Shown here in pieces: positions 1-64,000 of a DNA stretch of 64,000 nucleotides. The DNA comes from Muribaculaceae bacterium (lineage in GTDB: Bacteria; Bacteroidota; Bacteroidia; Bacteroidales; Muribaculaceae). Where the stretch lies: positions 1 through 64,000 of the forward strand of contig JAFLTW010000001.1 of the NCBI GenBank assembly GCA_022509085.1, in the 5' to 3' direction. Made by a program: the position numbers and the translations under genes. Numbering within the stretch: the stretch's first letter is position 1; each line of letters opens with the position of its first letter. The notes below the pieces were generated by a model. That model made no database searches, was not told the DNA's origin, and saw only the letters and a program-made list of their open reading frames with translations.

Positions 1-202
1 CTAATTTTCCTCTAAAAAGTGTATGCGAAATTCCCTGTTATTATGACCAATATGATAATTTTCACAAACTTAGGTGCATAGATATCCTTTCCACGGTCAT
101 TATTCACACATGGAGGCAGATAAAAGTTTGTTATTTTCCTCTACAAGCTTGGATAGCTTATACCGGTGTCCAACTCTTCCCGGCAATTGAGTAAATTTGT
201 AG

Positions 203-219
203 TACGGGCTCTATGGCAC
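203..219. repeat. Imperfect inverted repeat, left copy (tacgggctctatggcac)
   Basis: Reverse complement gtgccatagagcccgta matches gtgacatagagcacgta at 1496-1512 in 15/17 positions, flanking the transposase. Confidence 0.65.
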
Positions 220-256
220 CACAAAATTATTTACCTTCTGCCGAGAAGTATATTTT

Positions 257-1447
257 TTAGGTATTGACTTTAGTGACTTTGGCTTCCATTTCCTTTTCTT
301 TCTTTAGTTTCTCAAGATAGAAATCAATGAAGTCCTCTTTTTTTGTCAGCATGTGCCAGATGGCTACCAGTATTTTTCTTGCTATGGCAACCTGTATTTT
401 CATTTTGCTCTTATGCTTGACTGTCACCTGGGTATAGCTGAAGTTTGAAAAGAAACAGTTTCTGGTCCTTGATGCAGACCATGCAATTTCAATCAGCATC
501 TGTCGCAGATATTTGTTGCCGTGCGTTATTTTCCTGCTCTTGTAACGGCCGTTGCTCACATCATTTCTGGGTTTTAGTCCGCACCATCCCACCAGCATTG
601 CAGAGGTGGCGAAGGTCTTCATGTCCACTCCGGTTTCCGCAATTATGGCTGTGGCGGCGCGTTCCTTGACACCGGGTATGGTCTGAAGACGTTTGAATTC
701 GGTAGGGAAATGTTCCTGGCATAGTGCCGTGAGCTTGGTCTGGCAGTCTTGAATCTGTCGTTCTATGATGTCAAGCATCTCGATTGTCTGCCTTATGACG
801 GTGATATCCGTGTCGGAAAAGTTCCCGGTCAGTGAAGCCTTGATAGTATCTTCCCCATGTTTGTTGCGTGTGCGACTATGAACAAATTTGATTAGCATTT
901 CCGGATTCGTTTCTCCGTTGGAAATGGCTCTTACTACCGACTGATAGCTTTTACCGCCTATGGTCGACACATAGTTGCTCAGACGGAAGCCGCATCTCTG
1001 CAGGGCTGCGTCAAGCTTGTTTTTGTTGTAGACCGCATCATGGTTCAAATCGAATATCCTGCGGTTGAGCTTGCGCATGTCCTGCACTATGGGAGAGGGA
1101 ACGAAACTTGCCTTGATGAGATTCTTCAGCACACACTCCGCTATCCACTGGGCATCCTTGATATCGCTCTTGCGTCCGGGAAGCTGCTTGATGAAATACG
1201 GGTTGACAAGTTTGAGATCCATGTAGTCAAACAACTCGTTCCACACCGGTATCCAGTAGACGCCGGTACTTTCCATGGCGGTCTCGGACACACCATACAT
1301 AACCATGTCATCACGCATCTGACGTAACTCGGGGATAAGGGTCCCGTATTTTTTTTCAAGAATAATTTGGCCTGACTCTTCCATAATACAAAGATAAACG
1401 CTATCTTTGTGGACGTCAAGGCCGGCTACGACTCTGTGATTGTCCAT
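257..1447 (-). mobile_element. IS110-family transposase (DEDD N-terminal domain plus C-terminal transposase_20-like domain)
   Basis: GLDVHKDS start, MESTGVYW, NPYFIKQLPGRKSDIKDAQWIAE and C-terminal IPGVKERAATAIIAETG...GWCGLKPRNDVSNGRYKSRKITHGNKYLRQML are typical of IS110-family transposases. Confidence 0.93.
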
Positions 1448-1495
1448 AATGAGGAAATTTAAATTAATATTATCACCTCAAAATTAAGTAAAATT

Positions 1496-1512
1496 GTGAC
1501 ATAGAGCACGTA
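1496..1512. repeat. Imperfect inverted repeat, right copy (gtgacatagagcacgta)
   Basis: Partner of 203-219, 15/17 identity. Confidence 0.65.
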
Positions 1513-1640
1513 ATTATGGAATTAGAGCGCGTCGGCTTTGATTTTTTTATGCTGCCGGTGTAAAAACTTGCGGTTTTTATATAAATTTGTAGAAAATTTC
1601 TCTATAATATACTCTTTAGATAATGGCATATATAAATAGA

Positions 1641-4600
1641 ATGAAGCGACTTCTTTCCTTGGTTGCATTTTTCTCGGTATTATTAGGTGTAAAAGGCGCA
1701 ACATTCGTTGGAGACAGGGATGATTTCCGCGATGAGACAATCTATTTCGTGATAACCACACGCTTCTACGACGGCGACCCGAAAAACAACGTATTGTCGT
1801 GGGACAAACAGGATGTGCAGATTGCCAACAACGACCCGGACTGGCGAGGAGACTTCGCCGGCCTGATAGAAAAACTCGATTATATAAAGGCTCTTGGATT
1901 CACAGCCGTCTGGATAACGCCCGTGACCCAGAACGCCTCGGGCGAAGACTATCACGGCTACCACTCCATGGACTTCAGCTCCGTAGACCTCCGCTATGAG
2001 AGCCGAAAGGAGTGGGGAGCCTCAAAAGACGTGAAATTCCAGGATCTCATCGACGCCGCCCATGCAAAAGGGATGAAGGTGATACTCGACGTTGTGCTCA
2101 ACCACACCTCCAACTTCGGGGAGGCAACCCTCAACCCACTCTTCAAAAGAGACCAGAACATCCGGAACCAGGCCACACCGGCCGGTTCGCTGGTGCCAAA
2201 TTCAGAAAGGCTTTCTGCAAATTATTTCAGCCAGGACGGCAACGCGCAATATCAGGAGAGATTCAAATTTTTCAAGAATCCCCAATACGACACCCACAAC
2301 TACTACCATCACTACGGAACCGGATGGAACTGGGACCTCCCCAACCGTTGGTGGGGACAGATAGCAGGCGACTGCGTAGACCTCAATACTGAAAACGACC
2401 ATGTGGCTGAATATCTGGTGAAATGTTACGGTAAATTCATAGAGATGGGCGTAGACGGTTTCCGTATCGACACCACAGGCCACATCGCCAGGCTCACATT
2501 CAACACCCAGTTTATACCCCAATTTACTGCCCTCGCGGAAAAATATAAATCCAAGAGAAACGGCGGACCCTTCTTCATGTTCGGAGAATGCTGCGCACGC
2601 TACAGCAGTGTGATCTATCGCGACCAGCACAATCTCTCAAGCCATTTCTACACGTGGAAATCTGACCAGAGCCTGATCAACACCTATAAATCTCACAGCA
2701 GCCAGGCTTGGTGGGACACCCAAAAACTAAATGAAGGACACGACTCGCCCGTAGGACCGATGGTAGACTGCGAGAGCGAGAAAACATTCAGTAAAAGCTC
2801 CACCAACGCCATGATGCAGGGCGGAGCATGGCATCAGCCGGACTATTCGCAATATTCCGGATTCAGCGTGATTGACTTCCCGATGCATTACAACTTCAAC
2901 AATGCAGGCAATGCCATCCGAATTGCCAAGGAGGGAGACAAGTATTATAATGACGCCACCTACAACGTGGTGTACGTGGACTCTCACGACTACAGTCCAC
3001 AGCCCAACGACGGTATCCGCTTCAACGGGGGTACGGCGCAATGGGCAGAAAACCTCTCGCTTATGTTCACATTCCGTGGAATTCCCTGCATATTTTACGG
3101 ATCGGAAGTAGAGTTCCAAAAAGGAAAACCGATAGACGTGGGAGGCTCCAATAACAAGACTCCGCGCAAGGAGTCGGGCAGGGCATACTTCGGCCATTAT
3201 CTAACGGGCAATGTAAGCGCAAGCGACTTCGGAGTTTACTCTGCAAGTGGGAATGCCGCCACCACGCTCAACGGTGACCTCGCACAGCATATCCGGCGTC
3301 TTAACCAGATACGTGCAGCCGTTCCGGCCCTCCGCAAGGGTCAATATACATTCGATGGTTGCTCGGCCAACGGCGGATGGGCCTTCAAACGGGCCTACAA
3401 AGACAGTTATGCACTGGTGGCTGTAAACGGGGGTGCAACCTTCAGCAGTCTGCCTGCGGGTACATATACGGATATAGTCACGGGGCAGAAATATACTGCA
3501 ACACAGGGAGGATCGATAACGGTAAGCGCTCCCACCAATAAGGGGCAGCTGCGCGTTCTTGTGAAGGACTGGACCGGTGGTAAAGTTGGTGATGACGGTA
3601 AGTTTATCTATACCACCAACGCAGTAGCCAAAGGGGGCAATCCATCGTTTTCAGACCCGGGAACCACACAATATTACACGGCTTCCGACGTGGTAGGTCG
3701 TCCAGCGGTAAAACTTTCGCCCGACGGAGGTCGCTTCAAGACCGAGACACTGAACGTGACGGCAAGTCTCAATGAATCAGCCACTTCGGGATGGTATCGT
3801 GTCGGGAATGGTGCGCAGGTTGCTCTCAAAGCGGGAGCGACAGCTTCCTTTACAATCGGCGCCGACATGAAATATGATGAATCCGTAACCGTGACATGGA
3901 GTGCAACTGACGGTACAGACACCTACACCGGCTCGGCAATCTATAAGAAAGTGGATCCCAATGCACCTGAAGGGTTCGTTTATCTGAATAATACGTCAAA
4001 GTGGAGCAGTCCGAAGGTATGGGCGTGGACAAGCAGTGAAAACTGCACGAAGACCGGCACATGGCCGGGAGATGCCATGACAAAAGTGGAGGGAGACCTA
4101 TGGATGTGGGAACTTCCCGCCGGCAAACCGATGCCTCAGATGATAATATTCAGCAATAACGGCAGTCCACAAACGGCAGATCTGGTCTACGTAGATGGCT
4201 CAACCTACAACTGCAGCGGAACAATTATAGACGGCGGTGACACAGGAGGTTCCACTCCGGAACCCACAGAAGGGTTTACTGTCTATTTCGACGACTCCCA
4301 GTCAAACTGGGGCACGGTATATGTACACTATTGGGGTGGAGTATCCTCGAGCAGCTGGCCCGGAACAGTGATGAGCTACAACGGGGAGCAATCCCTCTAT
4401 TTCTATATCGTACCTGCCGGGACGACGGGCCTTGTGTTCAACAACGGTAGCGGCACCCAGACGGCAGACTTCAGTGCGGCAGCCGACCATGTCTATAATC
4501 GTAACGGCGACACAGGACGGACTGTAGACAAAGGCACCCTCGGCATGATTGAGGTAAACTATGGCGAGACACCCGAAGTGCATTATTACAACCTCCAGGG

Positions 4601-4679
4601 CATTGAGATAAAGAATCCCACCCATGGCATCTACATAATGCGCGTGGGCACCACCGCCCGTAGAATCTTCCTGCCGTAG
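1641..4679 (+). CDS. Secreted alpha-amylase family GH13 with two C-terminal starch-binding (CBM26-like) repeats
   Basis: Signal peptide MKRLLSLVAFFSVLLGVKG; GVDGFRIDT, MFGECC and YVDSHD GH13 motifs; tandem W-rich modules (WAWTSSENCTKTGTWPG and VYVHYWGGVSSSSWPG). ATG at 1641 preferred over 1623. Confidence 0.92.
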   Translation: MKRLLSLVAFFSVLLGVKGATFVGDRDDFRDETIYFVITTRFYDGDPKNNVLSWDKQDVQIANNDPDWRGDFAGLIEKLDYIKALGFTAVWITPVTQNASGEDYHGYHSMDFSSVDLRYESRKEWGASKDVKFQDLIDAAHAKGMKVILDVVLNHTSNFGEATLNPLFKRDQNIRNQATPAGSLVPNSERLSANYFSQDGNAQYQERFKFFKNPQYDTHNYYHHYGTGWNWDLPNRWWGQIAGDCVDLNTENDHVAEYLVKCYGKFIEMGVDGFRIDTTGHIARLTFNTQFIPQFTALAEKYKSKRNGGPFFMFGECCARYSSVIYRDQHNLSSHFYTWKSDQSLINTYKSHSSQAWWDTQKLNEGHDSPVGPMVDCESEKTFSKSSTNAMMQGGAWHQPDYSQYSGFSVIDFPMHYNFNNAGNAIRIAKEGDKYYNDATYNVVYVDSHDYSPQPNDGIRFNGGTAQWAENLSLMFTFRGIPCIFYGSEVEFQKGKPIDVGGSNNKTPRKESGRAYFGHYLTGNVSASDFGVYSASGNAATTLNGDLAQHIRRLNQIRAAVPALRKGQYTFDGCSANGGWAFKRAYKDSYALVAVNGGATFSSLPAGTYTDIVTGQKYTATQGGSITVSAPTNKGQLRVLVKDWTGGKVGDDGKFIYTTNAVAKGGNPSFSDPGTTQYYTASDVVGRPAVKLSPDGGRFKTETLNVTASLNESATSGWYRVGNGAQVALKAGATASFTIGADMKYDESVTVTWSATDGTDTYTGSAIYKKVDPNAPEGFVYLNNTSKWSSPKVWAWTSSENCTKTGTWPGDAMTKVEGDLWMWELPAGKPMPQMIIFSNNGSPQTADLVYVDGSTYNCSGTIIDGGDTGGSTPEPTEGFTVYFDDSQSNWGTVYVHYWGGVSSSSWPGTVMSYNGEQSLYFYIVPAGTTGLVFNNGSGTQTADFSAAADHVYNRNGDTGRTVDKGTLGMIEVNYGETPEVHYYNLQGIEIKNPTHGIYIMRVGTTARRIFLP

Positions 4680-4707
4680 TCAGCCTATTGAACTTAACAA
4701 ATAAAGG

Positions 4708-4738
4708 AAAAGCCTTCCCCGCGATAAGGAAGGCTTTT
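4708..4738. terminator. Rho-independent terminator, probably bidirectional
   Basis: Perfect 11-bp stem aaaagccttcc/ggaaggctttt between convergent genes. Confidence 0.9.
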
Positions 4739-4767
4739 CGATATAATACACACTTAATCCCTTACGT

Positions 4768-5808
4768 TTACCATGTGGCGTGAGCCAGACAGGCCTCTGT
4801 GATCCATATCCATAGCGGACAGAAACCCATAAAAAGAATCACACTCAACGCCAGTGAAGAGGTGCCGGTGGCGACATATGTGTCGCGTTCGTCTGCGATG
4901 ATGATACCTGAGAAAGCGGGAGGAAGAACACCTGCCACAACAAGCATCTTGAGGTTGAGCGGATCCATTTTGAAAATGATACCGACGATAAGAAGAAGAG
5001 CGGGCATCATTATAAGTTTGAGGATTGAGCCCAGGATAGCCTGCCAGTTGATTACAATCTTTACTGAAGAGAGAGTTACACCGGCTGAGAAAACGGCCAT
5101 AGATGCATTGGCACCCTTAATAAGGTCGAAAGAGGGACTTGCCCATTTAGGCCAGGGAATACCGATTACAACCCAAATTACGGCCAGGATAGGAGCCCAA
5201 GCCACGGGCTGAGCAAGTGCATGGAGCACCGGTTTCCAGAAACTTTCGTGCACTACGGGTTTGGCAGGAGTACCGGATCCTCCGGCAGTCGCCGTAGCCG
5301 TGCCACCCTGTGCTGCAAGTTGTGCTGCTTCCTTTTCCTTGGCTGCATTCAGAAGCGACAGACCTACCGGAATACCCACGGCATTAACCACGATACCGAC
5401 GATGGCAACCACGAGGGCTACATAAGGGGTTGTGCCAAAGATAGGTTCAAGGACTGCAAAACCGAGGAACCCGATTGTCGGCGAACCGCTGATAAGAGCC
5501 ATTACCGCTGCCGAACCCGGAGGATTCTTCCGGAAACACCATTTATAGATGAAATAAACGGTCATGAAGCAGAACATGATCACCACCAGAGATATGATGG
5601 AAAGTTTGATGTCTTTCACAAGCATCTCGCGGCTTGCGTCGACGATTGAGACAAAGAGGGCAGCCGGCAAGGCGTAAACGAGCACAACCTTATTGAACTT
5701 CTTTGAGTCCTCTCCGGTAAAAGCACCTCTTTTCCCTGCGATGTAGCCCACGAGCATCACGACGATGATAGGCACAATCGCATAGAGGATTACATGAACA
5801 ATATTCAT
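4768..5808 (-). CDS. AEC (auxin efflux carrier) family permease, candidate oxalate/formate transporter
   Basis: Ten-TM AEC-type sequence; third gene after frc and oxc, as with yfdV in E. coli. Confidence 0.85.
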   Translation of the reverse strand: MNIVHVILYAIVPIIVVMLVGYIAGKRGAFTGEDSKKFNKVVLVYALPAALFVSIVDASREMLVKDIKLSIISLVVIMFCFMTVYFIYKWCFRKNPPGSAAVMALISGSPTIGFLGFAVLEPIFGTTPYVALVVAIVGIVVNAVGIPVGLSLLNAAKEKEAAQLAAQGGTATATAGGSGTPAKPVVHESFWKPVLHALAQPVAWAPILAVIWVVIGIPWPKWASPSFDLIKGANASMAVFSAGVTLSSVKIVINWQAILGSILKLIMMPALLLIVGIIFKMDPLNLKMLVVAGVLPPAFSGIIIADERDTYVATGTSSLALSVILFMGFCPLWIWITEACLAHATW

Positions 5809-5906
5809 AGCAGATAGGGTTTTAAGTTAATTGTTAAAGTGGATTTACGACAGGTGATGTCTTGTGCTACAGGCATCACCCGCCGCTTTTTGTCTGAAAT
5901 ATACCG

Positions 5907-7673
5907 TTATACTACAACGTCTTGGAGAGATGGGGGATTGAGGTAACCGATATGTCCGCTCTCCTTGCCGGAATCAGCGGCCAGCTGCACGTTGATAATT
6001 GCCGGTTTTTTGGAGGCGATGGCTTCAGTGAGAGCTGATGACAGCTCGGCGGGAGTACTTACGTAATATCCCTTGGCGCCACCGAAAGCATCGGCCATCA
6101 GGTCGTAACGGGCGTTGATGTCCAGGGTAGTAGGAGCAGGTTCTCCGAAAGAGGGTTCACCTTTGGTTGCCATATTCACGCCCACATTGTTGTAGATACC
6201 GCCATTGTTGAAGATAACGACAGTAACGGGGAGCTGGAAGCGGCAAATTGTTTCGAAGTCCATACCTGAGAAACCGAAAGCACTGTCGCCTTCAATGGCC
6301 ACTACGCTGTTGCCGGTGGCCTGCGCGGCTCCGATACAGGATCCCATACCCATACCCATTATGGCCCAGGTTGCGCAGTCGATACGCTTGCGGGGTTCGC
6401 GGAGGGTGATGGTGTCGCGGGTGTCATCGAGAGTGTTGGCGCCTTCATTTACGAGAATAACGTCGGGATTTGCCTCGAGAACCGGCTTGATGGCAGCCAA
6501 TGCAGTCCAGTGGTTCATCGGTGAGGCGGCGGCATTCTGCTGCAGTCTCTCGGCAAACTTCGCATCCTTCACCTTGGTGATGTTCTGAAGATAGGGAACC
6601 CACGTGGGGTCGATGCTCAACTTGTAGTTTGGCAGACTTGCCAGAATCATATCAAGCGAGGAGGCGAGGTCGCCTACTACGGGCGCATCAATCTTTCTGT
6701 TACAGTCAATCTCGACGGGGTCGATGTCAAGTTGGATAAACTTGGTAGTATCGCTCCAGGGTTTATGGCCGCGGCTGAGGAGCCAGTTGAGACGGGCTCC
6801 GATGAGAACCACTACATCGGCCTCTTCCATAACCTCCTTACGGCAGGATAGGGCGCTGAGCGGTCCGTCGTCGGGAAGGAACCCCTTTGCCATCGACATT
6901 GGATAGTAGGGAATTCCAGTCTTGTCTACGAGTTCTTTCACCTTGTCTTCCACCTGTGCATAAGCTGCTCCTTTACCGATTACGAAGGCAGGTTTTTTGG
7001 CGCTGGCAAGAAGTGTGAGCGCACGGTCAACCGCTTCTTGCGAGGGCGAGACGGGTTGTGCGGGATCGACAAGAGGGAATGTGGCTGCAAGAAGTTTTTC
7101 ACATTCTGCAGCGGGAAGCACCTCACCCATACACGGGGTGGTGACATCGAGATAAACGCCTCCGGGGCGTCCTGAAACGGCGGCGCGATAAGCGCGGGCA
7201 ACCGCAGTGGGGATATCTTCAGCCTTATTCACTCGGTAGGCTTCCTTTACGAGACCTCGGGCTACGGCAAGCTGATCGAGCCCCTCATATGTGCCTTGCT
7301 GAAGGTCGATGGGTTCGCGGACACTGCTGCCTGAAATCTGGATCATCGGGTAGCAGTTGACTGTGGCATTGATGGTTGCCGTCAAACCGTTGAGAAAACC
7401 GAGAGAAGATACTGTAAGGAGTACGCCGGGAGTCTTGGTGAGATAGCCATAAGTCTGAGCGGCCATACCGGCTTGTTGCTCAAAGCGGAAACCGGTGAAT
7501 TTGATGCCTATTTCCTGAGCGAGATATGAGAATTCTGTCACAGGGATACCAACCAGACCAAACATCTGGCTGATACCGGCGGCCTGCAGCGACTTGGCCA
7601 GCAGGAACTGGCCGGTCCAATCCGTAGGATAGGACGGAGCTGCGGAAGGCGTATTGTTTGCGGGAGTTGCCAT
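5907..7673 (-). CDS. oxc: Oxalyl-CoA decarboxylase (TPP-dependent)
   Basis: Strong resemblance to Oxalobacter Oxc: REPIDLQQGTYEGLDQLAVAR, VNEGANTLDDTRD, VAIEGDSAFGFSGMDFETICRFQLPVTVVIFNNGGIY. Confidence 0.95.
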   Translation of the reverse strand: MATPANNTPSAAPSYPTDWTGQFLLAKSLQAAGISQMFGLVGIPVTEFSYLAQEIGIKFTGFRFEQQAGMAAQTYGYLTKTPGVLLTVSSLGFLNGLTATINATVNCYPMIQISGSSVREPIDLQQGTYEGLDQLAVARGLVKEAYRVNKAEDIPTAVARAYRAAVSGRPGGVYLDVTTPCMGEVLPAAECEKLLAATFPLVDPAQPVSPSQEAVDRALTLLASAKKPAFVIGKGAAYAQVEDKVKELVDKTGIPYYPMSMAKGFLPDDGPLSALSCRKEVMEEADVVVLIGARLNWLLSRGHKPWSDTTKFIQLDIDPVEIDCNRKIDAPVVGDLASSLDMILASLPNYKLSIDPTWVPYLQNITKVKDAKFAERLQQNAAASPMNHWTALAAIKPVLEANPDVILVNEGANTLDDTRDTITLREPRKRIDCATWAIMGMGMGSCIGAAQATGNSVVAIEGDSAFGFSGMDFETICRFQLPVTVVIFNNGGIYNNVGVNMATKGEPSFGEPAPTTLDINARYDLMADAFGGAKGYYVSTPAELSSALTEAIASKKPAIINVQLAADSGKESGHIGYLNPPSLQDVVV

Positions 7674-7764
7674 AATTATTTGTCTTGATACAGGGAGACC
7701 GGTTTGGGAACGGTCTCCCTTGAATGTATGTTAATAGTAACTGACTTAAAGCCTGAATGGAGAA

Positions 7765-9057
7765 TTACATATGGCCGTCTACCGGTGCTGTGGTTCCGTT
7801 TTTGGCAAACGCTGCTATCTGGTCGGCCGTATAACCGAGCGATGTCAGGATTTCCTCGGTGTTTCCGCCGAGCTCAGGAGCCGGGCCATAATTGGGCGTG
7901 AAGTTGGAGAAGGTGCAGGGGCAACCTACGGTTACGTATTCGCCTACATTTCCACCCTGTTGGATCTTAACCAGAGTCTTATTCTCGTAAAGCGACTGGT
8001 CGTTCATAATCTCCTTCATATTGAGGACGGGGCCACAAGGAATTCCATTTGTGCCCAGGGCTTCCGTTACCTCATATTTAGTCTTGGTGATGGTATATTC
8101 CTGGATACGCTGCCAGATTTCCGTCTTATGTTTGTCGCGGGCATCGGCCGTGTTGAAGTCCGGATTGGTGAGCCAGTCTTCAAATCCAATAACCTTGCAG
8201 AAGTTTTCGAACTGCTTCTCACCGCGTTCTACGATTACGTAAACGTAGTCGTTGGGATCTGTAGCCCAGTTCTTACACTTGTAGGTCCAGCCGAGCACGC
8301 CGCCGCCTTCTATATTACCGGAGCGGGGCACATAGTCGGGGAACTTCTCGTTGGGATACTGAGGATACTGTACGAGATAGCCCAACTTATCGAGAGTCAG
8401 CTGGTCGCGCGTCTTGATACGGCAGAGGTTGAGGCAGGCATTGTGCATCGACTGATATACGAAACAGCCTTCACCTGTCCTTTCACGCTGTGCGAGTGCA
8501 GCAAGCAGACCAATAAGGAGGTGCATACCGGTGTTGGAGTCTCCGAGAGCGGCACCGCTCTGAGTTGGGATATTGTCGTCGCCGCTATACCAACCTGTGG
8601 TGGTGGCGGCACCGCCGGTTACCTGTGCAATGGGCTCGTAAGCCTTCAGGTGAGCGTAGGGGGAACCCTGCGGAAAACCTTTGATTGTACCGTAGATGCA
8701 TCGCGGATTGAGAGCGTGGACTGCGTCCCAGCCGAAGCCAAGCTTGTCCATAGCTCCCGGGTGAAGATTTTCTACGAATATATCGCATTCCTTGATGAGC
8801 TTTGTGAGAATCTCCTTACCGTCAGGAGTAGCCGCATCAAGTGTTAGAGACTTCTTGTCGGAATTCAGCTGAAGATAATAGTAGGATGGGGCATCCTTGC
8901 TAAACTGAAGCTCGGTACGTGTAGGATCACCTACACCGGGACGTTCGATTTTGATTACCTCGGCGCCGAACCATGCGAGCATCTGAGTGCATGAAGGGCC
9001 AGACTGTACATTAGTGAAATCAACTACCTTGATTCCTTGTAATGGTGCTGTGTTCAT
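7765..9057 (-). CDS. frc: Formyl-CoA:oxalate CoA-transferase (CaiB/BaiF family)
   Basis: GIKVVDFTNVQSGPSCTQMLAWFGAEVIKIERPG, GGAATTTGWYSG, SGAALGDSNTGMHLLIGLLAAL, YGIPCGPV-like NGIPCGPVLNMKE; adjacent to oxc. Confidence 0.94.
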   Translation of the reverse strand: MNTAPLQGIKVVDFTNVQSGPSCTQMLAWFGAEVIKIERPGVGDPTRTELQFSKDAPSYYYLQLNSDKKSLTLDAATPDGKEILTKLIKECDIFVENLHPGAMDKLGFGWDAVHALNPRCIYGTIKGFPQGSPYAHLKAYEPIAQVTGGAATTTGWYSGDDNIPTQSGAALGDSNTGMHLLIGLLAALAQRERTGEGCFVYQSMHNACLNLCRIKTRDQLTLDKLGYLVQYPQYPNEKFPDYVPRSGNIEGGGVLGWTYKCKNWATDPNDYVYVIVERGEKQFENFCKVIGFEDWLTNPDFNTADARDKHKTEIWQRIQEYTITKTKYEVTEALGTNGIPCGPVLNMKEIMNDQSLYENKTLVKIQQGGNVGEYVTVGCPCTFSNFTPNYGPAPELGGNTEEILTSLGYTADQIAAFAKNGTTAPVDGHM

Positions 9058-9317
9058 AATATTGAAAATTAAGTTAAGAAAAATATTTTTTATCTTTAAA
9101 ACATATGTAAGGGGTATTTAGTTTAAAAGTTGGATTGATAAAATGTTTACGTGTTTACCATTAATTACATATTAAAGTCAATAATACAGCTGTTTAACAC
9201 ATAACTATAGTTTAAATTAATTGTAAATATATAAACAATTTGCTTTTAAAATCATTTATTTATATAGAGGACAAATTTTTCTATGAAAAACCCACAAATA
9301 AAGAAATTATCACGCAT

Positions 9318-12300
9318 ATGCCAATAAAAAAGATAGTAGACGGTTGCACTGCAGCCACGTACGTGGCCTATGCTTTCAGCGAGGTTGCCACAATATATCC
9401 AATCACACCTATTGCCTCCATGGGAGAAACGGCCGACAAATGGAATGTAGCCGGCGTAAAAAATCTGCTGGGAAGCCCGATGCAGGTAAGAGAGATGGAA
9501 TCCGAGTTGGGAGCCGCGGGCGCCACCCACGGAGCTTTGGCAGCCGGTGCACTGGCGACCACCTTTACGGCTTCGCAGGGCCTGATGCTGATGATTCCCA
9601 ACATGTACAAGATCTCCGGTGAACTTTTGCCGGGTGTATTCCATGTAGGTTGCAGGTCGCTCGCCACACAGGCGTTGAGTATATTTGGCGACCATCAGGA
9701 TGTGATGGCATGTAGAGCCACAGGGTTTTCTCTTCTGGCCTCAGCATCCGTGCAGGATGCACACGATCTTGCTATAGTGGCTCATCTCTCCGCTCTGGAG
9801 GGTTCACTACCTGTTCTGCACTTCTTTGACGGCTGGCGTACATCCAATGAGATGTCGACAATAGAGATGCTCTCTTACGAAGAAATGTTGCCATTGCTTC
9901 CTTCAGACAAGATAAAAGCCTTCAGGAGGAGAGCCATGAATCCGGAACATCCTGACCTTCGGGGCTCGGCGCAGAACTCGGACGTCTACTTCCAGAACCG
10001 CGAGGCTCCCAATCGTTTTTATAATGCGTTTCCCTCCATAGTTCAGGAACAGATGGATCGAATTGCACCGCTTCTCGGACGGAGCTATCATCTCTTCGAC
10101 TATGTGGGAGCTCCGGATGCCGACAGGGTCATCATCACGATGGGCTCGAGTTGCGATGTGGTGGAAGAGACTGTCAAATACCTTAACGGCAAGGGGGAGA
10201 AGGTGGGTTTGATAAAGGTAAGGTTGTACAGGCCATTTTCGGCAGAGCACCTTCTAAAGGCATTACCTGACACGGTAAAGGCAGTAGCGGCACTCGACAG
10301 GACAAAGGAGCCCGGCAGTGAGGGGGAGCCTCTATATCTTGATGTGGCCACGGCTCTCTTCAAGGCAGGGAGAAACGTAACTTTGATAGGGGGACGATAC
10401 GGGCTTAGCAGCAAGGAGTTTGATCCCTCTATGGCAGCGCGAATTTTTGAGGAACTCGCAAAGCCGAATCCAAAAGACGGTTTCACAATAGGCATAACCG
10501 ATGACCTTACTCATACCTCGCTCCCTGTAGAAACCCATATCTACTCCTTGCCCAAGAAAATTTCACAGGCCATATTCTACGGGATGGGTTCCGACGGTAC
10601 GGTGGGTGCAACAAAAATGGCAGCGCAGATAGTTGGAGACGCGGAAAATCTCTTTGCCCAGGCTTACTTCCACTATTCAGCCAAAAAATCAGGTGGCTAT
10701 ACCATCTCAGAATTGCGGATCGGACCGGAACAGATACATTCAGCGTATGGGATAGAAGATGCTGACATCGTCGTAAACAACAAAGACACCTACGTAAGGA
10801 GATTCGATATCGTAAAGAACCTCAAGGAGGGTGGCATACTGCTTCTCAATTCAGGCTGGACGAGCGAGGATATGGAGACTCAGTTGCCGGCTGAATTGAA
10901 AAGAAAAATTGCTGAAAAGAAAATCAGGCTCTATAATCTTGACGCCTTTGGAATAGCGGCTAAACATGGTCTTGGGGTACGAATCAACACAATAATGCTT
11001 ACGGCTTATCTCAAACTATCGCCCGTAGTGCCGTTTGAAGAAGCTTTTGCCCAACTTGAGAACCTTATTTCAACCACCTACAAGCATGAGGGAAACTCAG
11101 TGGTTGAGACCAACTTGGCTGCAATAGAAGAAGCAGTGGGAGGAATAGAGGAGATTAAATATCCCGCTTCGTGGCTCACGGCTATGGAAATAGGTCAGAC
11201 CGACGAAAAAGTGCCCGCATATATTTCTGAAATTGCAAAACCCTGCATGGATCTGGAGGGAGACAATCTGCCTGTCTCACTCTTCTCGCCCGACGGCACG
11301 ATGCCCATGGGCACCACGGCATACGAAAAAAGGGCCATTGCACTCAACGTGCCCCAATGGGATGTGGACAAATGTGTGGAATGTACCCTCTGTTCATTGG
11401 TTTGCGCGCATGCCTCTATCCGTCCCGTGCTGATAAATGCCGAGGAGAAAGCCAAGGCTCCTGAAGAAATGATCTCAAAGGCAGCTGAGGAACCGGCTTT
11501 AAAGGGACTGCAATATAGAATCCAGGTGTATCCCGAAGACTGTACGGGTTGCAGTTCGTGTGCCGTAATATGTCCGGGCCATGCCTTGACAATGGAGCCG
11601 ATCTCTACGCAATTGGAGGATCAGAAGAAGCTTTTGACATATGTCCGGGAGAACATTACCATAAAAGACGGTCTGCAACCACGCAATACGATTGACGGTT
11701 CTCAATTTTATGAACCGATGTTGGAATTCTCCGGGGCATGTGCCGGCTGCGGAGAGACTCCCTATGTAAAACTCCTCACTCAGTTGATGGGGGAGAGGAT
11801 GCTGATTGCCAACGCAACAGGTTGCAGTTCAATCTGGGGAGCCAACTTCCCCAGCAACGCTTACTGTACCAACCGTTTCGGTCAGGGTCCGGCATGGGGT
11901 AACTCCCTGTTTGAAGACAATGCGGAATATGGTTTCGGAATGGCTGTGGCAATCTCCCATAGAAGGGAAAGAATAATTGAAGTAGCACAGACGGTTTGTA
12001 ATGCGCAGGACACCCCCGCTGATTTGAAGACGGCGCTAGAGGATTGGCTGCAAAATAAGGATGACAAGGAGAAGTCGACTACTACGGGAAAGAATGCCCT
12101 TGCGGTCTTAAAGAAATATCCCTCGGTAAATGGGGTAACGGAAATTTTAGATGGTGCAGACCTTCTGGCCAAGAAGAGTATCTGGATAATCGGAGGCGAC
12201 GGATGGGCTTATGATATCGGTTTTGGTGGCTTGGATCATGTACTGGCACAGAATATCGACGTGAACATCCTTGTGATGGATACAGAGTGCTATTCCAACA

Positions 12301-12842
12301 CAGGAGGACAGACCTCTAAAGCCACTCCGTTGGGTGCCGTGATGAAGTATGCTTCGGATGGAAAGCGCACATTTAAGAAAGATCTTGGCAGAATGATGAT
12401 GAGTTATGGAAATGTCTATGTGGCCTCCGTAGCTCTTGGAGCCCATTATAAACAGACTCTTGACGCTTTCCTTGAGGCCGATGCCTACAATGGTCCGTCG
12501 TTGGTAATTGCCTATTGCCCATGTATCGAGCATGGCATCAGGATACCGGATGGAGTTGCGGGTATGTCTCACAGCATTGTGGAAGAGAAGAGGGCGGTGC
12601 TGGCCGGTTATTGGCAGCTTTACAGATTTGATCCTGCGGCTCCGGAAGGTACGCCCCAACTCACTGTAGATTATGCTAAACCGGATGGCTCGATGTCTGC
12701 TTTCCTCGACGGTGAAGACCGTTATGCCGACCTAAAGATGTTGGATCCGAAGGAAGCCGCCATATTGAGACCCGAACTTGAAACCCGATGCGACGACCTT
12801 TATGACCTGCTTAATTATGATGCCTCATCTCCGAGGTTATAA
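9318..12842 (+). CDS. nifJ: Pyruvate:ferredoxin (flavodoxin) oxidoreductase, single-chain NifJ type
   Basis: YPITPIASMGETADKW, two 4Fe-4S clusters (CVECTLCSLVCAH, CTGCSSCAVICP), TPP domain GDGWAYDIGFGGLDHV...NVDTECYSNTGGQ-like; start at 9318 (MPIKKIVDGCTAATYVAYAFSEVATIYPITP) preferred. Confidence 0.96.
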   Translation: MPIKKIVDGCTAATYVAYAFSEVATIYPITPIASMGETADKWNVAGVKNLLGSPMQVREMESELGAAGATHGALAAGALATTFTASQGLMLMIPNMYKISGELLPGVFHVGCRSLATQALSIFGDHQDVMACRATGFSLLASASVQDAHDLAIVAHLSALEGSLPVLHFFDGWRTSNEMSTIEMLSYEEMLPLLPSDKIKAFRRRAMNPEHPDLRGSAQNSDVYFQNREAPNRFYNAFPSIVQEQMDRIAPLLGRSYHLFDYVGAPDADRVIITMGSSCDVVEETVKYLNGKGEKVGLIKVRLYRPFSAEHLLKALPDTVKAVAALDRTKEPGSEGEPLYLDVATALFKAGRNVTLIGGRYGLSSKEFDPSMAARIFEELAKPNPKDGFTIGITDDLTHTSLPVETHIYSLPKKISQAIFYGMGSDGTVGATKMAAQIVGDAENLFAQAYFHYSAKKSGGYTISELRIGPEQIHSAYGIEDADIVVNNKDTYVRRFDIVKNLKEGGILLLNSGWTSEDMETQLPAELKRKIAEKKIRLYNLDAFGIAAKHGLGVRINTIMLTAYLKLSPVVPFEEAFAQLENLISTTYKHEGNSVVETNLAAIEEAVGGIEEIKYPASWLTAMEIGQTDEKVPAYISEIAKPCMDLEGDNLPVSLFSPDGTMPMGTTAYEKRAIALNVPQWDVDKCVECTLCSLVCAHASIRPVLINAEEKAKAPEEMISKAAEEPALKGLQYRIQVYPEDCTGCSSCAVICPGHALTMEPISTQLEDQKKLLTYVRENITIKDGLQPRNTIDGSQFYEPMLEFSGACAGCGETPYVKLLTQLMGERMLIANATGCSSIWGANFPSNAYCTNRFGQGPAWGNSLFEDNAEYGFGMAVAISHRRERIIEVAQTVCNAQDTPADLKTALEDWLQNKDDKEKSTTTGKNALAVLKKYPSVNGVTEILDGADLLAKKSIWIIGGDGWAYDIGFGGLDHVLAQNIDVNILVMDTECYSNTGGQTSKATPLGAVMKYASDGKRTFKKDLGRMMMSYGNVYVASVALGAHYKQTLDAFLEADAYNGPSLVIAYCPCIEHGIRIPDGVAGMSHSIVEEKRAVLAGYWQLYRFDPAAPEGTPQLTVDYAKPDGSMSAFLDGEDRYADLKMLDPKEAAILRPELETRCDDLYDLLNYDASSPRL

Positions 12843-12880
12843 TCTGCAGGGGTGTCTGAAAAATTTAATCACAAATAAAA

Positions 12881-12909
12881 AAAAGCTCTCTCATCGCGAG
12901 GGAGCTTTT
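12881..12909 (+). terminator. Rho-independent terminator after nifJ
   Basis: aaaagctctctc/gagggagctttt stem (11/12 plus a wobble) with T-run. Confidence 0.88.
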
Positions 12910-12915
12910 TTATAA

Positions 12916-12993
12916 AAGGAAGGAAATTCTTAGGCATTCACACTTCATCCCTTTATGCATTTTACCTTTTATTTATTCAGAATTTCCTTCCTT
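12916..12993. repeat. 15-bp perfect inverted repeat aaggaaggaaattct...agaatttccttcctt
   Basis: Direct reading: 12916-12930 versus 12979-12993, 48-nt spacer. Confidence 0.85.
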
Positions 12994-13152
12994 AAAGTAG
13001 TTTTATTAATTTTGCAAAAAGAATTTAATTTTAATAATGATTATTTATCAAACAGAATTAAAAAACGATGCAAAATTAATTAAAGTTTTATAATTCACCT
13101 AATAAAACGCTATAAAAATGTTTACCTGTGAACGTATTTACTGTATATTACT

Positions 13153-13605
13153 ATGAAAAGAAAACTTCGTCCCTTTGAAATTGATATCGATGCACTTGGT
13201 TTTTACATTAATCGGGCTTTTTTTGCTATGGTGAAACACCTGAATCAAGAATTAAGCGATAGTAACCTTAATCTTCAGCATTCTGATTTTACTATTCTAA
13301 AGATTTTAAATCAAATTAAAGGTGGCAGCCAGTCTGAAATATCAGCTATTTTAGGTAAAGAAAGATCAGGAATAAGCCGCTCCCTTGCAAATTTGGAGAA
13401 AAACGGATATGTAAAAAGAGAGGCTAAGAACGGTTCAACAAATTATGTTTCTCTTACACCAAAAGGAGAAGAGGTTATACCGAAAATCAATGCTATCACA
13501 GACAAAGTGACAGAGAAGGCCTTTAAAGGCTTCTCTCAGAAGAGCCGTGAGGCAATGATTAAAAATCTCAACAAGATATATTTCAATTCACTCGAAAAAA
13601 ATTGA
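13153..13605 (+). CDS. MarR-family winged-helix transcriptional regulator
   Basis: DFTILKILNQIKGGSQSEISAILGKERSGISRSLANLEKNGYVKREAKNGSTNYVSLTPKGEEV. Confidence 0.9.
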   Translation: MKRKLRPFEIDIDALGFYINRAFFAMVKHLNQELSDSNLNLQHSDFTILKILNQIKGGSQSEISAILGKERSGISRSLANLEKNGYVKREAKNGSTNYVSLTPKGEEVIPKINAITDKVTEKAFKGFSQKSREAMIKNLNKIYFNSLEKN

Positions 13606-13630
13606 GACTCAAAAATCGAGTCTCAATTTT
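13598..13630. terminator. Bidirectional terminator overlapping marR stop codon
   Basis: 13-bp perfect stem aaaattgagactc/gagtctcaatttt, 7-nt loop, between convergent genes. Confidence 0.9.
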
Positions 13631-13648
13631 AGGGGTTTCAATTTAAAT

Positions 13649-14938
13649 TCAGATACTTACTTTAAGCATCAAGGAGAGGCGGTTGTCATGGGCCTGCATG
13701 CCGTTATGATCCATTTTGCGTCCGTAGAGATACTCCACTCCAAACATTGTAAAACTGTTTATTTTCCAGAAGCAGTTGGCCGTCACATACTGCGCCCATT
13801 TATAAGTTTCGCCCCAGGCAGTCGTGTTCCAGTCTTTCGCATAGGTGCGAACTTGACTGTAGGTTGCGTTTAGGAACACTTTAGGGCATATCTGATATTG
13901 GAGCGTGCCGTAAGCTCCCCAAGCCGGAACGGCCTTAAGTTTGCCATTTTCGTCTGGATCGGGCATAAGGTCCATCCCTTTTCCGGAAAGATCCTGGATA
14001 TAACTGGAAACACCTTGACCGTATACTCCCTCCCACATGGCTGACATTCCGCAGCAGATGGGGGTCTTTCCACTCAGTTTTACACCCCAGCCCAAAACAT
14101 TGTGGTTCTTGTTAAGGATCTGGTCGCGATAAGTCAGCGTGCGGAAAATAGCGGAAGCTCTTAGCCATCCCTTGCCATCCAACCAGGAACGCTGGAGATA
14201 GAGGGGTATGTCGGGTATCCTTTGTGTCGCCTTTCCGGTAAAGGCAGTCTCCTTACCTCCGACAAGACCGGAAGAATATGTGGCTGAAAACTCCGGAAGA
14301 TCAAGACCGATGGCGGCACTCCATGCCTTATTTCTGCCGAACTTCCCGGTATAGGAGATATTGGGGTGCCCCATAAAGGTAAGGGCATTCGGACCCTGAT
14401 AATCGATAGAGGCCGGTTTTGCACCTATATCGGTGAAGATAGAAATGGTGTGTCCGGCCGTTATTCCACGGTATTTCAGGTAGGCATGATGGAGAGCGGG
14501 AGAATGGTTTCCAGCCATAAAATTGACATCGATAAAAATACCGATTTGGTTTGCAGAACCGGGTAGCGCAACAAAATTCAGGTAGAAATCAGTCTGCGCC
14601 GCCGAGAGGAGGAACTGGCCGCCGCTTCCGGGTTCAATAGTCATCGGGATGTCGCCGGGAATAAACTTATTGGCATTGTCGAGTGGATGCCCCCAGTCGA
14701 AATCTCCCACCAACATTGCATTTGCACCGAGTCCGGCGTAAAACTTATGGTCTTTTCCAATGAGAGCAAAACGGGGAACGTCTTTAAGCACGGCATCACC
14801 GGGAGCATTAGACTGCATCACGTCATACACCTCCGATGATTTTTCCGTGTTGATGAAATGCATTTTTTCGACATCCTGGGCTGATGCTGCCATGGCAAAG
14901 CCAAGAATGCCAAGCAGAAATAAAATTTGGTTTTTCAT
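13649..14938 (-). CDS. Outer-membrane beta-barrel, DcaP-like porin
   Basis: Signal peptide; DcaP-like pattern GQFLLSAAQTDFYLNF...IFIDVNFMAGNHSPALHHAYLKYRGITAGHTISIFTD; beta-rich C-terminus. Confidence 0.72.
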   Translation of the reverse strand: MKNQILFLLGILGFAMAASAQDVEKMHFINTEKSSEVYDVMQSNAPGDAVLKDVPRFALIGKDHKFYAGLGANAMLVGDFDWGHPLDNANKFIPGDIPMTIEPGSGGQFLLSAAQTDFYLNFVALPGSANQIGIFIDVNFMAGNHSPALHHAYLKYRGITAGHTISIFTDIGAKPASIDYQGPNALTFMGHPNISYTGKFGRNKAWSAAIGLDLPEFSATYSSGLVGGKETAFTGKATQRIPDIPLYLQRSWLDGKGWLRASAIFRTLTYRDQILNKNHNVLGWGVKLSGKTPICCGMSAMWEGVYGQGVSSYIQDLSGKGMDLMPDPDENGKLKAVPAWGAYGTLQYQICPKVFLNATYSQVRTYAKDWNTTAWGETYKWAQYVTANCFWKINSFTMFGVEYLYGRKMDHNGMQAHDNRLSLMLKVSI

Positions 14939-15020
14939 AGATTGAAAGATTGTTTTATTGTGGATTGTTGATATATAAACAATTATTCACAAGGTATTGT
15001 TTGCATTGATTAAATTTTGT

Positions 15021-15028
15021 TAATTTTG
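15021..15028 (+). promoter_or_regulatory. Bacteroidetes-type promoter -7 box TAATTTTG, with TTTG at 15000-15003
   Basis: TTTG-N17-TAnnTTTG upstream of the 15061 gene. Confidence 0.7.
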
Positions 15029-15060
15029 CAGTAAGTTTCTAAGGTTTATACAGGTTAATT

Positions 15061-15906
15061 ATGGAATTGATAAAGGATAAGGAATTCGGAGGCGAACGTC
15101 CACTGTTTGCTGCCCGTAATCTGCGCCTCGAGAATGTGACTATTCATGCCGGAGAATCGGCACTGAAAGCTTGCGCCAACATTGAGGCCGACAGTTGCAC
15201 GTTTGAAGGGAAGTATCCGTTCTGGCACGTTGACGGGTTCCGCATAAACCGCTGTCTCTTCACTCCAGGAGCAAGGGCAGCTCTCTGGTATTCACGCAAC
15301 TGTGTGATGACGGACACACAGGTAGACGCTCCAAAGATGTTTCGCGAGATGGACGGGATCACTCTCCGGGGCGTTGATATTCCTGACGCACAGGAGACAC
15401 TCTGGCACTGCTCCAACGTAGACATTGAGAAGGCAAGAATAGAGAACGCCGACTATCTCTTTATGCACAGCAGCAACATCAGAATAAAAGACTATCTGCA
15501 GAAAGGTAACTATTCATTCCAGTATTGCAGGAATGTGGAGATAAGAGATGCCCATATCGACTCAAAAGATGCATTCTGGGGCACGGAAAACGTAACAATC
15601 TACGACTCCGAAATCAACGGCGAATATCTCGGATGGCATTCCCGACGTTTGAGATTGGTGAGATGCAGAATTTCGGGGACACAGCCCCTCTGCTACTGTA
15701 AAGACCTTGTGATGGAAGACTGCACGATGGCACCGGACTGCGACCTTGCCTTCGAAGACACCGAGGTGGAGGCTACGATATTGTCGGCCATTACCAGCAT
15801 CAAGAATCCCCAGAAGGGCGTGATAAGATGCAAGAGTGTAGGTGAGGTGATAATAGATGAGAACAGCAAGGCGAAAGACCCTGTGAAAATAGTGACTGAG
15901 GAATGA
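15061..15906 (+). CDS. DUF3737 family protein (right-handed beta-helix-like)
   Basis: FGGERPLFAARNLRLENVTIHAGESALK...FWHVDGFRINRCLF...LWHCSNVDIEKARI repeats typical of DUF3737. Confidence 0.85.
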   Translation: MELIKDKEFGGERPLFAARNLRLENVTIHAGESALKACANIEADSCTFEGKYPFWHVDGFRINRCLFTPGARAALWYSRNCVMTDTQVDAPKMFREMDGITLRGVDIPDAQETLWHCSNVDIEKARIENADYLFMHSSNIRIKDYLQKGNYSFQYCRNVEIRDAHIDSKDAFWGTENVTIYDSEINGEYLGWHSRRLRLVRCRISGTQPLCYCKDLVMEDCTMAPDCDLAFEDTEVEATILSAITSIKNPQKGVIRCKSVGEVIIDENSKAKDPVKIVTEE

Positions 15907-17048
15907 AATTCAACTTTGACGAGCTGACCGAAAGGAGAGGCACCGCATCTTATAAATGGGACAGTGACGCCGGCAGAGATATGATACCCCTCTGGGTGGC
16001 CGATATGGACTTCAAGACTGCCCCTTGCATCGTGGAAGCACTGCGTCAGCGGGTGGAACAGGGAATATTCGGATATGTCAAGGTACCGGGCAGTTATTAC
16101 GAAGCCCTCGACAACTGGTTTGAAAGTCGCCACGGCTGGACCATTGATCCCGATACCGTGATCTACACTTCGGGAGTGGTGCCGGCCATCTCAGCCATCA
16201 TCAAGGCCCTCGTAAAACCCGGGGAGGGAGTAATAGTGCATACACCCGCATACAACTGTTTTTTCTCATCCATACGCAACAATGGCTGTGAGGTGGTGGC
16301 CAATCCGCTTTTCCGCAAGGAGACCGAAGAAGGATTTACGTACAAGATTGACTTTGACGGCCTTGAGAGACTCGCGGCAAAAGAGGAAAACAGGATGCTG
16401 ATACTCTGCAATCCTCACAATCCCACCGGAAGAGTATGGACACGCGAGGAATTGGAAAGGATCAGGGATATATGCCGGAAAAACGGGGTGATTGTTGTGA
16501 GCGACGAGATACATTGCGAGCTTACCCACCCCGGATACAAATATACCCCATACCTCACTGTTGACCCCACGGCAATAGGCTGCTGCTCACCGAGCAAGGC
16601 ATTCAATCTCGCGGGACTGCAAATCGCCAATATCGTGGCTCCCAATGCCGAACAAAGAAAGAGGATAGATAAGGCCATCAACATAAATGAGGTGTGCGAC
16701 GTAAATCCTTTTGGTGTCATCGCCCTTCAGGAAGCCTATAGACACGGAGGGGAATGGCTTGAGGAGTTGAACGCCTATCTCTATTCCAATTATGAGTTTC
16801 TGCGCGATTTCCTGCGGAAGAGGATGCCGATGCTGAGAAAATGCTGCTCCGAATCCACTTATCTTGCATGGATAGATATACGCTCCCTGGGACTTACCGC
16901 AGACGAGGTGGAAGAGATCGGGAAGAATCATGGGGTATGGGTGAATGCAGGCACGCTGTATGGCGGCCAGGGGTACATCAGGATCAACTATGCATGCCCT
17001 CGCGAAAGACTGAAAGAGGGACTCGAACGGTTTACCCGTGGCTTCTGA
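15903..17048 (+). CDS. MalY/PatB-family PLP-dependent aminotransferase (cystathionine beta-lyase-like)
   Basis: WVADMDFKTAPCIVEALRQR, NPHNPTGRVWTREEL, SDEIHCEL, SPSKAFNLAGLQ; overlaps upstream gene by ATGA. Confidence 0.93.
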   Translation: MKFNFDELTERRGTASYKWDSDAGRDMIPLWVADMDFKTAPCIVEALRQRVEQGIFGYVKVPGSYYEALDNWFESRHGWTIDPDTVIYTSGVVPAISAIIKALVKPGEGVIVHTPAYNCFFSSIRNNGCEVVANPLFRKETEEGFTYKIDFDGLERLAAKEENRMLILCNPHNPTGRVWTREELERIRDICRKNGVIVVSDEIHCELTHPGYKYTPYLTVDPTAIGCCSPSKAFNLAGLQIANIVAPNAEQRKRIDKAININEVCDVNPFGVIALQEAYRHGGEWLEELNAYLYSNYEFLRDFLRKRMPMLRKCCSESTYLAWIDIRSLGLTADEVEEIGKNHGVWVNAGTLYGGQGYIRINYACPRERLKEGLERFTRGF

Positions 17049-18477
17049 TATAAAGTTAATCAGAGAGGGGGGACACTTCAATTACCGCAGGCGGCTGCGT
17101 CTGACGGTGATGCTTTCGCTCCCAGCGATGCTTGCCCAGCTTTCGAGCATCCTAATGCAGTATATCGATGCCACGATGGTAGGCCGGCTCGGGGCTGACG
17201 ACTCTGCAGCTATAGGACTGGTGTCGACAACACTCTGGCTGTTCTGGGGTGTATGCTCGGCGATGACTTCGGGCTATTCCGTGCAGGTGGCTCACAAAAT
17301 CGGGGCGAAGGATTTCAGCGGTGCGAGAGACGTTTTGCGTCAGGGCATCACGTCCGCCCTCATATTCAGCATAGGGATTGCCATAATTGGTGTGGCGATA
17401 GCCATCCCACTGCCGTTTTGGCTTGGTGGCAAACCGCCGATATGCGCTCCGGCCTCGCTTTATTTCGTAGTTTTCGTGGCCGCATTGCCTCTTCTCACAC
17501 TCAATTATCTGGCCGGAGGAATGTTGAGATGCGCTGGAAACATGAAGGTGCCGAGCATAGTGAGCGGGCTCATGTGTTTTCTCGACCTTCTATTCAACTT
17601 CCTTCTTATTTTCCCGAGCCGAACAATGGAAATAGGCGGAACTGAGGTCTTCATACCGGGCGCAGGCCTTGGAGTGCTTGGTGCGGCTTTAGGTACGGTG
17701 GCCGCGGAGATAGTGTGCGCGGCTATCCTGATGTATTACGTCTGCTATGTCCAACCTGAGCTCCGCATCAAAGGGGAGAGTGGCAGTTATCGTCCCACCA
17801 AAGTCATCACAAGGGAGGCGGTCAAGATTTCCGCTCCGCTTACGGTAGAACACACCGTGATATGCGGTGCGCAGATAGCCATCACGATGATTGTGGCTCC
17901 GTTGGGTGTCATTGCCATAGCAGCGAATGCATTTGCCGTGACGGCAGAAAGTCTTTGTTACATGCCCGGTTACGGCATCGGAGATGCTGCCACGGCTCTC
18001 GTAGGTCAGTGTCACGGCGCGAAGCGTCCGGTGCTCATGCGTCAGTTTGGATATATGGCAGTTGGGTTGGGAATTGCCGTGATGACAGGAATGGGTGTCT
18101 TACTTTTTGCTTTCGCGCCCCAGATAATGGAATTCATCACCCCCGTGAAGGCCATAAGTAGCCTGGGCGCAGAGGTGTTGCGCATAGAGGCCTGGGCCGA
18201 ACCAATGTTTGCGGCCTCGATTGTGGCATATGGAGTTTTCATCGGGGTTGGAAAAACCACGGTGCCGGCCATTATGAACTTCGGAAGCATCTGGATTGTG
18301 AGGGTGCCCCTTGCATGGTGGCTCGCCAGGACTCTGGGCCTGCAAGGTGTCTGGATTGCTATGTGTGTCGAGCTTATGTTCAGGGGAATCATCTTCCTGT
18401 TGAGGCTGCTCTTCACCAAATGGTGGAGGGTGAAAGGGGAGGGTTCAGATGCTGAGACCGAGTTGCTGAGTATCTGA
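17038..18477 (+). CDS. MATE-family efflux transporter
   Basis: Twelve-TM protein; QYIDATMVGRLGADDSAAIGLVSTTLWL, internal repeat; overlaps upstream gene. Confidence 0.92.
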   Translation: MASDIKLIREGGHFNYRRRLRLTVMLSLPAMLAQLSSILMQYIDATMVGRLGADDSAAIGLVSTTLWLFWGVCSAMTSGYSVQVAHKIGAKDFSGARDVLRQGITSALIFSIGIAIIGVAIAIPLPFWLGGKPPICAPASLYFVVFVAALPLLTLNYLAGGMLRCAGNMKVPSIVSGLMCFLDLLFNFLLIFPSRTMEIGGTEVFIPGAGLGVLGAALGTVAAEIVCAAILMYYVCYVQPELRIKGESGSYRPTKVITREAVKISAPLTVEHTVICGAQIAITMIVAPLGVIAIAANAFAVTAESLCYMPGYGIGDAATALVGQCHGAKRPVLMRQFGYMAVGLGIAVMTGMGVLLFAFAPQIMEFITPVKAISSLGAEVLRIEAWAEPMFAASIVAYGVFIGVGKTTVPAIMNFGSIWIVRVPLAWWLARTLGLQGVWIAMCVELMFRGIIFLLRLLFTKWWRVKGEGSDAETELLSI

Positions 18478-18539
18478 TGGAGTAGGCGAGAGAAGAGATA
18501 AGGGAATGGAAAAAGAATTAAGAATTGCAAAAAATTGAT

Positions 18540-18547
18540 TAATTTTG
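18540..18547 (+). promoter_or_regulatory. Promoter -7 box TAATTTTG
   Basis: TAnnTTTG upstream of RND operon. Confidence 0.6.
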
Positions 18548-18644
18548 CAGTGAAAACAATCAGGTCGATAATCAGGCTTTAAAATATAAAAACCCACATC
18601 TGAAGAGTAAATTTATTTTGCAAAATATACTGACAGGAAAAGAT

Positions 18645-19790
18645 ATGAAACTTATTAAGAATGTTGCCCTGCTAATCTGCGGCATAGGGATGATAGGACT
18701 TTCATCATGCAAGAAAGGAGACAGCACGCAGGGAACACAGCAACAGGCTCCGGAGTTGGCCGTAATGACTATCGGCGAGACAGATGCTAACCTTGAAACG
18801 TCGTTCCCGGCCACACTCGAGGGAGAGAACGACGTGGAGATCCGGCCTCAGGTTTCGGGATTTCTCACCAAGGTCCATGTCCAGGACGGACAGACGGTAA
18901 AGAAAGGTCAGGTGCTCTTCACCATCGACCAGGTGCAGCTTCAGGCAGCGGTAGAGCAGGCAGAGGCTGCCGTGAAGGTGGCTCAGGCAAACGTAAACAC
19001 CGCCCAGACCAATGTGACCAACAATAAAATCCTCCTCGACAGGAATATCATAAGCCAGTCGGCCTACCAGACATCGGTAGACGGTCTCAACTCCGCCAAG
19101 GCCCAGCTCAACCAGGCCCAGGCGGCGCTAACGTCTGCCCGCAAGAACCTGTCGTACACTTCGGTGACAGCCCCGGTTGACGGTATTGTCGGAACGATTC
19201 CCTATAAGGAAGGCACATTGGTAAGCCCCTCCACGCTTCTTACTGTTCTATCCAACAACAGCGCAATGCAAGCCTACTTCTCGATGAACGAGAAATACGT
19301 ACTCGACCTCACCGATGGCGGAAAGAGGAGTCTGCGCCAGGCTGTAGACTCTCTGCCAGAGGTTTCTCTCCGGCTCGCAAACGGCTCCGTTTATCCATAC
19401 AAGGGTAAGGTGGTATCTATTTCCGGTGTGATCGACCCCTCCACAGGGAGCGCCCAGGCGAAGGCTATCTTCCCGAACCCCGACGGAATGCTCCACAGCG
19501 GCAACACCGGCAACATCATGATGCCCGTAACATACAGCGCCACAATAGAAATTCCACAGAGTGCCACGTATGAGGTGCAGGACATGAAATTCGTTTACGT
19601 AGTGGGCGACTCGGCCATACTGCATTCGCGTCCCATCACCGTGGCAGCCGAAAACGACGGAAAGAATTATATCGTCACTTCCGGTCTGACCCCGGGAGAG
19701 ACTATCGTGACGGAAGGGGTGGGCATTTCAGCTGCCGACGGAATAACCATCCGCCCGAAAACCAACGTAAAGGCGTCACAAGGAGAATAA
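18645..19790 (+). CDS. RND efflux periplasmic adaptor (MexA/AcrA family lipoprotein)
   Basis: Lipobox [47 protein letters not shown]. Confidence 0.95.
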
Positions 19791-19812
19791 TTCCGGAAAA
19801 CAAAGCAGAGAA

Positions 19813-22800
19813 ATGAAACTTGACAGATTTATCAACAGACCGGTGCTGTCGACGGTAATCTCCGTCTTCATCGTCATATTCGGTCTGCTGGGATTGTTCT
19901 CGCTACCTATCGAACAGTATCCTGACATCGCACCTCCCACGGTGAGGGTCACCACGACCTATACAGGTGCAAATGCCCAGACTGTGCTCAACTCCGTGAT
20001 CGCTCCTCTGGAGGAACAGATTAACGGCGCCGAAAACATGGACTACATGATGTCTTCGGCCTCCAACAACGGCAGCGCATCGATTGAGGTACACTTCAAG
20101 CAGGGCACAGACCCTGACATCGCCGCTGTCGACGTGCAAAACCGTGTGGCCAAGGCCGCGGCATTCCTCCCTTCGGAGGTGAACCAGGTAGGCGTAATCA
20201 CGCAGAAACGCCAGACCTCGATGCTGATGGTAATCGGTATGTACGACCCCGAAGACCGTTATACCACACAGTTTATCGACAATTATATGTCGATAAATAT
20301 CCTGCCTCAGATAAAGCGTGTGCCCGGTGTGGGCGACGCCATGGCCTTCGGTGCCGACTACTCGATGCGCATCTGGCTCAAACCGGATGTCATGGCACAG
20401 TATAACCTGATGCCCTCCGACATCGCCGCCGCGCTTGCAGAGCAGAACATAGAGGCTGCCCCGGGCCAGTTTGGCGAGCAGGGCAACCAGAGCTTCCAGT
20501 ATGTGATCACATACAAGGGGCGCCTCCAGGAAGAGTCGGAATTCGAGGATATAGTGTTGCGTGCCACTGAAGACGGAGAAATGCTCCGCCTGAAAGACGT
20601 GGCCGACGTGGAACTCGGACGCCTTACCTACGGATTCAAAAACCTCAACGACGGCCATATCGGCTCCTCGGCAATCATATTCCAGGCTGCCGGATCCAAC
20701 GCCACGGCTGTTGTGGAAGAGGTTGAGAAACTTATGGACGAGGCAAGGAAAAGCCTTCCTACCGGCCTTGTGCTCAACACGACGATGAGTGTCAACGACT
20801 TCCTCTTCGCCTCGATCCATGAGGTGATAAAGACCCTCATCGAGGCCTTCATTCTGGTGTTTCTCGTAGTGTTTATCTTCCTGCAGGATTTCCGCTCCAC
20901 CATCATTCCTATGATTGCCATCCCGGTGGCACTAATCGGTACGTTCTTCCTGCTTAAAATTTTCGGGTTCACGCTCAACCTCCTCACGCTCTCAGCATTG
21001 GTGCTGGCTATCGCGATTGTGGTAGACGACGCCATAGTGGTGGTGGAAGCTGTGCATGCCAAGCTCGACCAGGGATATAAGTCGGGACGTAAGGCATCCA
21101 TCGATGCCATGAACGAGATTTCGGGTGCGCTGATCTCCATTACCCTCGTAATGATGCTCGTGTTTATTCCCGTATCATTCCTCGGAGGCACCTCGGGTAT
21201 CTTCTACAGGCAGTTCGGTTTGACAATGGCCATGGCCATCGGTCTGTCGGCCATCAACGCCCTCACTCTCTCGCCGGCCCTTTGTGCCATTTTCCTCAAG
21301 GGACACGACAAAAAGCCCCTCAAGGAGCGTATGAAAGAGGCTTACAGCGAGGCGGCTACAAGTATGGCGAGGAGCTACAGGAAGAGATTCTCATTCCCGC
21401 CTCTGGCCACATTGCTGCTCATAGTTGCAGCCATAGTGTTCCTCGTGCTGGGTTGGTATATGTTTGAAAACGTGGCTGAAGGAGTCATCGCCGTAGTCAC
21501 GGCAGTACTGGCTCTTATCGGAATATTTACCGAGAGGTTCAAGGAAGCATTCAACAAGAACTTCGAACGTCTGCTTTCGGTATACAGAAAAGCCGTAAAC
21601 TGGTTTTCACATCATAGAGCCATCAGTTTCGCAATAGTGGCAGCATCCGTCGGCGGTCTCGTGTGGCTCATGGCCATCACACCGACAGCACTTGTTCCGA
21701 CGGAAGACACGGGTACCATCATGGGAGCTGTGACGATGCCACCGGCTACATCACAGGAGCGTACCCAGAAGATAATGGACGAAGTGGACAGCATTATCGG
21801 CACCATTCCGGCAGTGATGAGCCGCACGGCCATCACGGGCTACAGTTTTGTGGGCGGACAGGGCAACACCTATGGCTCCTTCATCATTAAGCTCAAGCCA
21901 TGGGACCAAAGAGATGAGAACACCGAGAGCGCCGGAGCGATTCTCGGACAACTCTTTATGCTCACCGGGCAGATCAAAGACGCCCGCATCATGTTCTTCC
22001 AGCCCCCGATGATTACCGGATATTCTGCCACCAACGGTTTCGAAATAAAACTTCAGGATAAGACGGGCGGCGACCTCAACAAGTTTTTCGACGTCTACCA
22101 GCGCTTCATCGGAGCTCTGAACGCAGACCCGGCCATACAGATGGCATACTCTAACTTCAACCCCAACTTTCCGCAATATCTGGTAGAGATCGACGTAGCC
22201 AAAGTGAAGAAAGCCGGCCTTACTCAAAACGCCATACTCTCGGCGTTGCAGGGATATTACGGCGGTATGTATATCTCCAACTTCAACCGTTTTGGCAAGC
22301 TGTACCGAGTGATGATGCAGTCGTCGCCGGAGGCAAGGGTATCGCCCGAGACATTGAAGCAGATCAAGATACGCAACGGGCTTCAGATGGCGCCGATAGA
22401 CAACTTCGTGAAACTGACGCGAGTGTACGGACCCGATATGATCGACCGCTTCAATATGTTCACGGCCATCTCCATTACGGGTACGCCGACTCCGGGTGTT
22501 TCATCGGGCGAGGCCATCGAGACCATCAACCGCATAGCGCAAGACGTCTTGCCACAGGGCTACGGTTTCGAATATGCCGGCATGAGCAGGGAAGAGGCAA
22601 GCGGATCGAGCGGATCCACAGGTTATGTGTTCGCCCTCGTGCTTCTCTTCGTCTATCTGATCCTCTCCGCACAGTATGAAAGCTACATACTGCCTTGGGC
22701 CGTAATCCTTTCCGTGCCTTTTGGACTCATGGGTTCATTCGTGTTTGCAAGGATGATGGACATAGCCAACAACATCTACCTTCAGATTGCACTCATCATG

Positions 22801-23184
22801 CTTATCGGTCTGCTGGCCAAAAATGCCATCCTTATCGTCGAGTTCGCGCTCGACCGAAGGAAGACAGGCATGGGCATCGTCAAAGCCGCGATTTCCGGGG
22901 CCGTGGCCCGTCTGCGACCCATCCTCATGACATCGCTGGCCATGATCATCGGTCTGCTCCCCATGATGTTTGCTCATGGAGCAGGAAAGAACGGCAACCA
23001 GGCGCTCGGATCGGGAGCCATAGGCGGTATGCTCATCGGTATGGTGCTCCAGGTGCTCATCGTGCCCGCACTCTTCATAGCCTTCCAGGCTCTCCAGGAA
23101 AGAATCTCGCCACCGAAATGGAAAGACACCGACCATCGAGGCATATCCTCTGAGCTTGAACAGTATGTACCCGTTACAGATTAA
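19813..23184 (+). CDS. RND efflux inner-membrane pump (HAE1/AcrB family)
   Basis: RFINRPVLSTVISVFIVIFGLLGLFSLPIEQYPDIAPPTV; AIVVDDAIVVVEAV; GLLAKNAILIVEFA. Confidence 0.96.
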   Translation: MKLDRFINRPVLSTVISVFIVIFGLLGLFSLPIEQYPDIAPPTVRVTTTYTGANAQTVLNSVIAPLEEQINGAENMDYMMSSASNNGSASIEVHFKQGTDPDIAAVDVQNRVAKAAAFLPSEVNQVGVITQKRQTSMLMVIGMYDPEDRYTTQFIDNYMSINILPQIKRVPGVGDAMAFGADYSMRIWLKPDVMAQYNLMPSDIAAALAEQNIEAAPGQFGEQGNQSFQYVITYKGRLQEESEFEDIVLRATEDGEMLRLKDVADVELGRLTYGFKNLNDGHIGSSAIIFQAAGSNATAVVEEVEKLMDEARKSLPTGLVLNTTMSVNDFLFASIHEVIKTLIEAFILVFLVVFIFLQDFRSTIIPMIAIPVALIGTFFLLKIFGFTLNLLTLSALVLAIAIVVDDAIVVVEAVHAKLDQGYKSGRKASIDAMNEISGALISITLVMMLVFIPVSFLGGTSGIFYRQFGLTMAMAIGLSAINALTLSPALCAIFLKGHDKKPLKERMKEAYSEAATSMARSYRKRFSFPPLATLLLIVAAIVFLVLGWYMFENVAEGVIAVVTAVLALIGIFTERFKEAFNKNFERLLSVYRKAVNWFSHHRAISFAIVAASVGGLVWLMAITPTALVPTEDTGTIMGAVTMPPATSQERTQKIMDEVDSIIGTIPAVMSRTAITGYSFVGGQGNTYGSFIIKLKPWDQRDENTESAGAILGQLFMLTGQIKDARIMFFQPPMITGYSATNGFEIKLQDKTGGDLNKFFDVYQRFIGALNADPAIQMAYSNFNPNFPQYLVEIDVAKVKKAGLTQNAILSALQGYYGGMYISNFNRFGKLYRVMMQSSPEARVSPETLKQIKIRNGLQMAPIDNFVKLTRVYGPDMIDRFNMFTAISITGTPTPGVSSGEAIETINRIAQDVLPQGYGFEYAGMSREEASGSSGSTGYVFALVLLFVYLILSAQYESYILPWAVILSVPFGLMGSFVFARMMDIANNIYLQIALIMLIGLLAKNAILIVEFALDRRKTGMGIVKAAISGAVARLRPILMTSLAMIIGLLPMMFAHGAGKNGNQALGSGAIGGMLIGMVLQVLIVPALFIAFQALQERISPPKWKDTDHRGISSELEQYVPVTD

Positions 23185-23187
23185 AAG

Positions 23188-24567
23188 ATGAAAAAGATTA
23201 TAGGTTATATAGCCATCGGTTTGGCCGTACTTCCTCTTACGGGATGCCATATCTACCGGAAATTTGAACTCCCGAAAGAAGATAGCGCTATAGTAGAGGA
23301 ATATACCAAAGCGCTTGAAATGCCAGCCGACTCCACCACGCTTCCCTATATGGGATGGCGTGAGGTGTTTACCGACACTATACTCCGGGGCTATATCGAG
23401 ACAGCTTTGGAAAACAACACCGACCTCCGGAACGCCCTGCTTAATGTTGACATAGCCAGGGCGCAGCTCAAGGGAGCCAAACTCAGTTATTTCCCCTCGC
23501 TTTCCCTGGGACCTAACGGAGGGACAGCCAGCTATGGCGGCAGCCATATGAACTGGTCGTACACCATTCCATTGGCAGCGCAATGGGAAATTGACGTATT
23601 CGGAAAAATCCTCAACCGCAAGAGGGGAGCGCAGACCCACCTCGAGATGATGGAAGACTATCGGCAGGCAGCGCAGTCGCAGATAGTTTGCGGTGTGGCA
23701 GGAGTCTACTATTCTCTGGTAATGCTTCAGCAGCAGCTGCAGCTCACCCAGCGTACGGCCCAGATTTGGAAAGAGCAGGTGGAGACCATGGAACTGCTCA
23801 AGAATGCAGGGCGCACCAACGAGGCTGCAGTGGTGCAGAGCCGTGCCAATTATTACAACATACTCGGCACGGTGCCCCAGTTGGAAAACTCGATCAACCA
23901 ACTCAACAACTCCCTCTCGCTACTTCTCAACACTTATCCGCAGGAGTGGACAGTGACGCAAGACCTCAATTTCTCTCTTCCTGAAGAGTTAGTGGAAGGT
24001 ATACCTCTGTCGTATCTCGCCACCCGGCCCGACGTAAGGGCAGCTGAAAGATCCCTGGCAAGCGCGTACTACGCCACCAACTCTGCCCGCGCCAATTTCT
24101 ATCCCAGTCTCGTGATTTCAGCCCAGGGAGGTTTCACCAACCTCTTGGGGTCTATAATCAAAAATCCAGGAGAGTGGTTTATCCAGCTTGCCGGTTCGCT
24201 TACGGCACCCATCTTCTCACGCGGACAGAACATTGCTACGCTTGAAGCAGCCAAGGCACAGCAGAAACAGGCGCTCAACACCTTTGAATACGCAGTACTG
24301 ACGGCCAGCGCTGATGTAAGTAATGCCCTGGTGAGCTATAACAAAAATCTTGAACAGAACGAATATCTCCAGCAGCAGGTAGACCAGCTGGAGAAGTCGG
24401 TAGACTACACCACCCAACTCTTTATGTACAACCAGTCGACCACCTATCTTGAAGTACTTACAGCCCGGTCTAGCCTGCTTCAGGCTCAACTCTCATGTAT
24501 CGCCAACTGGCATGAGAGAGCTGCGGCTTTGGTGAGCCTCTATCAGGCTGTAGGTGGTGGCAGATAA
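23188..24567 (+). CDS. RND outer-membrane factor, TolC/NodT family lipoprotein
   Basis: LTGCHIYRKFELP lipobox; WREVFTDTILRGYIETALENNTDLRNALLNVD; YLATRPDVRAAERSLASAYY. Confidence 0.94.
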   Translation: MKKIIGYIAIGLAVLPLTGCHIYRKFELPKEDSAIVEEYTKALEMPADSTTLPYMGWREVFTDTILRGYIETALENNTDLRNALLNVDIARAQLKGAKLSYFPSLSLGPNGGTASYGGSHMNWSYTIPLAAQWEIDVFGKILNRKRGAQTHLEMMEDYRQAAQSQIVCGVAGVYYSLVMLQQQLQLTQRTAQIWKEQVETMELLKNAGRTNEAAVVQSRANYYNILGTVPQLENSINQLNNSLSLLLNTYPQEWTVTQDLNFSLPEELVEGIPLSYLATRPDVRAAERSLASAYYATNSARANFYPSLVISAQGGFTNLLGSIIKNPGEWFIQLAGSLTAPIFSRGQNIATLEAAKAQQKQALNTFEYAVLTASADVSNALVSYNKNLEQNEYLQQQVDQLEKSVDYTTQLFMYNQSTTYLEVLTARSSLLQAQLSCIANWHERAAALVSLYQAVGGGR

Positions 24568-24578
24568 CTCTTGAAAGC

Positions 24579-25379
24579 ATGAAACAGATAGACAGCAGGG
24601 CCTACGTAGACCCAAAAGCTCAGATAGCCGACAACGTAAGAATCGATGCCTTCGCCTACATCGAGGGTGATGTGGAAATAGGCGAGGGTTGCCATATCCA
24701 TCCCTTTGCCTGCATCCGCGACGGTGCCCGGCTTGGAAAGAACAACGAGGTGTTTGAAAACGCCGTAATCGCCGCCACTCCCCAAGACTTCCGCTGGAAG
24801 GGAGAGGAGTCGTATGTAAGGATCGGTGACAATAACAAGATTCGAGAGCAGGTGATCATCAACCGAGGCGTGCGGAAGGGGAGCGCCACGGTGGTAGGCA
24901 ACAACTCTTTCATAATGGCTCAGACCCACATAGGGCACGACTCTGAGATAGGTGACGATTGTGTAATAGGAAATGCCGTTAAGATAGCGGGAGACGTAAA
25001 GATCGGCAACCGGACCATCCTCTCGTCAAACTCTCTCGTGCATGAGAAATGCCATATCGGCGACTTGGTGCTGATCAAGGGCGGATGCCGCGTCAACGGT
25101 CATGTGCCACCCTTTACGGTAATGGCCCATAATCCGATATCATACTTCGGAGTGAATGCCTTCATCCTCAAGTTGACCAAGAAGACGGAAGAGACCATAG
25201 AAGATATCGCCAAATGTTACCGCCATGTATATCAGACGGGTACATCGGTATTCAACGCGTTGAGACGTATAAAGGAAGACGTGGAAGAATCCGAGGAACG
25301 CAATCTGATCATCAGCTTCATTGAAGACCACGACCTCGTAATCGCAGCTATAGCGATGCACGAGAACGAGGAAGAATGA
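24579..25379 (+). CDS. lpxA: LpxA-type acyl-[ACP]-UDP-N-acetylglucosamine O-acyltransferase
   Basis: Left-handed beta-helix hexapeptides; FIMAQTHIGHDSEIGDDCVIGN; LpxA C-terminal helical domain. Confidence 0.85.
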   Translation: MKQIDSRAYVDPKAQIADNVRIDAFAYIEGDVEIGEGCHIHPFACIRDGARLGKNNEVFENAVIAATPQDFRWKGEESYVRIGDNNKIREQVIINRGVRKGSATVVGNNSFIMAQTHIGHDSEIGDDCVIGNAVKIAGDVKIGNRTILSSNSLVHEKCHIGDLVLIKGGCRVNGHVPPFTVMAHNPISYFGVNAFILKLTKKTEETIEDIAKCYRHVYQTGTSVFNALRRIKEDVEESEERNLIISFIEDHDLVIAAIAMHENEEE

Positions 25380-25405
25380 AACTTGGATTATAAAAAAGTA
25401 AGTAC

Positions 25406-25438
25406 AAAGAAAGACCCCGGCATTCGGGGTCTTTCTTT
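25406..25438. terminator. Bidirectional terminator
   Basis: Perfect 13-bp stem aaagaaagacccc/ggggtctttcttt. Confidence 0.92.
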
Positions 25439-25447
25439 ATACCTACT

Positions 25448-26278
25448 TTATTTTATCAGCTCATACCAGTATGCTTTCTGCAACTCCTCTTCGTCTCCGT
25501 CGGGGAGGGTAAGGATTGGTGAACCGGAGGAAGGGTCGTCAGGAGAGATAATATAATCATTTCCTTCCCTGCCGTGGAAGATATAACTGACAACGTTGGC
25601 CGATCCTTCCACCGTCATATATCCGTTGATCATCTCATCGGGTATTCCCCCAAGCGAGGGCTTGTCGGAGGCGTGGTTATAGATGGAAAGGCGATAAACG
25701 GGAGCCTCCCGGGTTTCGGTTTTGATGTCGATACGATAGACTTTACCGTCTTCATTGGAAAGAAGCGTGAGAACAGGCTTCCAACCTTGACGAATCTGCT
25801 CGGGCAGACTGTTGGATTCCAGTAGGCTGAGGCTGTCAATCATTGCCTGCTCCTTAGCCGACACATAACCGATATCGTAAATATTTTCACCGATCCAGAG
25901 GTAAGAACCATCTTTCAGGCTGTAGCCCCTCCAACCGTACTCCTGCCAGTCGGCAGGGGAGGAGTCTGTGATGACGTTGCGCAAAGAGTCATCTACAAGA
26001 ACCGGATAATATGCCTTCATCTCATCCTCATTCAGAATGTCTTTAAGGGGATATGGGCGTTGGAGAGGATAGTCCACAACCTTCGCGAAACCTTCGGAAT
26101 CATTTTCATACACGGCTTTCACCACCGATTTGATCACGTCGGGGATAGAGTCGTTACTAAGAATTTTCTCATAGTTGGAGGCATCGCCGTTCTTGTCGGA
26201 AGAACAGGCGCTTACCATACATACGGCCATCAGAGAAGCCATACAGGTCAGGATATATCTTCGATATACTGTCTTCAT
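25448..26278 (-). CDS. Hypothetical lipoprotein
   Basis: Signal peptide and lipobox MVSACSSDKNG; no family recognised. Confidence 0.75.
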   Translation of the reverse strand: MKTVYRRYILTCMASLMAVCMVSACSSDKNGDASNYEKILSNDSIPDVIKSVVKAVYENDSEGFAKVVDYPLQRPYPLKDILNEDEMKAYYPVLVDDSLRNVITDSSPADWQEYGWRGYSLKDGSYLWIGENIYDIGYVSAKEQAMIDSLSLLESNSLPEQIRQGWKPVLTLLSNEDGKVYRIDIKTETREAPVYRLSIYNHASDKPSLGGIPDEMINGYMTVEGSANVVSYIFHGREGNDYIISPDDPSSGSPILTLPDGDEEELQKAYWYELIK

Positions 26279-26280
26279 AT

Positions 26281-26877
26281 TTATTCTTCGGTTTTTACGG
26301 TTTGTGTTTCTTGAATTTCAATGTTGGGGTCGATTGAATTATTAGAGGGGAGTTCCTTGATAAAGAGCGACTCAAATTCCTCGATACGTCGTCGTTTCAA
26401 CTGACTGTTGGTTTTACCCTTATATTTTGAGTAAGAGACGTAGAGGTCGTAGAGGTCGCGTTCACCTTCCTTGAGTTTCTTTGCGACAGTACTTTTAAGG
26501 ACCTTTCCGCTTCCGATATTGTAGGCCAGGACGCCGAGTATAAGGGAGTCGGCACCGTAGGAACGGAAGACGGCACAGTTTTTAAGGAGATCCTTGCGCA
26601 GAATCTCCTCGGCCTTTTCCTGGCTCAGGGCTTTTGTGCGACTGAACGTCTCTCCCGGGAGTACTTTATGGCCGTAACCAACCAGGGGCCAATGTTTAGG
26701 CTGGTGCATACCTTCATATTTCTTTATGATTTGCACGGCTTTCTCGAAATCTGACAAATTTTCATCAATTCCGGGAGTGGCAATCGACATGGCTTGGCAG
26801 AGCATGCGATAGTTGGATCCGGAAACCAATCCGAGCAGCCCAAAAGATGCCAGCCATATATAAACCAATAGTTTCAT
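26281..26877 (-). CDS. GH24-like (phage-type) lysozyme, secreted
   Basis: IIKKYEGMHQ...PLVGYGHKVLPGETF...LGVLAYNIGSGKVLKSTVAKKL. Confidence 0.72.
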   Translation of the reverse strand: MKLLVYIWLASFGLLGLVSGSNYRMLCQAMSIATPGIDENLSDFEKAVQIIKKYEGMHQPKHWPLVGYGHKVLPGETFSRTKALSQEKAEEILRKDLLKNCAVFRSYGADSLILGVLAYNIGSGKVLKSTVAKKLKEGERDLYDLYVSYSKYKGKTNSQLKRRRIEEFESLFIKELPSNNSIDPNIEIQETQTVKTEE

Positions 26878-26945
26878 AGTATTAATGATTTCAAATTACA
26901 AAATTAAGTAAAAATGGAGAATCCGGATATAATATTAGGAATAAT

Positions 26946-26976
26946 TTTGTCGGATGGATGAAAAGTATTAAATTTG
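26946..26976 (+). promoter_or_regulatory. Promoter TTTG-N19-TAAATTTG
   Basis: TTTG at 26946-26949 and TAAATTTG at 26969-26976; predicted transcript starts near 26983. Confidence 0.65.
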
Positions 26977-27050
26977 CAGCGCTTTTGCGGGGAAACCCGG
27001 AAAGCATTTTCATACATTTTTGAGGAATACAGACAGAGTTGTAAGATCTC

Positions 27051-27134
27051 CTTTAGTTAATTAAAACTTTATATTCATTGCTGTAAGCCATTGTTGTACA
27101 CAATGGTTAGGCTTGAATTTTAATTAACTAAAAG
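27051..27134. repeat. Large imperfect palindrome directly upstream of the 27144 ORF
   Basis: 15-bp perfect arms tttagttaattaaaa (27052-27066) / ttttaattaactaaa (27118-27132), with internal ccattgt/acaatgg hairpin. Confidence 0.85.
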
Positions 27135-27143
27135 TCAAAATGT

Positions 27144-27512
27144 ATGAAAAGAAATTCTAATTCTAATTCCAAGACTCGCAACCGGATATGGGATGAAATT
27201 TCCCTAATCCTGGAGAGTATGAACACAACTCTCAGTTCAGAACTTGTAGCGGAGCGTGCTCGCGCACCCAAAAACTGTTCTTCATGCTGTGGACTCATTA
27301 GGGTCTTCAAAAAGGAGGACCTGCTTAGGCAGTCGCATGAAAATGAATTCAAAGCCATACCCGTAGAAACGTATGCCTTCTATGAAGACACTTTAGTGCC
27401 GGGTCGTCTTGGCTCTGTTGCCATCTATACCGCTACGGCTTACATTCGCAGCCTTATCCTTAAGAGGAAAGGAATTCTCTTCGGCCGCAGAATAAAGTCC
27501 GTCAATCTGTAA
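27144..27512 (+). CDS. Small orphan hypothetical protein (122 aa)
   Basis: Complete ORF between a structured leader and a terminator; no family recognised. Confidence 0.65.
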   Translation: MKRNSNSNSKTRNRIWDEISLILESMNTTLSSELVAERARAPKNCSSCCGLIRVFKKEDLLRQSHENEFKAIPVETYAFYEDTLVPGRLGSVAIYTATAYIRSLILKRKGILFGRRIKSVNL

Positions 27513-27565
27513 TGTGGACGCCGTCCCTTCGTTGACGTCATATTCTGATGCAACCCGTTAAAAGA

Positions 27566-27594
27566 GGGAATGGAATATTTGATCTTCCATTCCC
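27566..27594 (+). terminator. Rho-independent terminator after the 27144 ORF
   Basis: 10-bp perfect stem gggaatggaa/ttccattccc followed by cctttttga. Confidence 0.88.
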
Positions 27595-27680
27595 CCTTTT
27601 TGACGATATTTTTGTTCAAAACTAACAAAAATTGTTCGGGATGCGCCATAAATATAATTTACGGTCAAAGAGACGTGGCC

Positions 27681-28460
27681 TTAGCAGAGGAACTGGAGAT
27701 GGTCAGGATAAACGGGCGTGCCCTCACAGACATAGAGTTCGCTTGCGACACTACGGAGCTCGGAGGCTCCGGAAATACCTTCCGTCACAATTTGACGCAG
27801 GAGGCTCCCACGTAGAGCTTTAAGTCTTTCGGCAGTAGGTGTTTTCAAGACATTACTCTCCCTAACCTCCTGGAAATCTACTTTCCAGACATCGGCAAAC
27901 CGCTTTACCAACTTCCAGTCGACACACTTGGAGGCATCAGCCGGAAGCAGATTGATAATCTCCTTGTCTCCGGAGTCGTTAAGCATCTTCACTAGGGCTT
28001 TTGTAACGTGCAGTTTCCAGAATGTGTTCAAGGGTTTACCAGCCGACGGACCCTCCTCGAGTCGTGTGGTGAAGTCAAGACGATAGGGCTTTACAATATC
28101 TTGCGGTCGCAACCATCCGTAGAGTGAGGAAATGATCCGAACTTGGTTTTCACAACGGGATTTGGCTTCCGGTGAAAGTGTGGCGAAATCAAGTGCTTTA
28201 AAGACAACTCCTGTATAAGCTTCAATGGCCCTGTTGCCAGTAGATTTAAACGTAAACTCGTAGATCATTTTTTGCATCTTGGAGGCGAGAGTGCCGGAAA
28301 GCTTAAGTTGAGCGGTTATCTCACCAACCGTCAAATCTCTCAGGCTCGCCATTATCTCTGAAGCCGTATCTTCAAAACACGGCGTATTCGCCTCCAGCTC
28401 TGCCCGGGTTACTGACCTCTCAGTAGCCATCATCGTCTTAGATTCCGCTATCAGTATCAT
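27681..28460 (-). CDS. yaaA: YaaA family (DUF328) peroxide-stress protein
   Basis: MILIAESKTM...LSGTLASKMQKM...YTGVVFKALDF...LYGWLRPQDIVKPYRLDF...NLLPADASKCVDW. Confidence 0.93.
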   Translation of the reverse strand: MILIAESKTMMATERSVTRAELEANTPCFEDTASEIMASLRDLTVGEITAQLKLSGTLASKMQKMIYEFTFKSTGNRAIEAYTGVVFKALDFATLSPEAKSRCENQVRIISSLYGWLRPQDIVKPYRLDFTTRLEEGPSAGKPLNTFWKLHVTKALVKMLNDSGDKEIINLLPADASKCVDWKLVKRFADVWKVDFQEVRESNVLKTPTAERLKALRGSLLRQIVTEGISGASELRSVASELYVCEGTPVYPDHLQFLC

Positions 28461-28502
28461 AGGTGAGTGTAAAATCTATCTGTAATAAGTTATTCTTAAA
28501 TT

Positions 28503-28655
28503 CTATTTAGCACATTCCACATAAAGATTCATGAAGTTTTCACCGGCAAATAATGGATCGTGCTCGGAGTAAAAGGTTGCGGAGAGATCCACGTCGCTAT
28601 TTCCATCGAAACGGGAAGTCTGAATAGAGCCGAATACACGGCATTTATTTATCAT
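28503..28655 (-). pseudogene. 50-aa truncated MNT-type nucleotidyltransferase ORF (remnant or mini-antitoxin), overlapping the Fic stop by ATGA
   Basis: Manual translation [50 protein letters not shown] aligns with LCVFGSILTPRFNEKSDVDFSATFYPEEDPLVAGENFLNLYLDLED of the 29744-30046 gene. Confidence 0.8.
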
Positions 28656-29203
28656 TCAGGTTCGTAGCCTTCGTAGTAGTAGGATTGGTCGATACCATGG
28701 AAGATGACGTCGCGATTATCCGTTTCGGAGGTCAAAGCTGATTCTAACAAAACCCTCAACTCCAAATCATTGATAGGGGAACGCTCCATGGCTTGCATGT
28801 AAGCATCACGAGTTATCTTCTGCCAGTCAATCACTTTGCCTAACGCTTTTCGAAGCATCATGTCAAACCATATTCGGGTAACACGACCATTCCCTTCCAT
28901 GAAAGGATGGGCAATGTTCATCTCAACATATTTGGATATGATTTCCTCAAATGTAGTTTCCGGCATCTTTTCTATTGCGTCAAGGGCCGGGACAAGATAT
29001 AGCGAGTTGGCAAAGCGAAATCCTCCTTTTGATATATTGAGTTTTCTGATTTCTCCGGCAAAAGGGTAGAGTCCATCGAAAAGAGCGTGATGGATTTCTT
29101 GAAGTCCCTTGGTTGTTCCAACTTCAATATCATAAACTCGCCCGGAGGCAAAAAGCTCCTTTGCCTTTTCTATACTGAGTTTGTCTATTTCGTGCCGACT
29201 CAT
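28652..29203 (-). CDS. Fic/DOC family protein (predicted AMPylase-type)
   Basis: HPFMEGNGR Fic motif; [24 protein letters not shown]. Confidence 0.93.
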
Positions 29204-29252
29204 CCGATATCTTTTCGATTAAATTCTGCTTTTGGCAAAAACATAGACTTTC

Positions 29253-29474
29253 TTATGCTACTTTGCCTGTTTCAATCTCATTTTTGAGAAATTGGAAGAT
29301 ATATACTGGACCTTCGAAATAGAGACCGCATTCAGGATCATTGAGACGTTCGTAGGTTTGAGATGAATACAATTCATCAAACGCCCGCTTCATATCCCAT
29401 CCGTATTCTTCCATAAGAAGCAAAACGAGATCTGCAGACAAACACTCAATTTGAAATCTAATATCTTTATTCAT
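29253..29474 (-). CDS. DUF3791-like small protein
   Basis: 73 aa, immediately upstream of fic and resembling the family pattern. Confidence 0.6.
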   Translation of the reverse strand: MNKDIRFQIECLSADLVLLLMEEYGWDMKRAFDELYSSQTYERLNDPECGLYFEGPVYIFQFLKNEIETGKVA

Positions 29475-29523
29475 ACCTTCCTCAACAGTTTAATGGCTTT
29501 TTCAGTTCCGTTGTATTATTTAA

Positions 29524-29751
29524 TCATTTTATCTTACCTCCATTATTAGCACAAAGTGTTTGTAAATCTTCTATGGCATTCTCTATTGAAAGAGTATGTT
29601 CTGCATCATAGCAATCGATAAGGAAATCAACGCCATGATATCGTTTTAAGTATTTATAAGCCTCTATATTGGTAAGCTTGAAATGCTCCCCAAAAGCACT
29701 GATACAAGTAGCCAAATACTCGATCCTGTTAAAAAGGTCCCTCTTATCCAT
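29524..29751 (-). CDS. DUF3791-like small protein
   Basis: 75 aa, overlaps the upstream MNT gene by 8 nt. Confidence 0.6.
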   Translation of the reverse strand: MDKRDLFNRIEYLATCISAFGEHFKLTNIEAYKYLKRYHGVDFLIDCYDAEHTLSIENAIEDLQTLCANNGGKIK

Positions 29752-30046
29752 AAATTAATTGTTTGGTCTCTTCCAACTCTTCTATAAAATAGGGATTTTT
29801 GAGATTGTCTTCATCCACTAAATCAATCCTCCTCCCCATCAAATCCTCTAAATCTAAATATAGATTTAGAAAATTTTCTCCGGCGACTAGTGGGTCTTCC
29901 TCGGGATAGAAAGTGGCAGAGAAGTCTACGTCGCTTTTTTCATTGAAGCGAGGGGTAAGGATAGAACCAAAAACGCACAGAGTCTTGACCCCATACTTTC
30001 GGCAAAGGGCATAAATCTGCTCCAGGTTATCGGTAATTAAATGCAT
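29744..30046 (-). CDS. MNT-domain nucleotidyltransferase (MntA-like antitoxin family)
   Basis: FGSILTPRFNEKSDVDFSATF (GSx10DxD) plus third acidic RRIDLVDED. Confidence 0.9.
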   Translation of the reverse strand: MHLITDNLEQIYALCRKYGVKTLCVFGSILTPRFNEKSDVDFSATFYPEEDPLVAGENFLNLYLDLEDLMGRRIDLVDEDNLKNPYFIEELEETKQLIYG

Positions 30047-30128
30047 ATCGAAGAATACTCGAGTTAAATATTAAATACAAAAATAAATATTTTCTTTAAA
30101 ATATTGCCCCAAAATGACAGAAATTTCT

Positions 30129-30136
30129 TAATTTTG
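30129..30136 (+). promoter_or_regulatory. Promoter -7 box TAATTTTG
   Basis: TAnnTTTG perfect match; -33 box only weakly matched (ATTG at 30103-30106). Confidence 0.55.
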
Positions 30137-30141
30137 CATTT

Positions 30142-30420
30142 GAATCGTAGGTGAAGGACTAAAATCCGGAGATTGCAGAGGCAACAGACGATTCTAAAAT
30201 TTTAAGAAAGGTGTTATTGAAATTTTATCTTTAATCATCAAACTTGGCGGTTTGTAATCCTACAAAGATAAAGTTGGCAATAGCACTACATCAGATGCTT
30301 TGTGCTGAACACTATGCTCAGTATAGCATACCGGTGTGGGGCTATTGTTTTATCCGTAGGAGAGGCACGCCAAGGCCTGATGATTGGATAAAACAGAGAT
30401 ACTTTCCCTACACCTTTTTT
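30142..30420 (+). ncRNA. Candidate structured ncRNA, about 280 nt, with its own terminator
   Basis: Consecutive stems: GAATCGT/ACGATTC enclosing GGA/TCC and TTGC/GCAA hairpins; TTTATCTTT/AAAGATAAA enclosing CAAAC/GTTTG; AGCAC/GTGCT; TATGCT/AGCATA; GTTTTATCC/GGATAAAAC nested in GGTGTGGGG/CCCTACACC followed by TTTTTT. Confidence 0.6.
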
Positions 30421-30471
30421 ATTTCAAAACTTGAAGTTTCGATGAGGGATAAGAAACACTTAATATTTTTT

Positions 30472-30792
30472 ATGGAAAATTCTTGTATGAATTCCGAACA
30501 AGTTTTCTCACCGCAGGGTAATCCGTTCCCGAATCAACAGATTATTATCAATCAATCTGAAAAGAGAGGAAATGGGTTAGGGACAACGGGATTTGTTCTC
30601 GCTCTTTTGGGACTCGTGTTTTGTTGGGTGCCCGTATTAAATTGGATTTTATGGATTCTTGGATTGGTGTTTTCGGCAATAGGAGTTTTTAGAGCTCCAA
30701 GAGGTTTAGCCATCACAGGTTTGGTCCTTTCTTTTATCGGTGTCATATTACTGATAGCATTTGCCGCTGCATTCGTTGCGGCATTTGCATAA
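30472..30792 (+). CDS. DUF4190-like small membrane protein
   Basis: GLGTTGFVLALLGLVFCWVPVLNWILWILGLVFSAIGV...GLAITGLVLSFIGVI; ATG at 30472 preferred over the TTG at 30244. Confidence 0.8.
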   Translation: MENSCMNSEQVFSPQGNPFPNQQIIINQSEKRGNGLGTTGFVLALLGLVFCWVPVLNWILWILGLVFSAIGVFRAPRGLAITGLVLSFIGVILLIAFAAAFVAAFA

Positions 30793-30813
30793 AATTAATA
30801 AACTTCATAGATT

Positions 30814-31389
30814 ATGAAACAATTAATGCTTTTATCCTTGGTGTGCTTATTCCTTTTCTCTGCCTGCGTGAATTCTGAGAGAAAAGTTGACACTTCAGAT
30901 ACATGTAGTAATAAGAAAGAAAAGGTTGAGGAAAGTAAGGGCAAACTAGAGAAGGATAAAACTACCTGGAGGTACTCAGAGGTAGAAGATGAAATGAGTG
31001 ATAAGCCGATTTATTTTGCTTACATTGAGTCTCTAAATAAAGTGGATTTTGAATTTCCGTACGAAGGTGGGAGCAAGTTAATATTTGTCATTAGAGAAAG
31101 TCCTGAATACGGGCACGATATGTATATTAAGATTTCGAAAGGACAATTTAATACGAATTTTGATGGTGAAAAAATCCAAATGCGATTTGATGATGAAGAA
31201 GCATTTACTGTTAAATGCTTGGAGTCAAACGATATGAGCGGAGACCAACTGTATCTGAGGTCTAGCGATTTTGATAAAATTCTGAAGTTAATTTTAAATT
31301 CGAAAACAATGAAAATTAAAGCAGATTTTTTTGGGGAGGGTTCGAAAACCTTCAAATTCAATATTGAGGGGCTAGAATGGAAACATTAG
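30814..31389 (+). CDS. Hypothetical lipoprotein
   Basis: MKQLMLLSLVCLFLFSACVNSE signal/lipobox. Confidence 0.75.
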   Translation: MKQLMLLSLVCLFLFSACVNSERKVDTSDTCSNKKEKVEESKGKLEKDKTTWRYSEVEDEMSDKPIYFAYIESLNKVDFEFPYEGGSKLIFVIRESPEYGHDMYIKISKGQFNTNFDGEKIQMRFDDEEAFTVKCLESNDMSGDQLYLRSSDFDKILKLILNSKTMKIKADFFGEGSKTFKFNIEGLEWKH

Positions 31390-31427
31390 CAAACACATAA
31401 GAAAAACCAATGAAAACATAAAAATTT

Positions 31428-31464
31428 GCCTTCTGAAAATCATCCGATTCTCAGAAGGCTCTCT
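31428..31464 (+). terminator. Rho-independent terminator
   Basis: gccttctga/tcagaaggc 9-bp stem, then tctctttt. Confidence 0.75.
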
Positions 31465-31492
31465 TTTCGGTGGGTGAGCTAAAGTGAATTAC

Positions 31493-31570
31493 TTAGTGAC
31501 GACCAACCCAGATGCAACCAAGGACAAAGACCCCTAATCCCATAATTAATGCAACTGTCTTCCTATTCAT
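31493..31570 (-). CDS. Candidate 25-aa single-TM small protein
   Basis: Manual translation MNRKTVALIMGLGVFVLGCIWVGRH*. Confidence 0.4.
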   Translation of the reverse strand: MNRKTVALIMGLGVFVLGCIWVGRH

Positions 31571-31626
31571 CTATCAATAAATTAGTTGCTATGTTTCATT
31601 AAGTTCCTCAATAAAATATTCGTATT

Positions 31627-33201
31627 TCATTCCATTACTTGAATCTTGGTGTCGTCCACACGTCTCTTTTCCGTATTGAAATTCATACCGATAAGAAAGA
31701 TCTTTCTTTTGTTATTTTGATATTTCAAATAATATTCCTTTTCATTTATCTGAATAAGGGCCTTTTCGGCAGAAGAATTTATTTTGAACTCGATAATATA
31801 GGTGAAATCTGGAGTCACGATGCTCATATCGATTCTTCCGTCACTGGTTCTGTCTTCCGCTATCACATTAATATTCCTTGAAACGAGCAGTCGCGAGATA
31901 ATATAGATCATGTACTGAAAATGACGCTCCGACTCTACCTTTGGAATCAAATCATATTCTATTCCTGCTGTAATTGCTTTCAAGGTTTCTACAAAAGCAT
32001 TGCAATCCCCCATCAGAAGATATGATTTGAGTTCGTTGATGAGGGATTCAGAATCTAAATCCTTATTGCTGCTGAAAGAGGGCAGAAGGTATTCAAGAAA
32101 GGCATGTTCTACTTCCCGGTTAGGGTAATCCAGAATATACTCCTCAGTGGTTTCGTCGTATGACTTTATGGTAAGATAACCGGTATGATACAGTAGTGCT
32201 ATCGGATCTTCATACTGATTGTCTATTCTTGAAATTCTCCGTTCTGATACTCTTGTTCCCGGAATTCTTTCTATGTTGTATTTTTTAGATAAAAGAGCAT
32301 TTGCGAGCAATGCAGGAGTGCCGGATTGAGACCAATAAGAGCCTATTTTCTGCGAATATAATGCCTTTACCAAAGAATAGGGGTTGTAAATATCCGGACA
32401 GTCTTCATTAAAATGATAACCGTCATAATTCTCTTTTAAGAGCAATACAGCGCCATTGAAATCCGTTTTGTTCCTTTTCGCGAAATCTTCTATACCTTCG
32501 TAAAATGTTTCAGTCAGTTCCTTCTCCGTAATACCACAGACTGCGCCGAAACGAAAATCAAACGAAATATCAGTGATGTTGTTCAGCCCGGAGAAGACAC
32601 TCATCTGACCGAATTTAGTTACACCCGTCAGGAACACTAATTTAAGAAACTCATCAGATGATTTTAATACAGAATAAAAGCCCCTTAAAATATCTCGGTT
32701 AATTTTCATCAATTCCGGATTATCCAGAAGATCTACTACGGGTTTCTCATATTCATCAACCAACACTACCACTTGCCTCCCCGAGACGTGATATGCTTTT
32801 TTTATAAGCCTTGAAAGGCGGCTTTCGATATTCTTCCTGTTACCAGACAATTCCACCCCATATTTGACCTCGTAATCTTCAAGCACTTCATCTAGACGTT
32901 CGTAAATAGATTCCTCACTGCGATAATTCTTGGGTCCCAAATCTATATGGATTACGGGATATTCTTCCCAATTCCAATCGTAAGATGTAATATTCAATCC
33001 TTCAAATAACGCCCTTTCACCACGAAAGAAATATTCCATCGTGGAAAGGAAAAGGCTCTTCCCGAATCTTCTCGGGCGTCCTAAAAAGTAGAATTTACCG
33101 TTTTCTATTAGCGTCTTGATATACGCGGTTTTGTCGATATAATAATATCTATCCTGTCGGATACCCTTGAAGTCAGACAGGCCTAAGGGGTACTTAAGCA
33201 T
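31627..33201 (-). CDS. AAA-ATPase-like protein with C-terminal PD-(D/E)XK nuclease domain
   Basis: LPLGLSDFKGIR-type start YPLGLSDFKGIRQDRYYYIDKTAYI, FLGRPRRFGKSLFLSTMEYFF, VVLVDEYEKPVVD, C-terminal GRIDMSIVTPDFTYIIEFKI. Confidence 0.92.
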   Translation of the reverse strand: MLKYPLGLSDFKGIRQDRYYYIDKTAYIKTLIENGKFYFLGRPRRFGKSLFLSTMEYFFRGERALFEGLNITSYDWNWEEYPVIHIDLGPKNYRSEESIYERLDEVLEDYEVKYGVELSGNRKNIESRLSRLIKKAYHVSGRQVVVLVDEYEKPVVDLLDNPELMKINRDILRGFYSVLKSSDEFLKLVFLTGVTKFGQMSVFSGLNNITDISFDFRFGAVCGITEKELTETFYEGIEDFAKRNKTDFNGAVLLLKENYDGYHFNEDCPDIYNPYSLVKALYSQKIGSYWSQSGTPALLANALLSKKYNIERIPGTRVSERRISRIDNQYEDPIALLYHTGYLTIKSYDETTEEYILDYPNREVEHAFLEYLLPSFSSNKDLDSESLINELKSYLLMGDCNAFVETLKAITAGIEYDLIPKVESERHFQYMIYIISRLLVSRNINVIAEDRTSDGRIDMSIVTPDFTYIIEFKINSSAEKALIQINEKEYYLKYQNNKRKIFLIGMNFNTEKRRVDDTKIQVME

Positions 33202-33325
33202 TAAGAAAAAATAAATATTAGGGGGATAAAAGAGGAAAAGAGGAGTAAAAAAATTGTGTCGTAATGTCATAATAATATGAGCATTACGACACAAATGATA
33301 GCAATATTCTAAATCAGAAGTTAGA

Positions 33326-36043
<2,718 letters not shown>

Positions 36044-36157
36044 TTTGAGGTTTGTTATTGAAATATATTTTAGTGTTTTAAACAGTACGTGTTAAGCAAC
36101 CGCAAAATTAATAAAATCTTGGGTTATATGCAAGTTTTGAGGCCGTTACTTACAGCC

Positions 36158-36835
36158 TTACTTAAAGCGGAACCAGTAGCCAGCGTTGATGGCGATATAC
36201 ATCATGTTGCTGGCACGGAAAATATCCTGCCTTTTTGAGGAGAAAATATTGCCGAGCCCGAAATAATAACGGGCCTCGAGAGTCACCGAGTTGCGCGGAT
36301 TGATGCTGTATTCACACCCCAGTCCGGCCGAGATGCCGTAGTCTATCTTCTGCACAACTTTCTCCGTGAGCTGGTTGTTGCGCCGATTGTTGAGCGGAAA
36401 CCCCGGAGTATTGATGATGTCGTAGGGGTCAAAGTTGGCCGTCACGCTCTCTCCGAGGCGGAAGGCAATCTGCGGACCGGCATTCAGGAAAAACTTAAAC
36501 CGGTTGCCGAAATAAATATGGGCAAACACCGGAATATCGATATAATCAAGATCACGGCGATAATTGAATGGTTTACCTTCGAAATTCTCGCTCCAGCCCC
36601 TACGGACATAGTTGACTTCCGCTATAAGACCGAAATATTTCTCCTCCACATATCTGATGCCAACTCCCAGCATCGGGTTTACCGGCCATCCCTGCTTTAC
36701 GGAGGGTGTGAAAAACACCCTTGAGAGGTCGATGCCGCCATGGGCACCTACGCTCACCCGAGAGTCGTAGTGGGTTTGCGAGAACGCCTGCGAGAAGCAG
36801 AAAAGGAGAGTGAAAATTACGAGAATGCGTTTCAT
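36158..36835 (-). CDS. PorT-like outer-membrane beta-barrel protein
   Basis: Signal peptide MKRILVIFTLLFCFSQAFSQ; GLIAEVNYVRRGW, YIDIPVFAHIYF. Confidence 0.75.
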   Translation of the reverse strand: MKRILVIFTLLFCFSQAFSQTHYDSRVSVGAHGGIDLSRVFFTPSVKQGWPVNPMLGVGIRYVEEKYFGLIAEVNYVRRGWSENFEGKPFNYRRDLDYIDIPVFAHIYFGNRFKFFLNAGPQIAFRLGESVTANFDPYDIINTPGFPLNNRRNNQLTEKVVQKIDYGISAGLGCEYSINPRNSVTLEARYYFGLGNIFSSKRQDIFRASNMMYIAINAGYWFRFK

Positions 36836-36845
36836 CTCCCCGAAA

Positions 36846-38012
36846 TCAATATAGAAGGTCTTTTTGCATGAAGCCCCATGGTGTGAAATGAAGTATGTAG
36901 GCTCCATTATTATAGTAACCTCCATTGCCGCTCTTTCTCATGTCGAAGAACGACTGCAGAAGGTTACGGGTTTGCCAATTTATCTCATTTCCCTTACGCT
37001 CATCCACAAGCCGGGGAAGAAAATATTGAGCCACATCGTAGCCCATCACGGCAAAAACGGGGAAAGAACGGATAGGGGAATGACCATACTTGCCGTTATA
37101 GTCGGAGATAAACCGTTTGCCGGCAGCCGAGGTGGGTTCGAAATAAATTTTGGATGGTATGAAGACATCCATATTGGCGATATGGTTCGAGAGGTCGTTG
37201 AGGGAAATCCAACTCGGCCTTCCTATCACCCTGACGTCAGCAGTGGGAGTTTCGCCTATTAGGCGGAGTGTCTCGTTGAGCGCTGCCTTCACGTCGTCGT
37301 TGGAGGGGGAGACGGGATAGATGAGATAGCTGATATTGTCGTCGAGAGAGAATCTTCCGAGATCTTCCGGTGAAATCATCATCAGGTATTCCTCCGGCCA
37401 TGCCAGAATCAGTTCGCGGGTCAGCGTGTCGGAAGGGTCAAGGTCTCCTACTACCAGAAGCACATTTTCCGGATAACGCTGGAGAAAATAGTTTGCCGAA
37501 CTCGTGTTGAAATAAAGGGAGGGCGTAAGCAGCTGGTATACGTTGTTATTATAAAGATACTCGTCGCCCTTGGCATCAAACACATTGAAAAGCTTGTTGC
37601 CATGAGAGCGAGTGTAGTTAAGGAGAGGAAGAGGGCATTCTTTGTCGCTCGTGGAGAAGATAACATGGGGGTCGAAATTGTCAAGCTCGTAATGAAGCGA
37701 GTCTTCGGGAATCTCCCCGTTGATAAGTTTTAGAGATACCGAATTGGCAGGCAGTCCGCTTTGCTGCATCCCCAGAAGCAGACCGCGGGTGAACTCCATG
37801 TCTTTCTTCCCGTAGATATCCGACATCACTACCGCAGCACGAAGGATATCGTCGGTCTCCGCATATGAACTATAATAGTCTAAAGAATCGGGAGCAAGCA
37901 GCGTGGCCTCCTCTTCAACCACCATCTCGTATTCACCCTGCGCTTTAGCTCCTGAGTAGGCAAAGGCTAAGGCAGCGACAGCAACAAAACCTAAAATCTT
38001 TTTGAAATTCAT
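36846..38012 (-). CDS. Secreted periplasmic-binding-protein-like protein
   Basis: Signal peptide; AAVVMSDIYGKKDMEFTRGLLLGMQQSGLPANSV; type-1 periplasmic-binding-like architecture. Confidence 0.6.
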   Translation of the reverse strand: MNFKKILGFVAVAALAFAYSGAKAQGEYEMVVEEEATLLAPDSLDYYSSYAETDDILRAAVVMSDIYGKKDMEFTRGLLLGMQQSGLPANSVSLKLINGEIPEDSLHYELDNFDPHVIFSTSDKECPLPLLNYTRSHGNKLFNVFDAKGDEYLYNNNVYQLLTPSLYFNTSSANYFLQRYPENVLLVVGDLDPSDTLTRELILAWPEEYLMMISPEDLGRFSLDDNISYLIYPVSPSNDDVKAALNETLRLIGETPTADVRVIGRPSWISLNDLSNHIANMDVFIPSKIYFEPTSAAGKRFISDYNGKYGHSPIRSFPVFAVMGYDVAQYFLPRLVDERKGNEINWQTRNLLQSFFDMRKSGNGGYYNNGAYILHFTPWGFMQKDLLY

Positions 38013-38018
38013 ATCGAA

Positions 38019-38876
38019 TTAATTTACCAGCACCCTGCAACCTACAATAACAGCAAAAATCACATAAGGCACAACGAAAAGCAGGGAATCGATGCGGTCG
38101 AGAATTCCACCGTGGCCCGGAATCAGCGTGCCGAAATCCTTAATGCCGATTGAGCGCTTCAGCATAGACTCGAAGAGGTCGCCGATAGTGGCGAATACAG
38201 AGACGCAAATGCCGATATAGATCCAGCCCACCACGGAGCCCAGGAACGGCTCCATGCGGAGGTCGAAGCAGTAATAATAGATGAATGCCGCTCCGACATT
38301 AAAGAGAAGTCCGCCCCAGAAACCTTCCCATGATTTTTTGGGGGAAAGACGGGGAAACATCTTATGGCGTCCGCAGGTGCAGCCTACCAGATAGGCACCC
38401 GTATCGTTGATCCATATCATAGCGATGGCGCATACCACAAACCAAGGGTTGGGGAAAAAGCCTGCAGCCACAACAAAAAGAGCCAGAGGCACCCCAAGAT
38501 AGAACTGCTCGAGAGCAAATATTCCGATTGACTTGAGCGGTTTCTGCTGGTTGATGAAAACCTGCACCACAAACCTTATGAAAATCATGAACACCCAGAG
38601 TACAAAACCATAGTGGGCATGCTCAAGATTTACCACAGGCATACAGAACACCAGGCAAATAAGAGCCACGGCATCGATTGCCCAGGTGACCACCCAGTTG
38701 GTAGGATTGTCTTTCCTTACCGTGTTGTTCTCAAGTTCGTAGGCACCAAGAGCCGCGAAAACTCCGGCCAGAATGGCGGCGGCAATTGGACCTATCACAA
38801 TGGCTCCTATAATCAGACCAATGTAGACCGCTCCGCTGAGGCTTCTTATTAAAAGATTCTTCTTCTCTAACGCCAT
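38019..38876 (-). CDS. cdsA: Phosphatidate cytidylyltransferase
   Basis: WINDTGAYLVGCTCGRHKMFPRLSPKKSWEGFWGG...KDFGTLIPGHGGILDRIDS. Confidence 0.97.
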   Translation of the reverse strand: MALEKKNLLIRSLSGAVYIGLIIGAIVIGPIAAAILAGVFAALGAYELENNTVRKDNPTNWVVTWAIDAVALICLVFCMPVVNLEHAHYGFVLWVFMIFIRFVVQVFINQQKPLKSIGIFALEQFYLGVPLALFVVAAGFFPNPWFVVCAIAMIWINDTGAYLVGCTCGRHKMFPRLSPKKSWEGFWGGLLFNVGAAFIYYYCFDLRMEPFLGSVVGWIYIGICVSVFATIGDLFESMLKRSIGIKDFGTLIPGHGGILDRIDSLLFVVPYVIFAVIVGCRVLVN

Positions 38877-38884
38877 GTCTCCTG

Positions 38885-40873
38885 TCAGTTTTGTTCGGCA
38901 TCTTTTCCTTTACCGGAGAAGGGGGGAGGCGTGCCGGCTTCCTTACGGTTGAGCTCCATGATCTCGTCGGTGCGCGACTTCCACTTACGAGGCCCGAGGA
39001 TGGCCTGGACGTCATCGTGATAGATTACCTCACGTTCCACGAGGAGGTCGCGGATGCGGTTGTGTTCGGATGCATATTTGCGCAGGATTTCCTTTGCACG
39101 CTCATATTGCTCGTTGACGATACGCATCACTTCCTCATCAATAATCCTGGCGGTGTCTTCAGAGAAAGGCTTGGTAAAGCCGTATTCCTGACCGGTGGAG
39201 TCGTTGTAATTGAGGTTTGGCAACTTGTTGCTCATACCGTACATAATCACAAGAGAGCGGGCAATCTTGGTGCACTTCTCCAGGTCGTCGCTCGCACCTG
39301 TGCCAACCTGTCCGAGGAAAACCTCTTCAGCAGCACGCCCTGCCAACAGGCCGCACATCGTGTCGAGAAGAGCCTGGGTAGGAATTATCTGACGGGCCTC
39401 GGGGGCATACCATGCCGCTCCGAGTGCGCGGCCACGGGGCACAATTGTCACCTTGACAAGAGGATTTCCATACTGAGTCATCCAGGTGATGGTGGCATGG
39501 CCGGCCTCATGTGTGGCAATGGAGAATTTCTCGTCGTCGGTGATTACACGCGAGCGTTTCTCAAGGCCGCCGACTATCCTGTCGATCGCTCCCATAAAGT
39601 CGCTCCATTCCACAGTCTGCTTATTGTTTCGGGCTGCGATGAGTGCCGCCTCATTGCATACATTTGCGATGTCGGCACCCGAGAAACCCTGCGTTTGGCG
39701 CGCCAGCTGCTCAACATCCAGATTGGCGTCAACTTTAAGATTGCGCATATGCACGTGGAAAATCTCGATACGGTCTGTGAGTTCCGGAAGGTCAACATAA
39801 ATCTGGCGGTCGAAACGTCCCGGACGCAGCAGAGCCTTGTCGAGCATGTCAGCACGGTTGGTGGCAGCAAGCACAATCACACCGTTGTTGGTGCCGAAAC
39901 CGTCCATTTCTGTCAGCATCTGGTTGAGCGTGTTTTCGCGCTCGTCGTTAGAGCCCATATTGGGGTTCTTGCCGCGGGCACGACCCACAGCGTCTATCTC
40001 GTCTATGAATACGATACAGGGAGCCTTGTCTTTCGCCTGCTTGAAGAGGTCGCGTACACGTGCTGCACCGACACCCACAAACATCTCCACAAAGTCGGAA
40101 CCCGACATGGACAGGAAGGGAACATTAGCCTCGCCGGCCACGGCCTTGGCCAGGAGTGTTTTACCCGTGCCCGGAGGACCCACGAGAAGCGCTCCTTTGG
40201 GAATCTTGGCCCCGAGTTCGGTGTAGCGTTGGGGGTTTTTCAGGAACTCCACTATCTCCTCAATCTCTACCTTTGCCTCAGCAAGACCGGCAACGTCTTT
40301 AAACGTCACGTTGGTCTTGTTGTTCTTGTCGAAAAGAGTGGCTTTAGACTTTCCTACACTGAAGATACCCCCGCCTCCGCCGTTCTGGCCTGACATACGG
40401 CGCGACATAAATACCCAGAACAGTATGAGCAGAATAAACGGACCGAAATACCAGAACATCTTGGCAAGGTCGCTCCCTTCCTCATATTCTATTGTGATGG
40501 GTTTCAGATTGTTGGCTCCAAGCAGTGCATTCCAGCCCTCAATCTTCTCAGCCACGATATCAGGGGAGGGGATAATCGACTTCACCTTGATGTCGCCCTG
40601 GATGCCCTCCGTGTTGATATCGATGGCCTTGCGACCCTTATCGTTGAGTATACCCTCGGCGGTCTGGTTTTGTTTGTCTACGATAATCGTAGTGATACAC
40701 CCGTCTTGAGCCAGCTGTTCAAACTTGGTCCAGTTTACCTGTTCGGTGTGGGTGCCGTCTTGGAAATAATAAAGGGCAAAGAGGGACAGAATTATCAATG
40801 CGTACATCCAATACATATTGAACATCGGACGTCTTCCCTGATTGCCGGGTCGGTTGTTATTACGTGGAGGCAT
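38885..40873 (-). CDS. ftsH: ATP-dependent zinc metalloprotease FtsH
   Basis: [48 protein letters not shown]. Confidence 0.98.
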
Positions 40874-40923
40874 TCTTAAAATGTCTTAACTTGGTGTTCT
40901 TGTTTCGGTTTAAATTTTCTATC

Positions 40924-41280
40924 TCAGTCAAGGTCAGGAATCTGGTTTACCTCACCGTCGCTCCAGAGGTCTTCGAGATTATAGAACTCACGGAACTCGG
41001 GAGTGAAGACGTGAACCATCACCTCACCGAAATCCACGATGATCCACTGGCCGTTGCGGATGCCGTTGACCGAGTCGGGTTTTCTGCCGTTGATCTCGCG
41101 GGCCTTATCTATAATGCTGTCGGTGATAGCTGTGGTTTGCGTCGGGGTTTTCCCCTGGCAGATAATGAATTCCGATGCCGGAGCCGTGGCAATCCTGGAA
41201 AGGTCTATATGGCAAATCGAAGTGCCCTTCTTATCCTGAATTGCCTCTATTACGGTGGTTGAAAGTTTATTGGTTTTCAA
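40924..41280 (-). CDS. rsfS: Ribosome silencing factor
   Basis: AIQDKKGTSICHIDLS...FIICQGKTPTQTTAITDSI...WIIVDFGEVMVHVFTPEFREFYNLEDLW. Confidence 0.96.
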   Translation of the reverse strand: MKTNKLSTTVIEAIQDKKGTSICHIDLSRIATAPASEFIICQGKTPTQTTAITDSIIDKAREINGRKPDSVNGIRNGQWIIVDFGEVMVHVFTPEFREFYNLEDLWSDGEVNQIPDLD

Positions 41281-41479
41281 TGTCGTAGACTGATGTATAT
41301 AATTATTTGCAAAGTTAATAAAAAATGTTGATAATTCGAACCTTTTCCATGCAAATCACTTGCCGATAAATTGCAGGAAGGGGGGCCTACCAGATGTAAA
41401 CCCCTCTTCCCATAGTCTCTATATTGTTTAAGGTTTCTTTGCGTGCTTATTCAAAAGCGTGTATCTATAGAGGTTTGTC

Positions 41480-42058
41480 TTATTCAAAGCGAGTCTCAAC
41501 TACGCTCCAGTCAACTATATCCCAAAGTTTTGCGAGATAGTCTTTTCTGCGGTTCTGGTAATCGAGGTAATATGCATGTTCCCAGACGTCGAACACCAGG
41601 ATAGGACGCAGACCGGAGGTGAGAGGGTTCTCTGCATTCTTGGCAGCCGTTATCACCAGGCCACCCTTATCATCTACCGAGAGCCATACCCAGCCGCTAC
41701 CGAAAATGGTTGCACCGGTGTCGACAAATTTCTCCTTGAAGGCATCAAAAGTACCAAACTGGCTCTCAATCTGTTTCAGAAGCGATCCGCCGGGAGTCTT
41801 CTTCCCTCCGGGAAGGAACTGCATGAAATAGAAGATATGGTTCCAGGCCTGCGAGGCGTTGTTGAATACTTTTCCGTCGCTCTTGACGATGATTTCTTCA
41901 AGCGGCATTTCCTGGAATTCCGTTCCTTCAATAAGACTGTTGAGAGTGTCAATATATGCCTGCTCATGTTTGCCCCAGTGGAAGCTGATGGTCTCGGCTG
42001 AGATTACAGGAGCCAACGCATCGGGTGCATACGGAAGTTCGGGTTTTGTGAAAATCAT
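41480..42058 (-). CDS. sodB: Fe/Mn superoxide dismutase
   Basis: LPYAPDALAPVISAETISFHWGKH; GSGWVWLS; DVWEHAYYLDYQNRRKDYL. Confidence 0.97.
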   Translation of the reverse strand: MIFTKPELPYAPDALAPVISAETISFHWGKHEQAYIDTLNSLIEGTEFQEMPLEEIIVKSDGKVFNNASQAWNHIFYFMQFLPGGKKTPGGSLLKQIESQFGTFDAFKEKFVDTGATIFGSGWVWLSVDDKGGLVITAAKNAENPLTSGLRPILVFDVWEHAYYLDYQNRRKDYLAKLWDIVDWSVVETRFE

Positions 42059-42126
42059 AATACTAAAGTTAAGCCAATGTTATAAGATTTACTTCAACTA
42101 TTATAACAATCGGATATTAAAATTGT

Positions 42127-45795
<3,669 letters not shown>

Positions 45796-45796
45796 C

Positions 45797-46429
45797 CTAC
45801 TCGTCGATGGGAAGCTCGGCTAAAAACTTCTTTGTTGCTTCCTTAATATCCGTTGCATTGGCAATGGAGCCACTCACGGCTATGCCATTCATGCCGATCT
45901 CAAGCAAGGGCTTCACATCCTCAAGTTTGATGCCGCCTACCGCCACACAGATGGTCTGTAACCCTTCATCTTTTGCCCTGAGCATAATCTCCGCAAGGCC
46001 TTCCAGCCCCAGAACGGGAGCAAGATCTTTTTTTGTGGCGGTATGGGCAAACGGACCGACTCCGACATAGTCGATGTCCATACCTTTATAGCCTGCCAAT
46101 TCATCGAAACTATGAGCCGTCACACCGATAATGGCACTCGGGCCCAGAATCTGCCGAGCCTCAAGCGGGCTCATATCCTTCAGCCCGAGATGGACGCCTG
46201 CAACTCCCTGCTCGCCGAGTTCCTTAACCAGGTTTACACGGTCGTTGATGATTATGGTGGTGTCCGTCTCCCTTGCTTTATCCTTTATTACATCAAAAAG
46301 TTTTCTGATATCGTCGTCGGAGGCCTCTTTAAGGCGAATCTGCACCCAACGGCATCCACCCTCTATGGCCTCAAGAATCTGCCTGGAGGGTGCCACTGAA
46401 GAATTTTCGTTAGTGATAAACTGTAACAT
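45797..46429 (-). CDS. thiE: Thiamine-phosphate synthase ThiE
   Basis: [58 protein letters not shown]. Confidence 0.96.
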
Positions 46430-46431
46430 AC

Positions 46432-47043
46432 TTATATGTAGTGCTTTATTGAGTTTCTTTCCAGTAAAATTTCATTAACCTTATCCTGAAGGCTTGAATT
46501 GGAACTCCAAAGGTAACCCAAAAGTGCGGCACCTGCAAATTTTGTGTCAAATAATTTTTTAAAAAATTGAGGTTTTACGCCTCCCAATGCTATTACCCTT
46601 CGCTTCCTGACCGCTGATCTCACTGAATCGTTATCGATATCAAAACTTGAGGCATAGCCGGGTTTTGAAATGGAGTCGAAGATGGGTGAGAGGAATGAAT
46701 ATTCAAGATTTTCTTCGTCGGTAGCAAGCAGTTCGTCAAGACTATGACAACTGCGGCTCACAGCGGGGGCAAAGATGGCGGTACTTTCTGTCTTGCGGTG
46801 CACCCCCCTAAGGCTAAACTCGCCAAAAAGATTGAAATGAGAATGAAGCATCAGGCGCCCGTGAAGTCGGGAAGGGATGGCTTTCAACAAACCTCTTACA
46901 TAAGACTCTTCGGCATCCGGTTTTCTGATATGGAAGATATCGATGGCTCCTGAATCGAAATATAGTTTTATTGCTTCGGCTTCCTCACCGGAAAGGGGGA
47001 GTGGACCCGGAAGTGTAAACCCTATGATGGAGAATTCAGCCAC
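46432..47043 (-). CDS. ThiE/TenI-like paralogue
   Basis: FHIRKPDAEE, YSFLSPIFDSISKPGY, VIALGGVKPQF; lacks canonical GVHLGxxD. Confidence 0.8.
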   Translation of the reverse strand: MAEFSIIGFTLPGPLPLSGEEAEAIKLYFDSGAIDIFHIRKPDAEESYVRGLLKAIPSRLHGRLMLHSHFNLFGEFSLRGVHRKTESTAIFAPAVSRSCHSLDELLATDEENLEYSFLSPIFDSISKPGYASSFDIDNDSVRSAVRKRRVIALGGVKPQFFKKLFDTKFAGAALLGYLWSSNSSLQDKVNEILLERNSIKHYI

Positions 47044-47239
47044 CGTAAGCCGCAGAAATTATGGTAACCCTGTCGTCAGGCTGAAGGGATACCGAGTCCC
47101 AGTTGCGGGCAACTATCAGACGGTTGTTGACCCCCACGCCGGTGCCCGTGCGTTTTATGTCAAGATAATCGAGAAGGTTTCCGACTGTCCTGACATTGTC
47201 CGGGATTTCCCTGTATTCGGAATTAACGTAAATATTCAT
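47036..47239 (-). CDS. thiS: Sulfur carrier protein ThiS
   Basis: 67 aa; GVNNRLIVARNWDSVSLQPDDRVTIISAAYGG with C-terminal GG. Confidence 0.96.
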   Translation of the reverse strand: MNIYVNSEYREIPDNVRTVGNLLDYLDIKRTGTGVGVNNRLIVARNWDSVSLQPDDRVTIISAAYGG

Positions 47240-47284
47240 AGACGGGATGTGAAGAAAATTGTAAAGTGGAGGGAAAAGTAAAAA

Positions 47285-48157
47285 TCATATTAAAGCCGGT
47301 CCGTAATTTCCGTTAGTCAACCGGTATCCGGCAGCTTCTTTCAAAGCCTCATGGGTAAAGTCTATGGCGTGGCGAACGGCTGACTGGATATCGGGGTTCT
47401 TCGCCAAATGGCATGCGATGGCCGATGAGAGTATGCATCCGGAGCCATGAGTGTTTCGGGTGTCGATTCTCTTGTTGCGGAACTCTTTGCAAGCCAGAAT
47501 TCCATCCTCTTCCGGTGGAGGCGGGAGAATGCCTGAATGGTCGAAAGTGGAGGAATGATTGAAGTTGATCGAAGGGAAAGCTGTAGAGGGTAAATGGTCG
47601 GCCGAGTTAAAGTTATGGAAGAATAGAGTGTCGACAGAATCTTTACCCTCTGCGTCGCCTCCTGTTACGAGCAATGCCTCGCAGAGCGACTGCAGCGGCA
47701 TGCAGGCTATACGTTCAAGAATTTCCTTTTCCCTGATATTGGGAGTGGCTATCGTGACGATGGGAAAGAGTAGCTCGAGTATATCCCTTACAAGATCCTC
47801 ATCTTCCTTCCCGGGAAGCAGAGTTGGACGGATCACAGGATCTAGCACTACGTTTTGGAGCTGGTAAGACTCCAGGACTTCGGCCACGGCCACAACAGCC
47901 TCTCTTGAGGCAAGCAGCCCGATTTTGACGGCATCCGGACGCAGGTCTTCAAGCACACTTCTGAGCTCGGCCCGGATTTGGTCGGCGGGAACAGGCCAGA
48001 TCCCCGTTACCTCCGAAGAGTTCTGCGCCGTGATGGCAGTGATAACGCTGCAGGGATAGAGCCCAAGCCTTATAGCCGTCTTGACATCGGCCTGGATTCC
48101 GGCGCCTCCACTCGGGTCGCTCCCCCCGATGGTAAGGAATACTTTCTTTTGCTTCAT
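47285..48157 (-). CDS. thiD: Hydroxymethylpyrimidine (phosphate) kinase ThiD
   Basis: FLTIGGSDPSGGAGIQADVKTAIRLGLYPCSVITAITAQNS; THGSGCILSSAIACHLA. Confidence 0.96.
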   Translation of the reverse strand: MKQKKVFLTIGGSDPSGGAGIQADVKTAIRLGLYPCSVITAITAQNSSEVTGIWPVPADQIRAELRSVLEDLRPDAVKIGLLASREAVVAVAEVLESYQLQNVVLDPVIRPTLLPGKEDEDLVRDILELLFPIVTIATPNIREKEILERIACMPLQSLCEALLVTGGDAEGKDSVDTLFFHNFNSADHLPSTAFPSINFNHSSTFDHSGILPPPPEEDGILACKEFRNKRIDTRNTHGSGCILSSAIACHLAKNPDIQSAVRHAIDFTHEALKEAAGYRLTNGNYGPALI

Positions 48158-48867
48158 GAAAGGTCGGAAGCTATGATGTCGTGACACTGTGAGAGGAGTT
48201 CGCGTGTGTTGAATCCCCGTTCTCCCGGCTCAATGGGCGTATGAATGGTCAGAATTATTTTCCCTGCTCGGGGAAAATACGTGTTTCGAGGCATGATGTT
48301 GTAGGCTCCCTGAATAGAGAGAGGCACGACTGGGAGCCGGAATTCACCGGCGAGCATGAAGGCACCTCTCTTGAAGCTCCCCAGCTCACCCGTCTTGGTG
48401 CGGGTGCCCTCCGGGAAGATCACCAGACTCATGCCGTCCTTAAGCTGGTGGCGGGCGTCTTCAATCGTCTCGCGGATAGACTGCAGCGAGTTGCTGTCGA
48501 CGAACACGTGACCCGAGCGGCGGCATGCATACCCTACGAAAGCAATCTTCTCGAGGCTCTTCTTCATGAGCCATTTGAAGTTATGGTTCAGATAGCCATA
48601 AATAGCCCAGATGTCGAACGCCCCCTGATGATTGGAAACGAAAATATAGCTCGTCTTGGGATCGATGTTCTCCCGGCCGCGCACCTCCACCTTCACCCAG
48701 GCGAGAGCGCAAACGATACGGCTCCAGATATGAGCCGGCCAGTAGCCCCAAAAACGATTACCCCCGAAAGCTGTGGCAATGATGGTCACTACAGCCGTCA
48801 GGAAAGTAATCAGTATGAATAGGGGAGCCGCTATGAAAATCAGATAGATTTTTCTGAGAAATCCCAT
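48154..48867 (-). CDS. plsC: 1-acyl-sn-glycerol-3-phosphate acyltransferase
   Basis: VSNHQGAFDIWAIYG; FPEGTRTKTGELGSFKRGAF. Confidence 0.95.
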   Translation of the reverse strand: MGFLRKIYLIFIAAPLFILITFLTAVVTIIATAFGGNRFWGYWPAHIWSRIVCALAWVKVEVRGRENIDPKTSYIFVSNHQGAFDIWAIYGYLNHNFKWLMKKSLEKIAFVGYACRRSGHVFVDSNSLQSIRETIEDARHQLKDGMSLVIFPEGTRTKTGELGSFKRGAFMLAGEFRLPVVPLSIQGAYNIMPRNTYFPRAGKIILTIHTPIEPGERGFNTRELLSQCHDIIASDLS

Positions 48868-48877
48868 ATTTAAAATA

Positions 48878-49582
48878 TTATTCTGCGTCAGGAACCGGTG
48901 CTATAAGCTTATAGCCCTTTCCGTGGATATTGATGATTTCGATGTCGGGATCGTCTTTAAGAAGTTTGCGGAGCTTGGTGATATAGACGTCCATGCTCCG
49001 GGCATTGAAGTAGTTGTCGTCGGTCCAGATCGACTTCAGAGCGAAGTTGCGTTCCAGGATCTCGTTGACATGGCTGCAGAGAAGGGCCAGGAGCTCACAC
49101 TCCTTTGTGGTGAGTTTCTGCATCTTGCCATCGGCCACGAGCACCTGTTTCTGGGTGTCGAAGGTGTATTTGCCGATGCGGAACACTGTGACTTCCTTCT
49201 CCTTCTTGCCGTGAACACGGCGCAGGATGGCATGGATGCGTAGCACGAGTTCCTCCATGGCAAAGGGTTTGGTCAGATAGTCGTCGGCACCGATTTTGAA
49301 CCCTTCGTATACGTCGTCTTTCAGAGACTTTGCCGTAAGGAAAATGATGGGCACGTCGGCGCTCAGGTTCTTGATCTCCTGTGCCAGTGTGAAACCGTCT
49401 TTCTTCGGCATCATCACATCGAGCACACAAAGGTCGTACTGCCCTTTAAGAAAGGCGTCATATCCTTTTTCCCCGTCAGGGAAAAGGTCTGCGTCGAATC
49501 CCTTCGCCTGCAGGAATTCCCTCAGCAGCGTTCCGAGATTCTCGTCGTCTTCGCAGAGTAAGATTTTAAGTTTCTGTTCCAT
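48878..49582 (-). CDS. rprY: OmpR-family response regulator (RprY-like)
   Basis: ILLCEDDENLGTLLREFLQAKGFDADLFPDGEKGY...LDVMMPKKDGFTLA; Trans_Reg_C domain. Confidence 0.92.
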   Translation of the reverse strand: MEQKLKILLCEDDENLGTLLREFLQAKGFDADLFPDGEKGYDAFLKGQYDLCVLDVMMPKKDGFTLAQEIKNLSADVPIIFLTAKSLKDDVYEGFKIGADDYLTKPFAMEELVLRIHAILRRVHGKKEKEVTVFRIGKYTFDTQKQVLVADGKMQKLTTKECELLALLCSHVNEILERNFALKSIWTDDNYFNARSMDVYITKLRKLLKDDPDIEIINIHGKGYKLIAPVPDAE

Positions 49583-49620
49583 AACTTTATGCTTTTCATT
49601 ATTCAGATTTAAGTGCTGTC

Positions 49621-51108
49621 TTATCTTGGCAGAGAGGCTTCCGAAAGTGGGAAAATGAGTTTCAGTTCTGTCCATTTGCCTATCTCACTTTCTGCGGTCA
49701 CCTCCCCGTTGAAGAGAGACATCATCTTCTTGACATAAGCAAGACCCAGGCCGAAACCCTTTACGTCGTGGCGGTTGCCGGTATGCACTCGGTAAAACCT
49801 CTCGAAAATATGTTTCAAATCATCCTTTTTAATTCCTATACCATTGTCTTTGACTGAGATTTCCAGTCGGTTTTTCGAAAGGTCGCGTGTTGTAACAGTA
49901 AGAACCGGAGGCACATCTTCCTTCCTATACTTCAATGCATTTTCCAAAAGATTGTTGATAATATTTGTAAACTGCATCTCGTCTACATATATAACATCGT
50001 TTGAGGCATTAAGGTTGCAATCAAGCGTGCCTCCATCCTTGTTCAAACGTAGTTTGAAATTATTTGCAACGGATGAGATCACGCTGTTGGCATGCACCTC
50101 GCTAAACTTAAGGGCCGTCTCGGAGGTGGAGTCGTCGAATACCGAGAGCTGGAGCACCTTGTCTACCTGAAACTTCAATCGCTTTGACTCCTCAACGATG
50201 ACGTTGGCGATATGTTTGAGCATGGTCGGCGACTTCGTCACTGCCTCGTCTCCAAGCATTTGGCCGGCCAAAGAAATCGATGAAATGGGCGTTTTAAGCT
50301 CGTGTGTCATGTTGCTGATGAAGTCTGACTTCATTTCCGTAATCTTCTTTTGCCTCATGATCATCACGATGGTATAGATGAAAATGAAGAGAAGGATGAT
50401 ACTGAGCGCGAGCGTCGGGATAATGAAGCGCACCGAAGAGTAGATATATTTGTGTTTCGTGGGAAACATCACCAGCAGTTTATAGGTCTGGTTGGAGTTG
50501 GGGAAGAGTACGTCGGAATATACGTTTTCTCCGTTTTCCATCGAGAATCCTTCGTCGGCATAGATTATGTGGTTGGTATTGTCGGCGAGAGCAAATCTGA
50601 AGGGAAGTTCAATACCGTTTGCGGCCAGTTCCGCCTCAAGCGATGACGTGATAAGCGCGGAGTCGGCCCGTTCGAAAAGCGGTCGGCTACCGGCATCAGA
50701 CATGATGGTGAGCACGAGTTCCTCAAGCAGTCCTTTCTGATATAGATACTGTTCCCTGACGGCGTTCTGCAACTCCATGTATCGCTCGCTCATAGGCTGC
50801 ACAGGGTATGAGTCCGAACCGTAAAGGTTACGACGAGTCTTTACACGCAGGTCGAAGGTGGTAGAGGGTGAGGAAAGTGTCGGCTCCGTGCTGGCCTCGA
50901 TGATGCTTACGTCTTCCTCCAGGAATTGAAGCGCTTCCTGGCGTTCAAGGAAGCCGGATGTGGAATGAAGAGAACGCATCACACCCTCAGAGAATTGCCC
51001 CTCCCTCATCTTCACCATATTGTCCATATAAGAGATCTGGAAATATAGCAAAACGAAGAATGTGATGGACATCACAACAATCAAAAGGGTTATCAATGAT
51101 TTCTTCAT
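49621..51108 (-). CDS. rprX: Sensor histidine kinase (RprX-like)
   Basis: MTHELKTPISSISLAGQML H-box; VKDNGIGIKKDDLKHIFERFYRVHTG. Confidence 0.92.
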   Translation of the reverse strand: MKKSLITLLIVVMSITFFVLLYFQISYMDNMVKMREGQFSEGVMRSLHSTSGFLERQEALQFLEEDVSIIEASTEPTLSSPSTTFDLRVKTRRNLYGSDSYPVQPMSERYMELQNAVREQYLYQKGLLEELVLTIMSDAGSRPLFERADSALITSSLEAELAANGIELPFRFALADNTNHIIYADEGFSMENGENVYSDVLFPNSNQTYKLLVMFPTKHKYIYSSVRFIIPTLALSIILLFIFIYTIVMIMRQKKITEMKSDFISNMTHELKTPISSISLAGQMLGDEAVTKSPTMLKHIANVIVEESKRLKFQVDKVLQLSVFDDSTSETALKFSEVHANSVISSVANNFKLRLNKDGGTLDCNLNASNDVIYVDEMQFTNIINNLLENALKYRKEDVPPVLTVTTRDLSKNRLEISVKDNGIGIKKDDLKHIFERFYRVHTGNRHDVKGFGLGLAYVKKMMSLFNGEVTAESEIGKWTELKLIFPLSEASLPR

Positions 51109-51242
51109 TTCCTACTATTCTTTAAGCTATAACAACTTTTAACGCTCTTTAGTTTATTTTAAAAGAGCGTAGCGGGTCTGATTATCGCTTGTATTTACAT
51201 AGTTTTATAATATCTCAGTGGATGGTTTCGTTTTATTTTAAT

Positions 51243-52427
51243 ATGAAATCTGTTGTTAAGATAGCTTTTTACTGCTTAAGTTTAATCCTGAGCGGTGTAT
51301 TCGTCTCATGTAGCAGCAGCGACGAACCCGATAAAAATCTCCCTGCCGAGAAGGAAAGGCTAATACTGCTCTACGCCATAGCCGCCAACAATCTGGAAAA
51401 CAACCTGAAATCAGATTTACGGGAGATCCTCGACTCAGCTTCGGTATATAATCTCCGCAACAACACACTTCTGGTTTATTCGGTAGTGAATACCGGAGAA
51501 TGTGTGCTCCAGCAACTGAAGAAAGACGGCAGTGGGAAGGCTTATTTCGAAACCATAAAGGAATATCCCGAGCTCCCTCTATCCACAGACCCTGAAAGGA
51601 TTAGGGAAGTGATGGAATATGTGGATGAAAACTTCGATTACAGCAACAAAGGCCTGATTTTATGGAGCCATTCCGACGCATGGCTTCCATGGTTTCTCGG
51701 TTCGAATCCCGACATGGACAAACGTCGTTCGTTCGGGCTTGACAACTTTGAGGGGGGTACTTACAAAACCAACATCGGCGAGCTGGCTGAGGCCATTCCG
51801 GCCGGTATGTTCGACTTCATATGGTTCGACTGCTGCTATATGGCGAATATCGAGACGCTATATCAGTTGAGAGACAAGACTAAGACCATTGTTGCATCAG
51901 TATTGGAGATTTATATGGACGGTATGCCATACGACATCACCATGCCCAAACTCCTCAGAAAGAATCCTGACCTTACCGCAGCGGCCCGAGCGTTCTTCGA
52001 CTATTACAATGCGCCCAACCGCTCCATAGCCGTGTCGATAAGTGTGATAGATACGAAATATCTTCAGGATCTCGCATATGCTGCAGGCGACATCGTAAAG
52101 AATGCGACACCACCCTCGTCGGTAAAGGATGTGCAGGATTATTCGCGTTGTACCGTCACTATGAACGGTATAAGGACGCACATGGGATTCTACGACATGA
52201 AGCAACTACTCGAGAGCTTTCAGGGAGTTGACCTTCAGATGAGCAGAAATCTCGATGAAGCCTTCAAAAAAGCCGTTACAGCCAAATGGATCTCCAACTA
52301 CGACTTCAGTCGCAAACCTATAAACCAGACCAACTATTCAGGCCTCAGCATGTCAGCCTTCTGGAGTCTCGACCAGACCTACGGTGACTTCTACGGCAGT
52401 TTGGAATGGGCTGAGGCAATAAATTGA
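51243..52427 (+). CDS. Clostripain-related (C11) cysteine peptidase, lipoprotein
   Basis: Lipobox FVSCSSS; GLILWSHSDAWLPW; FDFIWFDCCYMANIETLYQLRDKT. Confidence 0.9.
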   Translation: MKSVVKIAFYCLSLILSGVFVSCSSSDEPDKNLPAEKERLILLYAIAANNLENNLKSDLREILDSASVYNLRNNTLLVYSVVNTGECVLQQLKKDGSGKAYFETIKEYPELPLSTDPERIREVMEYVDENFDYSNKGLILWSHSDAWLPWFLGSNPDMDKRRSFGLDNFEGGTYKTNIGELAEAIPAGMFDFIWFDCCYMANIETLYQLRDKTKTIVASVLEIYMDGMPYDITMPKLLRKNPDLTAAARAFFDYYNAPNRSIAVSISVIDTKYLQDLAYAAGDIVKNATPPSSVKDVQDYSRCTVTMNGIRTHMGFYDMKQLLESFQGVDLQMSRNLDEAFKKAVTAKWISNYDFSRKPINQTNYSGLSMSAFWSLDQTYGDFYGSLEWAEAIN

Positions 52428-52431
52428 GAAA

Positions 52432-53541
52432 ATGTTTAGAATCCAGACCGACAACGTATTAATCCCCGACGATCAGGTCTCTACCGCGGAGGGTACATGG
52501 GATAGCCTTAAGGGACTGTCTTTCGACGACGCAATTGCAAAAATTGCCAACAGTCTTGTAGATTTCTCTTTCCGACTGCTCATTGCAATTCTGGTGCTTT
52601 ATGTCGGAAAATTCATCATCAAGCGTATCTATAAGACGATATCGCGGATAATGATTAACCGCAATATCGACTATTCTCTCGTCACGTTTATCCTCTCGCT
52701 CGTCAAGATAGTACTTTACTTTATCCTGATCGTCACCATTGTAGGCATCCTCGGAATTGAGACCAGCTCATTCCTGGCTTTGTTTGCTTCGGCGGGCGTT
52801 GCCATCGGTATGGCATTGAGCGGAACATTGCAGAATTTCGCCGGCGGAGTGCTGATTCTTCTCCTCAAGCCTTATAAGGTAGGCGACTTCATCGAGGCTC
52901 AGGGATACACCGGGAAAGTGAAAGCTATCCAGATATTCCATACGGTCATCAACACCACCGACAACAAGGCAATCATCATTCCTAACGGCTCACTATCCAC
53001 ATCTTCAATCAATAATTACTCACTCGAGTTTTACAGACGCGTCGACTGGACAATAGCCTTGGCCTACGGCACCGACCTCGAGGCCGCTTGCGACGCCATC
53101 AAACAGATTCTTTCAGAAGACAGCCGTATAGTGCAGGGTTTTCTCGCCGACGATTTCAAGCAGCGTTTAGCGGAAAAACAGGAGGAACAGATCTCAGACA
53201 TCATGGAGAGCAATCCTGAATGTGAGGAAGTTCCCGGCCAGAAAATGACATGGTGGCAGCGCTATAAATGCCGTCGAATGCTTAAAAAGCAGAAGCAGCA
53301 GATAGCACAGGTGAAACTTACCAACGAGGAAGCCTCCAACAGTCATATTGACGCCACACCCTTCGCTGAACTTGGAGAACTGGCCGACAGCAGTATAAAC
53401 ATCACCGTAAGGGCGTGGACACTGTCGGAGGATTATTGGGGTGTGTACTTTGATATGAACAAGCGGTTCTATATCGAATTGCCTAAACGTGGATTTGAAT
53501 TCCCCTTCCCGCAGATGGATGTGCATCTGAGCAAGGTGTGA
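52432..53541 (+). CDS. MscS-family mechanosensitive channel
   Basis: LFASAGVAIGMALSGTLQNFAGGVLILLLKPYKVGDFIEAQGYTGKVKAIQIFHT. Confidence 0.95.
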   Translation: MFRIQTDNVLIPDDQVSTAEGTWDSLKGLSFDDAIAKIANSLVDFSFRLLIAILVLYVGKFIIKRIYKTISRIMINRNIDYSLVTFILSLVKIVLYFILIVTIVGILGIETSSFLALFASAGVAIGMALSGTLQNFAGGVLILLLKPYKVGDFIEAQGYTGKVKAIQIFHTVINTTDNKAIIIPNGSLSTSSINNYSLEFYRRVDWTIALAYGTDLEAACDAIKQILSEDSRIVQGFLADDFKQRLAEKQEEQISDIMESNPECEEVPGQKMTWWQRYKCRRMLKKQKQQIAQVKLTNEEASNSHIDATPFAELGELADSSINITVRAWTLSEDYWGVYFDMNKRFYIELPKRGFEFPFPQMDVHLSKV

Positions 53542-53560
53542 GTGCGACTCCCACTTATCC

Positions 53561-54253
53561 TCAGAACGTAAAAGTATCAAAGTTTCCTTTAAGCAGATCG
53601 GCTGTAAAAAGGGAACTTTCTTTGTTTCCGACTCCCACAAGGGTCTTGATAATATTCGAAGCTTGTAGCGAAGCGGCAAGAGCCGCAACCGGGCCTGCAA
53701 TGCCGGCCAAACTGCAAGGCATGAAATCCGAGTCAGTTGCCGGGGCAGGAAAAATGTCGGAATATGCAACGGAACCGGGAACATATTGAAACACCTGTGC
53801 CCTCCATTCAGTAACGCCTGCTATAGAGAGGGGAATTGCCCTGCGCTTACAATAGGAGTCGAGAAGATATGTGGTGGAAGGATTGTCTGCAGCATCGGCA
53901 ATCAGATCAAAATTCCCGTTGTTCTCTTCTAAAAAATCCTTTTTTATGAGTGATGGTATGCATTCAACCTTCACTTGAGAATTAAGCTCTATCATCCTAT
54001 TTGCCAGTAAGTCACATTTCAACTTTCCGGCATCTCCTTCTCGATAGAACACCTGCCTGTGGAGGTTGGAAATGTCTACTGTATCGAAGTCGGCAATGGT
54101 GATATTTCCTACGCCTGCACCGGCAAGACACATGGCTATCGGAGAACCCAAGGCACCGCATCCCACAATCAATACGCGGGCATCGAGAAGCCGCACCTGA
54201 CCTTCTTTCCCAATTTCAGGGAGTCGAATCTGGGGAATATATCGTGTGTCCAT
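53561..54253 (-). CDS. ThiF/HesA/MoeB-family adenylyltransferase
   Basis: RLLDARVLIVGCGALGSPIAMCLAGAGVGNITIADFDTVDISNLHRQVFY. Confidence 0.93.
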   Translation of the reverse strand: MDTRYIPQIRLPEIGKEGQVRLLDARVLIVGCGALGSPIAMCLAGAGVGNITIADFDTVDISNLHRQVFYREGDAGKLKCDLLANRMIELNSQVKVECIPSLIKKDFLEENNGNFDLIADAADNPSTTYLLDSYCKRRAIPLSIAGVTEWRAQVFQYVPGSVAYSDIFPAPATDSDFMPCSLAGIAGPVAALAASLQASNIIKTLVGVGNKESSLFTADLLKGNFDTFTF

Positions 54254-54300
54254 AACTTACCGAAAGACCATAACTTGAGGCAAAATTAACGAAAAATTGT

Positions 54301-54308
54301 TAATTTTG
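54301..54308 (+). promoter_or_regulatory. Promoter -7 box TAATTTTG
   Basis: TAnnTTTG upstream of GH35 gene. Confidence 0.6.
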
Positions 54309-54338
54309 CGTTCTGTGAATTCAAAAATACGCAGATAT

Positions 54339-56672
54339 ATGAAAATCATAAAAGCTATTTTCATCATTATATTACTCGCTTTAAGCGTAAACTATGCAAC
54401 TGCTTCAACCCCGGGAAAGAGCAGTTTCAAGACCGGCAACGGACAGTTCTTGCTCAACGGCGAACCATTCATAATAAAAGCTGCTGAGCTACATTATCCC
54501 CGTATTCCAAAAGAATATTGGGATCACCGCATAAAGCTTACCAAGGCTTTGGGGATGAACACGGTGTGCCTTTATACCTTCTGGAATGCGCATGAACCCG
54601 TAGAGGGAGAGTTTGACTTCTCCGGACAGAACGATATCCGCGAATTCATTAAGCTTTGCGAGGCCAACGGGATGAACGTAATCTTGAGGCCCGGGCCATA
54701 TGTATGTGCGGAATGGGAGATGGGCGGACTGCCATGGTGGCTGCTCAAAAAGAAAGACATCCGCCTGAGAGAAAACGACCCCTATTTTCTTGAGAGAGTC
54801 GAGAAATTTCAGGAGGCGCTTGCCCGGGAGGTAGGCGATCTTACCATAGACAACGGCGGACCGATTCTGATGATTCAGGTCGAGAATGAATACGGAGCCT
54901 ACGGTGAAGACAAAGATTATATCCGAAATATAAGAGACATCTTGAGGAGGCATTATGGAGAAGACATTCTCATGTTTCAGTGCGACTGGTCTTCAAACTT
55001 TACAGCCAATGGGCTGGACGACCTTCTTTGGACCATGAATTTCGGCACGGGAGCCGACATCGACAGTCAGTTCAGTCAGCTTAAACAGTTGCGACCCGAC
55101 AGTCCGCTCATGTGTTCGGAATTCTGGAGCGGATGGTTCGACAAATGGGGAGCTGCCCACGAGACACGTGACGCTCAAGACATGATTGCCGGCATCGACG
55201 AGATGCTTTCCAAGGGTATTTCCTTCAGCCTGTATATGACACATGGAGGCACCAACTGGGGCCACTGGGCCGGTGCCAACTCACCCGGATATTCCCCGGA
55301 TGTTACATCGTATGATTATGACGCTCCAATCAATGAATCAGGCCAACCAACTGAGAAATACCGGCTTTTGAGAAACACGCTGGAGAAATATCTGAGCCCC
55401 GGAGATACGCTCCCCGGAATTCCGGAACTTATAAGTCCAATCTCAATCGAAAGATTTTCACTCAAAGAGGTGGCGCCGCTGGCTTACAATATGCCGGAAC
55501 CCTTAAAAGACAGCCTGATACATCCGATGGAGGATTACGATATGGGCTTCGGCAGCATACAATATTCCACACTTCTCCCCGCCGTGGAAGAGGGCACGAT
55601 ACTCGAAGTGTCAGAACCTCACGACTATGCACAGGTGTTTGTTGACGGCAAACTGATTGGTATGCTCGACAGAAGAAACGGTGATAAGGAAATTATACTA
55701 CCCGGTAATAGGGAGGGAGCCCGGCTCGACATACTCGTGGAAGCCACCGGCAGAATCAACTTCGGAAGGGCCATCAAAGACCATAAAGGAATAACAGAAT
55801 ATGTGGCTCTAAAAAATCAGAATGACAATAAGGTATCTGAAATCAACGACTGGGAAGTATATCTGATTCCCGACCAACTTTCTTTTTATGAGTCGTTGAA
55901 TTTCCTTCCGATAGCAGCACTCTCCGAAGTCTTCACCGACAGATTGCCTCGGGGAGCTTACATGGGCACGTTCGAAGTGGGTTCACCCTCCGACACCTTC
56001 ATCGATCTCTCATCATGGGGAAAAGGCCTTCTCTACATCAACGGCCATGCTATCGGAAGATTCTGGGAAATCGGTCCGCAGCAAACCCTTTACGTTCCCG
56101 GTCCATGGCTGAAAGAGGGGGAGAACGAGATTCTTATATTTGATATTCTTGGACCCCAAAAAGCAGAAGTGGAGGGACTCACTTATCCGATATTAGATAG
56201 CCTCAACATAAAAGGTAACGTCGCGAAAGAAACAAAAGACCTCACTGACCTTTCCTATGCTCTTTCCTTATCGTTCCCGGATGGAAACGGATGGAAGCGC
56301 CAGAAATTTGATAAAAGAATTGAAACGCGGTTCATAGCGATTGAACCGGTGGAGACCTTTGACGCTGAAGCTCCTGCAATAGCCGAAATCTACCTCCTTG
56401 ACGAGAACGGCAACCGCATAGACCGCGAGAAGATGACAGTGACGGCATCTTCAGAAGACTTCTCTACAGGCAACAATTCCGCAGCTAAAATCATTGACCT
56501 GCAGGAGTCTACATACTGGCGTCCTGACGACTACGACAAGTCTCCATTCGTTATTATAGATTTAGGGAGTGTCAAGACTGTAGGCGGCATCGAATATCTG
56601 CCAAGGATGGAGACGGGTGCTCCCGGAAGTGTGAAATCGCTAAAAATATACGGTTCTTCCGAGCTAAAATAG
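54339..56672 (+). CDS. GH35 beta-galactosidase with C-terminal discoidin-like region
   Basis: AAELHYPRIPKEYWDHRIKLTKALGMNTVCLYTFWNAHEP; RPGPYVCAEWEMGGLPWWLL; QVENEYG; SEFWSGWFDKWG. Confidence 0.96.
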   Translation: MKIIKAIFIIILLALSVNYATASTPGKSSFKTGNGQFLLNGEPFIIKAAELHYPRIPKEYWDHRIKLTKALGMNTVCLYTFWNAHEPVEGEFDFSGQNDIREFIKLCEANGMNVILRPGPYVCAEWEMGGLPWWLLKKKDIRLRENDPYFLERVEKFQEALAREVGDLTIDNGGPILMIQVENEYGAYGEDKDYIRNIRDILRRHYGEDILMFQCDWSSNFTANGLDDLLWTMNFGTGADIDSQFSQLKQLRPDSPLMCSEFWSGWFDKWGAAHETRDAQDMIAGIDEMLSKGISFSLYMTHGGTNWGHWAGANSPGYSPDVTSYDYDAPINESGQPTEKYRLLRNTLEKYLSPGDTLPGIPELISPISIERFSLKEVAPLAYNMPEPLKDSLIHPMEDYDMGFGSIQYSTLLPAVEEGTILEVSEPHDYAQVFVDGKLIGMLDRRNGDKEIILPGNREGARLDILVEATGRINFGRAIKDHKGITEYVALKNQNDNKVSEINDWEVYLIPDQLSFYESLNFLPIAALSEVFTDRLPRGAYMGTFEVGSPSDTFIDLSSWGKGLLYINGHAIGRFWEIGPQQTLYVPGPWLKEGENEILIFDILGPQKAEVEGLTYPILDSLNIKGNVAKETKDLTDLSYALSLSFPDGNGWKRQKFDKRIETRFIAIEPVETFDAEAPAIAEIYLLDENGNRIDREKMTVTASSEDFSTGNNSAAKIIDLQESTYWRPDDYDKSPFVIIDLGSVKTVGGIEYLPRMETGAPGSVKSLKIYGSSELK

Positions 56673-56742
56673 TCTCCGGTTTTTGTGTTATGGTTAATTT
56701 TAAGTAATTTTACCGAATATTTGGATAGGCAGCAAATACGAT

Positions 56743-57948
56743 ATGCGATCTATCCGCAGGAAGGTAGAGATGCCAACTGAAGAAAAGAGATACGTAGGAA
56801 TATTTAACGACAGTTTCCCGCCGATTATCGACGGAGTGACTCAGACTATCCTCAACTATGTGGATTGGCTCCGATCCCATGGTTATGACCCTTGTGTGGT
56901 TACCCCTTACAATCCCGTAAAGACGGAGGTACCCTACAAGGTGATGCGTTATTTCTCCCTTCCCATCCGTTCGCGTCATCCCTATCGGTATGGATATCCT
57001 AAGCTTGACCCTTACATATGGGGGAAGATGCGAAACACGCCGTTCCGGCTTATCCATTCGCATTCTCCATTTGCTGCCGGCAGACTTGGGGTATATGCAA
57101 AGAAACATCAGGGAATGCCCCTGATCGGCACGTTCCACTCCAAGTATAAAAGCGACCTGAAGCATTCCTTCAAGTTGATGCCCTTCTGTGTGCCAATCAT
57201 CATGAAGCGTATCCTCAATTTCTACAACGCATGCGACGAGGTTTGGATACCGCAGGCATCGGTTGAGGAGACCGTAAGGGAATACGGGTACAAGGGAAAG
57301 CTGGAGGTGGTTGACAACGGGATTGACTATAAGGACAATCACGTGGCAGACATTCGTGCCTACAAGGCTGAGTCTCGGAAACTGTTCGGCATTCCCGACG
57401 ATACACTCACTTTGCTTTTTGTGGGCCAGCATATCTGGGAAAAAGGTATAGGTATCATTGTAGACGCACTGGCGCGCGTGAAACCCGATGTGAAGTTCCG
57501 TATGGAATTTATAGGGGAGGGGTATGCGAAAGCTGACCTTTTGAAGATGATAGATGAAAGAGGTCTTTCATCCCGGGTGGTGACCAACCATCTGATAATG
57601 GACAGGGAGGAACTTGGGCGCCATTATGCGGCTGCCGACCTGTTCCTTTTCCCGTCGCTCTACGACAATGCACCCCTCGTGGTGAGGGAGGCGGCAAGCC
57701 TTGGCACACCCTCCATCATTCCAAATGGTTCCACCACCTCCGAGGTGGTGACAGACGGCGTTAACGGTTTCCTGTCGCAACATTCCGCTGATGCCTACGC
57801 CCGAATGATAGAGCGGCTCTATGATAAAAGAGACGGACTTGTGGAGGTGGGCCTCAATGCCAGTGATTCCTTCGTAAGAGGTTGGAACGACGTGATGGAA
57901 GAGGTGGCCGACCGATATGAGAAACTGATAAAACGAACCACGAGGTGA
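56743..57948 (+). CDS. GT4-family glycosyltransferase
   Basis: GIFNDSFPPIIDGVTQTILNYVDWL; FLFPSLYDNAPLVVREAASLGTPSII. Confidence 0.94.
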   Translation: MRSIRRKVEMPTEEKRYVGIFNDSFPPIIDGVTQTILNYVDWLRSHGYDPCVVTPYNPVKTEVPYKVMRYFSLPIRSRHPYRYGYPKLDPYIWGKMRNTPFRLIHSHSPFAAGRLGVYAKKHQGMPLIGTFHSKYKSDLKHSFKLMPFCVPIIMKRILNFYNACDEVWIPQASVEETVREYGYKGKLEVVDNGIDYKDNHVADIRAYKAESRKLFGIPDDTLTLLFVGQHIWEKGIGIIVDALARVKPDVKFRMEFIGEGYAKADLLKMIDERGLSSRVVTNHLIMDREELGRHYAAADLFLFPSLYDNAPLVVREAASLGTPSIIPNGSTTSEVVTDGVNGFLSQHSADAYARMIERLYDKRDGLVEVGLNASDSFVRGWNDVMEEVADRYEKLIKRTTR

Positions 57949-59144
57949 CAGAACCTGCTGAAGAAACGAAACCTGTAACTACCAACAGTCAACAAAACGG
58001 GGAACCTTCCGCCGACAGCAGTTCGTTTTCTGCGTGGAAGGTGATACTGCCTGTTGCCATCGGCATCACTGTGGTGGTGCTTCTGTTTATCCACGATGCC
58101 AGGAAAGAGAATCTTGAAGAGGTGTGGCGCAGTATCCACTTTGACGCAAGAGCAATTTTCTGCATCCTGCTTGGCTTTCTCTTCATGCTCGGAAGAGACT
58201 TCGGCATGAGCTGGAGGTTTCGGGCGCTAACCGACAGGGCGCTTCCCTGGAAGTCGGCATTCGAGGTAGACTTTCTTTGTGAATTCACTTCATGCATCAC
58301 GCCCTCAGCCGTCGGGGGAAGTTCAATGGGAATGGTGTTTCTCAACACTAAGGGGATAGAGTTCGGAAGGGCTACCACACTGATGATGACCACCCTCTTC
58401 CTCGACGAGCTTTTCTTCGTTGTGGCGTGCCCCATCATCGTGTTGCTCACCCCCGTCAACGAGCTTTTCAATTCCGGAGCAGGTGCATTTTCTCACGGCA
58501 TCAAGATCACTTTCTGGATAGTATACTCCATCCTTTTTGCCTGGACCCTCATCCTGTTCACGGGAATCATATGGAAACCCTTCTGGATCAAGAAGGTGTT
58601 GAACAAGGTGACCAGCCTCAAATGGTTGAGGAAATGGCACGACAAGGCTCTTGACCTTGCCGACAATATGGTGGATACCGGGAAGGAGCTTCGAACCAAG
58701 CCTTTCCGGTTCTGGCTTGAAGTTTTCTGCGGCACCGCGCTCTCATGGACATCACGCTACTTGGTGGTAAACGCGCTTTTCCTGGGGTTTGTAGCTACGG
58801 CCGACCCCTATCAATGGGTGATATTTGCCCGCGAATTCGTTTTGTGGGTGGTTCTCAATGTCTCGCCTACACCCGGAGGTTCCGGACTTAGCGAGTGGCT
58901 CTTCTCCGAATATTACGGCGACCTCGTGTCAAGCGCAGGACTGGCTCTTATTTTGGCCGTATTCTGGCGCATAATCTCCTACTATGTGTATCTGATTATC
59001 GGCGCTATAATCATACCCGGATGGCTTAAAAACTCCGTCAGGAAAATGCATCGGCGCATCGCGGGCACTAAAAAATCTGCAGAAATCACTCCAAACGCTG
59101 AAAATAAGGCTTCAGAAGGAGCCTCCAATACTACGGAAAGCTGA
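57945..59144 (+). CDS. Lysylphosphatidylglycerol synthase/flippase-family membrane protein
   Basis: Polytopic; FLCEFTSCITPSAVGGSSMGMVFLNTKGIEFGRATTLMMTTLFLDELFF; overlaps GT4 gene by 4 nt. Confidence 0.85.
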   Translation: MTEPAEETKPVTTNSQQNGEPSADSSSFSAWKVILPVAIGITVVVLLFIHDARKENLEEVWRSIHFDARAIFCILLGFLFMLGRDFGMSWRFRALTDRALPWKSAFEVDFLCEFTSCITPSAVGGSSMGMVFLNTKGIEFGRATTLMMTTLFLDELFFVVACPIIVLLTPVNELFNSGAGAFSHGIKITFWIVYSILFAWTLILFTGIIWKPFWIKKVLNKVTSLKWLRKWHDKALDLADNMVDTGKELRTKPFRFWLEVFCGTALSWTSRYLVVNALFLGFVATADPYQWVIFAREFVLWVVLNVSPTPGGSGLSEWLFSEYYGDLVSSAGLALILAVFWRIISYYVYLIIGAIIIPGWLKNSVRKMHRRIAGTKKSAEITPNAENKASEGASNTTES

Positions 59145-59162
59145 TTTTTGGAAATTTTTTAT

Positions 59163-59170
59163 TAACTTTG
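59163..59170 (+). promoter_or_regulatory. Promoter -7 box TAACTTTG
   Basis: TAnnTTTG upstream of PPi-PFK gene. Confidence 0.6.
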
Positions 59171-59231
59171 CACAAAAGACCAGACAGAAGTTTGAATTCT
59201 GCAACATAAAACAATTTTAAGGTAAAAGAAT

Positions 59232-60887
59232 ATGAAAAAGAGTGCCCTTCAGAGAGTAAGAGCAGAGTACCAGCCCAAATTGCCCAAGTCGCTTCAGGGT
59301 CCCGTGAAACTTAAAGTAGGCAAGGCAACGGAATCTGTTGCCAATCAGGAAGATATCAAGAATCTCTTCCCCCATACCTATGGAATGCCGGTTGTGGAAT
59401 TCGAACGCGATGAGAACCCCAGCCGACTGGAGGAACCCTTTAATGTAGGTATCATACTCTCCGGTGGCCAGGCTCCAGGCGGCCACAATGTGGTGAGCGG
59501 TATATTCGACGGTATCAAGTCTCTCAACCGTGAGTCTCGTCTCTACGGCTTCCTGATGGGTCCCTCCGGGTTCATCAAGCATCAGTATATGGAGCTGACA
59601 GCCGGCTACATCAAGGAATACCGCAACACTGGCGGTTTCGACATAATAGGTAGCGGCCGCACAAAACTTGAGACTCCCGAGCAGTTCGAGTCAGGTCTCA
59701 AGATTCTTAAAGAACTCGACATCAAGGCACTCGTAATTATCGGCGGAGACGACTCCAACACAAATGCAGCAGTCCTTGCTGAATATTACAAAAGCAAGGG
59801 TGAGGATATTCAGGTGATCGGAGTGCCCAAGACCATAGACGGTGACCTGAAAAATGAATGGATCGAGGCGTCCTTCGGTTTCGACACTGCTTGCAAGGTA
59901 TACAGCGAGGTGATCGGCAATATCCAGCGTGACTGCAATTCGGCCAAGAAATACTATCATTTCATCAAACTTATGGGTAGGTCGGCAAGCCATATCGCAC
60001 TTGAATGCGCGCTCCAGACTCAGCCCAACTACTGCATCATATCCGAAGAGGTGCAGGCAAAGAGGATGACCCTTGACAATATAGTAAGCGCTCTCTGCTA
60101 CATGATAGCCGAAAGGGCCAAACTTGGATGGAATTTCGGCACAGTGCTCGTGCCGGAGGGCCTCATCGAGTTTATCCCCTCAATGAAGAAGCTGATACAG
60201 GAAATGAACGATGTGCTTGTAGAGTATGCCGCCGAACTTGAAGGCCTTGAGGAACTCGACAAACTGCGCGCCATCCATTCCCACCTCAGCGAGGGCAACA
60301 AGGAACTCTTCAAGAGTCTGCCGAAAGACATCGCCCTTCAGCTCAGCCTCGACCGCGACAGCCATGGCAACGTGCAGGTGTCGCTCATCGACACTGAAAG
60401 CCTCATTTCACGTATGGTAGCCAAGCGTCTCGAGGAGATGGAGGAAGAGGGTCAGTATTCGGGCAAATTTGCCACCCAGCACCACTTCTTCGGCTACGAA
60501 GGCCGTTGCGCTGACCCCTCCAACTTTGACGCCGACTATACGTATTCTCTCGGTTTCAACGCAGCCATGCTCATCAATGCAGGTCTTACGGGCTATATGT
60601 CAAGCGTCCGCAACCTCACCGACAAACCTGAAAATTGGATTGCAGGGGGTATACCCATCACTATGATGATGAACATGGAGAAGCGCCACGGCGAGATGAA
60701 GCCTGTGATTCAGAAAGCGCTGGTGAACCTCAACGGCAAACCTTATCTGAAATTTGCCTCCATGCGCGACACACTCATGCTTAATACTCTTTACCAATAC
60801 CCGGGCCCCATCCAGTATTTCGGCCCGGCAGAGGTGTGCGACCGTCCCTCGATGACGCTGCTCCTCGAGCATGGGAAAGAGGTATAA
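59232..60887 (+). CDS. pfp: PPi-dependent 6-phosphofructokinase
   Basis: GIILSGGQAPGGHNVVSGIFDG; LVIIGGDDSNTNAAVLAEY; GVPKTIDGDLKNEWIEASFGFDTA. Confidence 0.97.
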   Translation: MKKSALQRVRAEYQPKLPKSLQGPVKLKVGKATESVANQEDIKNLFPHTYGMPVVEFERDENPSRLEEPFNVGIILSGGQAPGGHNVVSGIFDGIKSLNRESRLYGFLMGPSGFIKHQYMELTAGYIKEYRNTGGFDIIGSGRTKLETPEQFESGLKILKELDIKALVIIGGDDSNTNAAVLAEYYKSKGEDIQVIGVPKTIDGDLKNEWIEASFGFDTACKVYSEVIGNIQRDCNSAKKYYHFIKLMGRSASHIALECALQTQPNYCIISEEVQAKRMTLDNIVSALCYMIAERAKLGWNFGTVLVPEGLIEFIPSMKKLIQEMNDVLVEYAAELEGLEELDKLRAIHSHLSEGNKELFKSLPKDIALQLSLDRDSHGNVQVSLIDTESLISRMVAKRLEEMEEEGQYSGKFATQHHFFGYEGRCADPSNFDADYTYSLGFNAAMLINAGLTGYMSSVRNLTDKPENWIAGGIPITMMMNMEKRHGEMKPVIQKALVNLNGKPYLKFASMRDTLMLNTLYQYPGPIQYFGPAEVCDRPSMTLLLEHGKEV

Positions 60888-60909
60888 TCTATAAAATTGA
60901 CATAACAGA

Positions 60910-61416
60910 ATGAAAATCTTAAAGTTATTCGCCTTTACAATAATTACTGTGGCTCTGACTGCCTGTGGAGGCAAAAAATCAGAGCAGGAAACTGCCACCG
61001 ACCAGAAAGATGGTACGGAAATTGTGGAAAATACCGACGGACATAAGTCTCCACTTCCTGAGAGCACTCTGTCCAACCCCAATTTCATTGTGAAAGACCA
61101 TCTTCTCATATCGGAAAACCTCCCCATCGTGGTTGATTTCTACGCCGACTGGTGCCCTCCCTGCAAGGCTTATGCACCTGTTTTCGAGGAAGTGAGCCGG
61201 AAATATGCGAATTCTGCCGTATTCGTAAGTATCAATGTGGAGGAATACCCGGAAATAACCAAAGCCTACGGTGTACAGTCCATACCAACCACGGCCTTCA
61301 TCTATGCCGGCGGAGCTCTTTTGGGTACCCAGAAAGGCAAGATGGAAGCTCCTCAACTGGAGGAATATGTGAATCAGCTCATTGCCACGAATGCAGGCAG
61401 CAATATGAGCATATAA
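60910..61416 (+). CDS. Thioredoxin-family lipoprotein
   Basis: Lipobox LTACGGK; VVDFYADWCPPCKAYAPVFEEVS. Confidence 0.93.
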   Translation: MKILKLFAFTIITVALTACGGKKSEQETATDQKDGTEIVENTDGHKSPLPESTLSNPNFIVKDHLLISENLPIVVDFYADWCPPCKAYAPVFEEVSRKYANSAVFVSINVEEYPEITKAYGVQSIPTTAFIYAGGALLGTQKGKMEAPQLEEYVNQLIATNAGSNMSI

Positions 61417-61446
61417 TTGATAAACTACTAACCTAACGAAATAATA

Positions 61447-62925
61447 ATGGGAATAGAAACAGCAACTAATCGTATAGAGAGTCTGAAAGACAAGGCTTGG
61501 GCACGCTGGACTGCACTCGTTCTTCTGGCCGGGGCAATGTTTTTCTCCTACATCTTTATGGATGTGCTCTCGCCACTGCAACAGTATCTGCAAGACCAGG
61601 CAGGATGGGATCCGCAGGCTTACGGACGCTTTGCCGGTTCGGAAACGTTCCTCAACGTCTTCGTTTTCTTCCTTATCTTCGCGGGTATCATTCTCGACAA
61701 GATGGGTGTCCGCTTCACAGCAATCCTGTCGGGCAGCGTGATGTTTGTGGGTGGATTCATCAACTATTATGCGCTCACCGACTCTTTCCAGACGAGTTCG
61801 CTCGCCACATTCATGGACCATTTCATCAACCTTCCTGACACGTGGTGGAACATAACGCCGTTCTATGCCGGCATGCCGGCGTCAGCCAAGCTCTCCGCCA
61901 TCGGTTTCATGGTGTTCGGTTGCGGTGTGGAAATGGCCGGTATCACAGTGTCACGTGGTATCGTGAAATGGTTCCAGGGTAAGGAGATGGCTCTTGCTAT
62001 GGGTGCAGAGATGGCTCTTGCACGTGTAGGTGTGGCCGTAGTGGTGCTCGGTTCGCCGTTCCTTGCAGAACTCGGCGGCAACATCAGTGTGTCACGCCCC
62101 ATCGCGGTGGCCATGCTGCTGCTCCTTGTAGGTCTGATTTCCTTTATCGTCTATGCCTTTATGGACAAGAAACTTGAGAAGGAGATCGGCAATACGGAAG
62201 AAAAGGACGATCCCTTCAAGGTTTCCGACCTTAAATACATATTCTCCTCGAAGGTATTCTGGATTGTTGCCCTCCTCTGTGTGCTCTATTACTCGGCAAT
62301 ATTCCCGTTCCAGAAATACGCCATCAATATGCTTCAGTGCAACCTTGGCATCTCCGCACAGGATGCTGGGTTCGTATTCTTCGTGTTCCCGCTTGGAGCA
62401 GCTGCCATCACGCCTGTGCTCGGCAATTTCCTCGACCGCAAGGGTAAGGGTGCCACGATGCTGATTTTCGGAGCCTTGCTGATGATAGTATGCCACCTTA
62501 CGTTTGCTTTCGTGCTTCCGGCTACAGGTTCAACACTGATTGCCTATGGTGCTATTATCCTGCTCGGCATAAGCTTCTCTCTCGTTCCGGCATCTCTCTG
62601 GCCCTCGGTTCCCAAGCTGGTAGATGGTAAACTTCTTGGTTCTGCATACGCTGTTATCTTCTGGATTCAGAACATAGGCCTTTACGCCTTCCCGATGATT
62701 ATCGGTGCCGTTCTGGCAGCCACAAACCCCGGCATAGAGAATCCTCTCGAGTATAATTACACCATTCCGATGGTAGTGTTTGCCGGTCTTGGAGTCCTTG
62801 CCCTTGTTCTCGGCATCGCTCTCAAGGCACTCGATGCCAAACATCATTACGGACTCGAAGAGCCCAATATCAAGGGTGAGGCTGAAGAGGCCATCACTCC
62901 CGAAGTGCTTGAGGCTGAAATGTAA
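61447..62925 (+). CDS. MFS transporter
   Basis: Twelve-TM protein; FAGIILDKMGVRFTAILSGSVMFVGGFI; VKWFQGKEMALAMG. Confidence 0.88.
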   Translation: MGIETATNRIESLKDKAWARWTALVLLAGAMFFSYIFMDVLSPLQQYLQDQAGWDPQAYGRFAGSETFLNVFVFFLIFAGIILDKMGVRFTAILSGSVMFVGGFINYYALTDSFQTSSLATFMDHFINLPDTWWNITPFYAGMPASAKLSAIGFMVFGCGVEMAGITVSRGIVKWFQGKEMALAMGAEMALARVGVAVVVLGSPFLAELGGNISVSRPIAVAMLLLLVGLISFIVYAFMDKKLEKEIGNTEEKDDPFKVSDLKYIFSSKVFWIVALLCVLYYSAIFPFQKYAINMLQCNLGISAQDAGFVFFVFPLGAAAITPVLGNFLDRKGKGATMLIFGALLMIVCHLTFAFVLPATGSTLIAYGAIILLGISFSLVPASLWPSVPKLVDGKLLGSAYAVIFWIQNIGLYAFPMIIGAVLAATNPGIENPLEYNYTIPMVVFAGLGVLALVLGIALKALDAKHHYGLEEPNIKGEAEEAITPEVLEAEM

Positions 62926-62940
62926 TTATTTTCTTATGCG

Positions 62941-62976
62941 ATAAATAAAAACGCCTGAACAGGCGTTTTTATTTAT
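62941..62976. terminator. Terminator hairpin
   Basis: 17-bp inverted repeat ataaataaaaacgcctg/caggcgtttttatttat. Confidence 0.9.
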
Positions 62977-62999
62977 ATAGCAAGGAATAGAGATAATAT

Positions 63000-64000
63000 A
63001 TGAAGAGATATCTTTCGGTTTTGTTGGTTTCACTTCTATGGCTTTCCGGTTTTGGAGAAACAGTAAGCCAGAAGGAGGCTTCCCGGATTGCCCATATGTT
63101 TTTTAACGAGGCAGCCGGGAAAGTGACTGCGCCGCCAAAACTGGTCTACAACGGGAGGAAACTGACCACCGGAAGACTCTTTACACCCTTTTACGTCTAT
63201 AACACGCCTATGGGAGGATTCGTGATCGTTTCGGCCGACAACAAGGCCTTTCCGATTATCGGATTCAGCCTTAAGGACAGTTTTGACCCCGAGAAATTGG
63301 GAGAGACAGAACTGGCGCTGCTGAAGACTTATGCTCTGGAGGTGGAATATATCCGCTATGACTCTCAACCGGTGGAAGAGACAGTATGGGCCTGGCAGAA
63401 TATCGGCAGCTATATAAACGGAGTTCTTGGAAGCAAGTATGAAGCCACTGATCCTAATATATCTATAGAGGAAGCCGTTACTCTCATCGAGAAGGCCATA
63501 GACAAGGATAATGCCGTCTATTCCGATATCTTTACCCCTGCTCAATGGCAAGATATGGTTGACGAGGAACTGCAGCAGAAGCAATCGGTGGCTCTGGCAA
63601 TAATAGGCAACGATAATCTTTACCCTATCGTGGTGTATGGCAGGCAAGGGAACTTCTACCGTCTGGAGATGACCACACGCAACAGCTGGCTGATGCGTCT
63701 CAATGCCACGGAGATTATCCCTGCCAATATGGTGGCCGTTTCCGGTAGGGTAGAGGTTGCGGAAGAGGAGGATGAGGCAGACGTTCCGTTTGCCGACCTT
63801 GACACCTTCCTGACGGAAGTCTCGCAGATTGAGAGCGAACGCCGGGAATTGCCATCGATTGTAGAACCGCGTCTGAGTCTTGACCCGATAGTCAGATATA
63901 ACGGTTCGGGACACACAGAGATTCTCCTTCCGGAGAGCGCCTTCCTGGCCAGAGTATATAATCTGTCGGGGAGCTTGGTGAGGAGCTTTACGTATTCCGA
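63000..64000 (+). CDS. Secreted protein with N-terminal Spi (streptopain-propeptide-like) domain, truncated by window edge
   Basis: Manual translation MKRYLSVLLVSLLWLSGFGETVSQKEASRIAHMFFNEAAGK...FTPFYVYNTPMGGFVIVSADNKAFPIIGFS; open to position 64000. Confidence 0.7.
   Translation, partial: MKRYLSVLLVSLLWLSGFGETVSQKEASRIAHMFFNEAAGKVTAPPKLVYNGRKLTTGRLFTPFYVYNTPMGGFVIVSADNKAFPIIGFSLKDSFDPEKLGETELALLKTYALEVEYIRYDSQPVEETVWAWQNIGSYINGVLGSKYEATDPNISIEEAVTLIEKAIDKDNAVYSDIFTPAQWQDMVDEELQQKQSVALAIIGNDNLYPIVVYGRQGNFYRLEMTTRNSWLMRLNATEIIPANMVAVSGRVEVAEEEDEADVPFADLDTFLTEVSQIESERRELPSIVEPRLSLDPIVRYNGSGHTEILLPESAFLARVYNLSGSLVRSFTYS

Follow-up and report, generated by a model that had tools for sequence, protein, structure and literature searches.

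The region 30205-30420 of the window, by which we mean the whole 64,000-nt stretch of Muribaculaceae DNA analyzed here, is a genuine conserved structured RNA and not a coding sequence. The RNA precedes genes of very different kinds and has two competing folds open to it; it is therefore probably an on/off transcription switch at the 5' end of their mRNAs. Judged from its sequence, it is best read as belonging to a new family, either of transcription attenuators that act in cis or of orphan riboswitches. Below, the fold, the genomic position and the distribution of this RNA are considered along with the alternative explanations.

A covarying rod in the conserved core

The initial annotation had proposed an uncharacterized structured RNA at this locus, and the elements on which it relied, namely the -7 box at 30129-30136, the complementary pairs GAATCGT/ACGATTC, TTTATCTTT/AAAGATAAA, CAAAC/GTTTG, GTTTTATCC/GGATAAAAC and GGTGTGGGG/CCCTACACC, and the closing TTTTTT, were all recovered in place. 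The transcript 30137-30420 has a predicted folding energy of -96.3 kcal/mol compared with -62.4 +/- 4.6 kcal/mol in shuffled sequences (z = -7.4), and none of 200 shuffles was as stable. This stability, together with the covariation described below and the lack of any Rfam 15 family, bears the proposal out. Aligning the window with six other genomes from its genus, obtained by BLAST against 40 relatives, delimited the conserved part to 30205-30420, while the sequence of the interval from the promoter box to this core varies among the same-genus relatives. The coordinates of all recognized elements are given in Table 1.

Table 1. Elements of the leader RNA locus (positions count from the first nucleotide of the window)
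Element	Position	Strand	Partner or basis
-7 promoter box TAATTTTG, Bacteroidota-type	30129-30136	+	TAnnTTTG enriched upstream of copies
5' leader hairpin GAATCGT/ACGATTC (arms 30142-30148/30188-30194), with inner hairpin TTGC-AGAG-GCAA	30142-30194	+	
Conserved RNA core, bistable rod, ~216 nt	30205-30420	+	Covariance models R1 (199 bits) and R2 (188 bits); 101-sequence alignment
Segment A (1) GGTGTTATTG	30210-30219	+	First part pairs with Z (rod); whole pairs with D (alternative fold)
AATCATCA, 5' strand of fully covarying rod helix	30233-30240	+	Partner 30378-30385
Hairpin CAAAC-TTGGCG-GTTTG	30239-30254	+	Loop complementary to 30368-30374
Segment D (2) CAATAGCACTACATC	30278-30292	+	Partner A (early fold) or F (rod, proposed antiterminator)
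Variable tip between D and F	30293-30332	+	Copies differ in length and sequence; reduced in ~160-nt members
Segment F (3) GGTGTGGGGCTATTG	30333-30347	+	Partner D or Z
CGCCAAG, pairs with 30243-30249	30368-30374	+	Covarying helix 4
TGATGATT, 3' strand of covarying rod helix	30378-30385	+	Partner 30233-30240
Segment Z (4) CCCTACACC and U6, predicted 3' arm of intrinsic terminator	30406-30420	+	F-Z helix of 9 bp; T-run
3' hairpin GTTTC-GATGAGGGATAA-GAAAC, before start codon	30436-30457	+	G-rich-loop hairpin recurs in copies
Downstream gene, 106-aa membrane protein, proposed target	30472-30792	+	ATG 52 nt past U-run

The most stable fold of the RNA, which also has the best covariation support, is a single long rod. 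RNAalifold returned this rod from the seven same-genus sequences with 66 pairs, 21 of them doubly compensated. A covariance model built from homologs and a search for compensatory changes, both suggested by the initial annotation, extended the result to 101 aligned copies (100 distinct), in which 95.8% of the cells are paired and changes on both sides occur at 50 of the 66 pairs. The covariation score of the rod was 0.438, compared with 0.198 in shuffles and 0.05-0.08 when the partners were slid. As the 101-copy alignment had been fitted to the rod model, the analysis was repeated on 43 copies aligned by sequence alone with MAFFT, from which RNAalifold again returned the rod, with 25 of 59 pairs doubly compensated. 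The helix joining 30233-30240 to 30378-30385 covaries throughout, with up to 66 of 100 copies altered on both sides at one pair.

A strongly conserved core is made up of the elements CAAAC-CTTGGC-GTTTG and AGGT-GCCAAG-ACCT, whose loops are complementary to each other. The contact CTTGGCG/CGCCAAG is paired in 98.9% of the cells and displays GC/CG exchanges. The CTTGGC/GCCAAG contact was at first taken for a kissing loop only; this view was widened, given that the same contact sits within the rod, and the contact may be either a kissing loop or only part of the rod. The CTTGGC/GCCAAG core, flanked by hairpins, is likely to be the putative sensing or binding site.

A protein-coding extension of the downstream gene (ORF 30244-30792, starting at TTG) was rejected, as 1 of 73 copies, the window alone, keeps the frame open across the RNA; the initial annotation had likewise doubted that this ORF is real coding sequence.

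A competing fold and a proposed attenuation mechanism

The strands of the rod can also be arranged as two hairpins. In this second fold, helix A-D (GGUGUUAUUG/CAAUAGCACC) encloses UAUCUUU/AAAGAUA, and helix F-Z (GGUGUGGGG/CCUCACACC; CCCUACACC in the window) encloses UUUAUCC/GGAUAAA. The two-hairpin fold was absent from the model used to align the copies, and 94.6% of its cells are paired, with compensatory changes in 23 of 42 pairs. The initial annotation had seen a chain of separate hairpins as the structure of the RNA; two of them, TTTATCTTT/AAAGATAAA and the GTTTTATCC/GGATAAAAC stem nested in GGTGTGGGG/CCCTACACC, survive as this conserved second fold, whereas the best-supported fold is the single rod. 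Its stems AGCAC/GTGCT and TATGCT/AGCATA did not emerge as conserved helices; they are located within the D strand or the variable tip.

Across the copies, segment A pairs with D in 98% of the cells and with Z in 94%. Nearly all distant members, although their letters differ, retain the pairing of F with D as well as with Z (GGCGUGAG/CUCACGCC, GGGUGUG/CACACCC, GCGGGCG/CGCCCGU and others), whereas four outgroup members have a weak A-Z pairing or none, and it is thus the competition between F-D and F-Z that is invariant. A T-run of at least four follows Z in 94 of 100 copies. When the folding of growing RNAs was predicted, A-D formed in 96 of 101 before F emerged; the full-length RNAs adopted the rod in 98 of 101, and isolated 3' halves the F-Z terminator in 94 of 101. 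Mutually exclusive conserved helices, one of them an intrinsic terminator, which characterize a transcription attenuator, are therefore present at the sequence level. The four-segment topology is that of the trp attenuator and is found again in distant members whose sequences differ.

On this basis we favor, with moderate confidence, an attenuation model for the leader of the 30472 gene as a whole. Transcription would start just after the TAATTTTG box and produce a small 5' hairpin followed by the ~216-nt RNA, in which A, D, F and Z would be the equivalents of segments 1-2-3-4 of the trp leader. A would pair with D first. Once made, F could displace A and pair with D to form the long rod; alternatively, F could stay free and form with Z a G+C-rich hairpin beside U6 that would act as an intrinsic terminator. 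Read-through beyond U6 and the 3' hairpin would allow expression of the gene, and a signal (ligand, ion, protein or RNA) favoring one partner of F would decide the outcome. The conservation of the RNA, its two pairings, its position and the diversity of its target genes are established from the sequences, whereas that termination occurs, which fold is "off" and that a signal exists are all three inferred. Because the rod also sets an A-Z hairpin beside U6, it might terminate as well, which makes the assignment of the "on" fold uncertain.

Position relative to promoter and start codon

The position of the RNA with respect to the flanking signals is nearly fixed. Within the interval from -130 to -30 of the core, 87 of 97 copies carry the motif TAnnTTTG, compared with 9.2 expected from shuffles, and across ~100 copies the motif lies ~60 nt (45-90) upstream of the core. 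The downstream start codon clusters 48-60 nt after the U-run, and between the two a hairpin with a G-rich loop was found in 83 of 99 copies (16.7 in shuffles). In about one quarter of the copies, no ATG opening a 60-aa ORF stands out clearly between +38 and +70. At the 5' side, the hairpin drawn by the initial annotation is poorly conserved in sequence, and what recurs is a hairpin with an AGAG-type loop (63 of 98 copies compared with 18.8 in shuffles) in an otherwise variable sequence. Some Flavobacteriia-like members are found ~230 nt upstream of a SusC-like gene, and the short-type copies L261 and L278 (G748) lie ~230 nt, instead of the usual ~50 nt, upstream of genes recognized by sequence as SusC/RagA-like receptors. 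The copies that lack a clear ATG, the wider spacing before SusC-like genes and the loss of A-Z in the outgroup members count against the attenuation model.

An upstream promoter, a fixed spacing to a start codon on the same strand and no second TAnnTTTG box between the RNA and the start codon (0 of 100 copies) point to the RNA as the 5' leader of the downstream gene, here that with the ATG at 30472, and we regard its cis-acting role as very probable. The initial annotation had preferred a stand-alone RNA, from which the near-fixed promoter and ATG positions in ~100 copies point away. According to this alternative, a trans-acting sRNA or RNP scaffold would end at U6 and lie upstream of genes by chance; it would have its own promoter box and a terminator-like end, its core is very highly conserved in sequence, and it is multicopy like the FopS-type sRNA families (PMC11697453). 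It would leave the downstream gene without a TAnnTTTG box of its own, and both the distance to the start codon and the 3' hairpin past the terminator are conserved, so that we consider it unlikely. Under the attenuation model, a short terminated transcript could arise as the "off" product.

A 5' leader could also act on translation or mRNA stability, through the G-rich-loop hairpin located right before the ATG or through cleavage of the long rod, which resembles, by our reading, a substrate of double-strand RNases. Such a mechanism would leave the conserved arrangement of F-Z and the U-run unexplained, and we consider it improbable compared with transcription attenuation.

Regarding the neighbors of the RNA in the window, the initial annotation had named an MNT antitoxin-like gene and a DUF4190 gene. 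The first label holds, given the Pfam NTP_transf_2 match of the nucleotidyltransferase gene at 29524-30046 (-), for which the NCBIfam MntA antitoxin match is below the cut-off; the DUF4190 match of the 30472 gene is sub-threshold (E 0.0014; 18.8 bits compared with the 35-bit Pfam cut-off). The MNT-like gene adjoins a DUF3791 gene, and a Fic-domain gene is located at 28652-29203. HepT-like genes adjoin other copies of the leader RNA in 3 of 67 cases.

Distribution, associated genes and relation to known RNAs

With covariance model R1, copies were detected in 60 of 111 genomes of the host genus, in 95 of 149 genomes and 27 of 30 genera of the host family Muribaculaceae, and in 36 of 295 genomes of the host order; the E-values of the covariance models are rough, and many loci come from metagenome bins. 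A third model, built with the short members of ~160-180 nt, gave counts of at least 105 of 295 Bacteroidales genomes and at least 48 of 398 Bacteroidota genomes, which are lower bounds since 6-9 candidates were scored per genome. Full scoring yielded 11 copies in the genome of the window and 26 in one relative (G423). In this relative and in G040 and G318, many copies lie on short contigs or by contig ends, which suggests either a recent expansion or repeats that break assemblies. A pattern scan added copies in Phocaeicola, Bacteroides, Mediterranea, Barnesiella and Palleniella, and the 63 pattern matches accepted by the model bear names of Bacteroidales, except for one gut MAG labeled Lachnospiraceae (L168). 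The covariance model rejected the matches in Streptomyces, Hydrogenophaga, Oligoflexia, Chitinophaga and others, which were set aside as chance and served as a negative control. A phage or plasmid origin was rejected, as BLAST against phage and plasmid records gave no matches to the RNA; of two pattern matches on viral contigs, one was chance (an unrelated phage) and the other a true copy in an integrase-bearing element.

The genes behind different copies are unrelated to one another. Among 75 downstream proteins searched with Pfam, BspA-type LRR was found in 16, TerB, lipocalin, Big_2, AraC, LytTR and DnaJ-type domains as singles or pairs, and many proteins had no match; a crude scan suggests signal or membrane segments in about two thirds. 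DNA similarity between copies often begins near the promoter and breaks off close to the start codon, ~35-60 nt beyond the RNA. On the upstream side, most neighbors are chromosomal genes unrelated to one another, and some are integrase, RadC and DUF3871 genes. One contig (L082, G105 contig 59) carries two copies 5.4 kb apart, at 4985-5200 and 10419-10634 (-), which are 99.6% identical over exactly 245 bp between unrelated flanks and have no recognizable -7 box; the pair looks like an RNA duplicated as a unit. The sporadic distribution, the unrelated target genes and this exact duplication suggest that the leader spreads as a unit.

These same features, the 245-bp identity, the adjoining integrase, RadC or DUF3871 genes and the leaders shared by unrelated genes, could also be those of a mobile DNA element or an attC-like folded-DNA recombination site that carries or receives gene cassettes. 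Such an element would not account for the constant orientation and distance of the RNA relative to the following gene, which also weaken a MITE reading, nor for the conserved promoter, U-run and start-codon hairpin. Integron-like cassettes were considered because of the integrases and rejected for the absence of arrays, as among 41 sources only the contigs L082 and L091 hold two copies each and no attC-like arrays occur; with upstream neighbors that are mostly chromosomal, we consider this explanation very unlikely. On an IMG/VR contig labeled viral (L246, 8169-12060), the order DUF3871, RadC, tyrosine recombinase, leader RNA and DnaJ-like gene constitutes an integrative element with leader and cargo.

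In comparison with known RNAs, the window had no match in Rfam 15 at gathering scores, and at E <=10 nothing was assignable to the core, merely chance matches near the locus; the other copies tested likewise gave no match on the RNA. This covariance-model check, proposed by the initial annotation with explicit mention of 6S-Flavo, thus agrees with its view of the RNA as uncharacterized, and no description of the leader RNA was found in the literature searched. 6S RNA is a single-copy housekeeping rod with a large central bubble. A divergent 6S RNA would fit the bulged, rod-like shape and the fact that 6S-Flavo was undetected in the host genus; the lack of a 6S-Flavo match even at E 10, the sporadic occurrence with up to 26 copies per genome and the fixed leader position led us to reject it, and we give it almost no credence.

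The leader RNA shares with trp-type attenuators the 5' location and the segments 1-2-3-4, in which 1-2 and 3-4 (terminator and U-run) compete with 2-3. It differs from them in being ~216 nt long, in placing these segments inside a covarying rod whose loop-loop core is conserved and in preceding unrelated targets; moreover, no conserved leader peptide was found for it, by a count of ATG presence before the core (an ATG in the preceding 60 nt in 49 of 100 copies). The distribution resembles that of c-di-GMP-type riboswitches, with multicopy leaders ahead of diverse accessory genes and a terminator expression platform (predicted here), whereas the RNA matches no Rfam riboswitch family and is phylum-restricted so far. 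Leader attenuators are a known kind of element; the RNA family and the four-strand bistable rod appear to be new. More tentatively, the copies might constitute a phylum-wide class of orphan riboswitches or attenuators, in which one signal would act through four interchangeable strands and a kissing-loop core. In each genome it would control dozens of genes for surface proteins, lipoproteins and accessory functions, unrelated to one another and captured by a leader that can be transferred. The leader RNA itself would add a large unlisted family to a gut-dominant phylum with few known RNA regulators, and its regulon would comprise BspA-type LRR surface proteins, lipoproteins, TerB, transcription regulators, integrative-element cargo and some SusC-like genes. 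Such a regulon would make the search for the signal directly testable, and the conserved double pairing would give exact switch mutants.

Other structured RNAs of Bacteroidota (Bacteroidales-1, Bacteroides-1, 6S-Flavo, Flavo-1 and FopS) had no covariance-model match in any copy tested. FopS consists of one terminator hairpin and a single-stranded seed; it and the other RNAs published for Bacteroidota were rejected as the identity of the leader RNA, from which they differ by description. A human-microbiome screen (PMC8040213) reported thousands of candidate structured RNAs of <=219 bp, mostly short, among them palindromic intergenic ones of Bacteroidetes with predicted terminators; by comparison of descriptions, its list could possibly hold a fragment of the leader RNA. 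The DUF805 and DUF805b RNAs (RF03081, RF02914) are cis elements of the same taxon, yet they are short hairpin motifs without homology to the core. At one locus (L118), a DUF805b match at 1701-1737 (RF02914, just below gathering) and a DUF805 match at 1794-1859 (RF03081) stand in tandem directly downstream of a leader RNA member, where a functional link between the two kinds of RNA is possible.
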